Assembly: GCF_027286325.1 (NCBI RefSeq)
Contig: NZ_CP114588.1
Span: 1,054,001 to 1,118,000 of the forward strand
Source of the DNA: Salinivibrio kushneri
GTDB taxonomy: Bacteria; Pseudomonadota; Gammaproteobacteria; Enterobacterales; Vibrionaceae
DNA: 64,000 nt
Direction: 5' to 3'
Position numbers and translations under genes: made by a program. Each line of letters opens with the position of its first letter. Position 1 is the stretch's first letter. Below the pieces are notes generated by a model that was not told the DNA's origin, did no database searches, and worked only from the letters and a program-made list of their open reading frames with translations. Below, in pieces: positions 1-64,000 of the stretch.

Positions 1-1
1 T

Positions 2-466
2 ATAGACAAACTGGTGATTAATACGACTCACCCGAAGATGTTGTCTCAACTTATTTATGAGCGTCCAAGTGAGTTCCCTGACCAACCATACTTGGTCAGC
101 TTTGAAAAGTCTGAGGATAAGAAGTCTGATGTATCTATTGATTATTCAAAAATGGTGATGGTTATTGCTATGGAGGCGACTTTAGCTCGTAATGGTAGGC
201 GCATTGGTGGATTAGAACCTTTACTCAAAGAGCTTGGTTCGTATCAGTATTGCTGCACGAGTATGACTGAACACCCAGCGTATAAAATAGCTGGTTTGTG
301 GGTAGTACAACCAAATATGCCAAACGAAATCGAAGAGTTAAAAGCAATTTTGGATAAGTTTGCAATGTCATATGCTTTCAGCGATGGAAGTGGTTTTATG
401 ACCCTTAATAACTTTCGCTTTAACGGTAATGGCGTATCCGTATACCCAGATATGCTAAGCAGCTAA
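2..466 (+). CDS. Integron cassette protein of unknown function, possibly 5'-partial
   Basis: I do not recognise this protein of about 150 residues. The reading frame stays open to the left edge, so the true start may lie outside the window; the first in-window start candidate is a GTG at 14. No signal peptide or membrane segment is visible; it looks like a soluble mixed alpha/beta protein. It is placed in the integron array because its stop TAA (464-466) is the first three bases of an attC-like hairpin, the same arrangement as in the next cassettes. Function unknown. Confidence 0.7.
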   Translation: MDKLVINTTHPKMLSQLIYERPSEFPDQPYLVSFEKSEDKKSDVSIDYSKMVMVIAMEATLARNGRRIGGLEPLLKELGSYQYCCTSMTEHPAYKIAGLWVVQPNMPNEIEELKAILDKFAMSYAFSDGSGFMTLNNFRFNGNGVSVYPDMLSS

Positions 467-507
467 CAAAGCAATTCACGCGACAAGCGCGTGATTGCGG
501 GCGTTAG
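464..507 (+). repeat. attC recombination site of cassette 1
   Basis: A short imperfect inverted repeat begins with TAACAAAG at the stop codon of the preceding ORF and ends with the conserved GCGTTAG core (501-507). The arms CACGCG and CGCGTG can pair around a 4-nt ACAA centre. Length (about 44 bp) and the terminal GCGTTAG fit a small attC site. Confidence 0.75.
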
Positions 508-533
508 CACTATTGAGTCTCAAATTAAATTTC

Positions 534-1121
534 ATGTACCTAGATTTCAGTCAAATTGATATTCCAGAATTCCCATCTAAAGATGATGCTATGGAATGGG
601 CCCTTAGTTTCACCGGTATTCGTATGTGGCATGCAACGAGGATGCTAGACTCCGAAAAAGAGTCCTTGACTAGAATCGGATTAAAGCTGCCGAACAAAAC
701 TAATCTAGATGCAAAGCTTATTGATTGGATAAAGTGCAATAAGAGTTGGTATACGAAAGAAGTCGATTGTGTTGTAAAAAAACAAGAGCTTAACCGAGGC
801 GAACCTCCCGCAGTATATGCGGTGTTGCTAAAGTCTGATTTGTCATTTATGGGAATCGATCACTACGCAGAGTACGGGTCAGAGTATTGGCAGTATCTAA
901 TGAGGGTTCTCTCAAATTCGGGATACGGTGTGGGTCGTGAAGAGTTAATTGAATACGGTTCTTCTTATCTGGTGGGGCTTCAGGTAGCCTGGAAGTCACT
1001 TGATCCAGCAGAAGTTACATATATCGTAGACGCGGTTTTTGAAAATGATGCACATAATTCGGGAATTGCAATTTTTCGAGACGTTCCTGCATCTGAAATA
1101 GTTGTGGTAGAAAAGTGCTAA
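534..1121 (+). CDS. Integron cassette protein of unknown function (195 aa)
   Basis: Unrecognised 195-residue protein. I chose the ATG at 534; an in-frame TTG at 495 lies inside the attC of the previous cassette and would add 13 residues with no ribosome-binding site. There is no signal peptide or membrane helix. The N-terminal part is rich in acidic and aromatic residues. The stop TAA at 1119-1121 coincides with the start of the next attC, which marks it as a single-gene cassette. Function unknown. Confidence 0.75.
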   Translation: MYLDFSQIDIPEFPSKDDAMEWALSFTGIRMWHATRMLDSEKESLTRIGLKLPNKTNLDAKLIDWIKCNKSWYTKEVDCVVKKQELNRGEPPAVYAVLLKSDLSFMGIDHYAEYGSEYWQYLMRVLSNSGYGVGREELIEYGSSYLVGLQVAWKSLDPAEVTYIVDAVFENDAHNSGIAIFRDVPASEIVVVEKC

Positions 1122-1194
1122 CAAGCGGCTTAAATTCGCTCCGTTTCACTCCGCCGGACGCTCACTGCGTTCGCGCCGTTTAGCCGAGCGTTAT
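1119..1194 (+). repeat. attC recombination site of cassette 2
   Basis: The site runs from TAACAAGCGGCTTAAATTCG to GCGTTAT (1188-1194). The outer arms AGCGGCT and AGCCGAGCG and the inner GC-rich CCGGACGC / GCGTTCGCG segments give an extended imperfect hairpin, as expected for attC. About 76 bp. Confidence 0.85.
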
Positions 1195-1218
1195 ATGTAT
1201 CCACTCAGAGGGTAATTG

Positions 1219-2280
1219 ATGCTTTACGAGGTAGATGAGAAGTCAGGTGTACTACGATCGGTAAAATCTTCGTGGATGCCGCGTGAGCTCGATATAGAGA
1301 AATATCTCATCACTAGAGAAGATGATGGCCCGCCGATTCTTTCTGAAGCTGTTTTTGGTGAGCCGTTGTTGCTTTTGAGCAACCAAGTACGAACTCGCAA
1401 CAAGAAAAGAGCCGACATCCTCGCAATGGATCGAGCGGGTAACGGCGTAGTAATCGAGCTCAAGCGGGACCAAGGGCATCTTGGTGTCGAAACGCAAGCA
1501 CTTCAGTATCTGGCGGATTTTTCAGCTTATTCAGGAAAGAATTTCGTTAAGAAATTTGGACAAAAGGACACGCTTTCCGAGGATGTGATCCTCGGATTTG
1601 TCGGGGACAATGCCGAGATCGAAGATTTGAACCGCAACTCCCGTGTAATTTTGATGGCGAGATCCTTTGATTCAACTCTGTTCTCTATGGGGGAGTGGTT
1701 GAGCTCCAAAGGAATATCATTCCGCTGTATAACTTATTCCCCGGTAGAAATAGAAGGCAAGAAATTACTCTCATTTTCCGTGGTGTTTGATAGAGCAAAC
1801 GAGGCGCTGTATCCAGTCAGTTTTGCGTCAAGTGTTCGGGAGCCCGGCTACTATTGGCACAATATTGCCAGAGCTGACCAAGATTGGTGGACATTCCTGG
1901 TAGACAATCGGCAAATTCCGGCTTGTTTCGAGAATTCGCCTGGTGATCAAGGTGAGAAGATCCTGACAAGGTACATTCCGGGTGACGTCGTCGTTGCATA
2001 CGCGAAAGGGTTTGGAGCAGTTGGGTGGGGAGTCGTAACAGACCCTGCTAAATATCGGTTGATAGCAGTTGGGGATAAGGGAGACCGTTTGGATGGTAAT
2101 TGCAGGCATAGGCTTCAGGTAAAGTGGAAGGCTACCGCTAAGGCTTTAAACGAGGGGATTTCACCTGAGACCGTCCGTCAGCAGTTTGGCATCTACCATC
2201 CGGTTAGCACTTCTGTTTCCATTGATTCGGAAAAGTGCCGTAGTTTAATCGAGCGCATGAATGAGAAATTCAACATATAA
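1219..2280 (+). CDS. PD-(D/E)xK nuclease, NucS/DUF91-like, in integron cassette 3
   Basis: Predicted DNA endonuclease of 353 residues. The N-terminal third carries a PD-(D/E)xK-type core: D66 in RADILAMD, E80 and K82 in VVIELKRD, and a Q93-x3-Y97 pair in ETQALQYLAD, which resembles the QxxxY motif of RecB-type nucleases. The segment RADILAMDRAGNGVVIELKR is typical of DUF91/NucS-like C-terminal nuclease domains. The region after about residue 185 (aromatic, WYHN.../WWTF...) is not recognised and may be a nucleic-acid-binding module. Start is the ATG at 1219, directly behind a TTG in frame. The TAA stop begins the next attC. The motifs are seen; the role (mobile-element defence or repair) is inference. 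Confidence 0.8.
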   Translation: MLYEVDEKSGVLRSVKSSWMPRELDIEKYLITREDDGPPILSEAVFGEPLLLLSNQVRTRNKKRADILAMDRAGNGVVIELKRDQGHLGVETQALQYLADFSAYSGKNFVKKFGQKDTLSEDVILGFVGDNAEIEDLNRNSRVILMARSFDSTLFSMGEWLSSKGISFRCITYSPVEIEGKKLLSFSVVFDRANEALYPVSFASSVREPGYYWHNIARADQDWWTFLVDNRQIPACFENSPGDQGEKILTRYIPGDVVVAYAKGFGAVGWGVVTDPAKYRLIAVGDKGDRLDGNCRHRLQVKWKATAKALNEGISPETVRQQFGIYHPVSTSVSIDSEKCRSLIERMNEKFNI

Positions 2281-2365
2281 CAAGGCCATCAAATTCGTTA
2301 CGGCCACAAAAGACGTGGCCTCCACCGGACGTCCCGGTCGGGCCGCCGTTTATGGCTGGCGTTAT
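2278..2365 (+). repeat. attC recombination site of cassette 3
   Basis: Starts TAACAAGGCCATC at the stop codon of the nuclease gene and ends with GCGTTAT (2359-2365). Arms GGCCATC / ATGGCTGGC-type complementarity and the inner CGGACGTCCCG palindrome support an attC of about 88 bp. Its sequence differs from the neighbouring attC sites, so the cassettes probably came from different sources. Confidence 0.85.
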
Positions 2366-2382
2366 ATGCTTAGGAGCATGTT

Positions 2383-2826
2383 ATGGATTCAAGTTTGTAT
2401 GCCTTGCTGGATACTACTATAAAAATCGGTTTGGGGGCGGCAATTAGTGGCTTCACAACGTACTTTGTAGCGAGGTATAAAAATCGTGAAGATGCTAAAA
2501 AGGATAAGCAGAATTGGCTAAGGGAGAACAAGCACGACGCATATAAGAAGCTATCGCGTTGTATCATGTCCTTTAGCTTAGATGGTGGTGAGGTTCATTC
2601 TGCTTTCGACTATTTTGCGTTACTTTCTGAGTGTGCATTGCTTACTGAAAACAAAGACTTGATTGATGAACTTTCTAGCTTTTTACATAAGTTAGAACAA
2701 GTAAACCGTTTTACAGACTCTAATGCCCTTGAAGATAAGGATAAAGCCGAAAAAATATACCATGAGATCTATAGCCAAAGATTAGAGTTAGTTAATAAAT
2801 TACAAGAAGATTTGGCACGCACATAA
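2383..2826 (+). CDS. Cassette-borne small membrane-anchored protein, unknown function
   Basis: 147 residues. Residues about 8-30 form one hydrophobic segment (rich in G, A, I, F), followed by a long charged, probably helical cytoplasmic part (many K, E, D). This single-pass N-terminal anchor with a coiled-coil-like body is common among cassette proteins of unknown role. The ATG at 2383 has a clear AGGAG at 2372-2376. The stop TAA (2824-2826) is followed by CA, the expected start of an attC, but the site is interrupted right there by an insertion sequence. No family recognised. Confidence 0.75.
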   Translation: MDSSLYALLDTTIKIGLGAAISGFTTYFVARYKNREDAKKDKQNWLRENKHDAYKKLSRCIMSFSLDGGEVHSAFDYFALLSECALLTENKDLIDELSSFLHKLEQVNRFTDSNALEDKDKAEKIYHEIYSQRLELVNKLQEDLART

Positions 2827-2845
2827 CACATATGAGCCCTTCTCC

Positions 2846-3281
2846 AGTCAATAGGCAATAGCATTTTTTTGGCTGCGCAGCAGCCAATGCTCTCGAACAA
2901 CAAAGTCGTCTACTTCGTTCTGTCATTTCCGCCATTAAGTCATTGCTTACGGCAAACACATATAGAAGGTCTCTTACTGCGGTCTCACCGCTGCCTGCCA
3001 ATCATGTGACAGGGCCATTAGACATTATTCGGTTAACCCAAACAGGCGCTATTCAAAAAGAAGGCTAAACGTTTGTTTTCCAGTTATCTTCAGGCTCAGT
3101 TTGGGTGTAAGCAATTTTGTTGTTCGCTTGGGTGCGCAACAATGGGGCGGCTAATCAAAGCAAAGGGGCTTGGACAACCATTGGCATAGCAGACCATTGG
3201 GGCTTAATGCCCAATGAACTCAGTCAGCAGCGTGCTCCTTCTCAGCACCAGTTCGACGTTCAGCTCACCCCATTGTGCGAC
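2846..3281 (-). ncRNA. Candidate guide-RNA region (seekRNA-like) of the IS1111-type element
   Basis: About 435 bases without a credible ORF between the transposase stop and the element's end. In the IS1111 group this transposase-downstream end encodes the structured guide RNA. Several inverted repeats support structure: TTGGCTGC/GCAGCCAA at 2869-2887, AACCCAAAC/GTTTGGGT at 3035-3106, CATTGGG/CCCAATG at 3195-3216, and CGCAACAATGGGG/CCCCATTGTGCG at 3135-3279. A 7-base match links AGGCGCT (3044-3050) with the flanking target AGCGCCT (4423-4429), but a match that short could be chance. Assignment rests on position and family knowledge; no RNA is shown. Confidence 0.45.
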
Positions 3282-4342
3282 TTACTCGGGTAAGAACTTG
3301 TGTTCGTCAAACACGGTTTTGTTCCTCAACATGAAGTAAACGCAGCGACCCAGCTTGTGGGCGAGTGCAGAGAGTGCTTTGGCTTTACTCATTCGCTTTT
3401 GTAATCGGTTTAGGTATTTCCTGGCCTTTTCATTGCCGCGAAGATAAAGCACCGCCGCTTCAGAGAACGCCCATTTAAGGTGTGCGTTACCGATTTTGTT
3501 TCCATTGGTCCCGTATTGTTTTCCCGCAGATTCGGCTTTGCATTTAATCAGTCGAGAAATTTAATCAGTCGAGAATAAGACGCGAACTGTTGGACAGTTG
3601 GAAAACGTTGGATGTTGACAATTTCATACAAGATAGTCAGTGCCAAAATTCGGCCAATGCCAGGGATGGTTTGTAGCAGTTGGTAATCTTGCGGGTTATG
3701 TTGTTTGGCATTTTGCTCGATGAAGTGTTCAACGCTTGCCAGCTCTTTGGTGTAGAAGGCAATCACGTTCAAATCGATATCGAGATTGCGGTTTATTGCT
3801 GGTTCGTTGAAGCGGTTGCGAACCTCCTCTCTGGCATAGGGATAGCGCAGTTGGAGGTTAGGTGCAGGATGATTGTACTGACTAAAGGTGTTGGAGACAT
3901 GGGCTTTCAAATCAGCGCCGTGACGCATGATTTTGGTTCGGCGGCGAAGCAAATCGCGAGTGGCCCTCATCGCTTTTGGATAGACATAAGCCAGCGGAAA
4001 GTTACCGCCCCTGAGAAGAGAAGCAATCTTATAGGAATCAATGCGGTCGTTTTTGGTTTTGCCGCCGTGAATGGCTTTCATGTACAAGGCATGGCCGAGC
4101 ACAAAGTCAAAGGCGTAATCGAGACAAAAGTCACTCACCCAATACCAGCAATGCATACACTCGACGCCGACAACAATGTGGTCTTGAAAGGGCGCAAGAA
4201 TGTCTAAGAGTGCGTCGGGGTTGGCGTCAACTTTCTTATGAACCACGGTGTTACCCGCAGAATCAATGATACAGACGTAAAGAATGCGCGCATGCAGATC
4301 GATGCCGCAGTAATAATCGTGCTGTTGGTTATAAAATCTCAT
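3282..4342 (-). pseudogene. IS110-family (IS1111-type) transposase, frameshifted
   Basis: DEDD transposase/recombinase of the IS110 family. The intact N-terminal part shows the four acidic residues D15 (CGIDLHAR), E61 (GVECMHCWYW), D99 and D102 (KNDRIDSYKIA). The frame is lost after FASYSRLIK because 17 bases are tandemly duplicated at 3542-3575; the reading then stops after 264 residues. Removing one copy restores a 347-residue frame that continues CKAESAGKQYGTNGNKIGN and HLKWAFSEAAVLYLR, ending at TAA 3282-3284, which is a normal full length for the family. The element is thus unlikely to move on its own. Confidence 0.88.
3542..3575. repeat. Exact 17-bp tandem duplication inside the transposase gene
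   Basis: The unit ATTTAATCAGTCGAGAA occurs twice in a row at 3542-3558 and 3559-3575 without mismatch. Because 17 is not a multiple of three, it shifts the transposase frame. Perfect identity suggests a recent replication-slippage event. Confidence 0.95.
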
Positions 4343-4420
4343 TGAGTCTTCTCCTTTTTGGATTTGTCGCCTTCCAGCTTAGCCTGCTGGTTAAGCTGGA
4401 GGAGAAGGCTCAATGAGTAT

Positions 4421-4541
4421 CAAGCGCCTCAAGAGGGACTGTCAACGCGTAGCGTTTCCAGTCCCATTGAGCCGCGGTGGTTTCGGCTGTTGTGATTGAG
4501 TTTAGTTGTAGTGTGTTGCCAGCCCCTTAGGCGGGCGTTAT
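4421..4541 (+). repeat. VCR-type attC, 5' end displaced by the IS
   Basis: This 121-base stretch begins CAAGCGCCTCAAGAGGGACT and ends with GGCGGGCGTTAT. It closely resembles the Vibrio cholerae repeat as I remember it (CAAGAGGGACTGTCAACGCG, then CCAGTCCCATTGAGCCGCGG, then GCCCCTTAGGCGGGCGTTA). Its missing first bases (TAACA) lie at 2824-2828, on the other side of the insertion sequence, so it is the attC of cassette 4. It is longer than, and different from, the other attC sites here. Confidence 0.88.
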
Positions 4542-4557
4542 GCCCTAGGTAGATATC

Positions 4558-4914
4558 ATGAACATGAGAGAATTTTCGGATAAAGTCGAATTGTCGGCTT
4601 ATACCCTTCGTTATTACGAAAAAATTGGTTTACTCAAACATGTCCAAAGAAATACTAGTGGTCATCGGGTTTATTCAAATAGAGATATTGATTGGGTAAA
4701 TTTTATTAAACGTCTTAAAGACACGGGCATGCCTCTTGAAGAGATTCAGACATATGCCTCTTTAAGGGAGTTAGGAGCTCAAACAGTAAAAGAGCGGCAA
4801 GCGCTGCTAGAAAATCATCAAGAAAATCTAGTAAAGCATATCATGCAGCAAAATGAGCACCTGAAAGCATTGGATGAAAAAATTAATTTATATAAAAGTG
4901 GAGAAGTGAGTTGA
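4558..4914 (+). CDS. MerR-family transcriptional regulator (cassette 5)
   Basis: 118-residue regulator with an N-terminal winged-helix HTH of the MerR family: residues about 3-70 include LSAYTLRYYEKIGLL and SGHRVYSNRDIDWVNFIKRL, both signature stretches. A coiled-coil dimerisation helix follows (about 75-112). There is no cysteine cluster in the short C-terminus, so a metal sensor of the MerR/ZntR kind is unlikely; the layout fits the AdhR-like aldehyde or stress responders. The start ATG at 4558 follows the attC by 16 bases; a second ATG is at 4564. Its stop codon overlaps the -35 box of the promoter for the next gene, which carries the likely operator. Confidence 0.9.
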   Translation: MNMREFSDKVELSAYTLRYYEKIGLLKHVQRNTSGHRVYSNRDIDWVNFIKRLKDTGMPLEEIQTYASLRELGAQTVKERQALLENHQENLVKHIMQQNEHLKALDEKINLYKSGEVS

Positions 4915-4941
4915 CTTAGAGTTAACTCTAACTAGTAAAGT
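4911..4941 (+). promoter_or_regulatory. MerR-type promoter with operator dyad
   Basis: TTGACT (4911-4916) and TAAAGT (4936-4941) are separated by 19 bases, the stretched spacing typical of MerR-activated promoters. Inside the spacer lies a perfect 16-base palindrome TTAGAGTTAACTCTAA (4916-4931), the expected operator position. The -35 overlaps the TGA of the merR gene. This drives the following CMD-like gene. Confidence 0.8.
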
Positions 4942-4973
4942 GTGCTGGTATTCATAAAACAGGAGCACACAAA

Positions 4974-5351
4974 ATGGAAAATTCACGTTTCAACAAAGGT
5001 TTAGCGCTATTATCAGAAATTGATGGTGAAGCTGGGCAAAAAGTTATCGATAGCCTAGAAGATATTTGTCCTGATTTGGGTAAATACACAATCGAATACC
5101 CATTTGGAGATATTTATTCTCGTTCAGGGTTAGATTTGAGATCAAGAGAATTAGCTACTGTTTCAGCCTTAACTGCAATGGGTAATTGCATACCGCAATT
5201 AAAAGTTCATTTACATGCAGCTCTTAATGTTGGTTGTTCAGAGACAGAGCTGAAAGAAGTAATTATACAAATGTCAGTCTATGCCGGTTTTCCAGCAGCA
5301 CTAAATGGTATATTTGCATTCAAAGAAGTGCTCTCTGAACGGCGGGCATAA
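4974..5351 (+). CDS. Carboxymuconolactone decarboxylase (CMD) family protein
   Basis: 125 residues with the CMD/AhpD-like fold signature: the helix LRSRELATVSALTAMGNC followed by QLKVHLHAALNVGCSETELK and VYAGFPAALNGIFAFKE. The AhpD CxxC pair is absent; single Cys residues occur in MGNCIPQ and NVGCSE. This matches CMD-family proteins often paired with MerR-type aldehyde-responsive regulators. Strong ribosome-binding site AGGAG at 4961-4965. The gene sits behind its own MerR-type promoter and ends at TAA 5349-5351, which begins the next attC, so merR and this gene form a two-gene cassette. The substrate is unknown. Confidence 0.88.
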   Translation: MENSRFNKGLALLSEIDGEAGQKVIDSLEDICPDLGKYTIEYPFGDIYSRSGLDLRSRELATVSALTAMGNCIPQLKVHLHAALNVGCSETELKEVIIQMSVYAGFPAALNGIFAFKEVLSERRA

Positions 5352-5441
5352 CAAATCGCATCAATTAACAAAAATACATGTCACGAATTTTGGTGCCCAA
5401 AATGTAGCGCCATGTATTTTTGCAACTGTGCTCAGCGTTAT
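5349..5441 (+). repeat. attC recombination site of the merR-CMD cassette
   Basis: Runs from TAACAAATCGC to GCGTTAT (5435-5441). A strong inner stem is formed by AAAAATACATG and CATGTATTTTT, with CGAATTTTGG / CCAAAATG nearer the loop. About 93 bp. Confidence 0.85.
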
Positions 5442-5460
5442 ACGAGTAGAGGAAAAATCA

Positions 5461-5898
5461 ATGAGAGCACCATTTCAAGTATTAGTATTTCCGTATCAAA
5501 TACTCAATGAACAACCTCGTTATTTAATCGGAAAACGAAGTGATAATGGTGTATGGCAAGCTATTTCAGGCGGTGGTGAAGATAGTGAATCCATTCTCGA
5601 GGCAGCAAAGCGTGAACTTAAAGAAGAAACTAGTTTAATTGGCTGTGCTTGGCAGCAATTGGACTCAATGTGTATGCTCCCAAAAGTGTACTATGCTGGT
5701 CATGAAAATTGGACTAATCATCAGTTTGTTGTGCCTGAATATTCTTTTTCGGTTCGGGTGTCTACTGAGCCTCAGCTATCAAATGAGCATACAAAATTTC
5801 GTTGGTGTGGTTTTCAAGAGGCGAGTGAACTTTTGAAATATGACTCAAACAGAATAGCCTTATGGGAGCTTAATAAAAGACTTAATAGCAACCTTTGA
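5461..5898 (+). CDS. Nudix hydrolase (cassette 6)
   Basis: 145-residue Nudix-superfamily pyrophosphohydrolase. A complete Nudix box G-x5-E-x7-R-E-L-x-E-E is present in GGGEDSESILEAAKRELKEE, with the usual WQAISGGGE lead-in. The N-terminal strand reads FQVLVFPYQ and is followed by RYLIGKRSDNG, resembling dATP/NTP pyrophosphohydrolase-type members (NudB-like). The ATG at 5461 with AGAGGA upstream is preferred over longer in-frame starts that run back through the attC and the CMD gene. It is the last clear cassette; only a short degenerate repeat follows. Substrate unknown. Confidence 0.9.
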   Translation: MRAPFQVLVFPYQILNEQPRYLIGKRSDNGVWQAISGGGEDSESILEAAKRELKEETSLIGCAWQQLDSMCMLPKVYYAGHENWTNHQFVVPEYSFSVRVSTEPQLSNEHTKFRWCGFQEASELLKYDSNRIALWELNKRLNSNL

Positions 5899-5908
5899 AA
5901 AACAATGT

Positions 5909-5936
5909 ACTTAACGAAAGACGTGTCCGTTAAAGT
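5909..5936 (+). repeat. Degenerate short inverted repeat, possible terminal attC remnant
   Basis: ACTTAACG (5909-5916) faces CGTTAAAGT (5928-5936) 11 bases away. It lies where the last cassette's attC should be, ten bases after the Nudix stop, but lacks the GCGTTAT core. It may be a decayed attC or a simple hairpin. Confidence 0.35.
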
Positions 5937-6001
5937 GGATCAACATCACGCGAAATAAAAATTTAAGCAGATTCAAAAAATTCATGACTCAAGGAGGAAA
6001 C

Positions 6002-6487
6002 ATGATAACACCAATCATTATTTTAGTGCTTTTATCCAGCCCGTTGGCCATTGCCTTCATTTATTCAAAATTGAATGGCACGTTTTTGAACGTGAGCAAG
6101 TATGCGTGTTGGGGGCTGGGAGTCGCTTTTATATTCTTTTTTATTGGACACCTTGTTAAAGCTGAGGGCATGGTAGAAATGCTGCCTACATGGGTGCCAC
6201 TTCGTTTGGAGTTAGTCTATTTCACGGGGTTGATTGAGCTATTAATTGGCATCGCGCTTTTTTTTCCACAGTATCAGCCTCTCGCTGCAAAACTTGCTAT
6301 TGTTGTGTTTATCGCTTTCTTTCCAGCGAATGTTTATGCCGCAGTCAATGGGATAGGCCTTGGTGGGCATCAATGGGGGCCGAGCTATCTTTTAATACGC
6401 GGCCCTCTGCAGGTGATACTCATTGCTTGGGCCTATTTATTGTGTGTAAAAGGCCACCATAAGCCTATTAGACACAGTCAGGCGTAA
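6002..6487 (+). CDS. DoxX-like small membrane protein
   Basis: 161 residues with four hydrophobic segments (about 5-20, 35-55, 70-90, 95-110, and a final one near 130-150). The stretch FFIGHLVKAEGMVEMLPTWVP followed by an LxLVYFTGLIELLIGIAL helix is typical of DoxX/DoxD-family membrane proteins. I chose ATG 6002 because AAGGAGG lies at 5991-5997; an ATG at 5984 precedes that site and is out of place. It is the first gene after the cassette array. Physiological role not clear for most DoxX-like proteins. Confidence 0.8.
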   Translation: MITPIIILVLLSSPLAIAFIYSKLNGTFLNVSKYACWGLGVAFIFFFIGHLVKAEGMVEMLPTWVPLRLELVYFTGLIELLIGIALFFPQYQPLAAKLAIVVFIAFFPANVYAAVNGIGLGGHQWGPSYLLIRGPLQVILIAWAYLLCVKGHHKPIRHSQA

Positions 6488-6602
6488 GGGTCACTCGGTT
6501 AACGCGGAGATGAGTGTGACATTAAAAGCATAGGGTTGTTGAGATAATAGCGTCATCAGAAGTTTTGTTTATCTATACAAGTTGATATTGGAGTTAATCA
6601 TC

Positions 6603-6941
6603 ATGAATGACCGTTCACGCGCCTTACTTGCCACCTTTGCCTTGATGCTTTCTTGGTCATCGATGGCGCAGTCGCTGCCAGAAGGAGCGATCCAAGAAGG
6701 ATCGCTAGCTAATCAAAAATTGATCCAAGATGCGATGGCAGGGGTGCTGGTTACGGTGGCATCTCAAGGCTGTGAGAAGCCAGAGGAATTTGTGCCTTAT
6801 GTGCGGGAAATGCCGTCAGGCGAGGTAGGCACAAGGGTTTGGCGGGAGCTATGGATTGTCGAAGGCTGTGATGACACCTATCCAATAAAACTTCGCTTTC
6901 AGGAGGCGGGAGCTGGCGCTGCGAATTGGATGATTGAATAA
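6603..6941 (+). CDS. Small secreted or periplasmic protein, unknown function
   Basis: 112 residues with a signal peptide: positive N-terminus (NDRSR), hydrophobic core LLATFALMLSW, and likely cleavage after SSMA before QSLPEG. Two cysteines remain in the mature part (SQGCEKPEEF and VEGCDDTY), suitable for one disulfide. The start ATG at 6603 has GGAG at 6590-6593; an in-frame TTG at 6582 is less likely. The next gene begins 12 bases after its stop, so the two are probably co-transcribed. No family recognised beyond conserved periplasmic hypothetical. Confidence 0.7.
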   Translation: MNDRSRALLATFALMLSWSSMAQSLPEGAIQEGSLANQKLIQDAMAGVLVTVASQGCEKPEEFVPYVREMPSGEVGTRVWRELWIVEGCDDTYPIKLRFQEAGAGAANWMIE

Positions 6942-6953
6942 ACAAGGATGCTT

Positions 6954-7451
6954 ATGAATATAGAACAACAGGCATTTTTAAACGCCTATCTTGCCACTCT
7001 AAGTGACGCCGAGCGTCAGGCCGTGCCTGAAACGATTGCCGAGTACTTTTGTGCGGATGAATACAATGCTAACGAATGCGCCCGTTTGATTGATCAAGGC
7101 ATAAAACGAGCATCGTGCAGCTTAAAAGCATGCTACGAGATAGAAAACGAACCTTACCCGCAAGTGGGGCGTTTAACCGTGGTGCTTAACTGGGCGCAGC
7201 AGCCGGTTTGTATTATTAAGGTGACTGAGGTGAGCGAGTGCCCGTTTGATCAAGTGACTGCTGAATTCGCCGCGGCGGAAGGTGAAGGCGACAAGAGTTA
7301 TGCGTGGTGGCGGCAGGCGCATCTGGCATTTTTTGAGCAAGAGGGGCAGGCCCTCGGCGTGCCGTTTACAACTCAATCCCCTTTGGTGTTAGAGCGTTTT
7401 AAGAAAGTCTATCCGCTTGATAATCATGAAACTGAGCAGAGAAGCGCATGA
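6954..7451 (+). CDS. ASCH-domain protein
   Basis: 165 residues. The C-terminal two thirds fit an ASCH (RNA-binding-like beta-barrel) domain of the DUF984 type: LTVVLNWAQQPVCIIKVTEV, then CPFDQVTAEFAAAEGEGD and a YAWWRQAHLAFF helix. The ATG at 6954 is 5 bases behind AAGGA; another ATG at 6948 overlaps that site. The stop overlaps the start of the next gene (ATGA at 7448-7451), which suggests translational coupling. Predicted role in RNA binding or nucleoside deamination-linked processes is family inference. Confidence 0.8.
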   Translation: MNIEQQAFLNAYLATLSDAERQAVPETIAEYFCADEYNANECARLIDQGIKRASCSLKACYEIENEPYPQVGRLTVVLNWAQQPVCIIKVTEVSECPFDQVTAEFAAAEGEGDKSYAWWRQAHLAFFEQEGQALGVPFTTQSPLVLERFKKVYPLDNHETEQRSA

Positions 7452-7678
7452 TAAAACAAGTCGGTCAAACATCCATCCAACCCGAACACTTGGCCCGCTG
7501 CCACTGCGGGGCGGTTGTGTTAGCCCTCGCGTTACCCAATGGCATTTACACCCATCACCAACGTCGCTCCAATCCGAGTGAGTTTGGATTCAATATCGCC
7601 TGCTTAGATGGTGTCAATCCGTTTGAGTTGGAGAATATTCCTGTGATGGATGGGATCCACCATCCGGCGGATCGCTAA
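7448..7678 (+). CDS. GFA/CENP-V-family protein with internal deletion
   Basis: Only 76 residues. The N-terminus has the first zinc motif LARCHCGAVVLALALPNG, typical of GFA (glutathione-dependent formaldehyde-activating-like) proteins. It then jumps straight to IYTHHQRRSNPSEFGFNIAC and LDGVNPFELENIPVMDG, which are the C-terminal landmarks of the same family. The middle (roughly 45-50 residues containing the CNCSxC and CxxCG cysteines) is missing, although the frame is kept. Family members are usually about 120 residues or more. The product probably cannot bind both zinc ions, so this may be a pseudogene. Confidence 0.7.
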   Translation: MIKQVGQTSIQPEHLARCHCGAVVLALALPNGIYTHHQRRSNPSEFGFNIACLDGVNPFELENIPVMDGIHHPADR

Positions 7679-7682
7679 GTTT

Positions 7683-8447
7683 TCACAACGCCTCTGGATA
7701 GTGCGTTTTCAGTAACTCTTCGACCACCGCCAGGTTCTGTCCGAGCTTTCTCAGTGCCAGCAAGCGTGTTTTGCTAAATTTAGCGTCTTTGGGTACCAAG
7801 CGCATGATGTAGGCCGCGCGTTTGCCTTGGTAGACATCCTCTGATTTATGGAAAAAAGCGTTACAAAACAGCAGCGCATCACCTGCATCTAACGCAGGGG
7901 TCACCTTACCTTTCTCCATGTAATCATACTCTTGCTGGGTGATTTGAAACGGCGGGTGCTCGGGCACTGACGGATCGGCAATGCGCACCAGCGAGTGCAA
8001 TTGATTAGCTTCACGGATCAGCGATAGGCGCACCGCCCCTTCTTCCATCACGATAGATAACTGCCCTGAGCCGGCTTCTTTCACTGGCGTCAGCGGGATC
8101 CATACCGTGAGCATATCTTCCGGCCGCTCCATGAAACCAATCGAGTCAAAATCAGTATGGAAAGGAAAGCCTTGATCCTCAGGCGTTTTCTCCAAATATA
8201 AATCGGCCAAAATGCGATAGTCTGGCAGCAGTGCCTCAATGGTGTCGGCGATGTTGAGATCTGGGTCGCGGAATACCATGGGCCCATAGATCGCTTTTTT
8301 GTAAATGTCGGCATACCACGTTTGGCCATTGGGCATGGCGTCGAGTTTGGCGGCGAGGGCCGTTCGTGCCTCTTGGCTGAGTACACCAGGGACGACTTTG
8401 CCATGATGGGGAGAGAGGTTGTCGAGAAAGTCGGGACGAGCTGACAT
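7683..8447 (-). CDS. Phytanoyl-CoA dioxygenase (PhyH)-family protein
   Basis: 254-residue Fe(II)/2-oxoglutarate-dependent oxygenase. The iron-binding H-x-D is seen in GFPFHTDFDSIGF (about residues 95-107), and the distal His in LLFCNAFFHKSEDVYQ, with a following Arg in KRAAYIMRLV that could bind 2-oxoglutarate. Between them, TVWIPLTPVKEAGSGQL is the usual PhyH strand. Start ATG at 8447 with AAGGAG upstream. It converges with the GFA-like gene (4 bases between the stops). Substrate unknown. Confidence 0.82.
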   Translation of the reverse strand: MSARPDFLDNLSPHHGKVVPGVLSQEARTALAAKLDAMPNGQTWYADIYKKAIYGPMVFRDPDLNIADTIEALLPDYRILADLYLEKTPEDQGFPFHTDFDSIGFMERPEDMLTVWIPLTPVKEAGSGQLSIVMEEGAVRLSLIREANQLHSLVRIADPSVPEHPPFQITQQEYDYMEKGKVTPALDAGDALLFCNAFFHKSEDVYQGKRAAYIMRLVPKDAKFSKTRLLALRKLGQNLAVVEELLKTHYPEAL

Positions 8448-8568
8448 AGAAGCTCCTTGGTGGGGACATGAAACTCAATGTGTTACTTGTAGTTTAGCAA
8501 ATCACCGTCGTCACTGAATAACGGCGATGGGCGAGGTCAGTGTACTGACCGAAAAAGCCCCTGCAAGA

Positions 8569-10044
8569 TTAAGCGTAACTGACAACCCGATTGCGTCCAG
8601 AGAGTTTGGCGTTATATAAAGCGTCGTCGGCATGCTGGTAGAGGTGCTTAGCATCGAGCATGGCGGCGTCGAACTCCGCACAGCCAATTGACACGGACAC
8701 GCGGATAGCGGGGGAGTAGTCGAGAATCGAGTGTTGGTCATAAATTGCTTCGCAAAGCTGGTTGGCATAGCGTTGCGCGGTCTTTTTATCGGTATTTTCT
8801 AGCAGACAAGCAAATTCTTCTCCGCCAATACGATAAATGTTGCTGTTCAGAGGAATATGCGTTTCGAGTAAAGACGCGAAGGCTTCGAGGACTTGGTCGC
8901 CAACGATATGGCCGTAGTTGTCGTTAATGCGTTTAAAATGGTCGATATCAATAATAAGCAGAGACAAAGGTTGATGTCGGTACCGAGCTTTTTCGCTAAC
9001 GCGGGCAAGGTCGCTGGCAAACTGGCGGCGGTTGTATAACTGTGTGAGCGGATCGGTCGCGGCTTGGCGCATTAATGCTTGCTCTTCCGCCTTACGCTGA
9101 CTGATATCCCACATCACACCGGCGACCACACCTTGAGGCTTATTTTTCGGATCGTTATTGGTGGTGATTTCTACCCATGTATATTCGCCATTATCGCGTT
9201 GAACCTGCATGTCCATTTTTAGCTCATTGCCAGCAGGAGATAAAAAGTGGCGTACACGTGAGAAGAACTCTCGACGGTACTGAGGATGAATGCGGCGCAG
9301 CCAGTGCCGGCTGGTATAAGTACGGGAGTCACGAATGCTGCTGGTAGCACTGTCGCCGATGATCTCTGATGAGCACCAGCAGATACCGCGTTGGACATCT
9401 ACTTGCCAAGTGCTGCAGTGGGTATTGTCTTTAATGATCTCTATTTGTCGTTGTTTAGAAAACAGCTCGTTTTTTAGTACTGTGCTAGCGATCAGATGCC
9501 CTGTTGCTCGCAGCAAGGTCACATCACTTTCTGACCAGCGTTGCTCACGATCGCAATCATCGAACCCCAGCGTTCCCCACCATTTGTTATCGACAATGAT
9601 GGGGATAGTCAGCATCGATAAAATGCGCTGTTGTGTTAAATAGCGTTTGAGCCAGGATGAGGGCAATTGATCAGTAATCACTGATTGGTATTCGCCCCGC
9701 TGTCGGCTTTCAATTAGCTTGCGGTATTCGGGGTGAGCGAGGCTAGAGCTAAAATGATTAAAATGGGGGAGTCGAATTTGCGCGTACTTTTTCTCGTTAG
9801 CCCATTCGAAGACATAATCCTGCAAAATATCGGTATCGCTGATCGCTAATACTTGAAACACCCACACACGACTGACTTGCGTTACGGCCCCAATTTCAGC
9901 GAGCAAGTGATTGATGTTAGCAAGCCTGTCATCACCACTGACCAGCATGTCTGCGCCGCGTAACACCGCCGACAGTAGGTCGACATTCAGCTCAGAGAGC
10001 TGGTGTCGATCAAGTTCAGGTTGGATCCCAGTTAGGATGGTCAT
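8569..10044 (-). CDS. GAF-PAS-GGDEF diguanylate cyclase
   Basis: 491 residues with three domains: GAF (about 25-190; WWGTLGFDDC and WSESDVTLLRATGHLIAS are typical), PAS_3/PAC (about 205-320; ending GVVAGVMWDISQRKAEEQAL), and GGDEF (about 330-491). The cyclase motif is GGEEF in YRIGGEEFACLLE, with metal-binding DIDHFKRINDNYGH before it, so it should make c-di-GMP. I do not see an RxxD inhibitory site just upstream of GGEEF. No membrane segments, so it senses something in the cytoplasm. Monocistronic and divergent from the next gene. Confidence 0.93.
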   Translation of the reverse strand: MTILTGIQPELDRHQLSELNVDLLSAVLRGADMLVSGDDRLANINHLLAEIGAVTQVSRVWVFQVLAISDTDILQDYVFEWANEKKYAQIRLPHFNHFSSSLAHPEYRKLIESRQRGEYQSVITDQLPSSWLKRYLTQQRILSMLTIPIIVDNKWWGTLGFDDCDREQRWSESDVTLLRATGHLIASTVLKNELFSKQRQIEIIKDNTHCSTWQVDVQRGICWCSSEIIGDSATSSIRDSRTYTSRHWLRRIHPQYRREFFSRVRHFLSPAGNELKMDMQVQRDNGEYTWVEITTNNDPKNKPQGVVAGVMWDISQRKAEEQALMRQAATDPLTQLYNRRQFASDLARVSEKARYRHQPLSLLIIDIDHFKRINDNYGHIVGDQVLEAFASLLETHIPLNSNIYRIGGEEFACLLENTDKKTAQRYANQLCEAIYDQHSILDYSPAIRVSVSIGCAEFDAAMLDAKHLYQHADDALYNAKLSGRNRVVSYA

Positions 10045-10248
10045 GCGATAGTCCGTTATCTACAAAGTCACCGCTTTGTTGAGCGTAGCAGGCGCGTGTG
10101 TAAACAGTTAACACGGAACGCATTAAATGTTCAGTGTTGTGGGTCACGTTTGCATTTAGTCGCACTCGCTCTGTTAGTAAAAATAGACATAATAAGCGCC
10201 GCAGTGGGGTGAGCCCAGTGAAAGTGTGACTCAATAACACACCTTAAT

Positions 10249-10656
10249 ATGGAAATAAAAATGAGAAAGTCAGTGGTAATAAACCAAACCCCAACCCATT
10301 TATGTGTAAATAATGATTGTTATGCGATGCGCAATATTGTTGATGCTAGCGTTGAAGAACTCACGTGGAAAGATCACTTGCTGAGGATGTTAGGGCTAGG
10401 GATGCTAACCGCGAGCATTTTATTTTTTATGTTAGTGGGTGAGTTGCCTTACGCGGAGTATTTGCCTGCCGTGGGCTTTGCTGCAGGCGCGTTGTTAGCT
10501 TTGTTGACCAGCGCAAAATACGTGTTACGCATTGAGTATAACCACCAAGACGACACCGGCGTGCAGTGGCTGACCATCGCCAAAAGTGGAAAGAAAACGG
10601 ATAAATTGCTTTTTGACCAGCACGTCGCGCAATTAAAGCGGTTGTTAGTCTCGTAG
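10249..10656 (+). CDS. Small inner-membrane protein, unknown function
   Basis: 135 residues with two adjacent hydrophobic helices at about 48-66 and 70-88 (LGLGMLTASILFFMLVGEL and YLPAVGFAAGALLALLTSA). N- and C-terminal parts are hydrophilic and probably cytoplasmic; the C-terminal strand-rich tail is followed by a basic stretch. ATG 10249 and ATG 10261 are both possible starts. A bidirectional terminator lies 35 bases downstream. I do not recognise the family. Confidence 0.65.
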   Translation: MEIKMRKSVVINQTPTHLCVNNDCYAMRNIVDASVEELTWKDHLLRMLGLGMLTASILFFMLVGELPYAEYLPAVGFAAGALLALLTSAKYVLRIEYNHQDDTGVQWLTIAKSGKKTDKLLFDQHVAQLKRLLVS

Positions 10657-10691
10657 CGATGCCGATGGCGTTGTGGATAGAGCGGATATAC

Positions 10692-10721
10692 AAGGGCCTG
10701 TGATGTAACAGGCCCTTTTTA
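10692..10721. terminator. Rho-independent terminator
   Basis: AAGGGCCTGT and ACAGGCCCTT form a 10-bp stem around GATGTA, followed by TTTTT. It sits between the convergent small membrane gene and yciA and could serve both. Confidence 0.9.
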
Positions 10722-10734
10722 GTTGTTGAGCGTG

Positions 10735-11133
10735 CTATTTTTTGATCGCGCGGGGGCGGCCGTTTTCATCAATCGCAACATAATTAAAGGTTGCATGACT
10801 CACCTTGTTGCGATCGCCAATCTCATCATGACTGACGGGCTTAACCCAGACCTCAAGTTCAATGGTAATCGAGGTATTGCCGATGCGTTGGCACGTCCCG
10901 TAGCAGCAGACCACATCGCCAACACTGACGGGCGATTTAAACGTAATGTCATTGACTGACACAGTGACAACGCGTCCCCCCGATATTTCTTTGGCGAGGA
11001 TCGCGCCAGCTAAATCGAGCTGGGACATGATCCAGCCGCCAAAAATATCCCCATTGGCGTTAGTGTCGGCGGGCATGGCTAATGTACGAAGCAGCAGTTG
11101 GCCGCGGGGGCAGTTGTTTTTATTGTCAGGCAT
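10735..11133 (-). CDS. yciA: Acyl-CoA thioesterase YciA
   Basis: 132-residue hotdog-fold thioesterase that hydrolyses acyl-CoAs. The diagnostic stretch TLAMPADTNANGDIFGGWIM is almost unchanged from E. coli YciA as I remember it, with D at the active-site loop; later blocks GRVVTVSVNDITFKSPVSVG and IELEVWVKP also match. Start is set at the ATG 11133 by alignment; an upstream in-frame GTG at 11145 would add four residues. It follows yciB by about 95 bases, the usual pairing in enterobacteria and vibrios. Confidence 0.95.
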   Translation of the reverse strand: MPDNKNNCPRGQLLLRTLAMPADTNANGDIFGGWIMSQLDLAGAILAKEISGGRVVTVSVNDITFKSPVSVGDVVCCYGTCQRIGNTSITIELEVWVKPVSHDEIGDRNKVSHATFNYVAIDENGRPRAIKK

Positions 11134-11228
11134 GGCTCTCTTCACATCTTATCGCAAAAGGGGGTAGACCCCTTTTTTATAGAACAAGGTAAGAATTGTG
11201 ACCGCTAACACAGCATTTGGGCAAGTTT

Positions 11229-11771
11229 TTATTGGTCTGAGTTGCTCTCTTTGGGCATATGGCGGTAGATATACACCCCAGTTGCAATCATAAATAGGAA
11301 GGTCAGGATCAAGGTGCCGAAGACCTTAAAGTTCACCCAGGCATCAAGTGGCATGCTGTAAGCAACATAAATGTTCACGCCCGCTAATAGCGAAAAGAAT
11401 CCGATCCAGGCCCAATTAATGGTGCGCCATACACGCTCCGGGAGTGTGATCTCTTTGCTGAGCATGTTTTTAATCAGCGGTTTGCCCATCGCCTCGGACA
11501 CCGCCAAGCCAATGGCAAACAGGGCATACACAATAGTCACCTTCCACTTGATGAAGTTGTCATCGTGAAAAAATAGCGTCATGCCGCCAAATATAGCGAC
11601 CAAAATGGCAGTGACGATTTGCATCTTTTCGACGCGTTTATACAACACCCATACCAGTGCAACTTGCACCAGGGTAGCGATAATCAGTGCGCCGGTTGCC
11701 ATATAAATATCGTAAAACTTGTACAGCGCGAAGAAGATAATGAGTGGAATAAAATCAATCAGTTGTTTCAT
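11229..11771 (-). CDS. yciB: Inner membrane protein YciB (IspA/IspZ septation family)
   Basis: 180 residues with five to six membrane helices, starting [20 protein letters not shown], the family signature. Further conserved blocks are [19 protein letters not shown] and [20 protein letters not shown]. YciB is an inner-membrane protein linked to cell-envelope integrity and division-protein interactions. Length is normal. It precedes yciA in the same direction and they are probably one transcript. Confidence 0.95.
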
Positions 11772-11917
11772 AACGCCATCGTGTGCCTATGCTGCTTTAA
11801 AGCTAAATGTGTAAGCAGTGTAACCAAATGGGTGAGAGGGGGGAAACGACAATTTTAAAGCGGATAAGGGTTAAGCGGAGGCGCCTTGGCAAAGGTGCTG
11901 CCAAGGCGCGTTGAAGA

Positions 11918-13261
11918 TTAAATCCAATCCCAGCCGAACACCAATAGCATCAGTATTGGGCAGATAACACGAACGTAGCCTGGCCAGATTTTCCAAAACC
12001 AGGTTTCACCGAGCTCAGGGCTGCCTTGAACCAGCTCTTTCAAGATTTCGTTGCGGTGCCATAGCCAACCCGCCACCAAGGCAAACAGCAGGCCGAGAAT
12101 AGGCTGCGCGTATTCGGTGGTAACGGTGACCACTAGACCAAACAGATCGCCAAAGTTATATACAATGGTGGCTGAGGCAAGGGTGATCAAACCACCAATC
12201 CACCAAACAGCTTTTTCGCGAGATTGGCGTAGTTCTTCGGTTGCACAAGCCACGGGCACTTCAAGCATTGAAATAGCCGATGTGAGAGCCGCAATAACCA
12301 TCAGCAAGAAGAAAGCGAAGCCGATAAACAAGCCAGCATTGCCCATGGTATCGAACATGGCAGGTAGCACGCTGAATACGAGGGTATCGCTACTGAGTAG
12401 ATCACCGGTTTCACTGTAAATCGCCACCCCGTTGTGCTGGGCGACAAACATCGCCGGCATAATCAATAGCCCGGCAATAAAGGCGATGCCGGTATCAAGC
12501 AGTGCCACTTGAGCCGCGGTTTTAGGGATACTGGCTGACTTGGATAGGTATGAGCCATAGACCATCATTACGCACACACCGAGTGAGAGCGAGAAGAACG
12601 CTTGTCCCATCGCACTCACTACCAGGCTCGGCGAGAGGTGTGATGGATCGGGGATCAGGTACATTTTCAAGCCATCAATCGCGCCAGGCTGGAACAGAAT
12701 GTACACCACCATCACCACGAAGAGTAAAAATAGCACTGGCATTAAGCGAGACGACCAACGCTCGATCCCGTTAGCAATGCCGTTACGAACCACCAAAATG
12801 GTCGGTACCATAAAGCACAGCATCAGGGCGAGGTTACGGGTTTCGCTGAATGACTCTAACCAGTTCGCGGCATCGACAAAGCCCAGCGCGGTGAGCAGTG
12901 GTGACACCATAAATCCGACCAGCCAACCGGCGACGATGGCATAGAAGCTAAGGATACCGGTTGCCCCGAGCATACCGACCAAGCCGAGCAAACGGCCCAA
13001 CCATTTTTGCCCACCCGCGACTGAGGATAATGAGCGAACTGGGTTAGCATTGCCATAGCGTCCAATAGTGAGTTCTGCTACCAAAAGGGGGTACGCGAGG
13101 ACAAAAATCATGATTAAATAAATGAACAGAAAAACGGCGCCGCCGTTTGATGCTGTTTGCGTGGGGAAGCCCCAAATGTTGCCGAGCCCAATCGCAGAGC
13201 CGGCTGCCGCCAAAATAAACCCTAATCGGGATGAAAATTGTGCGCGTTGTGTGTTTGCCAT
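11918..13261 (-). CDS. Sodium-dependent transporter, NSS/SNF family
   Basis: 447-residue secondary transporter of the neurotransmitter:sodium symporter family, with 11 or so membrane helices. TM1 carries the unwound ion-binding region LAAAGSAIGLGNIWGFPTQT, and TM6/TM8 blocks SLSLGVCVMMVYGSYLSKSA and AALTSAISMLEVPVA are present. The C-terminus is short (ends LLVFGWDWI), typical of bacterial 11-TM members such as TnaT/MhsT. Substrate is probably an amino acid; which one cannot be read. Standalone gene with a long upstream region. Confidence 0.93.
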   Translation of the reverse strand: MANTQRAQFSSRLGFILAAAGSAIGLGNIWGFPTQTASNGGAVFLFIYLIMIFVLAYPLLVAELTIGRYGNANPVRSLSSVAGGQKWLGRLLGLVGMLGATGILSFYAIVAGWLVGFMVSPLLTALGFVDAANWLESFSETRNLALMLCFMVPTILVVRNGIANGIERWSSRLMPVLFLLFVVMVVYILFQPGAIDGLKMYLIPDPSHLSPSLVVSAMGQAFFSLSLGVCVMMVYGSYLSKSASIPKTAAQVALLDTGIAFIAGLLIMPAMFVAQHNGVAIYSETGDLLSSDTLVFSVLPAMFDTMGNAGLFIGFAFFLLMVIAALTSAISMLEVPVACATEELRQSREKAVWWIGGLITLASATIVYNFGDLFGLVVTVTTEYAQPILGLLFALVAGWLWHRNEILKELVQGSPELGETWFWKIWPGYVRVICPILMLLVFGWDWI

Positions 13262-13778
13262 ACCTACTCGATATCGTATTCGATAATTAATTGATTTTTA
13301 TGGACGCATAGTCAGTGACGCCCATCAGGTACTCATCTAAGGTGTAAACTAATCATTACACGCTTAAGTAAGTGCTTCCCTCTGTAAAGACTCGTAAGTA
13401 AACCAGTTTATGCGTAGAATTTGAAGATCATGCCGTACGTAATGCCATCATATGGCTGTATTTCCCCATATTCTCTCTCCGCGTGATTACTTCTTGGTCA
13501 TTAGTAAGGGTAATTCGCTACCTATAGTGAGTATCACAGTGGCTTTCTCTATCGCAATTACTGATTTAACACATTATTAACATTGCTGCCCTGAGTCACG
13601 TTTTGGTGTACGCGTTAAAGTACTTGTTAGTGACTTATTGTGGTTTTTGTCACGATTTTTCCGCCACTTGTCGTTTTATAGAGACAAATGATGGCTTGCA
13701 CCGCGTGCCAAGCTAGGCAGAATAGAGACAGCGAGAGAACACGCTTTCGTTCGTTATTAATAGGGTGTGCAATTAGGC
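13262..13778. other. Gene-free divergent intergenic region (517 bp)
   Basis: Lies between the divergent NSS transporter and cardiolipin synthase genes. I see no convincing ORF, RNA gene or repeat. It should hold both promoters, but no box pair stands out enough to name. Confidence 0.5.
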
Positions 13779-15239
13779 ATGGAAAAAGTCTACGAGATCG
13801 TAACCTTACTGCTGCTATTAGTGTACTGGCTAACCATTGCTGGGGTAACTGTGCGAGTGGTGTTCAAGCGCCGCGCACTGGGAGTCTCTATTGCTTGGTT
13901 AATGATCATTTATATTCTGCCTATTGTGGGTGTCATTGCCTACCTGCTATTTGGTGAGCTCAACCTCGGCAAAACGCGTGCAATGCGAGCGAAAGCGATG
14001 TTTGAACCCTACCGGCAATGGTTACTGAGCTTGCAAGCGTGTCCAGCCCATCGTCCTCAGCACATCAATGAACAATCTCACCATGTCAACCGTCTCTGCC
14101 ATGCCCGAATTGGTGTGCCGGAGCTCACTGGTAATCAGCTAGCCTTACAGACCGAGCCCGCTGATATTCTGAAGTCCGTGGCACTTGATATTCGTCAGGC
14201 GCAGAAAAGCGTCGATATGGTGTTTTATATTTGGCACCCAGGTGGCCATGCTGATGAAGTGGCGCAAGCAGCGTGTGACACTGCCAAGCGTGGGATCCCG
14301 GTGCGTATCATGTTGGACTCTGCCGGGAGTAAAGTTTTTTTCCGTAGTAAATGGCCACATGCCATGCGTGAAGCCGGGGTTGAGCTGATTGAAGCCCTTG
14401 CCGTGAATCCGTTTCGGATGTTTTTCCGCCGCCTTGATATTCGCCAGCACCGTAAGGTGGCGATCATTGATAATCATATTGCGTATACGGGCTCTATGAA
14501 CCTCGTGGATCCGCGCTTTTTTAAGCAAGACGCAGGCGTGGGCCAATGGGTGGATGTGATGGTGCGGGTCTCTGGCCCCACGGTGCCGGTATTAAGTAGC
14601 GTGTTTGCATGGGATTGGGAGGTAGAGACTGGACTCCGCGACTTGCCATCATCGCCAGAGTGTTTGCTGATTGAAGATCACCAGCACGCCAATCACGCGG
14701 TGCAGGCCATCCCGTCTGGACCTGGCTTGCCAGAAGGCATGATTCAACAGGTATTGACCCTTGCTATCCATCAAGCGGAAAAAAGCATTGTGATCACCAC
14801 TCCTTATTTGGTACCAAGTGAAGGGCTGATGGTGAGCTTACAAACGGCCGCGCAGCGCGGAGTGTCAGTCACGCTGATTATTCCCGAGAAAAATGACTCC
14901 TTGATGGTGGAGTGGGCGAGCCGCTCGTTTTTTGAAGACTTAATGTCAGCAGGGATAGAAATCTACCGGTTTGGTGGCGGTTTATTGCATACCAAATCCG
15001 TGCTGGTGGATGAGCAATACTGTCTTGTGGGCACGGTCAACCTCGATATGCGCAGTCTGTGGCTGAATTTTGAGCTCACGCTGACCATCGACGATCCTGA
15101 ATTTTGCGCGAGCATTAATACGTTGCACCGTCATTATTTGGCGCAATCGACCCGTATTAGTGCCGACGATTGGCAACAAAGACCGTTTTATCATAAGCCG
15201 ATCGAGCAGTTCTTTTACATGTTTAGCCCGCTGCTGTAA
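13779..15239 (+). CDS. cls: Cardiolipin synthase (ClsA type)
   Basis: 486-residue phospholipase-D-superfamily enzyme that condenses two phosphatidylglycerols into cardiolipin at the inner membrane. Two N-terminal membrane helices (about 5-25, 38-58; IAWLMIIYILPIVGVIAYLL) precede two HKD motifs: HRKVAIIDNHIAYTGSMNL (about 225-245) and HTKSVLVDEQYCLVGTVNLD (about 405-425). The start ATG at 13779 aligns with E. coli ClsA; the in-frame GTG at 13767 is not needed. Sits close to yciA/yciB as in E. coli, supporting clsA rather than clsB or clsC. Confidence 0.95.
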   Translation: MEKVYEIVTLLLLLVYWLTIAGVTVRVVFKRRALGVSIAWLMIIYILPIVGVIAYLLFGELNLGKTRAMRAKAMFEPYRQWLLSLQACPAHRPQHINEQSHHVNRLCHARIGVPELTGNQLALQTEPADILKSVALDIRQAQKSVDMVFYIWHPGGHADEVAQAACDTAKRGIPVRIMLDSAGSKVFFRSKWPHAMREAGVELIEALAVNPFRMFFRRLDIRQHRKVAIIDNHIAYTGSMNLVDPRFFKQDAGVGQWVDVMVRVSGPTVPVLSSVFAWDWEVETGLRDLPSSPECLLIEDHQHANHAVQAIPSGPGLPEGMIQQVLTLAIHQAEKSIVITTPYLVPSEGLMVSLQTAAQRGVSVTLIIPEKNDSLMVEWASRSFFEDLMSAGIEIYRFGGGLLHTKSVLVDEQYCLVGTVNLDMRSLWLNFELTLTIDDPEFCASINTLHRHYLAQSTRISADDWQQRPFYHKPIEQFFYMFSPLL

Positions 15240-15455
15240 GGAAGCTGAGTTGTCGGATAAGACACGATGACACGTGCAGGCTAATCCATTTACCGTATGC
15301 AGTATTACTGCATAAGTATTTGTATTTGCTTGTGATGAGGCAACAAGAATGTAACCATCTATGATCTTAAGCAATACACAGCCGGATAGTCAGCCGTCCC
15401 TCCTGGCAACGCACTATACTAATCAGTGCCCCAAGTCGAGTGATAGGAGGCTAAC

Positions 15456-15761
15456 ATGTCTATCCATTCACGTAGTTACACCTTAAACACCACCCCCGCG
15501 CGTCAAGCGCATGTGCGGGTGATCCCCAATGGCAATGTGACGGTGCACATTGCCGACGAGGAGAGCCCCCACCTCGCTGAATTTGATGAAGTGTCGTTTC
15601 AGCGTAAAGGCAAAATCACCCAGTTGTTGGCTGAACACATTGAGCCCGGCAAACATGATAATTGGGCGTTACCTTTGAACCATCGTGATGCCAACGAGCT
15701 CGCGACATTGATTGACCAAGCTCAAGAAGAGTTCGAGATATTAATGCGTGACCTGAGTTAG
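15456..15761 (+). CDS. Small conserved protein of unknown function
   Basis: 101 residues, no signal peptide or membrane segment. The N-terminal half looks beta-rich (HVRVIPNGNVTVHIADEE), the C-terminal half helical and acidic (DANELATLIDQAQEEFEIL). Strong ribosome-binding site GGAGG at 15446-15450 before the ATG at 15456. A terminator follows within 60 bases, so it is probably monocistronic. Its place behind cls recalls the yciU position of E. coli, but I see no sequence match to YciU. Confidence 0.75.
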   Translation: MSIHSRSYTLNTTPARQAHVRVIPNGNVTVHIADEESPHLAEFDEVSFQRKGKITQLLAEHIEPGKHDNWALPLNHRDANELATLIDQAQEEFEILMRDLS

Positions 15762-16131
15762 TGCGATCGAGGCTAATGCGGGTACGTGGCGAATACGCGA
15801 ACTAAGCTAACTCTCTGACCCACCAGTGGTTTATTGGTGGGTCTTTTTTTGCCTTCATGACGTGCGCTCTGATCGCGCTGACTTCCTTTTGTCTCAATTG
15901 TGCGAATTATCAATAAACCCGCTTGTTAGGGCTGTTCAATATGCATCATCTTGACGCACACTAGTCGCAAGTCCGCCACACACGTGGTGAGATGCTGATA
16001 GGTGGCTCATTCTGAGCGCGCAATACGCTTGGGTAGGCTGCGTCTGGCACGTAACCTAAACCTGTTTTTATTGAGTAGTAACGGTTGAGCGACAGCAGAA
16101 AAGACAACCGTAAGGACGTAAATGGTGAGCG
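15762..16131. other. Gene-free stretch upstream of the periplasmic protein/GGDEF pair
   Basis: 370 bases that include the terminator at 15817-15848. In the remaining 280 bases I see no ORF, RNA or repeat that I can support; it presumably holds the promoter of the downstream pair. Confidence 0.45.
15817..15848 (+). terminator. Rho-independent terminator
   Basis: GACCCACCA and TGGTGGGTC pair around GTGGTTTAT and are followed by a run of seven T. Ends the small gene at 15456-15761. Confidence 0.92.
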
Positions 16132-16669
16132 ATGAACGTACAATCATGCCCAACCTGTATAACGGTATTTTGCGCGTCGGCGCGCGCATTCGTTCCCTAT
16201 CTCGTGGTGCTATTTGTCTGTGTGATCGCACTAGGCAGCGCACAAGCGTCACTTCGTGTTCCTGTGTCACTGACTCTCACGGTAGGCGATGGGGAGCGCA
16301 TCAGTTTTGATCGTCAACAATTAAACAGATTGCCTCAAATCGATATCACTACACACACGCCTTTTACTTCCGGATTGCAAACCTTTCGGGGGGGTCAAAC
16401 TTTCAATACTGCTTGAAGCCGCCAATGTATCGCACTATCAAGCATTGACGCTTCATGCGATGAACCGCTATCAGGCACGTTTAACGCGGGACGTAGTGAC
16501 ACGCTATCAGCCTATTATTGCGTTTGAGCGCAATGGTAAACCGATGACCATTCGGACGTTAGGGCCACTTTGGTTGGTTTACCCTTTGGATGATTACCCG
16601 CGCCTGCAATCCGATCGCTTTTACGAGACGATGGTTTGGCAGTTAACAGACATTGAGGTTGAGCCTTGA
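16132..16669 (+). pseudogene. Periplasmic molybdopterin-binding-like protein, frameshifted at a G7 tract
   Basis: Two adjacent frames together make one protein. The first (to 16416) has a signal-type segment VPYLVVLFVCVIALGSAQA followed by SLTLTVGDGERISFDRQQLN. The second (16445-16669) continues LTLHAMNRYQARLTRDVVTR and LGPLWLVYPLDDYP ... ETMVWQLTDIEV. The join is at seven G (16388-16394): with six, the frame reads FRGVKLSILLEAANVSHYQA straight into the second part, giving about 178 residues. This matches the small oxidoreductase-molybdopterin-binding-like periplasmic proteins found next to sensor cyclases. It could be a real mutation, phase variation or a sequencing error. Confidence 0.75.
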
Positions 16670-16679
16670 GGAGGCAGGA

Positions 16680-17936
16680 ATGATGAGAAATAAGCAACTA
16701 AAAATCATGCCTGCTAAGCGCGTGATCTTGGTCGGCTGTATCGCTTTAATGGCAGTCGGCGTGGTGTTGACGACGCACAAGATCACGAGCTTATCGGATC
16801 GGTTGACCAGCAGCCAAAGCAAACTTGTGTGGTACATGCTGAGTTTGTCCAAAGAGTACGATGCACTGATGACGTTGCTGGCTCGCTACCAAGGCGGAAA
16901 GAGCAGCTTTGATAGTGTGGCGGTGCAGCATGAGATCTTGTGGAGCCGCTTTCCTGTCGCGATCAAAATGGCGAGCGAACAAACCGCATCACAGCCAAAC
17001 CCTAGCGTGTTGCTTAACACGATATATCGCGATCTTCAGGCGAGCGAAGCGAGCTTCTATGCCCTACGTTTCTCCACCCACAATATTGGTGACGTGATGG
17101 CGCGCTATCGCCAACAGCGGCAACAGCTGGAAGAATACTTTGGGCAGACTCTGTCATTGCCAGGCAATGGTTATCGAGAGCACACGCGGCTGCTTAATCA
17201 ACTTGGGCAACTGACCACCATGATGACATTAGTGATGATGGCGGTTGGGGCAACGGTTATGCTACTCATTGCGCATGACGCGAAACGCTACTATAAACTC
17301 GCCCGAGAAGATCAACTGACCGGCTTGAATAATCGGCATTGGCTGTTTGATACCTTGAACCACCGCTTTGCAACCTCGACAGAAGGGGTGGCTATTTTAG
17401 TGATCGATTTGGATGGTTTTAAGGCGATAAATGATACGCATGGCCATAATGTAGGCGATGTGTTTTTGCGCACACTGGCAAAGCACTTTTCCGATGAACT
17501 GCCTAGTGATGCCGTCATCGCGCGATTAGGCGGCGATGAATTTGCGGCGATAATTCCCTATCAAGCGAAAAATACGCCTGTTGAGGTTGCGACGAAACTG
17601 GTTAATATTGCTCAGCAACAGTCGGTACTGCTTGGCTATCGATGTAAAGTGTCAGCCAGTATTGGCGTCGCATTCGGGCACAATAATATCTGTGGTGAAA
17701 GGCTACTCAGGTATGCCGATACGGCGATGTATGCGGCAAAACATGGCGGTAAAAACCAATATCGTGTTTACCACGACTCGATGCAAGCATCGACCCATCG
17801 ACTACACAGCCGCGGCGCGTCTCGGCCACCGCTAGAAAGTGATGACAGCCGCGACAGTCAGTCTGATCAAGGTGATGCTTTTAAGGTTTCGCTCGCGACG
17901 ATACGCCACATCAGTAAACCTGATGCGCGTGAATGA
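16680..17936 (+). CDS. Membrane-bound sensor diguanylate cyclase (GGDEF)
   Basis: 418 residues. One helix near the N-terminus (about 13-33) and another at about 182-205 (TMMTLVMMAVGATVMLLIAH) flank a periplasmic helical sensor region. The cytoplasmic GGDEF domain (about 215-375) has DLDGFKAINDTHGHNVGD and the intact motif RLGGDEFAAIIP, so c-di-GMP synthesis is expected. The tail after about 380 is polar and low in structure. Start ATG 16680 with GAGGAGG at 16669-16675. It starts ten bases behind the periplasmic protein, which may be its sensor partner; that gene is frameshifted here. Confidence 0.92.
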   Translation: MMRNKQLKIMPAKRVILVGCIALMAVGVVLTTHKITSLSDRLTSSQSKLVWYMLSLSKEYDALMTLLARYQGGKSSFDSVAVQHEILWSRFPVAIKMASEQTASQPNPSVLLNTIYRDLQASEASFYALRFSTHNIGDVMARYRQQRQQLEEYFGQTLSLPGNGYREHTRLLNQLGQLTTMMTLVMMAVGATVMLLIAHDAKRYYKLAREDQLTGLNNRHWLFDTLNHRFATSTEGVAILVIDLDGFKAINDTHGHNVGDVFLRTLAKHFSDELPSDAVIARLGGDEFAAIIPYQAKNTPVEVATKLVNIAQQQSVLLGYRCKVSASIGVAFGHNNICGERLLRYADTAMYAAKHGGKNQYRVYHDSMQASTHRLHSRGASRPPLESDDSRDSQSDQGDAFKVSLATIRHISKPDARE

Positions 17937-17969
17937 CGCTGTCGCGAGGGATGGTAGGTGTGTGATGTT

Positions 17970-17997
17970 AAACGGGCAGTCAATCCTGCCCGTTTTA
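17970..17997. terminator. Bidirectional terminator between GGDEF gene and trpA
   Basis: AAACGGGCA and TGCCCGTTTT pair around a short loop, with T-runs usable in both directions. The two genes converge here. Confidence 0.88.
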
Positions 17998-18012
17998 GTG
18001 GTTGACGTCGTT

Positions 18013-18831
18013 TTATGATTGCGTTGCGGCTTTCATTTCTCTCACAAACTGAGTGAGCGCATGAAGCATTGTGGGCACATCATTTTGATGCTGCTCGATG
18101 ATTTTCACCACCGCCGAGCCAGAAATCGCGCCTGCCGCCCCGGCGCTGATCGCTGCTTTGACTTGCTCAGGGGTTGAGATGCCAAAGCCAAGCAGCGGGC
18201 GCGGTGCCTCATGATGATGTAAGGTGCCGAGCAGGTGTTCAACCGGTGCGCCAGCCTTAGCCTCTGCCCCTGTGACGCCGGCGCGCGATACCAGATAGGT
18301 ATAGCCACGGCCCAGCTCCGCCACTTGAGCTAAGGTTGCATCGTCTGCGTTGGGTGGAGCAATAAAAATCGGATCAATGCCATGCGCCAAGGCTTGTTCA
18401 CGAAACGGCGCAGATTCAGCAATCGGCACATCTGCTACCAGCACCGAATCGACGCCCACTTCCGCGCAGCGGGTATAAAAAACGTCAACACCTCGTGCGT
18501 AGACTAGGTTAGCGTACATCAGCAGCCCAATCGGCACGGTAGGGTGCCTTTCGCGTATCGCTGCCAACATGTCGAAGCAGGTATCGGGGGTGGTGCCTGC
18601 CGACCTTGCTCTAATGGTGGCATCTTGAATGGTAGGGCCATCGGCCAATGGGTCGGAAAACGGCATACCGAGTTCCAGCGCGTCGGCGCCGCCTTCAACC
18701 AAGGCATCGACCACGGCGAGTGACTGTTCTGGGTTTGGATCCCCCAAGGTGACAAAAGGAACAAAGGCACCTTGCTGCTTGGCATCCAGGTTTGCGAACA
18801 TCGCTTGATATCGAGTTGATGGTGCCGTCAT
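18013..18831 (-). CDS. trpA: Tryptophan synthase alpha subunit
   Basis: 272 residues, TIM-barrel. Cleaves indole-3-glycerol phosphate to indole and passes it to TrpB. Seen: the loop [12 protein letters not shown] with the catalytic Glu/Asp pair region [17 protein letters not shown], and the phosphate-binding [14 protein letters not shown] and [15 protein letters not shown]. Its ATG overlaps the trpB stop (TAATG), so translation is coupled. Last gene of the operon, followed by the bidirectional terminator. Confidence 0.98.
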
Positions 18832-20021
18832 TACAGCTCTCCTTTGCCTTCTAGAATGTCATATACAGTGAAGATATCTTTATCACCACGTCCGGATAGG
18901 TTGACCACCAAAAGCTGCTCTTTTTCAGGATCAGCGGCAATCATTTTTTGCGCCTGAGCCAGTGCATGGGCAGATTCTAGCGCGGGAATAATGCCTTCGT
19001 TGCGCGCAAGCGATTGAAACGCTTCTAAGGCCTCATCGTCAGTGACTGCCGGGTATTCGGCACGACCAATGGCGTTAAGGTGCGCATGCTGTGGCCCTAC
19101 CGACGGGAAGTCCAGTCCGGCTGATACAGAATACGACTCTTCGACTTGACCATATTCGTCTTGCATCAATGGGGATTTCATACCAAAGAAAATACCGGGT
19201 TTGCCGTGCTTTAGGGGCGCGCCGTGTTGATCGGTATCGAGTCCTTTGCCCGCGGGCTCAACGCCAATTAAACGCACAGCTTTGTCATCGATAAAGTCAG
19301 CAAACATGCCAATCGCGTTTGAGCCGCCACCCACACAGGCGATTACCGCATCCGGCAAGCGACCTTCTACTTGCTGAATTTGCGCGCGGGTTTCCTCACC
19401 AATAATGCGTTGAAACTCGCGCACAATGGTCGGGAAGGGGTGCGGGCCCGCCGCAGTGCCGAGCAAATAGTGGGCGGTATCATAGTTGGCTGACCAGTCG
19501 CGCATCGCTTCGTTACATGCATCTTTTAACGTCGCAGAGCCCGCATGTACTGGGATCACAGTGGCACCCATCAGCTTCATTCGAAACACATTAGGGCTTT
19601 GACGCTCAACGTCTTTGGCCCCCATGTAGATGCGACACTTTAGCCCCAATAGCGCACACGCCAGTGCGGTCGCCACACCGTGTTGGCCGGCTCCGGTTTC
19701 GGCAATGATCTCTGATTTGCCCATACGCTGGGCAAGCATCGCTTGGCCCAGTACTTGGTTGGTTTTGTGCGCCCCGCCGTGTAGCAAGTCCTCGCGCTTG
19801 AGATACAGCTTGGTGTTCGTCCCCTTGGTGAGGTTACGACAAAGCGTCAACGCGGTGGGTCGTCCGGCATACTCTTGCAGCAGGCGGATAAAATCGTCTT
19901 TAAAGTTCGGGTCGTCTTGGGCATCAATAAACGCCTGTTCGAGCTGATCGAGCGCAGGCACCAGAATTTGGGGCACGTACTGACCACCAAATTCGCCAAA
20001 ATACGGGTTAAGCTTGCTCAT
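18831..20021 (-). CDS. trpB: Tryptophan synthase beta subunit
   Basis: 396 residues, PLP enzyme joining indole and serine. The PLP lysine is in [16 protein letters not shown] and the phosphate-binding loop is [12 protein letters not shown]. Full length for the TrpB1 family. It is separated from trpCF by about 120 bases that carry three 17-bp tandem repeats, unlike the overlapping junctions elsewhere in the operon. Start ATG at 20021. Confidence 0.98.
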
Positions 20022-20097
20022 AATTATCCTTTTACGTCTTTAACTGGGGCCGAGATACGTTGCCTGTCTTGGCGACATCTATCCTCTCAGCTAAATT

Positions 20098-20148
20098 ATC
20101 TTGGGAAATCAACCATCTCGGGAAATCAACTATCTCGAAAAATCAATA
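20098..20148. repeat. Three tandem 17-bp repeats between trpCF and trpB
   Basis: Units ATCTTGGGAAATCAACC (20098-20114), ATCTCGGGAAATCAACT (20115-20131) and ATCTCGAAAAATCAATA (20132-20148) follow each other exactly. The third contains the trpCF stop codon (read on the minus strand). They add a spacer between the two genes. Confidence 0.92.
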
Positions 20149-21531
20149 GCGGCGAAGGGCGCGGAACGCCGCGTTTAACTTGTTGGCATCTTTAACCCCG
20201 GGCGCATGCTCGACACCGGAGTTAAAATCCAGCCCAAGGCACCCTTGTTCGGCCGCTTTGGCCGCATTCTCGGGGGTGAGCCCGCCGGCAATCATGACTT
20301 TGTCTTTGGCGGTTTTAGGGATCAGGTGCCAATCAAAGGTTTTACCCGTGCCGCCAGATTGTTGGCCGACTCGGCTGTCGATAAGGTGGCGGTCCGCATT
20401 CACGCCGTCTAAAGCCGGTGCGACATCAGAGACACCGTGCGCTTTCCAAATTTCACAGTGCTCAGGGAGCTTCTCACGCAATGCTTGTAGATACGCTGCG
20501 TCTTCATCCCCATGCAGTTGCACCGCGTGAAGGCCGAGCTGTTGTGCGTACTCAGCCACGGTGTCTAGCGCATGATTTTGGAACACGCCCACATAGCGAA
20601 GTGGCGCACCTTGCTGGACGCGCTCGGCCACGGCGGGTGTGACAGCACGCGGCGAGTGCTCAACAAAAATGAGTCCACCGTAGACTGCGCCAGCGCTATA
20701 GGCGGCGAGGGCATCGTCGGCGGTGGTGAGCCCGCAGACTTTATTCTCTCCTAAGATCACTTTACGTAGCGCGAGGGTAAGATCGGGCTCTGCCATTAAT
20801 GCACTGCCAATCAAAAAGCCATCCGCATGGTCGGCAAGATCGCGCACATGACGATGACTATGAATGCCACTTTCGGAAATCACGATCGCTTTTTCGCCCA
20901 CTTGTGGTGCTAAGCGTTTGGTGCGATCGCGATCGATGCTTAAATCGCGCAAATTCCGGTTGTTAATCCCAATCACCACCGCCCCTAAGGCATTGGCACG
21001 CGCGAGCTCGTCTTCGGTGCTCACTTCGGTAAGCACGCCCAGCTTTAGCGACTCGGCTAAATCGGCCAGCTCGCGGTATTCGGCGTCGTCGAGTACCGAC
21101 AGCATCAATAAGATCGCATCGGCTTGATAATGACGTGCGAGGTAAACCTGATACGGGTCGATAATAAAATCTTTACAAAGCACAGGCGCATCGACTTGTG
21201 CGCGCACGATCGGTAAGAAGTCAAAACTGCCCTGAAAGTGGTCCTCGTCCGTCAAAACCGAAATAGCCGCGGCAAAGGGTTGGTAAGCACGGGCGATACT
21301 GGCTGGATCGAAGTCTTCTCGGATCAGGCCTTTTGAAGGTGAGGCTTTTTTGCACTCCAAGATAAACTGTGACCCCGGCGCGGCCAGTGCAGCACGAAAA
21401 TCGCGATCACTGAGCGTCAGTTGGTCGATAAAGCTATCCAGCGGCTGAGCACTTTTGCGCGCGGCTACCCAGCGTTTTTTGTCATCGACAATGCGGCCTA
21501 AAATGGTGTCGTTGAGGGCTGAGGTGGTCAT
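20143..21531 (-). CDS. trpCF: Bifunctional indole-3-glycerol-phosphate synthase / phosphoribosylanthranilate isomerase
   Basis: 462 residues, two fused TIM barrels. N-terminal TrpC (about 1-255) shows FILECKKASPSKGLIREDFD and GINNRNLRDLSID; C-terminal TrpF (about 257-455) begins NKVCGLTTADDALAAYSAGA and has LHGDEDAAYLQAL and MIAGGLTPENAAKA. The fusion is the normal enterobacterial and vibrio form. Its ATG overlaps the trpD stop by four bases (ATGA). Confidence 0.97.
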   Translation of the reverse strand: MTTSALNDTILGRIVDDKKRWVAARKSAQPLDSFIDQLTLSDRDFRAALAAPGSQFILECKKASPSKGLIREDFDPASIARAYQPFAAAISVLTDEDHFQGSFDFLPIVRAQVDAPVLCKDFIIDPYQVYLARHYQADAILLMLSVLDDAEYRELADLAESLKLGVLTEVSTEDELARANALGAVVIGINNRNLRDLSIDRDRTKRLAPQVGEKAIVISESGIHSHRHVRDLADHADGFLIGSALMAEPDLTLALRKVILGENKVCGLTTADDALAAYSAGAVYGGLIFVEHSPRAVTPAVAERVQQGAPLRYVGVFQNHALDTVAEYAQQLGLHAVQLHGDEDAAYLQALREKLPEHCEIWKAHGVSDVAPALDGVNADRHLIDSRVGQQSGGTGKTFDWHLIPKTAKDKVMIAGGLTPENAAKAAEQGCLGLDFNSGVEHAPGVKDANKLNAAFRALRRY

Positions 21532-22532
21532 ACTGCGCTCCTTTGTGCTAACGCTTGCATGATGGTGTAAGGCTTGCCCGACGCCATCACGTCCAAGGCC
21601 TGTTGTGTGTTTGCTTTCAAGTCTTCTTGTCCGAATAAGCGTAGCAATAGTGCCACATTGACAGCCACTGCCGCTTGCTGGGCGTCTGTGCCTTTACCTT
21701 GCAAAATCGCGCTGATCATCGCGCGGTTTTGCTCCGGTGTGCCTCCAGCAATGCTGTCCAGCGGGTATTCGGATACACCAAAGTCGCTGGGGGTTAAGGT
21801 GTAATGCTCAATTTGGGTCGGGGTGATTTCTGCCACCGTTGTGGGGCCGTGGATAGCCACTTCATCCAGACCGTCACCATGAACCACGGCTGCGCGCGTC
21901 ATGTTGAGGTTTTGCATGGTTTGTGCAATCGGCGCAACTAGGGCTTGGTCGTACACGCCCATCAGCTCAATGCTAGGTTTCGCTGGGTTAATTAGCGGCC
22001 CAAGTAGATTAAAGATGGTGCGTGTTTTCATTGCTTGGCGCACGGGCATCGCGTGTCGTACGCCGGTGTGGTATTGCGGCGCGAATAAAAAGCAAACGCC
22101 CAGATTATCCAAGGCCTCGCGGGCGTGGTCGGCAGGCATCGCCAAATCAATTCCAAAGGCGGCGAGTAAATCCGATGAGCCCGATTTGCTCGACACCCCG
22201 CGGTTACCGTGTTTGGCCACTTTCACGCCACAGGCGGCGGCGACAAAGGCGGCCGTGGTTGAAATATTAATGGTGTTCGCGCCATCGCCTCCCGTGCCAA
22301 CGATATCGGCAAACGGATAACTGGGGCGGGGGAAAGGTTCGGCGTTGTCAGTCAGTGCTTTTGCCGCGCCCGCGATTTCTTCAGGCGTTTCCCCTTTAAT
22401 CTTTAATGCGGTTAATGCGGCCGCTAATCGTGCTGGCTCGAGTTCGCCCTGAATGATCGCACTAAACAGCTGCTCGCTTTGCGCTTGGCTGAGTGACTGT
22501 TGTTGGTAGAGCGTCTCTAGTAGTTGATCCAT
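21528..22532 (-). CDS. trpD: Anthranilate phosphoribosyltransferase
   Basis: 334 residues. Transfers phosphoribosyl from PRPP to anthranilate. Conserved motifs: DIVGTGGDGANTINISTTAA, KHGNRGVSSKSGSSDLL and RTIFNLLGPLINPAKP. Here TrpD is separate from TrpG, as in vibrios and unlike E. coli. ATG at 22532 is preferred over the GTG one codon upstream. About 77 bases separate it from trpG. Confidence 0.97.
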   Translation of the reverse strand: MDQLLETLYQQQSLSQAQSEQLFSAIIQGELEPARLAAALTALKIKGETPEEIAGAAKALTDNAEPFPRPSYPFADIVGTGGDGANTINISTTAAFVAAACGVKVAKHGNRGVSSKSGSSDLLAAFGIDLAMPADHAREALDNLGVCFLFAPQYHTGVRHAMPVRQAMKTRTIFNLLGPLINPAKPSIELMGVYDQALVAPIAQTMQNLNMTRAAVVHGDGLDEVAIHGPTTVAEITPTQIEHYTLTPSDFGVSEYPLDSIAGGTPEQNRAMISAILQGKGTDAQQAAVAVNVALLLRLFGQEDLKANTQQALDVMASGKPYTIMQALAQRSAV

Positions 22533-22609
22533 CACTGTACTTAACCTCGGTATTTGTCTGTTCGAGCTCCGTGCTTATCTGGCACGTGTTGTTGTAATCG
22601 CTAATGTTG

Positions 22610-23224
22610 TTAGCGCTGATAATAGCCACTGGCCCAATCGATGGTGTGGGTGAGCAGGGCAGCACCTTGTGCGGTCAAAATAGATTCTGGGTGGAATTGA
22701 TAACCGACCACGTAGTCGGTATTGCTCACCACGGCCATTACTTTCTGATCGTCGCCATCCAAGGTCGTGGCGATGACATCCAAGCTTGCAGGTACCTCAG
22801 TGGCCACCAGCGAGTGGTAACGGGCCACGGTGAGTGGGGATGCCAATGGGCCAAATACCGCATGTTGCTGGTGGTACATGGCTGAGGCTTTGCCGTGCAT
22901 GATGGTGCCAGCACCCGCTACTTTGCCGCCGTAGGCTTCGACGATCGCTTGCTGACCCAGGCAAATCCCCAGCATCGGCACTTGGCCGCGCAGCCTTTCA
23001 ATCAACGCGGGCATACAGCCGGCATCGGAAGGCGCACCTGGGCCAGGGGAGAGCACTAGTAGCGGCTGGGGCAGGGAGCGGATATGACGAACAATCGCCT
23101 CGGCCTCTAAATGATTGCGAAACACCGTGACCGGGTAACCCAGTGCGCGAAATTGATCCACCAAGTTGTAGGTAAAGGAGTCCATGTTATCGAGCAGCAC
23201 GATGTCCATTGACGGGGTACTCAT
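22610..23224 (-). CDS. trpG: Anthranilate synthase component II (glutamine amidotransferase)
   Basis: 204 residues, class I glutamine amidotransferase supplying ammonia to TrpE. Catalytic Cys is in LGICLGQQAIVEAYGG, and the His-Glu pair in YQFHPESILT; the oxyanion loop is LSPGPGAPSDAG. Starts MDIVLLDNMDSFTYNLVD after a five-residue lead. The ATG overlaps the trpE stop (23221-23224), so equal translation of the two subunits is expected. Confidence 0.97.
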   Translation of the reverse strand: MSTPSMDIVLLDNMDSFTYNLVDQFRALGYPVTVFRNHLEAEAIVRHIRSLPQPLLVLSPGPGAPSDAGCMPALIERLRGQVPMLGICLGQQAIVEAYGGKVAGAGTIMHGKASAMYHQQHAVFGPLASPLTVARYHSLVATEVPASLDVIATTLDGDDQKVMAVVSNTDYVVGYQFHPESILTAQGAALLTHTIDWASGYYQR

Positions 23225-24825
23225 GATTGGCCTCCTTGGTGGGCGGTTTGAATCGCATGGATCACCGCTTGAGCTTTGCCGCGGGTTTCGTCCGCTTCGG
23301 CTTGTGGGTCAGAATCAAACACCACGCCCGCGCCGGCTTGCACGGTGGCAAGGCCGTTTTCAACGTAGGCAGAGCGGATCACAATGCAGGTATCCATCTC
23401 GCCTGATCCAGTAAAATAGCCCACGGCGCCGCCATAACTGCCACGACGGCACTGTTCGGTGTCACGGATGAGCTGCATCGCGCGAAGCTTGGGCGCACCG
23501 GTGAGCGTACCCATATTCATACAGGCTTGGTATGCATGCAGCGCGTCTAGATCGGGTTTCAGCTGACCCACTACCCGAGAAACTAAATGCATGACGTGGC
23601 TGTAGCGGTCGACTTTGAGCAAGTCGGCGACATGGCGGCTGCCGGGTGTGCTAATTCTCGCCACATCGTTGCGGGCCAAATCGACCAGCATCATGTGCTC
23701 GGCGTTTTCTTTTTCATCATTGCGCAGTTCAAGCTCGATGCGGCTATCCAAGTCGTAATCAATGTCGCCTTGGGCAGTTTTCCCGCGTCGGCGCGTACCC
23801 GCGATGGGATAAATCTCAACCTGATTGGTTGCTTGAGTATATTTAAGGGCGCTTTCTGGCGAGGCGCCAAACAAGCTAAATTGGCTATCGCGCAGATAAA
23901 ACATATAGGGGCTAGGGTTGCCACGCTTCAACGCCCGATAAGCATTGAGCGGCGAGGGACACGCGAGGGTAAAGCGGCGCGATGGCACCACTTGAAACAC
24001 ATCACCGGCAATCACGTGCTTTTTCAGCGCGTCGACTTGCTGACAAAAGTCTGAATCAGAGACAGAAACCGCGACGCTGTGATCGGTGACCACGGGCGCT
24101 TCTGGAAGCGGCGCAGGCGATAAGCAGGCTTCTTTGATGCTTTGCAAACGACGCGATAAATCTACATAGTGGGCGCGGGCGTTATCACCGCCAAATAAGG
24201 TGCCTTGTAAGCGCGCTTGGCGGTGCTGGTGGTCAATCACCAGCAAGCTTTCTGCAACATAAAAAAGGTAGTCGGGGCAGTGCTCGGTGCCCTCCACCGC
24301 TGGCAGCGTTTCAGTGCTGGCCACCAAATCATAGGCAAAAAGGCCACCGACAAAGAGCGCATCGTCAGGTTGGTTATTCAACGCAACACTTTGTTTGATA
24401 ACACGCAGGGCATCAAACACCGACGCTTGGCGCAGACGGGCGTCTTCATCCAACAGCGCACCATTGTCGTTGGGATGGCGGAACGTCAACGTCAGGGCGG
24501 GGAAGTCTCCATCGTCGGCCTGCGCTACCTCACAGGCGAGGGCTTGCAGCGCTGCGCTCTGGGCGATGCTCTCCAGCAAATGACTGCCATTATGAGTGAG
24601 CGCTTGTAAGGTGACGCGCTGCCCGCGGCATTCAATGCGCACGGCCGCATCGATCAGCATCAGGCTTTTAAGGTTGCGTTTGGAGTCAATCTCTGCCGAC
24701 TCCAACAGCATGCTATAAGGCTTATCTTGGCACACGGCGGCATATAACTCAGTCGGGTCGGCCACATAAGGCACCGAGAGTTGGAGCGTATCAAGCTCGC
24801 CATGTTGGGGATCATGAGTGTTCAC
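23221..24825 (-). CDS. trpE: Anthranilate synthase component I
   Basis: 534 residues, chorismate-utilising. The tryptophan feedback-binding motif LLES is visible in SMLLESAEIDSKRNLKS near residue 39, and the catalytic part has GDVFQVVPSRRF, PIAGTRRRGKT, LRNDEKENAEHMMLVDLARN and TGAPKLRAMQLI. Feedback control by Trp is therefore expected. The start overlaps the stop of the upstream DAHP synthase gene by four bases (24822-24825). Confidence 0.98.
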   Translation of the reverse strand: MNTHDPQHGELDTLQLSVPYVADPTELYAAVCQDKPYSMLLESAEIDSKRNLKSLMLIDAAVRIECRGQRVTLQALTHNGSHLLESIAQSAALQALACEVAQADDGDFPALTLTFRHPNDNGALLDEDARLRQASVFDALRVIKQSVALNNQPDDALFVGGLFAYDLVASTETLPAVEGTEHCPDYLFYVAESLLVIDHQHRQARLQGTLFGGDNARAHYVDLSRRLQSIKEACLSPAPLPEAPVVTDHSVAVSVSDSDFCQQVDALKKHVIAGDVFQVVPSRRFTLACPSPLNAYRALKRGNPSPYMFYLRDSQFSLFGASPESALKYTQATNQVEIYPIAGTRRRGKTAQGDIDYDLDSRIELELRNDEKENAEHMMLVDLARNDVARISTPGSRHVADLLKVDRYSHVMHLVSRVVGQLKPDLDALHAYQACMNMGTLTGAPKLRAMQLIRDTEQCRRGSYGGAVGYFTGSGEMDTCIVIRSAYVENGLATVQAGAGVVFDSDPQAEADETRGKAQAVIHAIQTAHQGGQS

Positions 24826-25835
24826 AGCTTTCTCCCTGCCGCTTGCACAAAGGGGGTGAGTTCTTGCATCAGCTGAGCGAACATATCGCCAGTTAAGGCT
24901 TGGTGACCGTCTGACAGTGCTTCGCTTGGGTTTAAGTGGCTCTCCACAATGATGCCATCCGCACCCACGGCCGCCGCAGCGCGTGATAGTGGCGTCACCA
25001 GCTCTCGCACACCCGTCCCATGGCTTGGGTCGACCAACACTGGCAAATGGCTGCGCTGCTTCATCAAGGCAACGGCATTCAAGTCCAAGGTGTTACGTGT
25101 GGCGGTTTCGTAAGTGCGAATGCCGCGTTCACATAAAATCACATTGGGGTTACCCGCATCGACAATATATTCCGCTGCTAGCAAACACTCTTCGATAGTG
25201 GCGGAAAGCCCACGTTTTAACAAGACAGGTTTGCCAGTTTCGCCTACCGCTTTGAGTAAGCCATAGTTTTGCATGTTACGTGCGCCAATTTGCAAGCAAT
25301 CAATGTACTCGCACACGGCGTCGACTTGGCTAATTTCCATCACTTCTGACACGGTTGGCATGCCAGTCAGCTCACTGGCTTGTTTGAGTAGCTTTAGCCC
25401 CTCAACCCCCATGCCTTGGAAATCATAAGGGCTGGTGCGAGGTTTAAAGGCGCCGCCCCGTAATACACGTGCACCATGGGTTTTAACGCGCTCCGCCACG
25501 GATAGCAATTGAGACTCCGACTCCACCGAGCAGGGGCCTGCCATGACCACGAAGTGTTGACCGCCTACAGGTACATTGCCGATATGCACCACGCTGTCGT
25601 GCGGCTGCACATCACGGCTCACGCGTTTGTACTTGGTTAAAATTGGTTTGACTTCCTCAACCAGCGGGTTGGCCTCAAAATGACACTGTTGCAACACACG
25701 TTCATCACCCAGTGCGCCCAATACAATGCGTTCCACACCCGGCATATAAAGTGGTTTTAACCCGCATTGTTCGATTTGATTGAGGAGGACGTTGGCATCC
25801 TGCTCGGTGGCTTGGGGTTTAAGTACAATAATCAT
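24822..25835 (-). CDS. 3-deoxy-7-phosphoheptulonate (DAHP) synthase, class I-beta, first gene of the trp operon
   Basis: 337 residues. Catalyses the first step of the shikimate pathway from PEP and erythrose-4-phosphate. An N-terminal ferredoxin-like regulatory domain (about 1-70) precedes the barrel, as in the Thermotoga-type I-beta enzyme. Landmarks are VMAGPCSVESESQLLS, GGAFKPRTSPYDFQGMG, IGARNMQNYGLLK, LLKRGLSATIEE and LVDPSHGTG. This differs from the AroF/G/H (I-alpha) enzymes of E. coli. ATG 25835 follows AAGGA by 8 bases; a TTG lies one codon before. It overlaps trpE by four bases and stands directly behind the trp attenuator, so it should respond to tryptophan. Confidence 0.95.
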   Translation of the reverse strand: MIIVLKPQATEQDANVLLNQIEQCGLKPLYMPGVERIVLGALGDERVLQQCHFEANPLVEEVKPILTKYKRVSRDVQPHDSVVHIGNVPVGGQHFVVMAGPCSVESESQLLSVAERVKTHGARVLRGGAFKPRTSPYDFQGMGVEGLKLLKQASELTGMPTVSEVMEISQVDAVCEYIDCLQIGARNMQNYGLLKAVGETGKPVLLKRGLSATIEECLLAAEYIVDAGNPNVILCERGIRTYETATRNTLDLNAVALMKQRSHLPVLVDPSHGTGVRELVTPLSRAAAAVGADGIIVESHLNPSEALSDGHQALTGDMFAQLMQELTPFVQAAGRKL

Positions 25836-25933
25836 CAAATATCCTTATCAACTATGTTGCGGGTTACCGTGACTGAATGTTTAGTAGCTAAATGCGTAGT
25901 GGCACGATAACGCGTGATGGCAAAACTGAGAGA

Positions 25934-25964
25934 CAAAAACGCCCGCATCAGTGGCGGGCGTTGT
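25934..25964 (-). terminator. trp attenuator (terminator 3:4 hairpin)
   Basis: On the minus strand AACGCCCGC and GCGGGCGTT pair around CACTGAT and are followed by five T. The alternative antiterminator pairs the proximal arm (ACAACGCCCG, 25955-25964) with CGGGCGGTGT at the end of the leader ORF (25994-26003): six base pairs, one mismatch, three more pairs. This is the classic ribosome-stalling arrangement. Confidence 0.9.
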
Positions 25965-25991
25965 GAATAAGGTTGCTGTTTATACAGCGCG

Positions 25992-26042
25992 TCACACCGC
26001 CCGTAAGGAGCCGTGCCACCAAATAAGCGCAACAGAGGTCAT
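25992..26042 (-). CDS. trpL: trp operon leader peptide
   Basis: A 16-residue ORF, MTSVALIWWHGSLRAV, with two adjacent Trp codons (TGGTGG). It lies between the trp promoter and the attenuator hairpin. When charged tRNA-Trp is scarce, a ribosome stalled at the Trp pair would leave the following GGGCGG segment free to form the antiterminator. Too short for standard gene callers, but position and content are diagnostic. Confidence 0.92.
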   Translation of the reverse strand: MTSVALIWWHGSLRAV

Positions 26043-26202
26043 GGATGTCGCCAACACACTCACGGCCTGTGCGGCAGTGGGTGCAGTGTGAATCGAATGT
26101 GATCTAGACGCGGCGTTGAAATACATGCTGCGAGACTCCGTCGTGACTGTTACCCTTAGCGCCATATTGCTCCCCGAGACGGAGAAGTGGTGCGCGTTAA
26201 CT

Positions 26203-26239
26203 TGTGTACTAGTAAACTGATATTTTGCTTCTGTGTCAA
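26203..26239 (-). promoter_or_regulatory. trp promoter with TrpR-like operator
   Basis: On the minus strand TTGACA (26239-26234) and TTTACT (26216-26211) are 17 bases apart. The -10 overlaps a TrpR-operator-like sequence ACTAGTAAACTGAT (26208-26221), 11 of 14 matches to ACTAGTTAACTAGT. This mirrors the E. coli trp promoter, where the operator covers the -10 box. The gap 26043-26443 otherwise holds only this and the upstream region of rnm. Confidence 0.85.
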
Positions 26240-26443
26240 CGGGGAAATCGAAAAGAATGCAGAAAAAGTGCGGAATAAGCACACGATAATAAACAACAAA
26301 GATATTCACCGTGCCCGCCGAGCGTTGATTAACTTGGCGCATTCGCATCGACTTAGCCCGCATGGCGCGTACTCAGCCTCAGGCTGATAAGACACCAACT
26401 GACAGTGCTAAGGCGCGAGCGCATTAAGGAAACCCGATACACC

Positions 26444-27346
26444 ATGATCATTGACTTACATAGCCATACCACTGCCTCCGACGGCCGTCTATCACCAAAA
26501 GATTTGGTGCAGCGCGCTGTCGAGCGTCGCGTGGGCGTGTTGGCGATTACCGACCACGACACCACCGCTGGGCTGGTGGAGGCGCAAGCAGAAATCGACC
26601 ATCAAAACTTGCCCCTGACGCTGGTCAACGGCATCGAAATTTCGACCTTGTGGCATAATTTTGATATCCACATTGTGGGATTAAATGTCGACCCCCAGCA
26701 TCCGGCATTAACCGCATTGATTGCCGAACAAGCTGAGCGACGCCAACAACGTGCTGAGCTGATTGCTGAGCGGTTAGAGCGCTCGCATTACACAGGGGCC
26801 CTTGCAGGTGCGCGTGAACTGGCTGGCGATGCACCGCTGACCCGCGCCCATTTTGCACGTTGGTTAGTCGAACAAGGTCACGCGAAAACCATGCAGGCCT
26901 GTTTCAAGCGCTTTTTAACCCGAGGAAATACCGGCTATGCACCGCCTAATTGGTGTTCGATTGCAGATGCGGTTGCGGCGATCCATGAGGCCGGTGGGCA
27001 GGCGGTGCTTGCTCACCCAGGCCGATACAAGCTCAAAGCGAAGTGGTTGAAACGATTACTGGCTGCATTTTCTGACGCCAATGGCGATGCTATCGAAGTT
27101 GCTCTTCCTCAGCAGTCGCAACAAGAGCGTCGTTTGCTGGCCGATTACGCGCGAGATTATGGATTGTTGGCCTCGCTGGGATCGGATTTTCATTATCCTT
27201 CTCCGTGGACAGAGCTGGGCCGCAATTTATGGCTACCCAAAGACAGTCAGCCGGTTTGGCATGATTGGACATGGTTAGACGCGGCTGAACAAAAATGGCA
27301 ATCAGTAAATCAACTAGATAGCGACAAGCCAGACGCGTTACAATAA
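26444..27346 (+). CDS. rnm: RNase AM (PHP-domain 5'-3' exoribonuclease, YciV)
   Basis: 300 residues. PHP-domain metal ligands are visible: [15 protein letters not shown] at the N-terminus, [26 protein letters not shown] and [10 protein letters not shown]. This is the YciV/TrpH family, shown in E. coli to trim 5' ends of RNA, and always found near the trp operon. Start ATG 26444 by alignment to MIIDLHSHT; an upstream in-frame start at 26405 adds 13 unlikely residues. Divergent from trp; yciO follows by about 105 bases. Confidence 0.95.
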
Positions 27347-27452
27347 ACAAATACGTTATATTGATAGCGATAAGGATTATCCGGCGCGCAGACCATTCAC
27401 GCTGGATTTGCGGTGCGCATCCCGATGGGGGCAAGCTACAGCAGGAGGAACC

Positions 27453-28073
27453 ATGAGTCAGTTTTTTTATGTCCACCCAGAGAACCCGCAAGCGCGGCTG
27501 ATCAAACAAGCGGTGGAAATTGTCCGAAACGGTGGGGTGATCATTTATCCGACCGACTCGGGTTATGCGCTTGGCTGTCAGCTTGAGAACAAACAAGCGT
27601 TAGAGCGTATTTGTCGGATTCGTGATCTCGATAAAGATCATAACTTCACCTTACTGTGCCGTGATCTGTCTGAGTTATCACTGTACGCACGGGTTGATAA
27701 CGTTGCATTTCGCTTGATCCGCAACAACACACCTGGCGCGTATACGTTTATTTTCAAAGCGACCAAAGAAGTGCCAAAACGGTTGATGAATCCAAAACGG
27801 AAAACCATTGGCATTCGTGTTCCTGATAACCAAATCGCCCTGGATTTGCTGGAAGCGCTGGGCGAGCCTTTGATGTCGACCTCACTGATTTTACCGGGTA
27901 ACGACTTTACCGAATCCGATCCCGAAGCAATTCGCGATCATTTAGAGCACAGTGTGGATTTGATTATGCACGGTGGTGTATTGGGTGAGCACCCCACCAC
28001 AGTGGTCGACTTCAGCGAAGGCTTGCCTGAAATTCGCCGTCATGGCAGCGGTGATCCCGCCCCGTTTGATTAA
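27453..28073 (+). CDS. yciO: YciO, threonylcarbamoyl-AMP synthase-family protein
   Basis: 206 residues of the YrdC/Sua5/YciO superfamily. Begins SQFFYVHPENPQARLIKQAV and has the ligand-binding blocks GGVIIYPTDSGYALGCQL, RNNTPGAYTFIFKATKEVPK and KRKTIGIRVPDN. YciO is related to the TsaC enzymes for tRNA t6A, but its own role is still unsettled. ATG 27453 with AGGAGG at 27443-27448. Followed by a strong terminator. Confidence 0.95.
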   Translation: MSQFFYVHPENPQARLIKQAVEIVRNGGVIIYPTDSGYALGCQLENKQALERICRIRDLDKDHNFTLLCRDLSELSLYARVDNVAFRLIRNNTPGAYTFIFKATKEVPKRLMNPKRKTIGIRVPDNQIALDLLEALGEPLMSTSLILPGNDFTESDPEAIRDHLEHSVDLIMHGGVLGEHPTTVVDFSEGLPEIRRHGSGDPAPFD

Positions 28074-28171
28074 TACCTGACCGCGGGTGAACCAACGCAT
28101 AGCGTCGCGCGTAATTACCCATGCAATGTTCTTGTTCTGATGTTGCGTCAACCTGTGGTTGACCTTCCATT

Positions 28172-28203
28172 CCCGCCCAGCCGCCTTGCTGGGCGTTTTT
28201 TTG
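28172..28203 (+). terminator. Rho-independent terminator after yciO
   Basis: CCGCCCAGC and GCTGGGCG pair around CGCCTT and precede seven T. Confidence 0.92.
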
Positions 28204-28381
28204 TCCAGGTGTTTTGCTATTGACTCAGCCACAACAGCTGATATGGCGTGAACGCGTGAAACTGTTTCTCTATCTCTACGCTTATTGGTATCATGCACGG
28301 CTGGCTAACTTATTATCGTTAGCTCTTATGCCAACCGAGACAGTGATGACGCCTGTGAAGGCGACAGTAAGGTAAGAAAAC

Positions 28382-29359
28382 ATGAGCGAAAAATTACAGA
28401 AGGTGCTAGCGCGTGCTGGCGTAGGTTCACGCCGCGAGATGGAAAGCTACATCCAAGCCGGTCGGGTGAGTGTCAATGGTGCTGTTGCCAAACTGGGTGA
28501 CCGCCTTGACGATCCCAGTGCGTTGGTACGTGTTGATGGTCACGCGGTGCAGCTTAATGCGCCTTCTGAGTCTGTGTGTCGCGTTCTTGCATACAATAAA
28601 CCAGAGGGTGAGTTGTGTACGCGAAGCGACCCAGAAGGGCGTCGTACGGTATTTGATCGCTTACCTAAATTGAAAGATGCGCGTTGGGTTGCGGTCGGTC
28701 GCCTGGATGCCAACACTTCAGGTTTAATGCTGTTCACTACCGACGGTGAATTAGCGAATCGCTTGATGCACCCAAGCCGCCAAGTGCAACGTGAGTACAT
28801 GGTACGAGTATTTGGCGACGTGAACGAAGATATGGTGAAAAACCTCGTTCACGGTGTCGAGCTAGAGGATGGTGTGGCTCGCTTTGAAGATGTCGTTTAT
28901 GCGGGCGGCGAAGGCATGAATCACACCTTCTATGTGGTAATTACCGAAGGGCGTAACCGTGAAGTGCGTCGTTTGTGGGAAACCCAAGGTGTGACGGTAA
29001 GCCGTTTGAAGCGTGTGCGTTACGGCGATATCTATCTTGAAAAAGATCTGCCGCGTGGCGGCTGGCGCGAAATGGATCTTAAAGAGGTCAATTATCTGCG
29101 CGAAATGGTAGAGATGAAGCCAGAATCGCAAACGGTGATCACGCCAGAAGATCAAAAGCGTAAAAAATCGCGCCAGAAGATCCGCCGTGCAGTACGTCGC
29201 TACGAGGAGCGTATCGACAGTAATGATAAGCCGAAGAAAACACGCCAGGCTCGTCGGGGTAACGCACCTGCAGCAGGGCCAAAAGGCGGAGGCCCTAAAA
29301 AGGGCAACCAGCGCTCTGGCGCGCCACGTGGTAAAGGCAAACCCAGAACGCGTAAGTAA
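28382..29359 (+). CDS. rluB: 23S rRNA pseudouridine(2605) synthase RluB
   Basis: 325 residues. An N-terminal S4 RNA-binding domain ([20 protein letters not shown]) is followed by the RsuA/RluB catalytic domain with the active-site Asp in [20 protein letters not shown] and [20 protein letters not shown]. The last 75 residues form a basic, low-complexity tail rich in K, R and G, as in other RluB proteins. ATG 28382 behind GTAAGGTAAG. Confidence 0.96.
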
Positions 29360-29379
29360 ACCTGCGTGATGTTCGCTTA

Positions 29380-29410
29380 AAGCCCGGCCATGTGCCGGGT
29401 TTTTGTTTTT
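29380..29410 (+). terminator. Rho-independent terminator after rluB
   Basis: AGCCCGGC and GCCGGGTT pair around CATGT and precede TTTTTGTTTTT. Confidence 0.92.
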
Positions 29411-29500
29411 GTGTGACGGCCTATGTTGTCGCGCTCTTTATTTATTATTGATAGAAGCCATCTCACTCTTCTAATTGGTTTGCTGAGCTTAAGCTTTTAG

Positions 29501-29519
29501 TGATAATGATTATTGTTTG
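29501..29519 (+). promoter_or_regulatory. Fur-box-like site upstream of the AraC regulator
   Basis: GATAATGATTATTGTTTGT matches 13 of 19 positions of the Fur consensus GATAATGATAATCATTATC, with a perfect first 9 bases. It lies 45 bases before the araC-like start, in an AT-rich promoter region. Iron control fits the siderophore receptor gene behind it. Confidence 0.65.
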
Positions 29520-29563
29520 TGTTATTTTAAGCTTATTTATAGATTTGTCGATAAACGGATGTG

Positions 29564-30463
29564 ATGACAACGGCATTAGCACCAGAGCAAACCGCACGCT
29601 TTGATCGCATAGAGCGGGTTTTAGATTTTATTCACTCTAACCTTCACCAACCTTTGTCTGTCAGTGAGTTGGCCGCCCATAGCTGTTGGTCTCGCTGGCA
29701 GTTACAGCGCGTGTTCTCGGAGCAAACTGGCGTGAGTGTGGCGCACTATGTGCGTGAACTCAGGCTTAGTTATGCCGCTAAACAGTTGCTCACTCGCCCC
29801 GATAGAGTGATTGATATCGCGCTGTCGTTTGGGTTTACCTCAGAGGCAAATTTTTCCCGTGCATTTCGTCAGCAGTTTGGGGTGAGCCCTCGGACCTATC
29901 GTCGCCGAGGGGTGATGGATGGCATCCGAACGCCACTGCATATCACCACACTGGCAACCCCAAAACCCTCGTGGCTGTCAGTGCATATTCAAACGCGATC
30001 ATCGATTACCCTGGTGGGGCAGACATCGCCGATATTAGGCTTGTTTGCACCTCAACCCAATTTTATGGACGTGGTGCCTAAGCTGTGGCGTGACGCGCAC
30101 GAGGCTGGGTTTATTGACGCCAGCCAACCAAGTATTGGCGCGATTGATGTAGCCAGTGCTGATACGCTTCAAACGCCGTTACCGTATTTAGCGGGTCAAC
30201 AAGGCGATACCTTACCGGCGACGTCCTTTACTCAATGGACGGTGCCAGAGTCGACCTATGCGGTGATTACGCATTTAGGGCCAGTGACTGAGCTACCTAA
30301 TACTTTGCATACCTTTATTTATCATTGGTTGCCAGCCTCAGGCTATCGATGCACTGACGGGATTGAGCTTGAAGTTTATCCGTCGGGCTATCAACCACAG
30401 CGTGATAATGCAGAAATGACGTATTGGATCCCGCTCGAGTGTCGCCATCATGCACCAAAATGA
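29564..30463 (+). CDS. AraC-family regulator with GyrI-like effector domain
   Basis: 299 residues. The DNA-binding double HTH is at the N-terminus (about 15-115): VLDFIHSNLHQPLSVSELA, then IDIALSFGFTSEANFSRAFR and FGVSPRTYRR. The C-terminal part (about 130-298) resembles the GyrI/Rob-type effector-binding fold (SFTQWTVPESTYAVITHLGP; SGYQPQRDNAEMTYWIPL). This N-HTH plus GyrI layout is the Rob architecture. A GTG precedes the ATG 29564 by one codon. A Fur-like box lies upstream and a siderophore receptor gene follows by 77 bases, so it probably controls siderophore uptake. Confidence 0.9.
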   Translation: MTTALAPEQTARFDRIERVLDFIHSNLHQPLSVSELAAHSCWSRWQLQRVFSEQTGVSVAHYVRELRLSYAAKQLLTRPDRVIDIALSFGFTSEANFSRAFRQQFGVSPRTYRRRGVMDGIRTPLHITTLATPKPSWLSVHIQTRSSITLVGQTSPILGLFAPQPNFMDVVPKLWRDAHEAGFIDASQPSIGAIDVASADTLQTPLPYLAGQQGDTLPATSFTQWTVPESTYAVITHLGPVTELPNTLHTFIYHWLPASGYRCTDGIELEVYPSGYQPQRDNAEMTYWIPLECRHHAPK

Positions 30464-30540
30464 ACAGTATTCATCATGCATACCCTTAAAATGCGAATGA
30501 TTCCGTTTTACGTATAATTTGCATTGAGAGGAAAATCATT

Positions 30541-32679
30541 ATGGATATGGGTTGTGCACGCGTGCAGCAGGTTGCTCGGTGGCGACTGTCCCCGTTAGCG
30601 ATGGCGGTCATGGGGAGCTTGATGCTGCCATCAGCTTATGCCGAGTCGCAACACACTAAGATGGAAACTATACAAGTCTTAGGCGACACCTACCGCAATA
30701 CCGCCACTAAAACAGTACTGGCGCCAGAAGAAACGCCTCAAGCGGTCACTGTCATCGACCGAGAGGCCATCGAACAGCGCCAAGCCAGTTCATTGAGTGA
30801 AGTGGTGCGCTATACGCCGGGTGTAAATACTGAGCTGCGGGGTGGGGCCGTCACGCGACTCGATCTCTTTAATATCCGTGGTTTCATTAACTATCAAAAC
30901 TTTTTTGATGGTCTCGCGGTCCCTTACAACACCTGGAATTTACAGCCACAAATCGATCCGATTGCGATTGAACAAGTGGAAGTCTTTAAAGGACCGACGT
31001 CGGTGTTATACGGGAATATTCCGCCGGGTGGGATGGTGAATATGATCGCCAAAACGCCGCAACAAGAGGCGGCGCACCGTGTGACGATGAGCACCGACTC
31101 TGATGCGCTGCGTGAAGTGTCTGTTGACAGTACCGGTGCCATTTCTGACACCCCATTGGCGTACCGGATGGTGGCGCTGGCACGACAAAAAGATGGCCAA
31201 GCGGGCGATTCAGAAGAAGAGCGCTATATCATCGCCCCTTCATTAGATTGGCGGGTGTCGCCAGATACCTTGGTCAACGTTAATCTTTATTACCAAGCGG
31301 ATCCGGCGGCGGGCATTTATACCTCATTGCCGGCCAAAGGCTCGGTATTGCACAGTGACCAAGGCAGCCTTTCTAGCGACAGTTTTTCCGGGGACAACAA
31401 CTGGAACACCTATGATCGTGAGTTTCTAATGCTGGGTTATAAAGTGCAGCACCAGCTCTCATCAAATTGGTCGTTGTTGCACTCGGCACGCTACACAGAT
31501 GCCGATTTGCTGCAAAAAAACATGTATCACCAAAAAAGCGATGACGATCGCCACTATCCGCGAAACGCTTATCTAACCGATGAGACTATGGCAGCTTGGG
31601 TGGTCGATACACAGCTTTCTGGTGATTTGAGCTGGGGGGCGGCACAGCACTACACCTTATTCGGTATTGATTATCAAAATATGTCTTCCGACGTTGGCTA
31701 CGACGATACGTTGGCGAATGTGGTGCCGGATATTGATATATTCGACCCCGATAATAACCAGTTTAACCCCGACTCACTCAGTTTTGCTTACCAAGAAGAC
31801 CATGATATTGAAGTGACACAGACCGGCCTCTATGCCCAAGATCAGATCCTCTGGAACCAATGGGTGTTGCTCGCTGGGGCGCGTTACGACGAGTACGAGT
31901 TAAACGATGACAAGCAAACCTTGAGTGGCGGCGCCTCCAGTGCCTCAGAGAAAAACATTCGTCACTATAATCTGGCATTCCGTGCCGGTGCGATGTACCA
32001 GTTTGACAACGGTATTTCCCCTTATCTGAGTTACTCAGAAAGCTTTGAACCAACCGATATGGATAATCGGGGTAATGTGTTTGACCCTTCCACTGGTAAA
32101 CAATGGGAAACCGGCCTCAAGTACCTGTCACTAGACGGTAGCACGGGCGTCAACGTGGCGTTGTTCGAGCTTAAAAAGCAAGACGCGCTGGTGAATGATC
32201 CCAACGACTCATATGCAAAAATTCAAACCGGTGAAATCCGCTCTCGTGGAATAGAGGTCGAATTTAATCATGCGCTTAGTTTAGAGACGGATGTGGCCTT
32301 AACTTATGGCTATATTGATATGGAGATCACGGATGACCCTAACCTAGAAGGGAAAACCCCGGTTTGGGTGCCAGAGCAAACGGCCAGTGCTTGGTTGAAT
32401 CATCAAGTCAGTGCGGGGACACGCGTGAGTGTAGGCGCCCGCTATGTGGGTGAGTCACAGGGTAACGCAACCAATACCTTTACAGTGCCCGACTATACCG
32501 TGTTTGATACAGCGGTGAGTTACGATCTCTCGCAAGCATCATCGTCGCTATCGGGAGCAAAAGTGTCCCTATCTGCGACAAACTTGTTCGATAAAACCAC
32601 TTACAGCTGTTTTGATGACTTGAACTGTTGGTATGGGGACGAACGCAACATCAAAGCCAAACTCAGCATCGATTTTTAA
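30541..32679 (+). CDS. TonB-dependent siderophore receptor
   Basis: 712-residue outer-membrane receptor. Signal peptide ends near LPSAYA (residue 34). A TonB-box-like METIQVLGD is followed by the plug domain (about 55-165) with ETPQAVTVIDREAIEQRQA, SLSEVVRYTPGV, DLFNIRGFINYQNFFDG, EQVEVFKGPTSVLYG and PPGGMVNMIAKTP, the FhuA/FpvA-type siderophore signature. The beta-barrel ends in ...KAKLSIDF with the terminal Phe needed for Bam insertion. A TATAAT -10 box is at 30513-30518. Ligand is not predictable; hydroxamates are common for this type. Partner genes for inner-membrane transport are not in the window. Confidence 0.95.
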   Translation: MDMGCARVQQVARWRLSPLAMAVMGSLMLPSAYAESQHTKMETIQVLGDTYRNTATKTVLAPEETPQAVTVIDREAIEQRQASSLSEVVRYTPGVNTELRGGAVTRLDLFNIRGFINYQNFFDGLAVPYNTWNLQPQIDPIAIEQVEVFKGPTSVLYGNIPPGGMVNMIAKTPQQEAAHRVTMSTDSDALREVSVDSTGAISDTPLAYRMVALARQKDGQAGDSEEERYIIAPSLDWRVSPDTLVNVNLYYQADPAAGIYTSLPAKGSVLHSDQGSLSSDSFSGDNNWNTYDREFLMLGYKVQHQLSSNWSLLHSARYTDADLLQKNMYHQKSDDDRHYPRNAYLTDETMAAWVVDTQLSGDLSWGAAQHYTLFGIDYQNMSSDVGYDDTLANVVPDIDIFDPDNNQFNPDSLSFAYQEDHDIEVTQTGLYAQDQILWNQWVLLAGARYDEYELNDDKQTLSGGASSASEKNIRHYNLAFRAGAMYQFDNGISPYLSYSESFEPTDMDNRGNVFDPSTGKQWETGLKYLSLDGSTGVNVALFELKKQDALVNDPNDSYAKIQTGEIRSRGIEVEFNHALSLETDVALTYGYIDMEITDDPNLEGKTPVWVPEQTASAWLNHQVSAGTRVSVGARYVGESQGNATNTFTVPDYTVFDTAVSYDLSQASSSLSGAKVSLSATNLFDKTTYSCFDDLNCWYGDERNIKAKLSIDF

Positions 32680-32696
32680 ATCGGTTAGCTAAAACG

Positions 32697-32720
32697 AGCG
32701 CCCCCAGTCATGGGGGCGCT
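32697..32720. terminator. Terminator hairpin between siderophore receptor and yciK
   Basis: AGCGCCCCCA and TGGGGGCGCT pair perfectly around GTCA. On the minus strand it is followed by CGTTTT, on the plus strand by GTGCTT, so it better serves yciK. Confidence 0.75.
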
Positions 32721-32724
32721 GTGC

Positions 32725-33468
32725 TTAACGCTTAGGTTGTGCATCGATACATTGGCCGTGCTCTTTAATACCCTCTGGCGCCATGAGGTACAGGTAGAGC
32801 GGCATAATATCCAATGGTGTTTTTAGTGTTTCTGGATCTTCCCCCGGGAAGGCGCTCGCGCGCATACTGGTGCGTGTACCGCCTGGGTTGATCGCGTTGA
32901 CACGTACCTTGGTATCAGACATTTCATCCGCCAGCACTTGCATCATGCCTTCGGTCGCAAATTTAGAAATTGCATAGCTGCCCCAATAAGCACGCCCTTG
33001 GTGGCCGACGGTGGAGGTGGTAAACACCACGCGGGCATCATCAGACTTTTTCAACAATGGCAGCAGCGCTTGCGTCATCAGCATGGTGGCTTTGACATTC
33101 ACTTGCATCACATCGTCATGAGACTTTTCATCAATTTGATCGAATGGGCTCAGCACTCCGAGAAGGCCAGCGTTGTGCAACACACCGTCCAAGCGTCCAA
33201 ATTGCTGCTCAATCGTATCTGCCATATCCAAATAATGCTGACGCGTGGCACCCAGCATATCCAGTGGGATAATGGCTGGCTGTGGCGCGCCCATGGCATC
33301 AATTTCATCGTATACTGCTTCAAGTTTTTTCACGGTGCGGCCGAGAAGGATGACGGTGGCGCCTTTCTCTGCATAGCTAAGTGCGGCTTGGCGGCCAATG
33401 CCAGCTCCCGCACCGGTCACCAAAATCACACGCCCTTCAAGCGCGTTTGAGCTTACTTGGTAGTCCAC
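32725..33468 (-). CDS. yciK: YciK-family short-chain dehydrogenase
   Basis: 247 residues, classical SDR fold. Cofactor motif VTGAGAGIGRQAALSYAEKG, the NAG segment LHNAGLLG, catalytic Ser in TTSTVGHQGRAYWGSYAISK with the YxxxK pair, and NPGGTRTSMRASAFPGEDP, which is typical of YciK. Substrate unknown. In E. coli the gene stands between btuR and sohB; here btuR is absent and the siderophore module takes its place, with yciK divergent from sohB. Confidence 0.94.
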   Translation of the reverse strand: MDYQVSSNALEGRVILVTGAGAGIGRQAALSYAEKGATVILLGRTVKKLEAVYDEIDAMGAPQPAIIPLDMLGATRQHYLDMADTIEQQFGRLDGVLHNAGLLGVLSPFDQIDEKSHDDVMQVNVKATMLMTQALLPLLKKSDDARVVFTTSTVGHQGRAYWGSYAISKFATEGMMQVLADEMSDTKVRVNAINPGGTRTSMRASAFPGEDPETLKTPLDIMPLYLYLMAPEGIKEHGQCIDAQPKR

Positions 33469-33593
33469 GATATAAATCCTTATTTATTGTTAAACGTAGA
33501 TTATTGTAAGGTTGCGGGTAAGGTGTGACAACCAAGTGCGTGATGTACGGTTAACGGCATTGCCAACATAGCGACAAAAAAGAGGATACAACA

Positions 33594-34646
33594 TTGGATT
33601 TCATTGCGGATTATGGGCTTTTTCTGGCAAAAGTCGTCACTTTCTTATTAGCGGCATTTGTATTGGTCGCTTTAGTGCGCGCCGTGAGTGACAAAGGGGG
33701 TCAAAAGGGCAGCCTGAAGCTCACTGACTTAACTGAGCGGTTTAAAAATTATCGTCAATCGTTAGAGCAGCATTTGTACAATGAATCGTCGTTAAAAGCG
33801 CGAGAGAAAGACGAGAAAAAAGCCAAGAAGAAAGAAGAAAAGGCGCAAAAAGCCGCAGCCAAAAAGCAAAACGAGCCAACGGGTCAACGGGATCCACAAT
33901 TGTTTGTGATCCACTTTAAAGGCAGCATCGATGCTCGCGAAGTGGAGGCGTTGCGAGAAGAAGTCACGGCGATTTTGTCGGTAGCAACCGATCAGGACGA
34001 AGTCTTGGTCAACGTCGAGAGTGGTGGCGGTATGGTGCATGGCTACGGCCTAGCAGCGTCTCAGTTGGCACGCTTCCGTCAAGCAGGCGTGCCCTTAACC
34101 GTGGCGGTCGATAAAGTGGCGGCAAGCGGCGGGTACATGATGGCATGCGTTGCGGATAAGTTGATTGCAGCGCCGTTTGCGATCATTGGCTCGATTGGAG
34201 TGATTGCCCAGCTACCCAACTTTAACAAGTTGCTTAAGAAAAACGATATTGAATTTGAGCAGCTGACCGCCGGTGAATTTAAGCGCACGCTAACCATGTT
34301 TGGTGAAAACACTGACAAAGCACGCGAGAAATTCAAAACGGAACTGGAAGAAACCCATGGCCTGTTCAAAGCGTTTATCAGCGAATATCGCCCGTCTCTC
34401 AATGTCGATAAGGTTGCCACCGGTGAGCACTGGTTTGGTAACCAAGCATTAGATTTAGGGCTGATTGATGAGGTCTGTACCAGCGATGAGTATTTGTTCC
34501 AGGCGGCGAATAACGAGCGAAAAGTGCTGTCGGTGTGTTACCAGCAGCGCAAAAACATTGCTGAGAAACTCGCGGGGGCATCGGCAGACGTCGCTGATCG
34601 TGTGCTGCTAAAATGGATCAGTCGTGGCCAGCGTCCGCTGGTTTAA
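33594..34646 (+). CDS. sohB: SohB, inner-membrane serine protease of the S49 family
   Basis: 350 residues. N-terminal membrane helix (about 8-30), a charged K/E-rich linker (about 60-95), then the S49 protease domain with VLVNVESGGGMVHGYGLAAS, the catalytic Ser in AASGGYMMACVADK, and FAIIGSIGVIAQLPNFNKLL. The gene has a TTG start at 33594 (LDFIADYGLFLAK aligns with MEYLSEYGLFLAK of E. coli SohB) with AGAGGA upstream; no ATG fits. Cytoplasm/periplasm protein quality control is the family role. Confidence 0.94.
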   Translation: MDFIADYGLFLAKVVTFLLAAFVLVALVRAVSDKGGQKGSLKLTDLTERFKNYRQSLEQHLYNESSLKAREKDEKKAKKKEEKAQKAAAKKQNEPTGQRDPQLFVIHFKGSIDAREVEALREEVTAILSVATDQDEVLVNVESGGGMVHGYGLAASQLARFRQAGVPLTVAVDKVAASGGYMMACVADKLIAAPFAIIGSIGVIAQLPNFNKLLKKNDIEFEQLTAGEFKRTLTMFGENTDKAREKFKTELEETHGLFKAFISEYRPSLNVDKVATGEHWFGNQALDLGLIDEVCTSDEYLFQAANNERKVLSVCYQQRKNIAEKLAGASADVADRVLLKWISRGQRPLV

Positions 34647-35032
34647 CTCATCCCCGTGTGCTGCCTGTTAGCGTTGGGCGATAGACAACGGAAGTAAAAT
34701 AGCGGTAACAGGCGCACGATAATGAGCGAAATAGCCATAATAATGTGAGCCAAGCCAAAGATTACCGCATCCATTTAGCTATTTTGCGTGCGGCAATGGT
34801 AATGATTAGCGCGTTTTTTCCGGAAACCGGCATGAAGATCAACCGGGACATTACCATCACAATTGCTTAACAATTGTGGAAGGGACGAGCAATCAGCGTG
34901 TTTTGCTGCGAATTTAGTTGATATTCGGCTAGACTCGCTCAATATTGTAAACAGATAGCGGCACTCCAGCATGGAAGTGCAACGCAACGAATTTTCGACA
35001 GTTTTAGCGCAAAGGGCGTCAATTAGGTCATT
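34647..35032. other. Gene-free upstream region of topA (386 bp)
   Basis: No convincing ORF or RNA. It should contain the topA promoter; a possible TTGATA near 34918 with AATATT 17 bases later is only a weak candidate. An inverted repeat CAATTG-CTTAA-CAATTG lies near 34860-34876. Confidence 0.4.
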
Positions 35033-37663
35033 ATGGGCAAATCTCTCGTCATCGTGGAGTCCCCAGCAAAGGCGAAAACGATCAACAAATATCTCGGCAA
35101 AGACTTCGTGGTGAAGTCGAGTGTCGGGCATGTTCGTGACTTGCCAACTGGAGCGACGCAAGGCGGTAAAAAGGCCGCACCTGTGTCCACGAAAGGGCTC
35201 AGCGCCGAAGAAAAAGCGCGAATCAAAAAAGAAAAAGAACAGAAGGCGCTCATCAATAAGATGGGCGTTGATCCTTACAATGGCTGGCAAGCGAAATACC
35301 AAGTCCTGCCGGGTAAGGAGAAAGTGGTCGCCGAACTCAAGCAGCTAGCGGAAAAAGCGGATCACGTTTATCTCGCAACGGATTTGGACCGCGAAGGGGA
35401 GGCCATTGCTTGGCACTTGCGCGAACTCATCGGTGGTGACAACGATCGCTTTAAGCGCGTGGTCTTTAATGAGATCACCAAAAATGCGATTACGCAGGCG
35501 TTTGAAGCGCCAGGTGACGTCAATATCGACGGTGTTAATGCGCAGCAAGCCCGTCGTTTCCTCGACCGTGTGGTGGGCTTTATGGTCTCGCCGCTGCTGT
35601 GGAAAAAAGTGGCGCGAGGCCTATCGGCTGGTCGTGTGCAGTCGGTCGCGGTTAAGCTGCTTGTTGAGCGAGAGCATCAGATAAAAGCGTTTATTCCTGA
35701 AGAGTTTTGGGATGTGCACGCTGATACGCTCACGCCAAAAGAGCAAGCACTGCGTTTGCTGGTGGCGCAGCAAAACGGTAAGGCTTTTAAGCCGAAGAAC
35801 AAAGATGAGGCAATGGCGGCGGTGTCGGCGCTTGAGCACGCCAGCTTTGTGGTGCGTGATCGCGAAGATCGCCCCTCAACCAGCAAGCCATCAGCGCCTT
35901 ATATCACCTCAACTTTGCAGCAGGCGGCAAGTACGCGCCTGGGCTTTGGGGTGAAGAAAACCATGATGCTGGCCCAGCGTCTTTATGAAGCCGGCTATAT
36001 CACCTATATGCGTACCGACTCGACCAACCTCAGTAAAGAGGCAGTCGAGGCAGCGCGTGGCCACATTGCCAGCGAATACGGTGAGAAATATTTGCCTGAG
36101 TCGGCGAATGTCTATGGGGCAAAAGCCAACGCGCAAGAAGCGCACGAAGCGATTCGTCCCTCTGACGTGGGTGTGAGCGCGAGTGATCTGCAAGGCATGG
36201 ATCCGGACGCGCATCGTCTCTACGACTTGATCTGGCGCCAGTTTGTGGCCTGCCAAATGGTACCGGCAAAATACGACTCGACTACCTTGACGGTCGATGC
36301 GAGCGATTACACCTTGAAAGCGAAAGGGCGCACGTTGCGTTTTGACGGTTGGACTCGGGTACAGCGTCCTTCCGGGAAAAACGAAGATCAAACGTTGCCA
36401 GCGGTTGAGGTGGGTGAATCACTGACACTCGACAAGCTTGATCCGAAACAGCACTTTACTAAGCCACCCGCTCGTTATACCGAAGCGGCCTTGGTCAAAG
36501 AGTTGGAGAAAGCGGGGATTGGTCGTCCGTCTACCTATGCCTCTATCATTTCCACCATTCAAGACCGTGGCTATGTGCGGGTCGAAAACCGTCGCTTCTA
36601 TGCGGAGAAAATGGGCGAGATTGTCACAGACCGTCTCAACCAAAGCTTTGCCGATTTGATGGACTATGACTTTACCGCTCGTATGGAAGCGTCGCTCGAT
36701 AAAATCGCTGAAGGTCAAGCTGACTGGAAAGCCGTGCTTGACGATTTCTTTGCAGACTTTACTGCTGAGCTAGAGCAAGCCGAGCAGGATGAAGACGACG
36801 GTGGCATGAAGCCCAACAACATGGTGATGACAGATATCGACTGTCCAACCTGTGGGCGTAAAATGGGTATTCGCACCGCATCGACTGGGGTGTTTCTTGG
36901 GTGTTCGGGCTACGCATTACCGCCGAAAGAGCGATGCAAAACCACCATCAATTTGATGGACGAAGATGGCATCGTCAATGTGCTCGAAGAGGACGTTGAA
37001 ACCGCTGATCTTCGGGCTATGAAGCGTTGTCCGATTTGTGAAACGGCAATGGACTCTTACCTCATTGATCAGCATCGCAAGCTGCATGTGTGTGGTAATA
37101 ACCCGAGCTGTGAAGGCTACGTGGTCGAAAAAGGTGAATTTAAGCCGAAAGGCTATGACGGCCCAGTGGTGGAGTGCGACAAATGTGGTAGCGACATGGT
37201 GCTGAAAAATGGCCGGTTCGGTAAATACATGGGTTGCACCAATGACGAGTGTAAGAACACGCGTAAGATCCTCAAAAATGGTGACGTGGCGCCACCGAAA
37301 GAGGATCCGGTGCACTTCCCAGAACTGCCATGTGAAAACTCGGATGCTTACTTCGTGTTACGTGATGGTGCTTCAGGCCTGTTCATGGCCGCGAGCAATT
37401 TCCCGAAATCTCGCGAAACCCGTGCACCGCTGGTGGAAGAGCTTCATCGCTTCAAAGATCGCATTTCGGACAAGTTTAAATACCTTGCCGATGCCCCGCA
37501 GGAAGATCCCGATGGGCGTCCTACCGTGGTTCGTTTTGCACGTAAAACCAAAGAGAATTACGTGCGTAGCGAGGAAGACGGTAAACCAACAGGCTGGTCA
37601 GCCTTCTTTGTTGATGGTCAGTGGGAAGTCACTGATAAGCGCAAGAAGAAAGCCAAAGCCTAA
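35033..37663 (+). CDS. topA: DNA topoisomerase I
   Basis: 876-residue type IA topoisomerase that relaxes negative supercoils. TOPRIM domain starts [20 protein letters not shown] and has [15 protein letters not shown]; the active-site Tyr lies in [14 protein letters not shown]. The C-terminal third carries several four-cysteine zinc ribbons ([34 protein letters not shown]) and ends in a basic KRKKKAKA tail. Full length. The order sohB-topA is the usual one in gammaproteobacteria. Confidence 0.98.
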
Positions 37664-37684
37664 TCGGTATACCCGCCAACGATT

Positions 37685-37716
37685 AAACCCGCCACCAAGG
37701 CGGGTTTGTTATTTTA
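37685..37716 (+). terminator. Rho-independent terminator after topA
   Basis: AAACCCGCC and GGCGGGTTT pair around ACCAA and are followed by GTTATTTTA. Confidence 0.85.
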
Positions 37717-37805
37717 GGACAAGCTTGCCCTTGCTTGATCCGCACCAATATCCTTTCGACACTAGTTGTTAAAATCTCGCCTTTGTCTTTTATCGCTGAG
37801 GCGTC

Positions 37806-38729
37806 ATGGAGCTGCACCAACTCGTCAATACACTTGGCCAAGATTTGAAACACCGTTATGGCGAACGTGTCCATAAACTCACCCTGCATGGTGGCTTTAG
37901 CTGCCCAAACCGTGATGGCACGCTCGGACGAGGGGGCTGTACTTTTTGCAATGTCGCGTCGTTTTCCGATGAAACCGCGCAGCACCAATCCGTTAGCGAA
38001 CAATTGAGCCTGCGCGCCAAAGAGGTAGACCGAGCACGTCGTTATCTGGCGTATTTTCAAGCCTATACCAGTACTTATGATGAGGTAGAGCGGTTAAAGG
38101 CCTTGTACGAGCAAGCATTAGCGCGTGAAAACATGGTCGGGCTGTGTGTCGGTACAAGGCCGGATTGTGTGCCTGACCAGGTGTTAACGCTGCTGGCGGA
38201 CTATCGTCAACAAGGGTTTGAAGTCTGGTTAGAGCTTGGTTTGCAAACGGGCCATGATAAAACGTTGAAACGCATCAACCGTGGCCATGATGTGGCGGTG
38301 TACGAGCGAATCACCCAACAAGCACGTGCGCTCGGCATCAAAGTGTGCACGCATTTGATTGTTGGCCTGCCTGGTGAGGGCATCACCGACCATCAAACCA
38401 CGATTGACCGTGTCGTGAGCGCTGGCACCGATGGCATCAAACTGCACCCTTTGCATATTGTTGAGGGCAGTACCATGGCGAAAGCGTGGCGGGCGGGACG
38501 TCAAAGCGACATCACGTTAGACGCCTACGTTGACAGCGCCACGATGATGATCCAGCGAACACCGCCTGAGGTGGTGTATCATCGAGTGTCTGCGAGCGCA
38601 CGTCCACCGACGTTACTGGCCCCTTCATGGTGCGAGAATCGCTGGTTAGCGATGACGGCCATTGCTAACCAACTGGACAAACACGGAGCACAAGGCGCTG
38701 CGCTCGGCACTGCTTTTATTGCGCGTTAG
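37806..38729 (+). CDS. Radical SAM protein, TIGR01212/YhcC family
   Basis: 307 residues. The [4Fe-4S]/SAM cluster region is GGFSCPNRDGTLGRGGCTFC, a longer-than-usual spacing that is characteristic of YhcC-like proteins. Other family marks are CVGTRPDCVPDQV, LELGLQTGHDKTLKRINRGH and HLIVGLPGEG. YhcC is linked to tRNA-sulfur or radical chemistry in a few species, but its reaction is not settled. Start ATG 37806. It converges on the RND gene, with the two 3' ends overlapping by about 14 bases. Confidence 0.92.
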   Translation: MELHQLVNTLGQDLKHRYGERVHKLTLHGGFSCPNRDGTLGRGGCTFCNVASFSDETAQHQSVSEQLSLRAKEVDRARRYLAYFQAYTSTYDEVERLKALYEQALARENMVGLCVGTRPDCVPDQVLTLLADYRQQGFEVWLELGLQTGHDKTLKRINRGHDVAVYERITQQARALGIKVCTHLIVGLPGEGITDHQTTIDRVVSAGTDGIKLHPLHIVEGSTMAKAWRAGRQSDITLDAYVDSATMMIQRTPPEVVYHRVSASARPPTLLAPSWCENRWLAMTAIANQLDKHGAQGAALGTAFIAR

Positions 38730-41700
38730 GCTCGGACTGTGATGAGGAAACGCCGGGGGTCAGTCGGCGCAGCCGTTGTCCAATATCTTGCAACATCAGA
38801 TATAAACACGGTACCAAGAACAGCGTCAGCAAGGTGGCAAACATCACCGCAAAGCCAAGTGCGACCGCCATTGGGATAACAAACCGCGCTTGCAGGCTGG
38901 TTTCAAACATGATGGGTAACACGCCTGCAAAGGTGGTGATCGACGTCAGTGTGATCGCCCGAAAACGGGCACAGCCTGCGTCGATCACTGCTTTTTTTAT
39001 CGCAATCCCCGCGCCACGGGCTCGATTAATATAATCCGTCATCACCAGCGCATCGTTGACTACCACGCCCGCTGCGGCAATCAAACCAAAGGTCGACATC
39101 ATACTTAAATCAATATCAAACCAATAATGTCCCCAAATGGCACCCGTTAAGCTAAACGGGATCACCGACATGATAATCAGTGGTTGCGTATAGCTTTTTA
39201 AGGGCACGGCTAACAACGCGTAGACCACAATCATCCCAGCGACAAAGAACAGCTTTTGTTCATCTTGCTGTGCCTGCTGCTCTTCAATTGAGCCACTGAG
39301 TTCACTGGTAACATCCGGATAATCGGCCAATACCTCCGGGATCACCGATTGTTGAATCGTCCCAACCACTTGATTGGGTTCGACTAACTCTTCATCAATC
39401 GCCCCATAGACATAAACCGTTCTAAATCCTGCTTCGCGGCGCAGGCTACTCACCCCGGGTTGTTGTTTAAGTTCAACCACATCGCCCAACATAACTTGTT
39501 GACCAGTTGGGGTAGTGATCACCGCGTAACGTAGTGATGAAAACGCCTCCCGCGTTAATTTGGGGTAGCGCACCATGACTTTTATTTCTTCACCGTCACG
39601 GATTAGGCGTTGCGCTTCGCCTCCGTAGAAACTCCCTCCCACTTGCTGGGCAATGGTGGTGAGATCCAATCCCAGATCATGAGCCACGGGCGTGAGGGAA
39701 ATGAGCACTTCCTGACTGCCTGAATCAATGGACGAAGACACATCGAAAAGGCCCGCTTGCTGGTTAAGGCGCGACATTAAAGCACGTCCGGCTGTGTTGA
39801 GTGTATCGATGTTGGGGCCAAAAAGGAGAAAGCCAAACTCGTCACCTTGCTCTCCGCCATTCACATCGTCTTGAATGGTGAGTTTTTTAACGCCCGGTAT
39901 TTCTGGCATCGCCTCGCGCCAACGCCGAGATAGCTCGAAGGTGGTAAAGGGGCGCAACGTATCGTCTACCAAGGGGATCACCAGCTGTCCGGATGTTCGT
40001 CCTTCATTAAACACTAGGGTGTCTTGCACCATGGCTTGCCCTGTTGCTTCCTCTGTCTTTGCATCGACGCGATAAACCATGTCTTCAATGGCTTTAAGTG
40101 CAGCAATGGTTTGCTCACTGGACGCATTGTTGTTCATCTCCAGCCGAATATTGGGAAAATCATGTGGGACTTTGGGCGTGGGGACCATGCGTACATGGCT
40201 GGCGATCACCAACGAAATACTGGTGGCTAATAGGGCAACAAATAACGCGAAAACCGACCAGCGCCAATGTACCGCAAAAGTGACGGCCTGGCGGTATGGG
40301 CCATTCACAAACCGATGAAATTGCCGATTAAAGCGCTGACGGAAGCTATTTGATTTGGGGGTAGAAAAGTGGGTGTGCGCTAAGTGAGCGGGCAAAATAA
40401 GCTTCGACTCCACCAAGCTAAAGAGCAGGCACAAGATGACGATTGACGCGATGCCAAAGAAAAAGGCGCGTTCAGGGCCGCTCGACATAATAAAAGGTGC
40501 AAAGACGGCAATGGTGGTGAGTACGCCAAAAGTGGCAGGGGTGGCAACACGCTGCGCGCCTGCGACAACGTTATTGACGCCACCGCCTTTGTGCTCCACT
40601 TCGGTGTAAACACTTTCACCGATGACGATAGCGTCATCGACGACGATACCTAGCACCATAATAAACGCAAACAGTGAGACGATATTGATGCTAACCCCAA
40701 TTACTGGCATTAGCATGACGGCACCAAGAAAACAGACCGGCAAGCCGATAAGCACCCAGAGTGCAAGTTTAAAGCGCAAAAACAATGTCAGCAGTAACGC
40801 TACTAATACCGCCCCTTGTAATAAGTTTTTTAGCATCATATCAAGGCGGGCATTGAGGTAGTGTGTCATGTCTACCACCGATTTGAGTGCGAGCCCGGCG
40901 GGTAATGAAGCGTTTTTTTCACTGATGTAATCTTTGACTGCATCAGCGACAGTGACCATGTTTTGGCTAGCGGTGGCGTTCACCGAGAGAAAAATCGCGT
41001 TTTGTCCTGAGTATTTAAAATAGCGTTCGCCTTCCGTAAACCCATCTTTAATGGTCGCGATATCTTGTAACAACAGCTGACTGCCATTAGGGCCAATTTT
41101 GATTGGGATCTGGCGAAACTCATCACCGCGGTAGCGTTGATTCTCGACACGAATCGCAATCATTCCGCTGTCGGTGCGGACTTCACCGGCAGAGAAGTTG
41201 GCGGAATAGCGGGCAATGGCGTCACTCACCTGGTTAAGCGTGAGGTTATACTTGCGCAGAATACGGGGTGCCACTTCGATGGCAATCTCGTAGGTCGGGG
41301 CACTGAGCTCCACCAAGGTGACGTCCTTGAGTTGGAGGAGTTCGTCTTCAATGTCCTGTGCCACGCGTTTAAGCTCAGTGAGTGGCTTGTTGCCTACCAC
41401 TGCCATTTGAATGACGGTTTGGCGAAACTCCACTTGCGCGACATTAAGCGGCTCCATCGACGCGGGGAGATTAGAGAGGGCGTCGACCTCTTGCTTTACG
41501 CGGTCCAGGACGAGATTGAGATCTTCCCCAACATCCACTTCTATTTCTACTTGACCAAATCCGCGCCGCGCGGTTGAAACCACAGATTCAATGCCCGTCA
41601 CATCTTTAATCGCCTCTTCGACTTTAACCAGAATACTTTCTTCGACCTCTTGTGGCGACGCCCCAGGATAGTCTGCTGTGATATGGATATAGTTGATTTC

Positions 41701-41844
41701 GATGTTAGGGAACATCTGGCGTTGAATGAAAAAATAACTGGCAACCCCCATGATGAGTACAAACACCATGATCAGATTTGCCGCAACCGGATTGTGGGCA
41801 AAATAGGCAATGAGCCCACGCGATGGCGTGTCAGCATTATTCAT
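38716..41844 (-). CDS. RND-family efflux pump, inner-membrane transporter
   Basis: 1042 residues with 12 membrane helices and two large periplasmic loops, AcrB/MdtB-like superfamily. Begins IAYFAHNPVAANLIMVFVL and has ADYPGASPQEVEESILVKVE, the proton-relay pair in MVLGIVVDDAIVIGESV (TM4), and AAAGVVVNDALVMTDYINRA in the second half. Drives proton-coupled export of drugs, bile salts or similar. Its start overlaps the stop of the adaptor gene by eight bases. No outer-membrane TolC partner is adjacent. Substrate unknown. Confidence 0.95.
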   Translation of the reverse strand: MNNADTPSRGLIAYFAHNPVAANLIMVFVLIMGVASYFFIQRQMFPNIEINYIHITADYPGASPQEVEESILVKVEEAIKDVTGIESVVSTARRGFGQVEIEVDVGEDLNLVLDRVKQEVDALSNLPASMEPLNVAQVEFRQTVIQMAVVGNKPLTELKRVAQDIEDELLQLKDVTLVELSAPTYEIAIEVAPRILRKYNLTLNQVSDAIARYSANFSAGEVRTDSGMIAIRVENQRYRGDEFRQIPIKIGPNGSQLLLQDIATIKDGFTEGERYFKYSGQNAIFLSVNATASQNMVTVADAVKDYISEKNASLPAGLALKSVVDMTHYLNARLDMMLKNLLQGAVLVALLLTLFLRFKLALWVLIGLPVCFLGAVMLMPVIGVSINIVSLFAFIMVLGIVVDDAIVIGESVYTEVEHKGGGVNNVVAGAQRVATPATFGVLTTIAVFAPFIMSSGPERAFFFGIASIVILCLLFSLVESKLILPAHLAHTHFSTPKSNSFRQRFNRQFHRFVNGPYRQAVTFAVHWRWSVFALFVALLATSISLVIASHVRMVPTPKVPHDFPNIRLEMNNNASSEQTIAALKAIEDMVYRVDAKTEEATGQAMVQDTLVFNEGRTSGQLVIPLVDDTLRPFTTFELSRRWREAMPEIPGVKKLTIQDDVNGGEQGDEFGFLLFGPNIDTLNTAGRALMSRLNQQAGLFDVSSSIDSGSQEVLISLTPVAHDLGLDLTTIAQQVGGSFYGGEAQRLIRDGEEIKVMVRYPKLTREAFSSLRYAVITTPTGQQVMLGDVVELKQQPGVSSLRREAGFRTVYVYGAIDEELVEPNQVVGTIQQSVIPEVLADYPDVTSELSGSIEEQQAQQDEQKLFFVAGMIVVYALLAVPLKSYTQPLIIMSVIPFSLTGAIWGHYWFDIDLSMMSTFGLIAAAGVVVNDALVMTDYINRARGAGIAIKKAVIDAGCARFRAITLTSITTFAGVLPIMFETSLQARFVIPMAVALGFAVMFATLLTLFLVPCLYLMLQDIGQRLRRLTPGVSSSQSEPNAQ

Positions 41845-42982
41845 TTTTACCCTCCGGCGATACCTGCGATGCGACGCGAACCGTCATGCCAGGCTCGGGG
41901 AATTCAGGCAGCGTGGTGACGACTTGGTCATCATCGCTTAAGCCTTTGTCAGCGTAGATATACTGTCCTTCTGTTCTCACCACGCGAAGTGTACGCGGAG
42001 TGAGCTTGCCCGCTTGGTTGACTACCCAAACTTGGCGATTGTTCATTAAGGACTGCGGAAGCTTAAAGACGTTCTCCAATGTTGTCCCTTTGAACGTCGC
42101 CTCGATATAACTGCCAAAAGGTAGGGCGGGTTTAGCCGACTGGATGCCGTAAGGATCATCAAGGCGCACCACAACCCGCATCATTCGCGTACTTTGTTCC
42201 ACGATGCCGAGATCGCGTACGAGTCGCGCTTGGCGTTGAATCGGCTCGCGGCCGCTACGGGTAAGCTGAACCTCGATCCCCGCTAATGGTCGGGGGAGAA
42301 AGAGTGTATCGAAGCCAGCAATAGGTAAATGCACTTCCGCAGCCTCGATGCTATTGAGTACGCCCACCGGGCTCCCTGCGTTGATGTACTGCCCAACCCC
42401 GACGTCTCGCGATACAACGAGCGCATCATAAGGGGCAGTCACTTGGCAGTTGTCTAAGTCGCGTTGTGCACGTTTTAACGCTGCTTGCGCTGATTTTACT
42501 CGGGCTTTTGCACTGAGTACTTGTGGCTTGCGTAAGTAGAGATCGGTGACTTGTGAGGGCGGAAGGCTTTTTGCCTGACGTTTTGCCACCGCTGCCTGGG
42601 CTTGTTCTTCTATCAAGGCCGCTTTTGCACTGGCAAGGTCGGCTTCGGCATTCAGTACCGCTGCTTGATAGTTATCAGGCTCGATCGAAAATAGCACATC
42701 GCCACTTTTAACAATGCCGCCAGCAACAAAATTTGGATGCCAAGCGACGACTTCACCAGACACTTGGGCAGAAAGCTGTGTGGTTTCTAAAGGGGTGATC
42801 TCACCGTGAGCCCGTAAAACCACTTGATGCTGGGTAGGATGAGCCACGCGCGTTTCAACAATCGGTGGTGGTGGGGGCGCATCATTTTCTTGGGGTGCTG
42901 GCTCCGTTGCCGCAATGGCGGTATAGCCAAGATAGCCAAGACCGAGAATAATCAGAGGTAAAAACCAACGTAGTCCTTTCAT
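41837..42982 (-). CDS. RND efflux periplasmic adaptor (membrane fusion protein)
   Basis: 381 residues. N-terminal anchor GLRWFLPLIILGLGYLGY, then a proline-rich linker (PAPQENDAPPPPP), lipoyl/barrel-sandwich strands around a coiled-coil hairpin (about 100-180; ADLASAKAALIEEQAQAAVA), and beta-barrel strands to the end. Typical HlyD/AcrA-type adaptor. I chose ATG 42982 with AAGGA upstream; the GTG at 43027 would add 15 Arg-rich residues. Co-transcribed with the pump gene, which it overlaps. Confidence 0.93.
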   Translation of the reverse strand: MKGLRWFLPLIILGLGYLGYTAIAATEPAPQENDAPPPPPIVETRVAHPTQHQVVLRAHGEITPLETTQLSAQVSGEVVAWHPNFVAGGIVKSGDVLFSIEPDNYQAAVLNAEADLASAKAALIEEQAQAAVAKRQAKSLPPSQVTDLYLRKPQVLSAKARVKSAQAALKRAQRDLDNCQVTAPYDALVVSRDVGVGQYINAGSPVGVLNSIEAAEVHLPIAGFDTLFLPRPLAGIEVQLTRSGREPIQRQARLVRDLGIVEQSTRMMRVVVRLDDPYGIQSAKPALPFGSYIEATFKGTTLENVFKLPQSLMNNRQVWVVNQAGKLTPRTLRVVRTEGQYIYADKGLSDDDQVVTTLPEFPEPGMTVRVASQVSPEGKNE

Positions 42983-43783
42983 TGATGCTGGGATCCTTCT
43001 TCGCCATCGCGTGGTGGTATGTCGCACTATGGGGTGAGCTTAACGCTTCATTGACTAATCTATCACGCGAATCTGTTGATTGAATGACAGGTCAACCCAA
43101 CTTTTGATGCGCATCAGTTTTTCTACAAGGGTCAGTACGGCTTGATATGCAACAGCGATCGTTGGACGACGGCGCATCAACGTCTAAGTACCGAGACGAG
43201 ACTTTGCCACGGATGAATACCGATGACGTAAAGCCAGTAGTCATCGTAGTTATTTTTCATAATAAAATTACATACTGACTCGATATTATGCGTTTTTTTG
43301 CCGTTTTTGACGATAATGAAATCTGTTTGACGTAAAAAAAGACCTTCCTTTATCCGTTTCTTTCTCGTTAATTTCGTAAGAAAAATAAGATTGGCGATTT
43401 TTGTCGTTTTTGACGTGATTTTCTCCCCGATAACTACGATATTTATTTCATGATTTTTACATAAAAACACGTGTCGATGTCCGCTGTGGTTTTTGTTTTT
43501 CGCATAAGATACTGTTTATACTTAGTTTTTGTTTTTAATGAATAAGATCTATGTCATAAAACGGTCAAAAACATGCTCTAGTTCATATTATTTGTATTAA
43601 AAATTAAGTCTTGATTGATATTTTTCTTTGCGTAATTAGTCTGAAGGTGTGGTTACACGAAATGTGTAAGCAGCGGGGGAAAGCTGAAATCTGTTTCTCA
43701 GCTTTCAAATCGGTTTTGCACTCGATAAAACTTAATAAATCAACGAGGCAAAACCCGTATCTTGCAGGTAGCAGGAGTTTTTC
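42983..43783. other. Long AT-rich intergenic region upstream of the porin gene
   Basis: About 800 bases with clearly lower GC than the surroundings. The motif CGTTTTTGACG occurs at 43302-43312 and 43405-43415, and its inverted partner GGTCAAAAAC at 43563-43572. A 97-codon minus-strand frame exists at 43177-43470 but has no ribosome-binding site or family match and I do not call it. The region probably carries porin regulation and possibly an sRNA. Confidence 0.55.
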
Positions 43784-44797
43784 ATGAATAAGATTTTTAA
43801 GCGTTCGCTTATTAGTGCAGTGGTTGCATTAGGATCAACTGGCGCAATGGCCGCCGACCACGAAGGTGTGGTTGGTGTTTTGACTGACTACAATGTCGAC
43901 CTTTATGGTGTTGCGGCTATTTCAGCCTTCAACCAAGAAGATGGTAACGGCTACGACTATGAGAATGAATCTCGCGTCGGGGTTCGAGCCGGTAAGGCGT
44001 TTAATGACGATGTCTATATCTTCATGCAAATCGAGTCAGGGTATGTCGGTGAAGATGGAACAGGCGCAACATTAGGTAATCGTGATACTTTCATTGGTAT
44101 GAAAGGGGATTGGGGGCAAGTGCGTTTTGGTCGTATGTTGACGCCAATGTATGAAGTGGTGGATTGGCCCTATTCGAACCCTGGGTTAGGCCGCGTTTTT
44201 GACTGGGGGGCGGATACGAAGTCGCATTATGATCGTAAAGGTGATATCGCGCGTTATGACTCACCCGATTTAAATGGTTTTAGTTTTGACGTGTCAGTGG
44301 GGCGCGGCGATAAAGATGTCAAAGGCTCAAACCACTTTGGGGCCGCTGCGCACTATACGTTAGCGGACGCATTTACTCTTCATGGTGGATACGAATATAA
44401 CTCAAATTATGAGGGTGATATTGATACCAAGGCCTACTTAGCAGGGGTTGAAATTCCTCTCCCAGGTGGATTTAAGGTGTCTGCCGCGTATAAATATAAC
44501 GATGGCGTGTACAACACCGCGGGCGTTAACAAGGGGACTGAGGCGGAGCAAGATCAAGTATCAGTGGTCGGTGAGTACTGGAATGGTCCGTGGGGTTACC
44601 GCTTAGGTTATGCCGCGAATGGCGATTCTGACTTAGATAACAATGCCGATGTCGATGATAGTGATTCAGTCATTGCGGGTCAGATCATGTACTCGAAAAA
44701 TGGTTTCTTGCCTTATCTTCGTATTGGTCAGCACGATGCTGGTAACCTAGAAGACGAAAAAGCGTTTGCTCGTCTGGGTATTGAATATAACTTTTAA
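43784..44797 (+). CDS. Outer-membrane porin, OmpU/OmpC-like general porin
   Basis: 337 residues. Signal peptide NKIFKRSLISAVVALGSTGAMA, cleaved before ADHEG. The mature barrel has typical porin strands: VDLYGVAAISAF, ESRVGVRAGKAFNDD, YIFMQIESGYV, GDWGQVRFGRMLTP and the constriction-loop PYSNPGL..., ending ...FARLGIEYNF with a terminal Phe. Strongly acidic, as in halophilic or marine porins. AGGAG precedes the ATG by about 8 bases. A strong terminator follows. Confidence 0.94.
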   Translation: MNKIFKRSLISAVVALGSTGAMAADHEGVVGVLTDYNVDLYGVAAISAFNQEDGNGYDYENESRVGVRAGKAFNDDVYIFMQIESGYVGEDGTGATLGNRDTFIGMKGDWGQVRFGRMLTPMYEVVDWPYSNPGLGRVFDWGADTKSHYDRKGDIARYDSPDLNGFSFDVSVGRGDKDVKGSNHFGAAAHYTLADAFTLHGGYEYNSNYEGDIDTKAYLAGVEIPLPGGFKVSAAYKYNDGVYNTAGVNKGTEAEQDQVSVVGEYWNGPWGYRLGYAANGDSDLDNNADVDDSDSVIAGQIMYSKNGFLPYLRIGQHDAGNLEDEKAFARLGIEYNF

Positions 44798-44827
44798 CTG
44801 TAGCACTTTGCCTTTCTATTCTTTTTT

Positions 44828-44852
44828 GCCGGCCAGGATGGCCGGTTTTTTT
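44828..44852 (+). terminator. Rho-independent terminator after the porin gene
   Basis: GCCGGCC and GGCCGG pair around AGGAT and precede seven T. Confidence 0.92.
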
Positions 44853-44873
44853 AACTTCCTGTGAGGGGGCTGT

Positions 44874-45689
44874 ATGAAAGCATCTTTCCGTCTTGTGACC
44901 GCATCTAGTTGTCTACTCATTGTCGGTTGTACTAGCTTTGATTCGTCGAGCCAGTTTGATGATGTCGCGAGTTCAGTGAAAGAACGTCGCCACTATGTGC
45001 AGGTGGTGACGAAATCGATCACGCCAGACATTCAGGTCTTGTCTGGGGCGAATGTCGTTAAAGCAAATGCTAATTATGTGGCGAATTACCCGGTTGATAA
45101 GTCAGCAGGGCCAGACGTAGCTCCCTCCAAACTAATGACTGAGGTCTCATATTTTAAGAATTATCAAGAATATGAAACCGTCACCATTAAAGGTGAGACG
45201 TTCCCTCTTGAAAACACCCAAGTGACGTCGGAGACGTGTACAGAACACTGTGTGACGACGCAATATGTATCATTCCCGCTATCGCCAGACACTGCCACCA
45301 CTTGGCCGGAATCACAAGTTACCTATACCTTGAGTAGTGCCGGAGGAGGGAACCGGGTGCAATTATCGATTCCCAATGCTTACTTTATTGCGGTCAACGA
45401 TGAGGCTTCGCGAGTATTGGGGCAAAGCCAGTCCACTGTATCCTCTAGTCAGACAGCCCCAGTGAAAGACACGAAAGAGAAACCAGAAGAAATGGTGGAC
45501 TACTGGTATCAGAAAGCGAGTGACGCCGACCGACGAGCTTTTGCGGATTGGGCGTTTGCGCATCGTGACGGTAGCGGAGTGATGCCTACCACCCAGAGTC
45601 AGCCTTTGCAGATGATGGGATATTGGTATCAGCAGGCGACTGCTACCTCGCGGAAAGCCATCCTTACTTGGTTACTAAACCAGTCCTAG
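44874..45689 (+). CDS. Lipoprotein with two C-terminal YWYQ repeats
   Basis: 271 residues. Lipobox LLIVGC (Cys19) shows a lipid-anchored envelope protein. The body is strand-rich and contains a Cys pair (TCTEHC). Two C-terminal repeats share the pattern M-x2-YWYQ-x-A-x5-R-x-A/F-x3-W: EMVDYWYQKASDADRRAFAD (about 200-225) and QMMGYWYQQATATSRKAILT (about 245-268). Similar repeats occur in YccT/DUF2057-like envelope proteins of vibrios, so that family is my best guess. Its stop codon shares CTAG with the converging MocR gene. Confidence 0.75.
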   Translation: MKASFRLVTASSCLLIVGCTSFDSSSQFDDVASSVKERRHYVQVVTKSITPDIQVLSGANVVKANANYVANYPVDKSAGPDVAPSKLMTEVSYFKNYQEYETVTIKGETFPLENTQVTSETCTEHCVTTQYVSFPLSPDTATTWPESQVTYTLSSAGGGNRVQLSIPNAYFIAVNDEASRVLGQSQSTVSSSQTAPVKDTKEKPEEMVDYWYQKASDADRRAFADWAFAHRDGSGVMPTTQSQPLQMMGYWYQQATATSRKAILTWLLNQS

Positions 45690-47110
45690 CGCATTACCAA
45701 GCTTTGAATGTGCTGTGCAATCAAATCACATAAGGTTGCCAGTGCATTTTTATGTGCATGATCGAGCGGGTAAGAGGCATTCAACCGAAAGCAATGGGCA
45801 AACTGTGCGTGCGTCGCAAACATATTGCCTGGCGCGATACTGATATGGTGTTTGAGCGCAAGGTGGTACAGCGCAGTAGTATCACAGCCCTTGGGCAAGG
45901 TGATCCATAAAAAGTATCCGCCTGGGCTGTTAACGACATCCACACCTTGGGGTAAATGATCGACAAGGAATTGATATGTCACTCGCTTTCGCTCGGCAAG
46001 CGTGTGGCGCAGTTGCTTTAAGTGATGTTCATAGTTGCGGTTATGAAGATAATGCGCGACGGCAAGCTGAATGGGGACGCTGGTGGTCACTGTGCTCATT
46101 AGCTGCAGCTTTTGTAGTTTCTGGGCTTGATCACCGGCTGCCACCCAACCAAGGCGAAAGGCATCGACCAAGGTTTTTGAAAAAGACGAGCAGTGCAAAA
46201 CATGACCGCTGTTATCGAACGCTTTAGTAGGGTGCGGTTTGTGTTCGCCATCATAGAGCTCGCCATAGACATCGTCCTCGATTAAGTACACCTGATAACG
46301 ATGAATTAACTCGGCAAGGCGTGCTTTTTTCTCGTCTGACAGCGAATATCCCAACGGATTTTGATGATTGCTCATCAGCCAACAAGCGCGGACTGGATGG
46401 GTTTGCAAGGCGCGTTCGAGCGCATCGAGGTCAATCCCTTCCGTCGGATGTGTTCGGATCGCCATCGCTTTGAGTCCCCGGTTTTCAAGGGCTTGTAGCG
46501 CACCGTAAAACGCGGGGCTTTCAACAGCGACCCAATCGCCAGGTTTCGTGACTGCGCGTAAGCTCAGGTTAAGCGCATCCAAACCACCCGCGGTGATTAC
46601 GATTTCATCGGGAGAAACCTGCATACCTTGGGCCGCATAGCGTTGGGCAATCAGGTGACGCAGTTGGGCATTACCCGGGGGAAGGTTGTCGACCACGCTA
46701 TGAATTGACATAAAGCGAACGGCGGTAGTGAGCGAGCGGTTTACTTGATGGCGAGGGGCGAGCAGGGGATCGACATAGGCATGCCCATAGCTTGCCATGC
46801 CGGGCGAGCGACTGGCTTGCAAGACATCGAAAATATAGTCATTGATATCGACAGATTCTGCAGGATGAATCGCACTGTCTGGCTTGTTATCGTCGAGTTC
46901 GGCATGGGGAGCGACGCGGTAACCTGAGCGAGACTGAGAAACAATCCACCCTTGGCTTTCTAGCAGTTGGTAGGCTTGGAGTACCGTCATGACACTCAAC
47001 CCTGAATAGGCGGCCTGTTTTCTCAGCGAGGGAAGCTTTTCTCCCACATGCCAAATGCCGGCTTGAATTTGTTGTTTGATCTGCTCGCTAAGCTGCTGAT
47101 ACTTAGACAT
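45686..47110 (-). CDS. MocR-type regulator (GntR HTH fused to aminotransferase-like domain)
   Basis: 474 residues. N-terminal winged HTH of the GntR family (about 1-70: GIWHVGEKLPSLRKQAAYSG, LSVMTVLQAYQLLESQGWI), then a fold-type-I PLP domain (about 110-470) with ITAGGLDALNLSLRAV, EDDVYGELYDG and the PLP lysine in HCSSFSKTLVDAFRLGWVA. Such proteins use PLP or an aldimine as effector. It is divergent from the cioAB oxidase genes (150 bases between), so it may regulate them or itself; that link is inference. Confidence 0.92.
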   Translation of the reverse strand: MSKYQQLSEQIKQQIQAGIWHVGEKLPSLRKQAAYSGLSVMTVLQAYQLLESQGWIVSQSRSGYRVAPHAELDDNKPDSAIHPAESVDINDYIFDVLQASRSPGMASYGHAYVDPLLAPRHQVNRSLTTAVRFMSIHSVVDNLPPGNAQLRHLIAQRYAAQGMQVSPDEIVITAGGLDALNLSLRAVTKPGDWVAVESPAFYGALQALENRGLKAMAIRTHPTEGIDLDALERALQTHPVRACWLMSNHQNPLGYSLSDEKKARLAELIHRYQVYLIEDDVYGELYDGEHKPHPTKAFDNSGHVLHCSSFSKTLVDAFRLGWVAAGDQAQKLQKLQLMSTVTTSVPIQLAVAHYLHNRNYEHHLKQLRHTLAERKRVTYQFLVDHLPQGVDVVNSPGGYFLWITLPKGCDTTALYHLALKHHISIAPGNMFATHAQFAHCFRLNASYPLDHAHKNALATLCDLIAQHIQSLVMR

Positions 47111-47260
47111 CTTCCTACCATAATCGCTGCTAAGTGAACCAGACTATAACACTGAAAATATCAAACTGTTATAGATTAATCTCGCCCGTCTGTATATGGG
47201 CACATCAATAATGGGCTTCTACCATGCGCGTTGGTCTAATCACTAAAGTGGACTTCACGT

Positions 47261-48625
47261 ATGTTCGGTCTTGATGCCTTTATGTTGGCCCGTATTCAAT
47301 TCGCGTTTACGGTTTCTTTTCACATTATTTTTCCTGCGATTACTATTGGTCTTGCCTGTTATCTTGCGGTGCTTGAGGGGCTATGGCTTAAAACCCGTGA
47401 GCAGGAGTACAAAACCCTCTACCTTTTCTGGTCGAAAATTTTTGCGGTCAACTTCGGGATGGGCGTGGTGTCTGGGTTGGTAATGGCATACCAATTCGGC
47501 ACCAACTGGAGTGGTTTTTCCGAGTTTGCGGGCAGTATTACCGGCCCGCTGCTGACTTATGAGGTACTTACGGCGTTCTTTTTAGAAGCCGGATTTCTTG
47601 GTGTGATGCTGTTTGGTTGGCAACGTGTCGGTGATCGCTTGCACTTTTTCGCCACGTCCATGGTCGCGCTGGGCACCGTGATCTCTGCCTTTTGGATTTT
47701 AGCCTCCAACAGTTGGATGCATACGCCACAAGGGCATGAAGTGGTCAATGGTCAAGTGGTACCTGTAGATTGGTTCGCGGTGGTGTTTAATCCCTCTTTC
47801 CCTTATCGCTTAGCGCACATGGTAGTCGCGGCGTTTTTATCCAGTGCCTTATTCGTTGGTGCGTCGGCGGCGTGGCACCTGCTCAAAGGACAGCGCAGCC
47901 CAGCCGTGAAGCGGATGTTTTCGATGTCGATGTGGATGCTGTTATTCACCGCGCCTATTCAAGCGTTTATTGGTGATTTACATGGCCTGAACACCTTGGA
48001 ATATCAACCTGCCAAAATAGCAGCGATGGAAGGGCATTGGGACAACAGCCATGGCGAGCCCACGCCGCTTATTTTGTTTGGTTTACCGGATATGGAAGCG
48101 GAAACCACCCGCTACAAAGTAGAAATTCCCTATTTGGGGAGTCTGATCTTAAAACACAGTTTGACCGAGCAAATCCCAGCGCTAAAGGAATTCCCTGCGG
48201 AAGACAGACCCAATTCGCCCGTGGTCTTCTGGGCGTTTCGTCTGATGGTGGGCTTAGGGCTATTGATGATCACACTTGGACTAGTGGCGGCGTGGCAGCG
48301 CTATAAAGGACGCCTGTTTGAACACCAAGGGCTGCTCCGTTTTGCTTTCTATATGGGGCCGGCGGGGTTGGTCGCGATTCTAGCTGGCTGGGTAACCACT
48401 GAGGTAGGGCGCCAGCCTTGGGTAGTGCATGGCCTTTTACGTACCCAAGACGCGGTGTCTGCCCACGGTGACTTGCACATGAGTATTAGCTTGCTCAGTT
48501 TCTTTGTGGTGTACGGCTTGGTCTTTGGGTTGGGGTACATCTATATGATCCATCAAATTAAACTAGGTCCGGATCAGCATGATGAGACGCTGCATGAACC
48601 GTTAACTGTCTCTGGCCGTGTGTAA
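47261..48625 (+). CDS. cioA: Cytochrome bd-type quinol oxidase subunit I (short-Q-loop, CioA-like)
   Basis: 454 residues. Heme ligands are in the N-terminal block ARIQFAFTVSFHIIFPAITI (His19-type) and further helices; GRQPWVVHGLLRTQDAVS is the characteristic GRQPW motif. The Q-loop (about 250-310) is short and the protein lacks the long insertion of E. coli CydA (522 aa), which places it in the cyanide-insensitive (CIO) branch. Reduces oxygen with quinol electrons without pumping protons. Heads a three-gene operon with cioB and a DUF2474 gene. Confidence 0.94.
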   Translation: MFGLDAFMLARIQFAFTVSFHIIFPAITIGLACYLAVLEGLWLKTREQEYKTLYLFWSKIFAVNFGMGVVSGLVMAYQFGTNWSGFSEFAGSITGPLLTYEVLTAFFLEAGFLGVMLFGWQRVGDRLHFFATSMVALGTVISAFWILASNSWMHTPQGHEVVNGQVVPVDWFAVVFNPSFPYRLAHMVVAAFLSSALFVGASAAWHLLKGQRSPAVKRMFSMSMWMLLFTAPIQAFIGDLHGLNTLEYQPAKIAAMEGHWDNSHGEPTPLILFGLPDMEAETTRYKVEIPYLGSLILKHSLTEQIPALKEFPAEDRPNSPVVFWAFRLMVGLGLLMITLGLVAAWQRYKGRLFEHQGLLRFAFYMGPAGLVAILAGWVTTEVGRQPWVVHGLLRTQDAVSAHGDLHMSISLLSFFVVYGLVFGLGYIYMIHQIKLGPDQHDETLHEPLTVSGRV

Positions 48626-48634
48626 GGGGGAAAC

Positions 48635-49636
48635 ATGGATTTAGCAATGATTTGGTTTGGCATCATCGTGTTTGCCACTTTAATGTACATCGTGATGGAC
48701 GGGTTTGACTTGGGGATCGGAATCCTGATGCCGTTTATTACTGAGCGCGAAGAGCGCGACTTGATGGTCAACAGTGTCGCGCCGGTATGGGATGGCAATG
48801 AAACCTGGTTAGTCCTGGGTGGAGCGGCATTATTTGGTGCTTTTCCCTTGGCGTATGCCGTGATTGTTGATGCGTTGACAATCCCGCTCACTTTGATGTT
48901 GGTGGCGCTTATTTTTCGTGGTGTGGCGTTTGAGTTCCGGTTCAAAGCGTTGCCCGGGCATCATGGCTTTTGGGATACCGCTTTTATGGCGGGGTCGATT
49001 TTTGCCACTTTTTTCCAAGGGGTGACAGTGGGTGCGGTGATTGAAGGATTTCCAGTTGAAGGACGTGCTTTTGCTGGTGGCGGCCTCGATTGGTTGGCAC
49101 CGTTTCCTCTCTTTTGCGGCATAGGACTGATCATTGCGTACGGTTTATTGGGGGCCACTTGGCTGATCATGAAAACGGAGCATACATTGCAAATGCGTAT
49201 GTACCACTTGAGTCGTCGACTGGTTGTGCTGATGGCGGTAAGTATTTCGATAGTCAGTGTCTGGACGCCATTCGCGTATCCGGGGATTGCCGACCGTTGG
49301 TTTAGTCTGCCAAATCTGCTAATGCTCTCTCCGATTCCTTTATTGACGGCTTTTTGTTTGCTCCGCCTCTGGCGTACCCGCCCTGATCACCCTCACCAGC
49401 GTCCATTTATCATGGCGTTGTGTGTCACCTTACTCGGGTTTATTGGCCTCGGCATTAGTATTTGGCCGCATATCATTCCGCCCAGCATCACAATATGGCA
49501 GGCGGCCTCACCACAACAAAGCATGCAATTTATGCTGATTGGCGCGGTGTTTATCATCCCGGTTATTTTGATGTACACCTATTGGAGCTACCGCGTCTTT
49601 AGTGGCAAGGTAAATCCGGATGAGGCGTACCACTAA
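48635..49636 (+). CDS. cioB: Cytochrome bd-type quinol oxidase subunit II (CioB-like)
   Basis: 333 residues, eight or nine membrane helices. Starts DLAMIWFGIIVFATLMYIVM and continues DGFDLGIGILMPF, the conserved CydB opening; PVWDGNETWLVLGGAALFGA is the next hallmark. It starts nine bases after cioA and its stop overlaps the start of the next small gene (TAATG). Forms the oxidase dimer with CioA. Confidence 0.95.
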   Translation: MDLAMIWFGIIVFATLMYIVMDGFDLGIGILMPFITEREERDLMVNSVAPVWDGNETWLVLGGAALFGAFPLAYAVIVDALTIPLTLMLVALIFRGVAFEFRFKALPGHHGFWDTAFMAGSIFATFFQGVTVGAVIEGFPVEGRAFAGGGLDWLAPFPLFCGIGLIIAYGLLGATWLIMKTEHTLQMRMYHLSRRLVVLMAVSISIVSVWTPFAYPGIADRWFSLPNLLMLSPIPLLTAFCLLRLWRTRPDHPHQRPFIMALCVTLLGFIGLGISIWPHIIPPSITIWQAASPQQSMQFMLIGAVFIIPVILMYTYWSYRVFSGKVNPDEAYH

Positions 49637-49770
49637 TGGCTGGCACCACAAAACCTGCTTGCCAGCGCTGGCTCTGGTTAATTGTTATCTGGATAGCCAG
49701 TGTGGCGGCACTGGGGAGTGTCTCTTGGTTGTTTAGGCTTTTGATGCACGCTGCGGGTTTGCAAAGCTAA
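49636..49770 (+). CDS. DUF2474-family small subunit of the bd oxidase (44 aa)
   Basis: A 44-residue ORF whose ATG overlaps the cioB stop. It consists of a short basic, Trp-bearing N-terminus (CQRWLW), one membrane helix (about 13-34, LIVIWIASVAALGSVSWLF) and the tail RLLMHAAGLQS. The pattern WLxLIxIWxASVAALGxxxW and LxxxAGL is that of DUF2474 proteins, which follow cioAB genes as CydX does for cydAB. Translational coupling with cioB is implied. Likely stabilises the oxidase; by family position only. Confidence 0.87.
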   Translation: MAGTTKPACQRWLWLIVIWIASVAALGSVSWLFRLLMHAAGLQS

Positions 49771-49914
49771 CTGCCCTCTATTGTGTAAGAAATCAGTGAT
49801 AAGGCTCCCAAGCTGATGATAAAGCGGTCGGATGTCTTATCACTGAAATAGTACTGACGCGATAGTCCGTTCTATGATATGTGCGAACACTTCTCTCAAA
49901 AAATAGGTTTACGT

Positions 49915-50268
49915 ATGGAATGGTATTTAAAAGTACTTCGCAATTATGTCACTTTTTCAGGGCGCGCCCATCGTCGAGAATATTGGATGTTTTTCTTGAT
50001 TAACTTTTGTATTTCAGTGGCATTGAATATTGTGGCTGAGGCAACGGGATTGGTCTTGTTGAGCATCATCTATTCGTTGGCGGTACTGCTGCCAACCTTG
50101 GCTGTCACATCAAGACGTTTGCATGATACGGGACGTTCCGCATGGTGGCTGCTGATTTCACTTATCCCTATTATCGGAATGATTGTACTGCTGGTACTTT
50201 GTGCGCTAGAAGGGGATCAAAATAGCAACCAATACGGCTCGAACCCTCAATTCGCGGAAGGTGTTTAG
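49915..50268 (+). CDS. DUF805 family membrane protein
   Basis: 117 residues, three to four membrane helices. The N-terminus EWYLKVLRNYVTFSGRAHRR followed by EYWMFFLIN and later TSRRLHDTGRSAWWLLISLI is the family signature. The C-terminus ends ...GDQNSNQYGSNP, also typical. ATG 49915 is chosen by alignment over an upstream in-frame ATG at 49879. Function of DUF805 proteins is unknown. Confidence 0.9.
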   Translation: MEWYLKVLRNYVTFSGRAHRREYWMFFLINFCISVALNIVAEATGLVLLSIIYSLAVLLPTLAVTSRRLHDTGRSAWWLLISLIPIIGMIVLLVLCALEGDQNSNQYGSNPQFAEGV

Positions 50269-50398
50269 CGCAGTGATGTGATTTGTTTGGATAGGAACTG
50301 CTGGTACGATAAACACCTAATTTGGTGACGGGTTAATAGGCTGCGCCTGGCTAGTCACTCGTATTTACCAGCATTCCTCTTTCCAACTAAGGTGCGAC

Positions 50399-50923
50399 AT
50401 GATCACGCTCGAGCCCTACCACTTAGTCGATGCCAGCTTTTCTCCTTGGCGTCCCATTTACTTAGACGTTGCCCAAGCCCTGTCTGATCATATCTCCACA
50501 CCTCATATTGAGGTACTGCATTTTGGCTCCACGTCAGCGAAAGTAGGAGGCAAGGGGATTATTGATTTATCCATTCTCTATCGTCCTGGCGAGCGCGATG
50601 ATGCTGTCACTCACCTCTATGCACTAGGCTTCCAAGATCAGCACAGCAAGCAGCCATTTCCGGCACACCGCCCTCGTAAAGATGCCTCTGTAATTTATCA
50701 AGGTGAGCGTTTTCTGGTGCACGCCCACGTGATTGAAAAAGATAGTGATGAGCATCATCGCCAAATTGCGTACAAACAGTATCTACTCGATAACCCTGAT
50801 GTGCGCGCTGAGTACGAAGAAAAAAAGCGCACTATTTTAAAAGCAGGCGTTAACGAGCAAGACAGCTACGTAAAACATAAAGCGCCGTTTGTGAAAGCGA
50901 TTCTCAACGACATCGGCGAGTGA
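50399..50923 (+). CDS. GrpB/UPF0157-family protein
   Basis: 174 residues of the GrpB family, a nucleotidyltransferase-like fold. Conserved parts are IEVLHFGSTSAKVGGKGIID with the GSTSxxGxxxxxD motif of this superfamily, then PFPAHRPRKDASVI and HAHVIEKDSDEHHRQIAYKQ with YLLDNPDVRAEYEEKK. Probably a standalone gene. Cellular role not known. Confidence 0.9.
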   Translation: MITLEPYHLVDASFSPWRPIYLDVAQALSDHISTPHIEVLHFGSTSAKVGGKGIIDLSILYRPGERDDAVTHLYALGFQDQHSKQPFPAHRPRKDASVIYQGERFLVHAHVIEKDSDEHHRQIAYKQYLLDNPDVRAEYEEKKRTILKAGVNEQDSYVKHKAPFVKAILNDIGE

Positions 50924-51094
50924 ATTTACGCTCAACGTTCTTCTCTTACCCTTTTCCACACGTCACTCGACTTTAGTCGTATAAAGGGATGTCACTCAAG
51001 TGCATACGCTATGGTTAGTCTATAGTACTAAAGTAGGCACGAGGTGGTGAACCTTGAGGCATTTGCTTTTCCAGAGGGCGAAGAGGGTCCGTGA

Positions 51095-52300
51095 GTGAGT
51101 GACTTCCAACAGGGAATACTGGTTGTTGATGATCAGAAAGTGGTTCGGCATACCCTATTTTTATGTCTTCAAAACCTTGGTTTTACAAATGTTTATCAGG
51201 CTGAGAACGGACGCGAAGCGAAAAAACTCCTAAACACTCACTCGATTCAATGCGTATTTTGCGATCTCAATATGCCCATTGAAGATGGGTTTGAGGTGCT
51301 TAAGTTTCTAGATACACAAGCCTATCAAGGCGCCATCGTATTAATGAGTGGTGAGGAAGAGGAAGTGCTGGCCTCAACCGCCAATTTGGCGCGTCTTTAT
51401 CAACTGAATATTATCGAATGTGTGGCTAAGCCGCTTTCATTTGCAACAGTGAAACGACTGCTGGCCGCCAGTGAACGGGTACTAGACATAGAGGCTAACC
51501 ATGCGCCGCATGCACTACCACCGCTCACCGCCAAGTTATTAAAAGGATACATAGACAAAGGCGGGTTAAGGGCTTTTTTCCAGCCGCAAATTTCTTTGTC
51601 ATCAGGCCGCCTCAAAGGGTTTGAGGTGTTGGCACGGTTGTTCAAGCCTGATGAAAGCATGGTTTTTCCTGACCTGTTTATCCCCACCGCAGAAAAGCAT
51701 ATCGAGAGCATAACCGATCTGACCAAGCGTGTTATTGAGTGCGCGTACCAAGATATCAATCAACATGGGCAAGATATCGCCACTTTATCATTTGCCTTTA
51801 ATATATCAGCCAAAGTCTTGGAGGTGCCGAATTTTCCACAGTGGTTACAAGCGACGACCGCCAAGTATCAATTGCGTCCAGAACAGGTTATCTGTGAGCT
51901 AACAGAGACAGCTTTTACCACTGATCAAGCGACCATCGATACCCAAATGCTGCGTTTAAAAATGATGAAGTTTAAATTATCTATCGATGATTTTGGCACA
52001 GGCTATTCGTCTATTGCCCAGCTGCATTCGATTCCTTTTGATGAGCTGAAAGTGGACAAGCGCTTTGTGCTCGATTGTTTATCGAATACTAAATCTGCGG
52101 CTGTGGTGGAGCAAAGTATCCAACTCGCAAAAGCAATGGGGGTAAACGTGGTGGCGGAGGGGATTGAGAATCAAGAGGTGTGTGACTTTGTTAAAGCACT
52201 GGGATGTGACATTGGGCAAGGCTACTTCTACGCCAAACCAGAACCATTGAGTGTATTTGATTGGCGTTCAGTCAGTATTCAGCGTGGGAATCGTGAATGA
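51095..52300 (+). CDS. Response regulator with EAL domain (c-di-GMP phosphodiesterase)
   Basis: 401 residues. REC domain (about 8-125): acidic pocket VVDDQKVV, phospho-acceptor D57 in VFCDLNMPIEDGFEVL, Lys in ECVAKPLSF. EAL domain (about 155-395): the EAL triplet reads EVL in GFEVLARL, with the other catalytic and metal residues present: NISAK, CELTETA, SIDDFGTGYSS, LKVDKRFV, AEGIEN and IGQGYFYAKP. So it should hydrolyse c-di-GMP when phosphorylated. Start is GTG 51095. The hybrid kinase gene overlaps its 3' end by four bases, so the two are co-expressed and D57 is the likely output site. Confidence 0.94.
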   Translation: MSDFQQGILVVDDQKVVRHTLFLCLQNLGFTNVYQAENGREAKKLLNTHSIQCVFCDLNMPIEDGFEVLKFLDTQAYQGAIVLMSGEEEEVLASTANLARLYQLNIIECVAKPLSFATVKRLLAASERVLDIEANHAPHALPPLTAKLLKGYIDKGGLRAFFQPQISLSSGRLKGFEVLARLFKPDESMVFPDLFIPTAEKHIESITDLTKRVIECAYQDINQHGQDIATLSFAFNISAKVLEVPNFPQWLQATTAKYQLRPEQVICELTETAFTTDQATIDTQMLRLKMMKFKLSIDDFGTGYSSIAQLHSIPFDELKVDKRFVLDCLSNTKSAAVVEQSIQLAKAMGVNVVAEGIENQEVCDFVKALGCDIGQGYFYAKPEPLSVFDWRSVSIQRGNRE

Positions 52301-55300
52301 AGTTCTCTGTGAAATTACCTATTATTTTGCTGATGCTGGGCGGTTTAATGTTGGCATCTGTTACTGTGGTCTCTTGGAAAGGCCGTGATCTTCTTCAAGA
52401 AAGTATACTGACCAATATCGAGCGTGACGCGGCGCTACTGATTCGATTGATTGAAAGGAATCTTTTTGAAAGGTATCACGATGCACGCGCGTTTCCTTTG
52501 TCTCTAGGGAGTATTGAATCAGATAGTCTGAGTAACCGCCAAGTAAATGACAATACGGTAAGAAATCTTAACGAGTTAATCGCTAATTACAAAGTCTATC
52601 GTCGCATTGCGATAGTCAGTATGGAGGGCGAATTACTGGCGATAAATAATCAAAATAAGCATGGTAAATCGCTCGCGCCTCTTGACCTTTCCCAAGCACA
52701 AATTATGAACAGTGTTTGGTTTAATGAGATCCTTAACGGCCAAACGCTAGACCCTGAGCAACCGAATAGTACGTATGTTACTGGGCCAGAGCGCTTTATT
52801 TTCGGCTCCAATGCTACCTCCTACGACATGATTTTTGCGTCTGTGATCCGTAATACCGCTAACCGCGCTGTCGGTATATGGGTCAATGTGGTCGATTTTT
52901 CTACCGTCGAGTCCATTGTGGCCGAAAGCTACGACTTACTCGCTAAGCGCGGGCTAGTCAGTGCGGAATTAACCCTATTAGACCGCCACGGTCGTATTAT
53001 CGTTGATTATGATCCCGTAGGGCAAAATGAGGCAACGTATCAAAGGGACTTTCAAGTTCTGGGTAAATTAAACTTGGCGACGAATGGTGTCGAAGGGGCG
53101 AGATTAGCCGTAGCAGGATTAACGGGATCAAACATCTCAACACACTATCGAAAACAAGTGGATCAGGTCACAGGATTTGCCCACACCGAAGGGGCGTATG
53201 ATTATCCAGGATTGGGTTGGTCAGCGATGATCCGCGTCGAAGTTGGAGAGGCGCTGCTTGCGCCCAATACCCTGTATAAAAATTCTTTTATCATGACTGC
53301 CACGCTGCTGTCGTTGATTGTACTGCTTGCTTTTTATGTATCACGGCAAGTTTTCAAACCTTTAGGGCAGCTAAGCACCGCGGTGCGAAAATTGGCGCGG
53401 GGCGAGCATAACTTTTCCCTACCGCAGCGAGACCGAGGCGATGAAGTTGGGATCATGGCCAGTGAACTGCTCAAACTGCGAGATATTGTGAGCGAGCGAG
53501 AAAGCTTAATCAGAGAAACTGAAGAGCAGCGCTTCCAGTTGGATATTCAAAGTCGTGCTATCGAAGCGACGGCAACAGGCATCATTGTCTCTGATGTTAG
53601 GCTTGCAGACTATCCCATTATTTATGCCAATAAAGCGTTTGAGACCTTAACAGGCTACAGCTCGAAAGAAGTGGTAGGAAAAAACTGCCGATTTTTACAA
53701 GCCGATGATCGTGATCAGCCAGAGTTTGAACGCCTCCGGTATGCCCTTAAAAACGCCTTATCTTGTTCTGTAGTGGTGCGCAATTATAAAAAAGACGGCA
53801 CGCTTTTTTATAATAATCTACGCCTCGATCCTATTTTTGATGATGCGGGTGCGTTGACCCATTACATCGGGATGCAGTCGGATATTACGGAGTTTAAGCA
53901 GGTAGACGATGAGGCTAAATTTAAACTCGAACAAGAAATACAACGCCGAACCCAAGACTTACAAGAATCCGAAGGGCGTTTGAGGACGGTGTTTGACACC
54001 GCACTTGATGGCATGGTGGTGATCGACACGCAAGGTAATATTCTCGAAGTTAACCGTTCGTTGGAGCTTATCTTTGGGCGCATTCGCGAAGAGCTGGTGG
54101 GAGAAAATGTTTCGATCTTGATGCCAGACAAGTATAAAGCCGATCACGATGGGTTTATAAGTCAATATCAGTTAACAGGGAGTAAAAAGCTAATTGGTAC
54201 ACCACGAAAACTGCAGGGTATGCATAAATCTGGGCGTGAATTCCCCATTGAGGTATCCGTTGGCGAAACCTGGTTTGGGGATACCCAGGGGTTTGTCGGT
54301 GTGATTAAAGATATCACAGTTGAAGAAGATGTTAAGCAGCGAGAGCGACGGCTTCAAGATGCGTTAAAAGAAAGAGAAGTGATTTATCGAACTGCTTTTG
54401 ATCAGGCAGCAGTGGGGATATGTCGTGTTGACCTAGAGGGAAACTTTATTGAGGTCAATGACAGAATGAGTGAAATACTGGGCTATAGCCAAGAGGCGCT
54501 GCTACAGCTTAGTTACCAGGACATTACCCACCCAGACCACCTTGCAGCCAGTCATGCACAAGTCGCGCAACTCACCATAGGGGAAAGCCGCTCGTTTTCT
54601 ATGGACAAGCAATATATCACCCAGGGCGGTGAAGCCTTATGGGCTACGGTATCGGTGTCTACTGTGATGGATGAAGACGGCTCGCCACGGTATTTTATTG
54701 CAGCGTTGGAAGATATTAGCCAGCGCAAAGCGATAGAAGGCGAGCTGCTCTCAGCAAAAAGGGCGCGAGATGAGCTGCTTAGAGGCATGCAGTTAGCCTC
54801 TGATGCAGGAGGTATCTGCAATTGGTCTATGGACGTAAAGACAGGGGAGCTTAAGTGGGACGAAAATATGTATCGTCTTTACGGACTGTCGCCTGAATCG
54901 CCGGTTAATTATGAGGTCTGGAAGTCGTGTATTCATCCCGACGATCGCCAAAAAGCGATTGAAGAAGTGGAAGCGGCATTGAATGAAAGCAATGTCTTCA
55001 ACTCGGAGTTTCGGATACTTCACCCTGAGACTCACAAAGTCCGATGGATAAAAGCGGCAGCCAATGTTGTGAAAGATGAGCAAGTGGGCAGGGAAGTTCT
55101 ATTTGGCATCAACCTAGACATTACGCATGATCGACAGACACAAGCCAAGCTAGAGAAGGAATCAGTGATGGCGAGAAATGCCAATGAGGCAAAGTCTCGC
55201 TTCTTAGCCACCATGAGCCATGAAATTAGAACACCCATGAATGGTGTCATTGGCATGGTGGATTTATTAAAAGAAACGCCTCTGGAGCCAGAGCAATCTA

Positions 55301-57081
55301 AAATGGTCTCGACGATTCGAGACTCTTCTTTCTCATTGCTTGAGATAATCAACGATATTCTTGATTTTTCCAAAATCGAATCAGGACAAATGGAGTTGGA
55401 CCCGACTGACGTTAATTTGCTCGACTTAATTGAGAAAACCTTGGACGCACTATGGGTGAGTGCTGATCAAAAAGGCGTCGAACTCTTTTTCTCACATGAC
55501 TACGCCACCCCTGACTTTATATGGGTAGACCCGGTGCGAGTGCGCCAAATTCTTCTTAATTTGCTGGGTAACGCCATTAAGTTCACCAGCAAAGAAACAG
55601 AGGGAGGGCATGTCTTTGTCAAAACAACATATAGCCATGACAGTCAGATGCTCACGTTAAGTATCCGAGATACCGGCGTTGGCATGACGCACGAACAGAT
55701 GGATAAACTGTTCAAACCCTTTACGCAGGCGGATAGTTCCACCACGCGGCGATACGGAGGGACGGGCCTAGGACTGAGTATCTCCAAGTCATTTGTCGAT
55801 ATGATGGGTGGGGAAATTCGGGTCGAGAGTGAGTTTGGTAAAGGCAGTGAGTTTATAGTCCAAGTACCTGCGCCCAGTAGCGCCAAAACCCATGAAACCA
55901 ATCGACGTTATCCGTTTTCTGCGTTTTCTTTTGTTTTATTTATCGACCATGAACCGCTTGAGAATACCTGTATAGCATTGCTTGAAAGCTTACACCCCCG
56001 TGAGATTCTGGATGCAAACGTCACGGTGCCAGCTAACTGGAACCCGGATACCATGATTGCGGTTACAACAGATGAAAGTATTTTGGAAAGACATCAAGGC
56101 ATGCGTTGCCTGTTGCTTGGAGATGATTTAGCTGGACATGACACCTATAAATATCCAGGACCTTATCGGTTAAACCGATATCCCCTTAAACCCAGTGAAT
56201 TTGTTCTGGGGGCTGCAGTGATGTGCGGGCTTGAGAGTCCGGATGTTGATTGGAATGAAGCGGTAAATGGCGATGTCTTGGCCTATAGCAGTCAATTAGA
56301 TGCACAAATGTGTGGCACTATTTTATGCGCAGAAGATCAGCCAACCAACCAGCTCGTTCTCGCCAAGCAGCTAAAACAGCTTGGTTACCAATTTGAAATG
56401 ACATCGGATGGCAAAGAGGCACTTGAGAAATGGCACCAAGGAGAGTACGCAATGCTCTTAACGGACTGCCATATGCCCGAAATGGATGGCTTTGAATTAG
56501 CGGCTGAGATAAGACGACTAGAAGCTGAAGAAAATCGCGAGCGTACGTTAATTATTGCCATCACCGCTAATGCACTTGTGGGAGAAGCGGATCACTGCTT
56601 GCAATCGGGGATGGATGACTATATTTCCAAACCTGTTGAGCTTCAGACGCTTAAACGCGTACTGGCATTACGCCTTAGAGGGCGAGCGTTGAGAAAGGGC
56701 GAACCCGCAGTGGCTGAGACCAGTGAAGATGTCTCTCATACGGAGCCGCTCATCGATGATAGTCAGCTTGAGAAAGTCATTGGCAGCTCAGATCAGGAAA
56801 TGAAGCGCGCCATATTGTCCATGTTCTGGGAGGGTGTGTCGGCGGATGTCAATGCGCTTGAACAGGCTATTGTAGGGGCCGACGATGACAAAGTAAGAGC
56901 GATTGCACATGGAGCAAAGGGTGCATCTGCATCAAGTGGGGCGATGCGTTTGAGCGAGCTATTCCGAGTCATCGAAAACAGCAGTCACGACCTTGAACAA
57001 GTAAGAGCTGTGTTTACCGAAATAAGTGCAATGATGACCGCAATTGAAACCGATCTGCGGGAAGAAAAAATCATTCAATGA
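52297..57081 (+). CDS. LOV- and PAS-containing hybrid sensor histidine kinase (1594 aa)
   Basis: Domains in order: TM1 (about 7-27), periplasmic dCache-like sensor (30-325), TM2 (328-348), HAMP (350-400), LOV domain (about 415-540), PAS resembling FixL (560-690), PAS (695-815), PAS_3 (830-945), HisKA with H975 in [14 protein letters not shown], HATPase ([26 protein letters not shown]), a degenerate receiver (about 1205-1330), a receiver with D1390 ([12 protein letters not shown]) and an Hpt domain with H1538 ([10 protein letters not shown]). The LOV part has GKNCRFLQ (Cys464) plus the other flavin-contact residues ([19 protein letters not shown]), so FMN binding and blue-light adduct formation are expected. 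Overlaps the upstream REC-EAL gene. Confidence 0.93.
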
Positions 57082-57097
57082 ATGTAAGAGGCGCGAT

Positions 57098-58021
57098 GTG
57101 ATACATATCAACACGCAAGACCAAATTCCTTTTGAACACTTTGAAAAAGCGAGTCGCGATACACTCAAATACTTAAATAAAAAGTTTGGTTACGGTACGT
57201 GGATGATGACTCGCAAGCATGAAAATCAATGGGTCATCTTACAAGTAGAAGGTAACAAATACGGTATTGATGAATTGACCACACTCAGGTGGAGCGATTC
57301 AATGTGCAGCCGTATGGTGCAGGGCGAAGGGCCGCGTTGGGCGCCTGACGTTGACAGTGTTCCCGCATATGTGAATGCGCCAATTTACCACGCCGAGACT
57401 ATTAAGTCGTACATAGGGATCCCCGTTTGCTATTCGGATGGTAACTTATTTGGCACCTTGTGTGCGATAGATACAGAACCAGTCGATCGTATTCCGCCTG
57501 ATGGCTTAGAAACCATCGAACTTGTCTCAAAATTACTTTCAACGCTATTACAGCTTGAGCTGCAAAATATCGATTTGTCGCGAAAACAAATGAGTTTTTT
57601 ACCCTCTCAATTAAAAGACCATGAAACGGGTTTTCTTAATCGATTAGGTTGGTCTTTATATTTAGAAAAAGAAGAAAGCAATATCCGCTCGGTGGGTACA
57701 CCCGTGCATGTGGTGGCTATTGATGTTTCTCAGCACAATCAGTCAGCGCACTTAAAGGATACGGCAATGATCACCCTGTTTGTGTCGATTCTCAATGGTG
57801 CCTTACATGACGGTGGCTATATCGCTCGATTGGGGGAAGATATTTACACCATGCTGTGTGCCAATAAAACCGAGGAGCAAATGGCCGTGATGGTTGAACG
57901 TCTTGCTAACGAATTGAGTGAGGCTAAGATCCCTGTCGTTATTGGCTTCAAAAAACATGATTATGGTGATAACTTGGATGTCACTGTGATTGCTGCCATA
58001 AAAAGTGTCCGGCAATCATAA
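57098..58021 (+). CDS. GAF protein with degenerate GGDEF domain
   Basis: 307 residues. N-terminal GAF domain (about 15-160): SDSMCSRMVQGEGPRWAPDV and SYIGIPVCYSDGNLFGTLCA with IDTEPV are typical. The C-terminal domain (about 180-305) has the GGDEF fold outline (HETGFLNRLGWSLYLEKE; VHVVAIDVSQHN) but the active-site motif reads RLGEDIYTML instead of GGDEF, so it should not make c-di-GMP and may bind or sense it, or act as an adaptor. GTG 57098 follows AAGAGG; an ATG at 57044 lies inside the kinase gene and is rejected. Third gene of the light-sensing cluster. Confidence 0.85.
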   Translation: MIHINTQDQIPFEHFEKASRDTLKYLNKKFGYGTWMMTRKHENQWVILQVEGNKYGIDELTTLRWSDSMCSRMVQGEGPRWAPDVDSVPAYVNAPIYHAETIKSYIGIPVCYSDGNLFGTLCAIDTEPVDRIPPDGLETIELVSKLLSTLLQLELQNIDLSRKQMSFLPSQLKDHETGFLNRLGWSLYLEKEESNIRSVGTPVHVVAIDVSQHNQSAHLKDTAMITLFVSILNGALHDGGYIARLGEDIYTMLCANKTEEQMAVMVERLANELSEAKIPVVIGFKKHDYGDNLDVTVIAAIKSVRQS

Positions 58022-58084
58022 ACATAGTATGTTCAGCCCAGTGCCGTTGGTCGAGCAGGAGTATCACCCGAGACAGGAAACGTC

Positions 58085-58819
58085 ATGCAACGTGAGCTAA
58101 CACAGACGAAACCTCGACCCTCCAAACCTTGTATGGTGTGCCAATTTGTCAAAAGTGATATGAGCCGTGCAGTGCAAAGAGTCAAGCGGACCATGACACG
58201 TACATCCGTGCCTTATGTTTCACCGGCGGATTATACAGTCCCCGATAGCCAAGCCTGTCAGCAGGCGTTAGCGCTGGTTAAACAATTTAGCCCTGAATTT
58301 TTAGTCAATCACTCCTTACGTAGCTACGCGTTTGGCTTGGCGATGAGCCACAAAGTGAAGCAAGACGTTGATAAAGAAGTCTTCTTTGTTGGCGCAATCT
58401 TGCATGATATTGGCTTAACCGATTATGTTGCTCAACAAGACACCTTTGAAATCGAAGGCGCCATCGCTGCACAAGCGTTTGCAATGGCGAAGGGTTTGTC
58501 GGCGGAACAGGCCGATCTCATTCATGAAATGGTGGCATTACATAATTCGGTGGGTGTGGCGCATCAATGTGACCCAGAAATTGCATTGCTACACTTTGGT
58601 GCGGGCGCAGATGTGGCGGGGCTTTGGATCGAAGACATCCATAAAAAGACGCTGCACGAAGTGCTTGAAGCCTATCACGATCAAGGATGTCAGGCCGGAA
58701 TGATCCAGCTCATCCAAGATCAAGTCACGCGCAAACCACATAGCTACATGTCGACCATGGTGGAATTAGGGTTCCTCAAAAAAGTGGCGAAACACCAATT
58801 TGCCTATAAACCGACGTGA
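58085..58819 (+). CDS. HD-domain phosphohydrolase-like protein
   Basis: 244 residues. HD-superfamily metal site: His in NHSLRSYAFGLAMSH (about residue 78), the HD pair in ILHDIGLTDYV (about 107) and later His in MVALHNSVGVAHQCD. The layout (FLVNHSLRSYAFG ... HDIGL) resembles the cyanamide-hydratase-like HD group rather than the HD-GYP phosphodiesterases, because no GYP follows. A Cys pair CMVC sits near the N-terminus. It lies 63 bases behind the light-sensing operon in the same direction, but a functional link is not shown. Substrate unknown. Confidence 0.85.
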   Translation: MQRELTQTKPRPSKPCMVCQFVKSDMSRAVQRVKRTMTRTSVPYVSPADYTVPDSQACQQALALVKQFSPEFLVNHSLRSYAFGLAMSHKVKQDVDKEVFFVGAILHDIGLTDYVAQQDTFEIEGAIAAQAFAMAKGLSAEQADLIHEMVALHNSVGVAHQCDPEIALLHFGAGADVAGLWIEDIHKKTLHEVLEAYHDQGCQAGMIQLIQDQVTRKPHSYMSTMVELGFLKKVAKHQFAYKPT

Positions 58820-58893
58820 GTCGTTAAACGCGATGTTAGGTTTTTGAGTCTGTCTGCTTTTCAACCATCTGAATCAAAAAGAATAAAAGGCTA

Positions 58894-58921
58894 TTGACCT
58901 CAGGTTAAATTTCATTAAAGT
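58894..58921 (+). promoter_or_regulatory. Promoter of the tRNA-Leu gene
   Basis: TTGACC (58894-58899) and TAAAGT (58916-58921) are 16 bases apart, with a GC-rich stretch just downstream, as in stable-RNA promoters. The tRNA begins 58 bases later. Confidence 0.6.
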
Positions 58922-58978
58922 ACACCCTCATCCGCAGCGCAGCCTGCGGACTGTGGTGCTACCACGCATAACTGCGTT

Positions 58979-59065
58979 GCCCTGGTGGTGGAATTGGTAG
59001 ACACAAGGGATTTAAAATCCCTCGGCGTTCGCGCTGTGCCGGTTCAAGTCCGGCCCGGGGCACCA
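58979..59065 (+). tRNA. tRNA-Leu (anticodon UAA)
   Basis: 87 bases with encoded CCA. Acceptor arms GCCCTGG and CCGGGGC, long variable arm typical of Leu (TCGGCGTTCGCGCTG), T-loop GTTCAAGTC and anticodon loop TTTAAAA, which gives UAA. The sequence closely follows the E. coli tRNA-Leu(UAA). Confidence 0.97.
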
Positions 59066-59274
59066 TAGCACTCTGTTTACTCTTATCTATCCTCCATTAC
59101 GAATAAAAACCCTTCATTTTGTCGAATTTCAAGCACAGGGTGCTTGGCACTTTCTGCTACGCAACAAGTCGATGATATTTATATATAATCGCCGCGCGTC
59201 CATGAGCGCTGACAAGCGGTAATAGCGCTTTGTGTCTTTGCCGCACTCCGGTAGGATAGCGTGAGGAGGGCGGC

Positions 59275-60153
59275 ATGAATCTAACCCAAATTGATGCGTT
59301 TTGTGCAGTCGCAGAGACCGGCTCAGTGTCTGAAGCTGCACGTCAGCTGGATGTGAATCGTTCACGATTGAGCATGGCGATTAAAGCGCTAGAACAATCA
59401 CTTAACGCCGAATTGTTTTATCGCACCGGTAACCGTCTAACCCTGTCGGAAATCGGCAAAGCTGTGTACAAAGATTTCGAGAGCATATCGGTCACGGCGG
59501 CACGTATTCGTCGTACGTGCGAGCAAGCGAACGCGGGCTTTAATGCCGAAGTGTGGATCGCACGTGATGATGCGATCCCCGATCAACTTTGGCAGGACTG
59601 GGCGCACCAGCTAAACAAGCGCTTTACCGCGACGTCCTTCAACCTCGTGTTAGCCTCGAGTGGTGATCTGGCCAATTTGGTTGAAACGCAACAAGTCGAT
59701 TTTGCCTTTGGAGTAGACTACGAGCGGATTGACGATCCGCGCATCAACTATCAACCGCTGGGTAAAATTCGCATGATGTCGGTGTGCAACAGTGAGCACC
59801 CGTTGAGTCGATTGCGTCGAGTCAGTGATGATCAATTGCGTAATGCCATGCAAGCGGTAATGGTCTATCTCAATGAAAAAGACAATCCCGAGCTTCAACC
59901 TTTCTCACGCCGCTACATTGGCTTTTCGAGCTTTGAATATATGCTCAATACCATCTTACAAGAAGAAGCGTGGGGCGTGTTGCCTGAGCCGCTGATCCGG
60001 CAATACTTACGAGAACAGCGCTTAGCAGTGATCAAACATACCTATGGTTTGACCCAAGAAGACTATTGTCTATTCACCGCCTCAGGGATGGCCGAGCATC
60101 CGGGGATCCAATGGCTGAGTGATAGCATTACCAACTACTTGTTTGATTTCTAA
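59275..60153 (+). CDS. LysR-family regulator
   Basis: 292 residues. N-terminal winged HTH (NLTQIDAFCAVAETGSVSEA ... VNRSRLSMAIKALEQSL) and a C-terminal effector domain. The effector part is short of strong signatures. It is followed by the yeiH-like gene on the same strand, separated by 138 bases that hold a perfect inverted repeat; LysR/YeiH pairs are common, so control of the transporter is likely but unproved. ATG at 59275 with GAGGAGGG just upstream. Confidence 0.9.
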   Translation: MNLTQIDAFCAVAETGSVSEAARQLDVNRSRLSMAIKALEQSLNAELFYRTGNRLTLSEIGKAVYKDFESISVTAARIRRTCEQANAGFNAEVWIARDDAIPDQLWQDWAHQLNKRFTATSFNLVLASSGDLANLVETQQVDFAFGVDYERIDDPRINYQPLGKIRMMSVCNSEHPLSRLRRVSDDQLRNAMQAVMVYLNEKDNPELQPFSRRYIGFSSFEYMLNTILQEEAWGVLPEPLIRQYLREQRLAVIKHTYGLTQEDYCLFTASGMAEHPGIQWLSDSITNYLFDF

Positions 60154-60193
60154 ATACACGGCTCGATAAGTGGTTTTTCAATAGGTTGCCATA

Positions 60194-60216
60194 TAGGTTA
60201 AGAAAAACTTAACCTA
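60194..60216. promoter_or_regulatory. Perfect inverted repeat in the lysR-yeiH gap
   Basis: TAGGTTAAG (60194-60202) and CTTAACCTA (60208-60216) pair perfectly around AAAAA; the following AACCTAGGTT (60211-60220) is itself palindromic. It is a candidate LysR operator for the transporter gene starting at 60292. No T-run follows directly, so it is not a clear terminator. Confidence 0.55.
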
Positions 60217-60291
60217 GGTTAAAAAGTTTAAGATTTTCTGAACACCTACCGAGCGCTACAATGCCGTCACTGATTTTTACTGAGCATCATT

Positions 60292-61218
60292 ATGACCGCA
60301 TACACGCGTTATCTTCCTTTTTCATTGGCTGTGTTAGCCTGTTTAACCCCTTGGGTAAGCTCGCCGATCGCTCTGGTGCTGGGCTTTTTGTTAACCTCCT
60401 TGGGCTGGGTACCAAGCGCAATCCCCCTCACCAAAATCACCAAAAAATTGCTGGCTTATTCGATTGTGGGTCTAGGGTTTGGTATCCCACTGCAAGAGGC
60501 GCTCGCCGTGACAGGCGATGGGGTAGGGCTGATTATTGCCACCATTGCAGGCACGCTGGTTTTTGGCACATTACTGGCCAAACTTATGGGACTGGATAAA
60601 AAGACCGGTCACCTGATTGCCTCAGGCACTGCGATTTGTGGCGGCAGTGCAATCGCAGCTGTCTCGCCCGCTATCAACGCGGATGATAAACAAATTGGTC
60701 TGGCGTTAGGCACGGTGTTTGTGTTGAATTCATTGGCGCTGTTTGTGTTTCCTATGGTAGGACATGCGCTGGGGCTAGATCAGCACACGTTTGGAACCTG
60801 GGCGGCGATCGCGATTCATGATACGTCATCGGTGGTGGGCGCGGCGTCCGCTTATGGTGAGCAAGCACTAACGACTGCGACCACCCTCAAACTTGCGCGC
60901 GCATTATGGATTGTGCCTGTGGCGTTTGTCAGCGCACTCATGTTTCGCAGCCACGCTAAAAAAATCACGATTCCGTACTTTATCGTTTTCTATTGTCTGG
61001 CGATTGGTATCAGTGATGTCTTTGTCCAAGCGCAACCTATCTATGAAGTGATTTTCGCCATTTCAAAGCAAGTATTAGTGGTGTGTTTATTCTTAATCGG
61101 CTGCAGTATTTCTGTCACCCAGCTACGCACGGCAGGCCCTAAGCCTTTACTGTTTGGTGTTGCGCTGTGGGTGATTATCTCCTGTACATCGCTTGCTTGG
61201 CTGCTGCTCGCTGCCTAG
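60292..61218 (+). CDS. YeiH/UPF0324-family membrane transporter
   Basis: 308 residues with about nine or ten membrane helices. The family hallmark [20 protein letters not shown] is present, followed by [20 protein letters not shown] and [20 protein letters not shown]. The family includes proteins annotated as putative sulfate exporters (PSE). Starts [20 protein letters not shown]. Neighbouring LysR gene suggests regulated expression. Substrate not proven in general. Confidence 0.92.
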
Positions 61219-61238
61219 TCTCCATCGTTGCCTCAGGT

Positions 61239-61385
61239 TCACTCATGCGGCGTGTCCTGAGGTAAACGTAATACCGCGACCAACAGAAACGCACTGAGTG
61301 CCGCACCAAACTGCCACCATCCTGTGCTGGTTATCGCGAGGAAAAGCTGCAAGCTAATTGCCGCGAGTAACACGCCTTTTCTCAT
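61239..61385 (-). CDS. Small two-helix membrane protein (48 aa), unknown
   Basis: An ORF of 48 residues: basic start MRKG, hydrophobic segment VLLAAISLQLFLAIT, turn STGWWQFG, second segment AALSAFLLVAVL, polar tail RLPQDTPHE. The two-helix hairpin with positive N-terminus is protein-like. The ATG has only a weak AAGAAG before it. It converges with yeiH and is divergent from the CDF-like gene; the gap between them contains a perfect 16-base palindrome. No family recognised. Confidence 0.5.
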   Translation of the reverse strand: MRKGVLLAAISLQLFLAITSTGWWQFGAALSAFLLVAVLRLPQDTPHE

Positions 61386-61402
61386 CTTCTTAGTCCATAA
61401 AG

Positions 61403-61418
61403 AATCTAAATTTAGATT
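61403..61418. promoter_or_regulatory. Perfect 16-bp palindrome, candidate operator
   Basis: AATCTAAATTTAGATT is perfectly self-complementary and lies in an AT-rich gap between the divergent 48-aa membrane protein gene and the CDF-like transporter gene. No other feature is seen in the 270-base gap. Confidence 0.55.
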
Positions 61419-61655
61419 TAGTATGCGTAAAAGTTATATGCAAGCAAAATGCGATTTAGCGCTATCTCATAACTAAAACTTGTTTAGAACACTCACTGTC
61501 AGAAATATTGACAGTTACTTTTGCTTGTAAGTAATTGAAATTATATGGTTTTTATTTAACGTCTAACAGAGTGATGAAAATGTCAGCAAGTTCGTGTTTG
61601 TAAAGCGGCGCAGTAGCACCAAGAATATGTGCGTGTTTTCTACTTTTGGTGTTTT

Positions 61656-62333
61656 ATGTCTCCTCAAAACGTGATCAATGAAAAGTCAGTATTAGTGTTT
61701 TCGGCCCTTCTCGCATTGGGGTTTGCCATCGCCGGCCTTGCCGTTGGATGGATTGCTGGCTCTTTAGTGATTATGTTCGACGGTATCTACTCGTTGATTA
61801 GTCTAGTGTTAACTTTGTTGTCACTGGGAGCGTCATGGTATATCCACTCGCGCTACGCACGGCCGATCACACGTGCGCTGCTTACTCCGCTTGTTGTCGC
61901 CATTAAAGGCGCTGTGATTATGTTGTTGGTGAGTTATTCTCTGTATGAAGCGGTCTCCTCCTTGGTCGAAGGCGGACGTGCGGTTAACCCGTCATTGGCA
62001 GTGCTATTTGGTATTATCAACGTGGTGGGTTGCGGTTACGGATGGTGGATGATTGCGCGTAAAAACCAAGCAGGGCAAAGCCAGTTGGTGGAGGCGGAAT
62101 CGCGCCAGTGGCAAATGGACACCTTATTAAGTCTGGCGGTCACCTTGGGCTTTCTAGGTGCTTGGTTAGTGGCGCATTCACCTTGGTCGGATTATGCGGT
62201 TTATGCAGATCCTATGATGATGGTGTTGATGTCGTTCTACTTCATCAAAGTGCCATTTGTCATGGTGCGTAACGCGTTAAAAGAGCTCGCGCCTGTTACA
62301 GTAAAGTGGTATCGCACCCGCTCAATGGCGTAA
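61656..62333 (+). CDS. Cation diffusion facilitator-like transporter without cytoplasmic domain
   Basis: 225 residues with six membrane helices. GWIAGSLVIMFDGIYSLISL resembles TM2 of CDF proteins (Asp ligand in FDGxY), and AESRQWQMDTLLSLAVTLGF resembles TM5 with its Asp. The protein ends right after TM6 (ELAPVTVKWYRTRSMA), so the usual C-terminal metal-binding domain of about 90 residues is missing. Start ATG 61656; a GTG at 61629 would add nine residues. Ion unknown. Confidence 0.8.
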   Translation: MSPQNVINEKSVLVFSALLALGFAIAGLAVGWIAGSLVIMFDGIYSLISLVLTLLSLGASWYIHSRYARPITRALLTPLVVAIKGAVIMLLVSYSLYEAVSSLVEGGRAVNPSLAVLFGIINVVGCGYGWWMIARKNQAGQSQLVEAESRQWQMDTLLSLAVTLGFLGAWLVAHSPWSDYAVYADPMMMVLMSFYFIKVPFVMVRNALKELAPVTVKWYRTRSMA

Positions 62334-62681
62334 TCGGAACATGACGCAATACGGACCTACCCAAACGATCCTATACCCGTGCAGGGGTCGATAGATACTG
62401 AGGCGGCGTTTAGCCGCCTTATTTATGTCACCTTATGCACTATAACTTTTTAGATTGGCTTTCATATCAACCTAGATACTGTGAACGATTTCAACGTAGT
62501 GTGACGGTATACATTTTGTTCTTTATGCTCGCCTGTTGAGGTGTAGACAGCAGAACGTCGCGACGGCGCTTACACTGAAAAGTAACCATAGCGCTGGCTC
62601 GCGATTCGTCCTCCGCTCATCATCTTTTTGAATCTTTTGGTTTTATTTGCGACGTTAGCCAGTATTATTTTCTGGACGTGA
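62334..62681. other. Gene-free stretch with one terminator
   Basis: 348 bases. Apart from the terminator at 62401-62425 I see no gene or RNA that can be supported. Confidence 0.45.
62401..62425 (+). terminator. Rho-independent terminator after the CDF-like gene
   Basis: AGGCGGC and GCCGCCT pair around GTTTA and precede TATTTAT. Confidence 0.75.
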
Positions 62682-62876
62682 CCGATTAGTTCAACCTATG
62701 ACGTTCTTGAAGAAATACTCGATGGGAAACCGCTCGCTGTGGTTGATGGTTTTGACAGTTGCCATACGCATCCGATGTTAACCATACCTTTGGGGGCTCA
62801 AGCCTGTATTGATTTTGATGCCCAGACGGTCTCACTCACGCAACCTTGGTTGGCGGGTGAGCACGCAGGGCAATGA
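62682..62876 (+). pseudogene. C-terminal remnant of an S66 LD-carboxypeptidase-family gene
   Basis: An open stretch of 64 codons without a start codon reads ...DVLEEILDGKPLAVVDGFDS then CHTHPMLTIPLGAQACIDFD and ends in ...TVSLTQPWLAGEHAGQ. The GFD-x-CHTHPMLTIPLGA segment matches the C-terminal landmark (GxxxGHxxPMLTLPxG) of S66 peptidases (LdcA/MccF family). The rest of the gene (about 250 residues) is missing upstream, where a stop codon at 62679-62681 precedes. Evidently a gene decay product. Confidence 0.65.
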
Positions 62877-62883
62877 GCTTGGA

Positions 62884-63522
62884 TTAGTAAGCCACACCGA
62901 TACGTTGGCGACGGTGGGCGCCACTTTCCAGTTCGTCGATCATCGCGATAGCATAGTCAGCAACGCTGATTTTGCTGTCACCATGGTCATCGGTAAGCAA
63001 GGTATCCGCGCCAACGCGATAGCGGCCTATTTTGTCACCCGGGAAAATCTCTGCGGCAGGGCTGACGAACGTCCAATCTAGGGTATGGGCGTGCCCACGG
63101 AATACCTTCAAAGCGTCGCCTTGAGCGAGCGCTTCTGCTTTATAAGCGTCAGGGAAGTCGGGCAGGCTGACCAGCTCGACTCCCGGTGAAACTTCTAGTG
63201 AGCCAGCACCGCCGACCCAGAGTAAACGTTTGACGTTAGCGGCGGGTAACTCGTCAATTAAGCGCTTAGCGCTGTTTGCCACCATCTCATGGTTGCCTGC
63301 AGCGCGCCCGCCCACGGCGGCAATGACTGCATCAGCGTCAGCTACGGCCTGTTGTACAGAGTGATGGTTATTCAGCAAGTCGAATTGACGCACCTCGACA
63401 TCGTCGCGGGTCACTTTTTCTGGCTGACGGACAAGAGCGATAACCTCATGCCCACGATGACGCGCTTCTTCGACGATTTGGCTACCGATCCAACCTGTTG
63501 CACCAATAATTGCGATTTTCAT
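62884..63522 (-). CDS. NAD(P)-binding oxidoreductase, atypical SDR (NmrA/YwnB-like)
   Basis: 212 residues. The N-terminal cofactor motif is KIAIIGATGWIGSQIVEEAR, followed by GHEVIALVRQPEKV and DADAVIAAVGGRAAGNHEMV; later LLWVGGAGSLEVSPG and TFVSPAAEIFPGDKIGRYRV. This matches small NAD(P)H-binding proteins such as YwnB. ATG 63522 with AGGAAGA upstream is preferred over a start at 63576. Divergent from a LysR gene 107 bases away, which probably controls it. Confidence 0.9.
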   Translation of the reverse strand: MKIAIIGATGWIGSQIVEEARHRGHEVIALVRQPEKVTRDDVEVRQFDLLNNHHSVQQAVADADAVIAAVGGRAAGNHEMVANSAKRLIDELPAANVKRLLWVGGAGSLEVSPGVELVSLPDFPDAYKAEALAQGDALKVFRGHAHTLDWTFVSPAAEIFPGDKIGRYRVGADTLLTDDHGDSKISVADYAIAMIDELESGAHRRQRIGVAY

Positions 63523-63599
63523 ATTGTCTTCCTCATGCTGTGATTGCTTGGATGGATGTAGCTTATTAGCTTTCATTTATTGGATAAACAATCATAATG

Positions 63600-63614
63600 G
63601 ATACAGTTTGTATC
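63600..63614. promoter_or_regulatory. Candidate LysR operator
   Basis: GATACA-GTT-TGTATC is a perfect 6-bp dyad just before the lysR start and inside the divergent promoter region. It has the A/T-rich interrupted symmetry usual for LysR sites. Confidence 0.5.
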
Positions 63615-63629
63615 AATTAAAGAGACAAT

Positions 63630-64000
63630 ATGGATAGGCTTACGGCAATACGTAGTTTTGTAGAAGTGGCCAATTGCAAAAGCTTTACGCGGGCGGCCGA
63701 ACAACTCGGGCTAACGCGTTTGCAGGTTTCAAGGCATGTGCAAGAAGTCGAGCAATGGCTTTCGCAGCGTCTGTTGCATCGGACAACGCGTAAAGTCAGC
63801 TTAACGTATGCCGGTGAGCAAGCCTATGGTCATTGCCAGCGTATTTTGGACGAAGCGGCGGCGTTAACGTTGACGACTGGACGATTACACGGCGCCTTAA
63901 CCGGTCGTATTCGAGTCGCTGCGCCAATCGGGTTAGCACAAGGGATCCTTGTTGCGCCAGTAACGCAATTTACCGATGCGCATCCAGAGGTCGTGATTGA
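63630..64000 (+). CDS. LysR-family regulator, cut by the right edge
   Basis: The visible 123 codons hold the complete N-terminal HTH (DRLTAIRSFVEVANCKSFTR, AAEQLGLTRLQVSRHVQEVE, RLLHRTTRKVSLTYAGEQAY) and the beginning of the effector domain (GRIRVAAPIGLAQGILVAPV). This is the CrgA/DmlR-like subgroup by its RLLHRTTRKVSLT block. The 3' part is outside the window. It is divergent from the NAD(P)-binding oxidoreductase, a common LysR arrangement. Confidence 0.93.
   Translation, partial: MDRLTAIRSFVEVANCKSFTRAAEQLGLTRLQVSRHVQEVEQWLSQRLLHRTTRKVSLTYAGEQAYGHCQRILDEAAALTLTTGRLHGALTGRIRVAAPIGLAQGILVAPVTQFTDAHPEVVI

Follow-up and report, generated by a model that had tools for sequence, protein, structure and literature searches.

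The question raised by this locus of Salinivibrio kushneri is what a membrane-spanning hybrid kinase that carries a LOV domain senses, and what its co-encoded partners make of the signal. The locus occupies positions 51095–58021 of the window, the whole 64,000-nucleotide stretch of DNA that was analysed, which comes from contig 1 of a two-contig genome of 3.46 Mb; it is a three-gene operon encoding a REC-EAL response regulator, the hybrid kinase and a GAF/degenerate-GGDEF protein. The reading put forward here, to which a probability of roughly 0.7 is assigned, is that a membrane blue-light photoreceptor kinase controls c-di-GMP breakdown via a phosphorelay. It is based on predicted domain anatomy, the conservation of residues and of the operon, purifying selection, and the decay of the receiver in one orphan relative. 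If correct, it would give light-controlled biofilm formation or motility in non-photosynthetic vibrios a specific wiring, consisting of a membrane photoreceptor, a phosphorelay and a phosphodiesterase.

Layout of the operon and its products

All coordinates are window positions on the forward (+) strand. The first gene (51095..52300) is preceded by a predicted ribosome-binding site, GAAGAGGG (51080..51087), recognised by reading the sequence alone, and encodes a REC-EAL response regulator of 401 amino acids that is a predicted c-di-GMP phosphodiesterase according to its Pfam domains and its match to RocR (PDB 3sy8). It shares the four bases ATGA with the second gene (52297..57081), which encodes the LOV hybrid histidine kinase of 1594 amino acids, as identified by its open reading frame, Pfam and NCBIfam. 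The third open reading frame as called opens at a TTG at 57044, within the kinase gene; its likely start is the GTG at 57098, because AAGAGG lies just upstream and the orthologues at L132 and L134 begin with MIHI at that point. This start would place the third gene (57098..58021; 307 amino acids; Pfam and homologue alignment) 16 bases past the kinase stop. The tight packing and the four-base overlap that a sequence-only reading had described are thus borne out by the reading frames, the shared ATGA and the Pfam domains. A scan of 50700–58200 for sigma-70 promoters found 10 sites against 11.1 expected, and the same scan gave 15 terminator-like sites against 6.3 expected, all of them within the three genes.

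The domain order of the kinase is dCache-like sensor-HAMP-LOV-PAS-PAS-PAS-HisKA-HATPase-REC-Hpt. The N-terminal part (52297..53331) is a membrane-anchored periplasmic region that is probably a dCache sensor: it has a weak match to Pfam dCache_1 (20.2 bits; cut-off 45), its predicted model has two long helices at low confidence (pLDDT 60), and the 50 Foldseek matches listed for this model come mostly from the ligand-binding parts of chemoreceptors and sensor kinases. Among these listed matches, two titles name dCache or tandem Cache, and the others are presumably dCache-type ligand-binding domains as well. The periplasmic sensor proposed earlier is accordingly retained as dCache-like. The following domains comprise HAMP (residues 348–391; 53338..53469; Pfam 25.5 bits, cut-off 25), LOV (residues 415–540; 53539..53916; NCBIfam, PDB matches and pocket residues, with Pfam PAS_9 at 437–532), and the second, third and fourth PAS domains, all from Pfam (residues 561–673, 701–811 and 852–929; 53977..54315, 54397..54729 and 54850..55083). 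The catalytic and relay part consists of HisKA (residues 965–1030; 55189..55386), with H975 in MSHEIRTP; HATPase_c (residues 1078–1193; 55528..55875; Pfam); a hybrid receiver (residues 1342–1455; 56320..56661), with D1390; and Hpt (residues 1506–1584; 56812..57048), with H1538. The HisKA, receiver and Hpt assignments are based on Pfam and alignment, and the three residues have the arrangement of a hybrid phosphorelay. MSHEIRTP is kept in all 19 complete kinases aligned, the twentieth row being the split kinase of G023. Pfam thus recovers the three further PAS domains, the receiver and the Hpt that had been read from the letters. Residues 1203–1335 were also considered as a pseudo-receiver and rejected, since hhalign gave a probability of at most 0.8% against three receiver sets; in the control, true receiver sets aligned with each other at 98.9% and 98.4%. 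The nearest named relative is S. sharmensis, and the kinase at L052 is 95% identical.

The third protein scores 27.3 bits for GAF (cut-off 22.4) and 24.6 bits for GGDEF (cut-off 23.8) in Pfam. The GG(D/E)EF motif of active diguanylate cyclases is replaced in all eight homologues aligned; therefore, the protein is not expected to make c-di-GMP, and it probably acts as a modulator without catalytic activity. Of the 24 genomes searched, a set that does not include G259 and G294, eight have a homologue with E below 1e-100, each beside a kinase with an intact LOV domain; weaker matches (E ~1e-9) in some genomes were not counted.

The LOV domain and its probable loss among relatives

The LOV segment matches the NCBIfam blue-light models at E 6e-43 and 3e-37, the outcome of the profile search suggested for residues 415–540. 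The scores, 147 bits for a YtvA-family model and 128 bits for a blue-light kinase model, are below the whole-protein cut-offs, as is expected of a single domain; the whole kinase reaches 174 of the 250 bits set for NF052652, and the LOV segment alone 128 of the 450 bits set for NF052306. As judged by these comparisons, the kinase has a domain in common with the YtvA-family and NCBIfam blue-light kinase equivalogs and differs from them in architecture. The best PDB matches of the segment are LOV proteins (E 1.9e-32). The motif GKNCRFLQ at residues 461–468 contains the predicted flavin-adduct cysteine, Cys464 (codon 53686..53688), and is accompanied by the N, N, Q, R and R pocket residues of LOV domains; all nine pocket positions, N463, C464, R465, L467, Q468, R481, N496, N506 and Q527, which we take to be flavin contacts, are present. 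The earlier view of this segment as a canonical LOV domain with Cys464 and further flavin contacts is upheld by the profiles, the PDB match and the residue count; by these sequence comparisons the domain is canonical and not a chance resemblance. No BLUF domain was found in the source genome.

The nine pocket residues are identical in all ten intact members tabulated; the eleventh, G023, carries the motif and was omitted from the table and from the kinase tree because its kinase is split. Comparison of the LOV domain with that of Salinivibrio sp. ES.052 gave a dN of ~0.04 and a saturated dS of ~2, which indicates that the domain is under strong purifying selection within Salinivibrio. The invariant pocket and this selection argue against the kinase being an ordinary multi-PAS kinase whose LOV-like domain does not signal light in S. 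kushneri. This reading, which we regard as very unlikely, draws on the presence of three further PAS domains and of a dCache-like sensor, on the frequent LOV losses among relatives, and on Anabaena sp. PCC 7120: in the excerpted text of that study, PAS2 of the kinase CdgK is said to bind FMN, a role for light is called unconfirmed, and deletion of PAS2 left cell size unchanged (53.6 vs 51.2 cubic micrometres; PMC9927289), so that the output measured can be independent of a flavin-binding PAS domain in a kinase of this kind, which also counts against the main reading.

A search of 329 genomes of the family with the sensor part of the kinase (E up to 1e-10) gave matches in 25 genomes, 22 of which were counted as kinases, with G135, G006 and G080 (E 1e-11 to 1e-13) set aside and not counted as orthologues. 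The motif GxNCRFLQ is intact in 11 of the 22, here called sighted (the source genome, G009, G018, G023, G028, G115, G252, G163, G212, G179 and G143). Ten others, here called blinded, lack the cysteine together with two or more further pocket residues (G230, G264, G275, G294, G259, G312, G173, G199, G005 and G253), and in the remaining one, G026, the LOV region is deleted. The cysteine is replaced by I, P, L, F or Y, depending on the branch. At the Enterovibrio loci L058 and L059, which were obtained from a related-locus search and are included in the kinase tree but lie outside the 22, inspection by eye suggests a fusion to which the LOV domain contributes its first half and a later PAS domain its end.

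The kinase tree was built from residues 850–1594, with the LOV columns excluded, L071 as the outgroup and ten intact kinases included. A single clade of intact kinases, a group defined by the trait itself, was rejected (p-AU 1.75e-5), a result that hinges on the placement of G143, which joins at a weakly supported fork (44/19), in a tree in which several blinded branches are long. Since the intact kinases do not form one clade, repeated blinding is the simplest reading; the fewest changes on the tree number two when regain is allowed, and loss on about five occasions is preferred because the replaced residue differs between branches. Independent LOV loss, not regain, is the probable course. 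A tree of the LOV domain that included two PAS domains and 20 further LOV or LOV-like domains of Gammaproteobacteria places the family members, whether intact or blinded, together (96/96), with an unsure order inside the group, and the well-supported branches of this tree alone are compatible with a single origin of the intact form.

The third gene follows the same division, being present with 8 of the 11 sighted kinases, none in the nine blinded or deleted genomes searched and none in four genomes without a kinase, and its association with sighted kinases is probably due to a single gain. We give an even chance to the wider proposal that an ancestral vibrio light-to-c-di-GMP phosphorelay was blinded about five times, by replacement of the cysteine, by deletion of the LOV domain or by the Enterovibrio-type fusion, and that its kinase was retained for other inputs, with the GAF/pseudo-GGDEF modulator accompanying only sighted kinases. 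If true, the family would be a natural series for the loss of a photoreceptor or its conversion to non-light sensors. Comparison of the sighted and blinded natural alleles could show how light contributes to a c-di-GMP circuit and what a blinded LOV kinase senses instead.

The blinded kinases bear as well on the nature of the signal. According to excerpts of the work cited, LOV proteins that are devoid of the cysteine can signal via flavin photoreduction, and redox-active ancestors have been proposed (PMC4682037). The LOV domain of S. kushneri might likewise serve chiefly to sense redox state or oxygen through its flavin, with light incidental and the relay to the REC-EAL protein unchanged. 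Orthologues without the cysteine do keep the kinase, and 4 of the 11 blinded or deleted ones keep the REC-EAL neighbour too, so the chassis works on other inputs. Against this stands the retention of the cysteine together with the pocket residues in the intact group and their joint loss in the blinded members, as expected if adduct chemistry is selected. We consider a mainly redox function rather unlikely; the weights given to the alternatives in this report overlap and are not exclusive odds.

The kinase is present in five of eight Salinivibrio genomes and absent from three, an absence that weighs against the proposed mechanism. In two of the latter, G033 and G038, the flanking GrpB-like and LysR genes lie ~0.5 kb apart; in the third, G043, the contig ends before that site. 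The surroundings of the kinase differ in other genera, for example with apparent his genes, read by eye, in G252 and G163.

The proposed phosphorelay and its partner

In the proposed mechanism, blue light would form a flavin adduct on Cys464, with flavin binding and photochemistry as predicted properties of the domain. The LOV signal, together with the dCache-like periplasmic input and the three PAS domains, would determine whether kinase or phosphatase activity prevails at H975, from which phosphate would pass to D1390, H1538 and finally D57 of the co-encoded REC-EAL protein. Phosphorylation of D57 would change the phosphodiesterase activity, and light could thereby raise or lower c-di-GMP. 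A LOV domain may activate or inactivate its kinase, and the sign of the light effect is left unclaimed. With the REC-EAL protein counted, the source genome has 22 EAL matches, 21 of them over the cut-off, so any change in total cellular c-di-GMP could be modest.

The REC-EAL protein matches RocR (3sy8), its best PDB match, over its full length (E 1.1e-44), and scores 231.5 bits against the cut-off of 580 for the PvrR equivalog NF052596. Its receiver (residues 8–119; 51116..51451; Pfam), with the phosphoacceptor D57, and its EAL domain (residues 153–382; 51551..52240; Pfam), with eight catalytic positions present, have the domain order and the catalytic and receiver residues of RocR/PvrR-type proteins. 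Among 23 relatives obtained at E up to 1e-60 from 296 genomes, the EAL positions E177, N236, E268, D298, D299, K319, E355 and Q375 are kept in all 23, and the receiver positions D12, D13, D57, S85 and K112 in 22. A hybrid kinase gene lies near each of the 22 relatives with intact phosphotransfer residues: for 15 it is the kinase of this operon, for four it was recognised by matches in 1.5-kb flanks, and for three it is divergent and within ~0.75 kb. The exception, in G082, is 46% identical, reads N, G, N, S and V at the receiver positions and has an intact EAL site. The 18.9 kb examined in G082 contain no kinase, receiver or Hpt match except this REC-EAL protein itself and one EAL protein, and no homologue of the kinase sensor was found in that genome. 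A decayed receiver without a kinase nearby matches the expectation for loss of the cognate kinase, in an argument drawn from this one genome. The conservation of the receiver supports control of the predicted phosphodiesterase by the kinase. The relay from light through His, Asp and Hpt to REC-EAL, proposed in the sequence-only reading, is thus strengthened as to its route by conservation in the family and by the decayed receiver of the orphan; its photochemistry, phosphotransfer and direction keep the status of predictions.

The REC-EAL gene adjoins all 11 sighted kinases and 4 of the 11 blinded or deleted ones; the association with an intact LOV domain has a Fisher p of 0.004 when descent is ignored and is not significant in a pair test on the tree, which offers two independent pairs. 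At L059, a REC-EAL-like reading frame, 25% identical, lies ~700 bp downstream of the kinase and was not scored as an orthologue; if counted, it would be a fifth REC-EAL neighbour of a blind kinase.

The constancy of REC-EAL beside the sighted kinases speaks against the idea that the main partner of the kinase is another receiver and REC-EAL a side branch. Such a receiver exists in relatives: in 11 of 20 neighbour regions, including those of G230 and G264, which do not have REC-EAL, the gene after the kinase or the third gene encodes an extra protein of 362–390 residues. A helical linker connects its N-terminal domain to a receiver at the C-terminus, which was confirmed by Pfam in three tested proteins and by Foldseek in one. 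The gene for this protein adjoins 10 of the 14 kinases of g12, a genus with named Vibrio members, and one of g6, so the Hpt could serve other receivers, a point against the proposed mechanism. None of the 11 regions is from Salinivibrio, and the matches to the extra protein listed for the eight Salinivibrio genomes cover receiver domains only (best E 8e-18 to 2e-14). We hold it unlikely that REC-EAL is the lesser partner. The predicted model of the extra protein is of low confidence (pLDDT 62), and the Foldseek matches listed cover its receiver. Its N-terminal domain was tried as a pseudo-receiver and rejected, with an hhalign probability of at most 0.8% against the three receiver sets.

Comparison with known systems

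The systems compared here are described from excerpts of the papers cited. The closest in design are CdgK-CdgS of Anabaena, which also consists of a membrane multi-PAS hybrid kinase with a His-Asp-Hpt-Asp route to a c-di-GMP regulator (PMC9927289), and LOV-1477/DGC-2902 of Qipengyuania (Erythrobacter) flava, in which a LOV kinase acts on the receiver of a c-di-GMP enzyme, an effect demonstrated in E. coli under blue light (PMC12172448, PMC10267684). CdgK differs from the Salinivibrio kinase in having CHASE, five PAS domains, GAF and two receivers (PMC9927289); in the latter, Pfam shows a single receiver and neither CHASE nor GAF. CdgS, the output of CdgK, is a GGDEF synthase, whereas the output in Salinivibrio is REC-EAL breakdown, with overlapping operon genes and a dCache-like sensor. 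LOV-1477/DGC-2902 leads to REC-GGDEF synthesis, with kinase and receiver as separate proteins (PMC12172448, PMC10267684), unlike the Salinivibrio kinase, which is a membrane-spanning hybrid with Hpt and a REC-EAL output.

A hybrid kinase with REC and Hpt is paired with a REC-EAL protein in ArrS/ArrR of Aeromonas veronii and RocS1/RocR of Pseudomonas aeruginosa; for ArrS/ArrR, an interaction of Hpt with the REC of the enzyme and inhibition of the ArrR enzyme by phosphorylation have been reported (PMC11841396). Phosphorylation may or may not inhibit the Salinivibrio protein in the same way. The periplasmic part of ArrS/RocS1 has two PBP2-type domains, and these kinases have one PAS (PMC11841396), in contrast to the Salinivibrio kinase, in which Pfam shows a weak dCache_1 match and no PBP2-type domain; a text search of that paper gave no occurrence of the term LOV. 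In SL2 of Synechococcus elongatus (LOV-GGDEF-EAL), blue light also acts on a c-di-GMP phosphodiesterase, with photosensor and enzyme in one chain, unlike in Salinivibrio (PMC8846402). The excerpted 2022 review describes light input to c-di-GMP via photosensors in the same chain as GGDEF/EAL domains or via short partner proteins (PMC8846402).

Among the titles and abstract openings listed in searches of open-licence PMC papers, none concerned a LOV kinase with a REC-EAL partner or a Salinivibrio LOV protein, and PMC5932348, the sole paper matching LOV and REC-EAL by word start, contains no whole-word LOV. Other bacteria are already known to have kinases of broadly this design that act on c-di-GMP enzymes, and within the literature searched the phosphodiesterase output is the new part; the earlier remark that the exact combination was unfamiliar holds for this output, with CdgK-CdgS and LOV-1477/DGC-2902 as close precedents for the remainder. 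For comparison, 20 LOV or LOV-like loci were picked, mostly for long reading frames, from 55 LOV matches outside the source genome in a sample of 369 genomes of Gammaproteobacteria. Five of these encode kinases, none with a REC-EAL neighbour (one is on a 3.7-kb contig, too short for neighbours); 14 carry EAL in cis, and one is of neither type.

The HD-domain gene and operon copies in other Salinivibrio

Directly after the operon, which comprises the REC-EAL gene, the LOV hybrid kinase gene and the GAF/degenerate-GGDEF gene (hereafter the third gene), the window carries a gene for an HD-domain protein (58085-58819) that resembles cyanamide hydratase with a score below the cut-off. An HD gene also follows the operon in S. 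proteolyticus (G018) and in a Salinivibrio draft genome (G023), and none was found in the regions read of two other genomes of the family, G009 and G028. In S. proteolyticus (locus L134, 6506-14292), the REC-EAL protein and the kinase are much more divergent from their window counterparts (56% and 72% identity, respectively) than the third gene and the adjoining HD gene (87% and 91%), a pattern that would fit rapid evolution or exchange of the REC-EAL and kinase genes. In the draft genome (locus L132, 8701-13484), the kinase is represented by two overlapping frames split near residue 845, reflecting either a sequencing error or a broken gene.

The second LOV cysteine and a fast-evolving kinase segment

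The LOV domain contains a second cysteine at residue 490 (column 80 of kinase alignment A1; context SCSVV), which is invariant in all seven intact kinases of A1, those with the LOV motif GxNCRFLQ, and is retained in 9 of 10 aligned blinded orthologues, which are without the adduct cysteine (Cys464 in the window). The best PDB match of the LOV segment, 7r5n, likewise has a cysteine at this position. Between the HATPase and receiver domains lies a fast-evolving stretch (residues 1203-1335; window 55903-56301) that has no Pfam match and includes a conserved HPLKPSE-like motif; its descent from a receiver was considered, and this ancestry was not supported by hhalign.

Neighbours of the distant kinases

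The kinases of G275, G294, G259 and G312 (loci L143, L144, L145 and L197) form a distant blinded branch, in which a gene for a receiver protein of 245 aa comes after the kinase gene and precedes a further ORF. This ORF encodes PTS_EIIC-like and EAL domains in L144, and similar ORFs occupy the matching place in G259 and G312; the corresponding stretch of G275 contains N's and reads as two frames. Downstream of the LOV-remnant kinase of Enterovibrio (locus L059), a distant REC-EAL-like frame with 25% identity was observed at 11392-12666.
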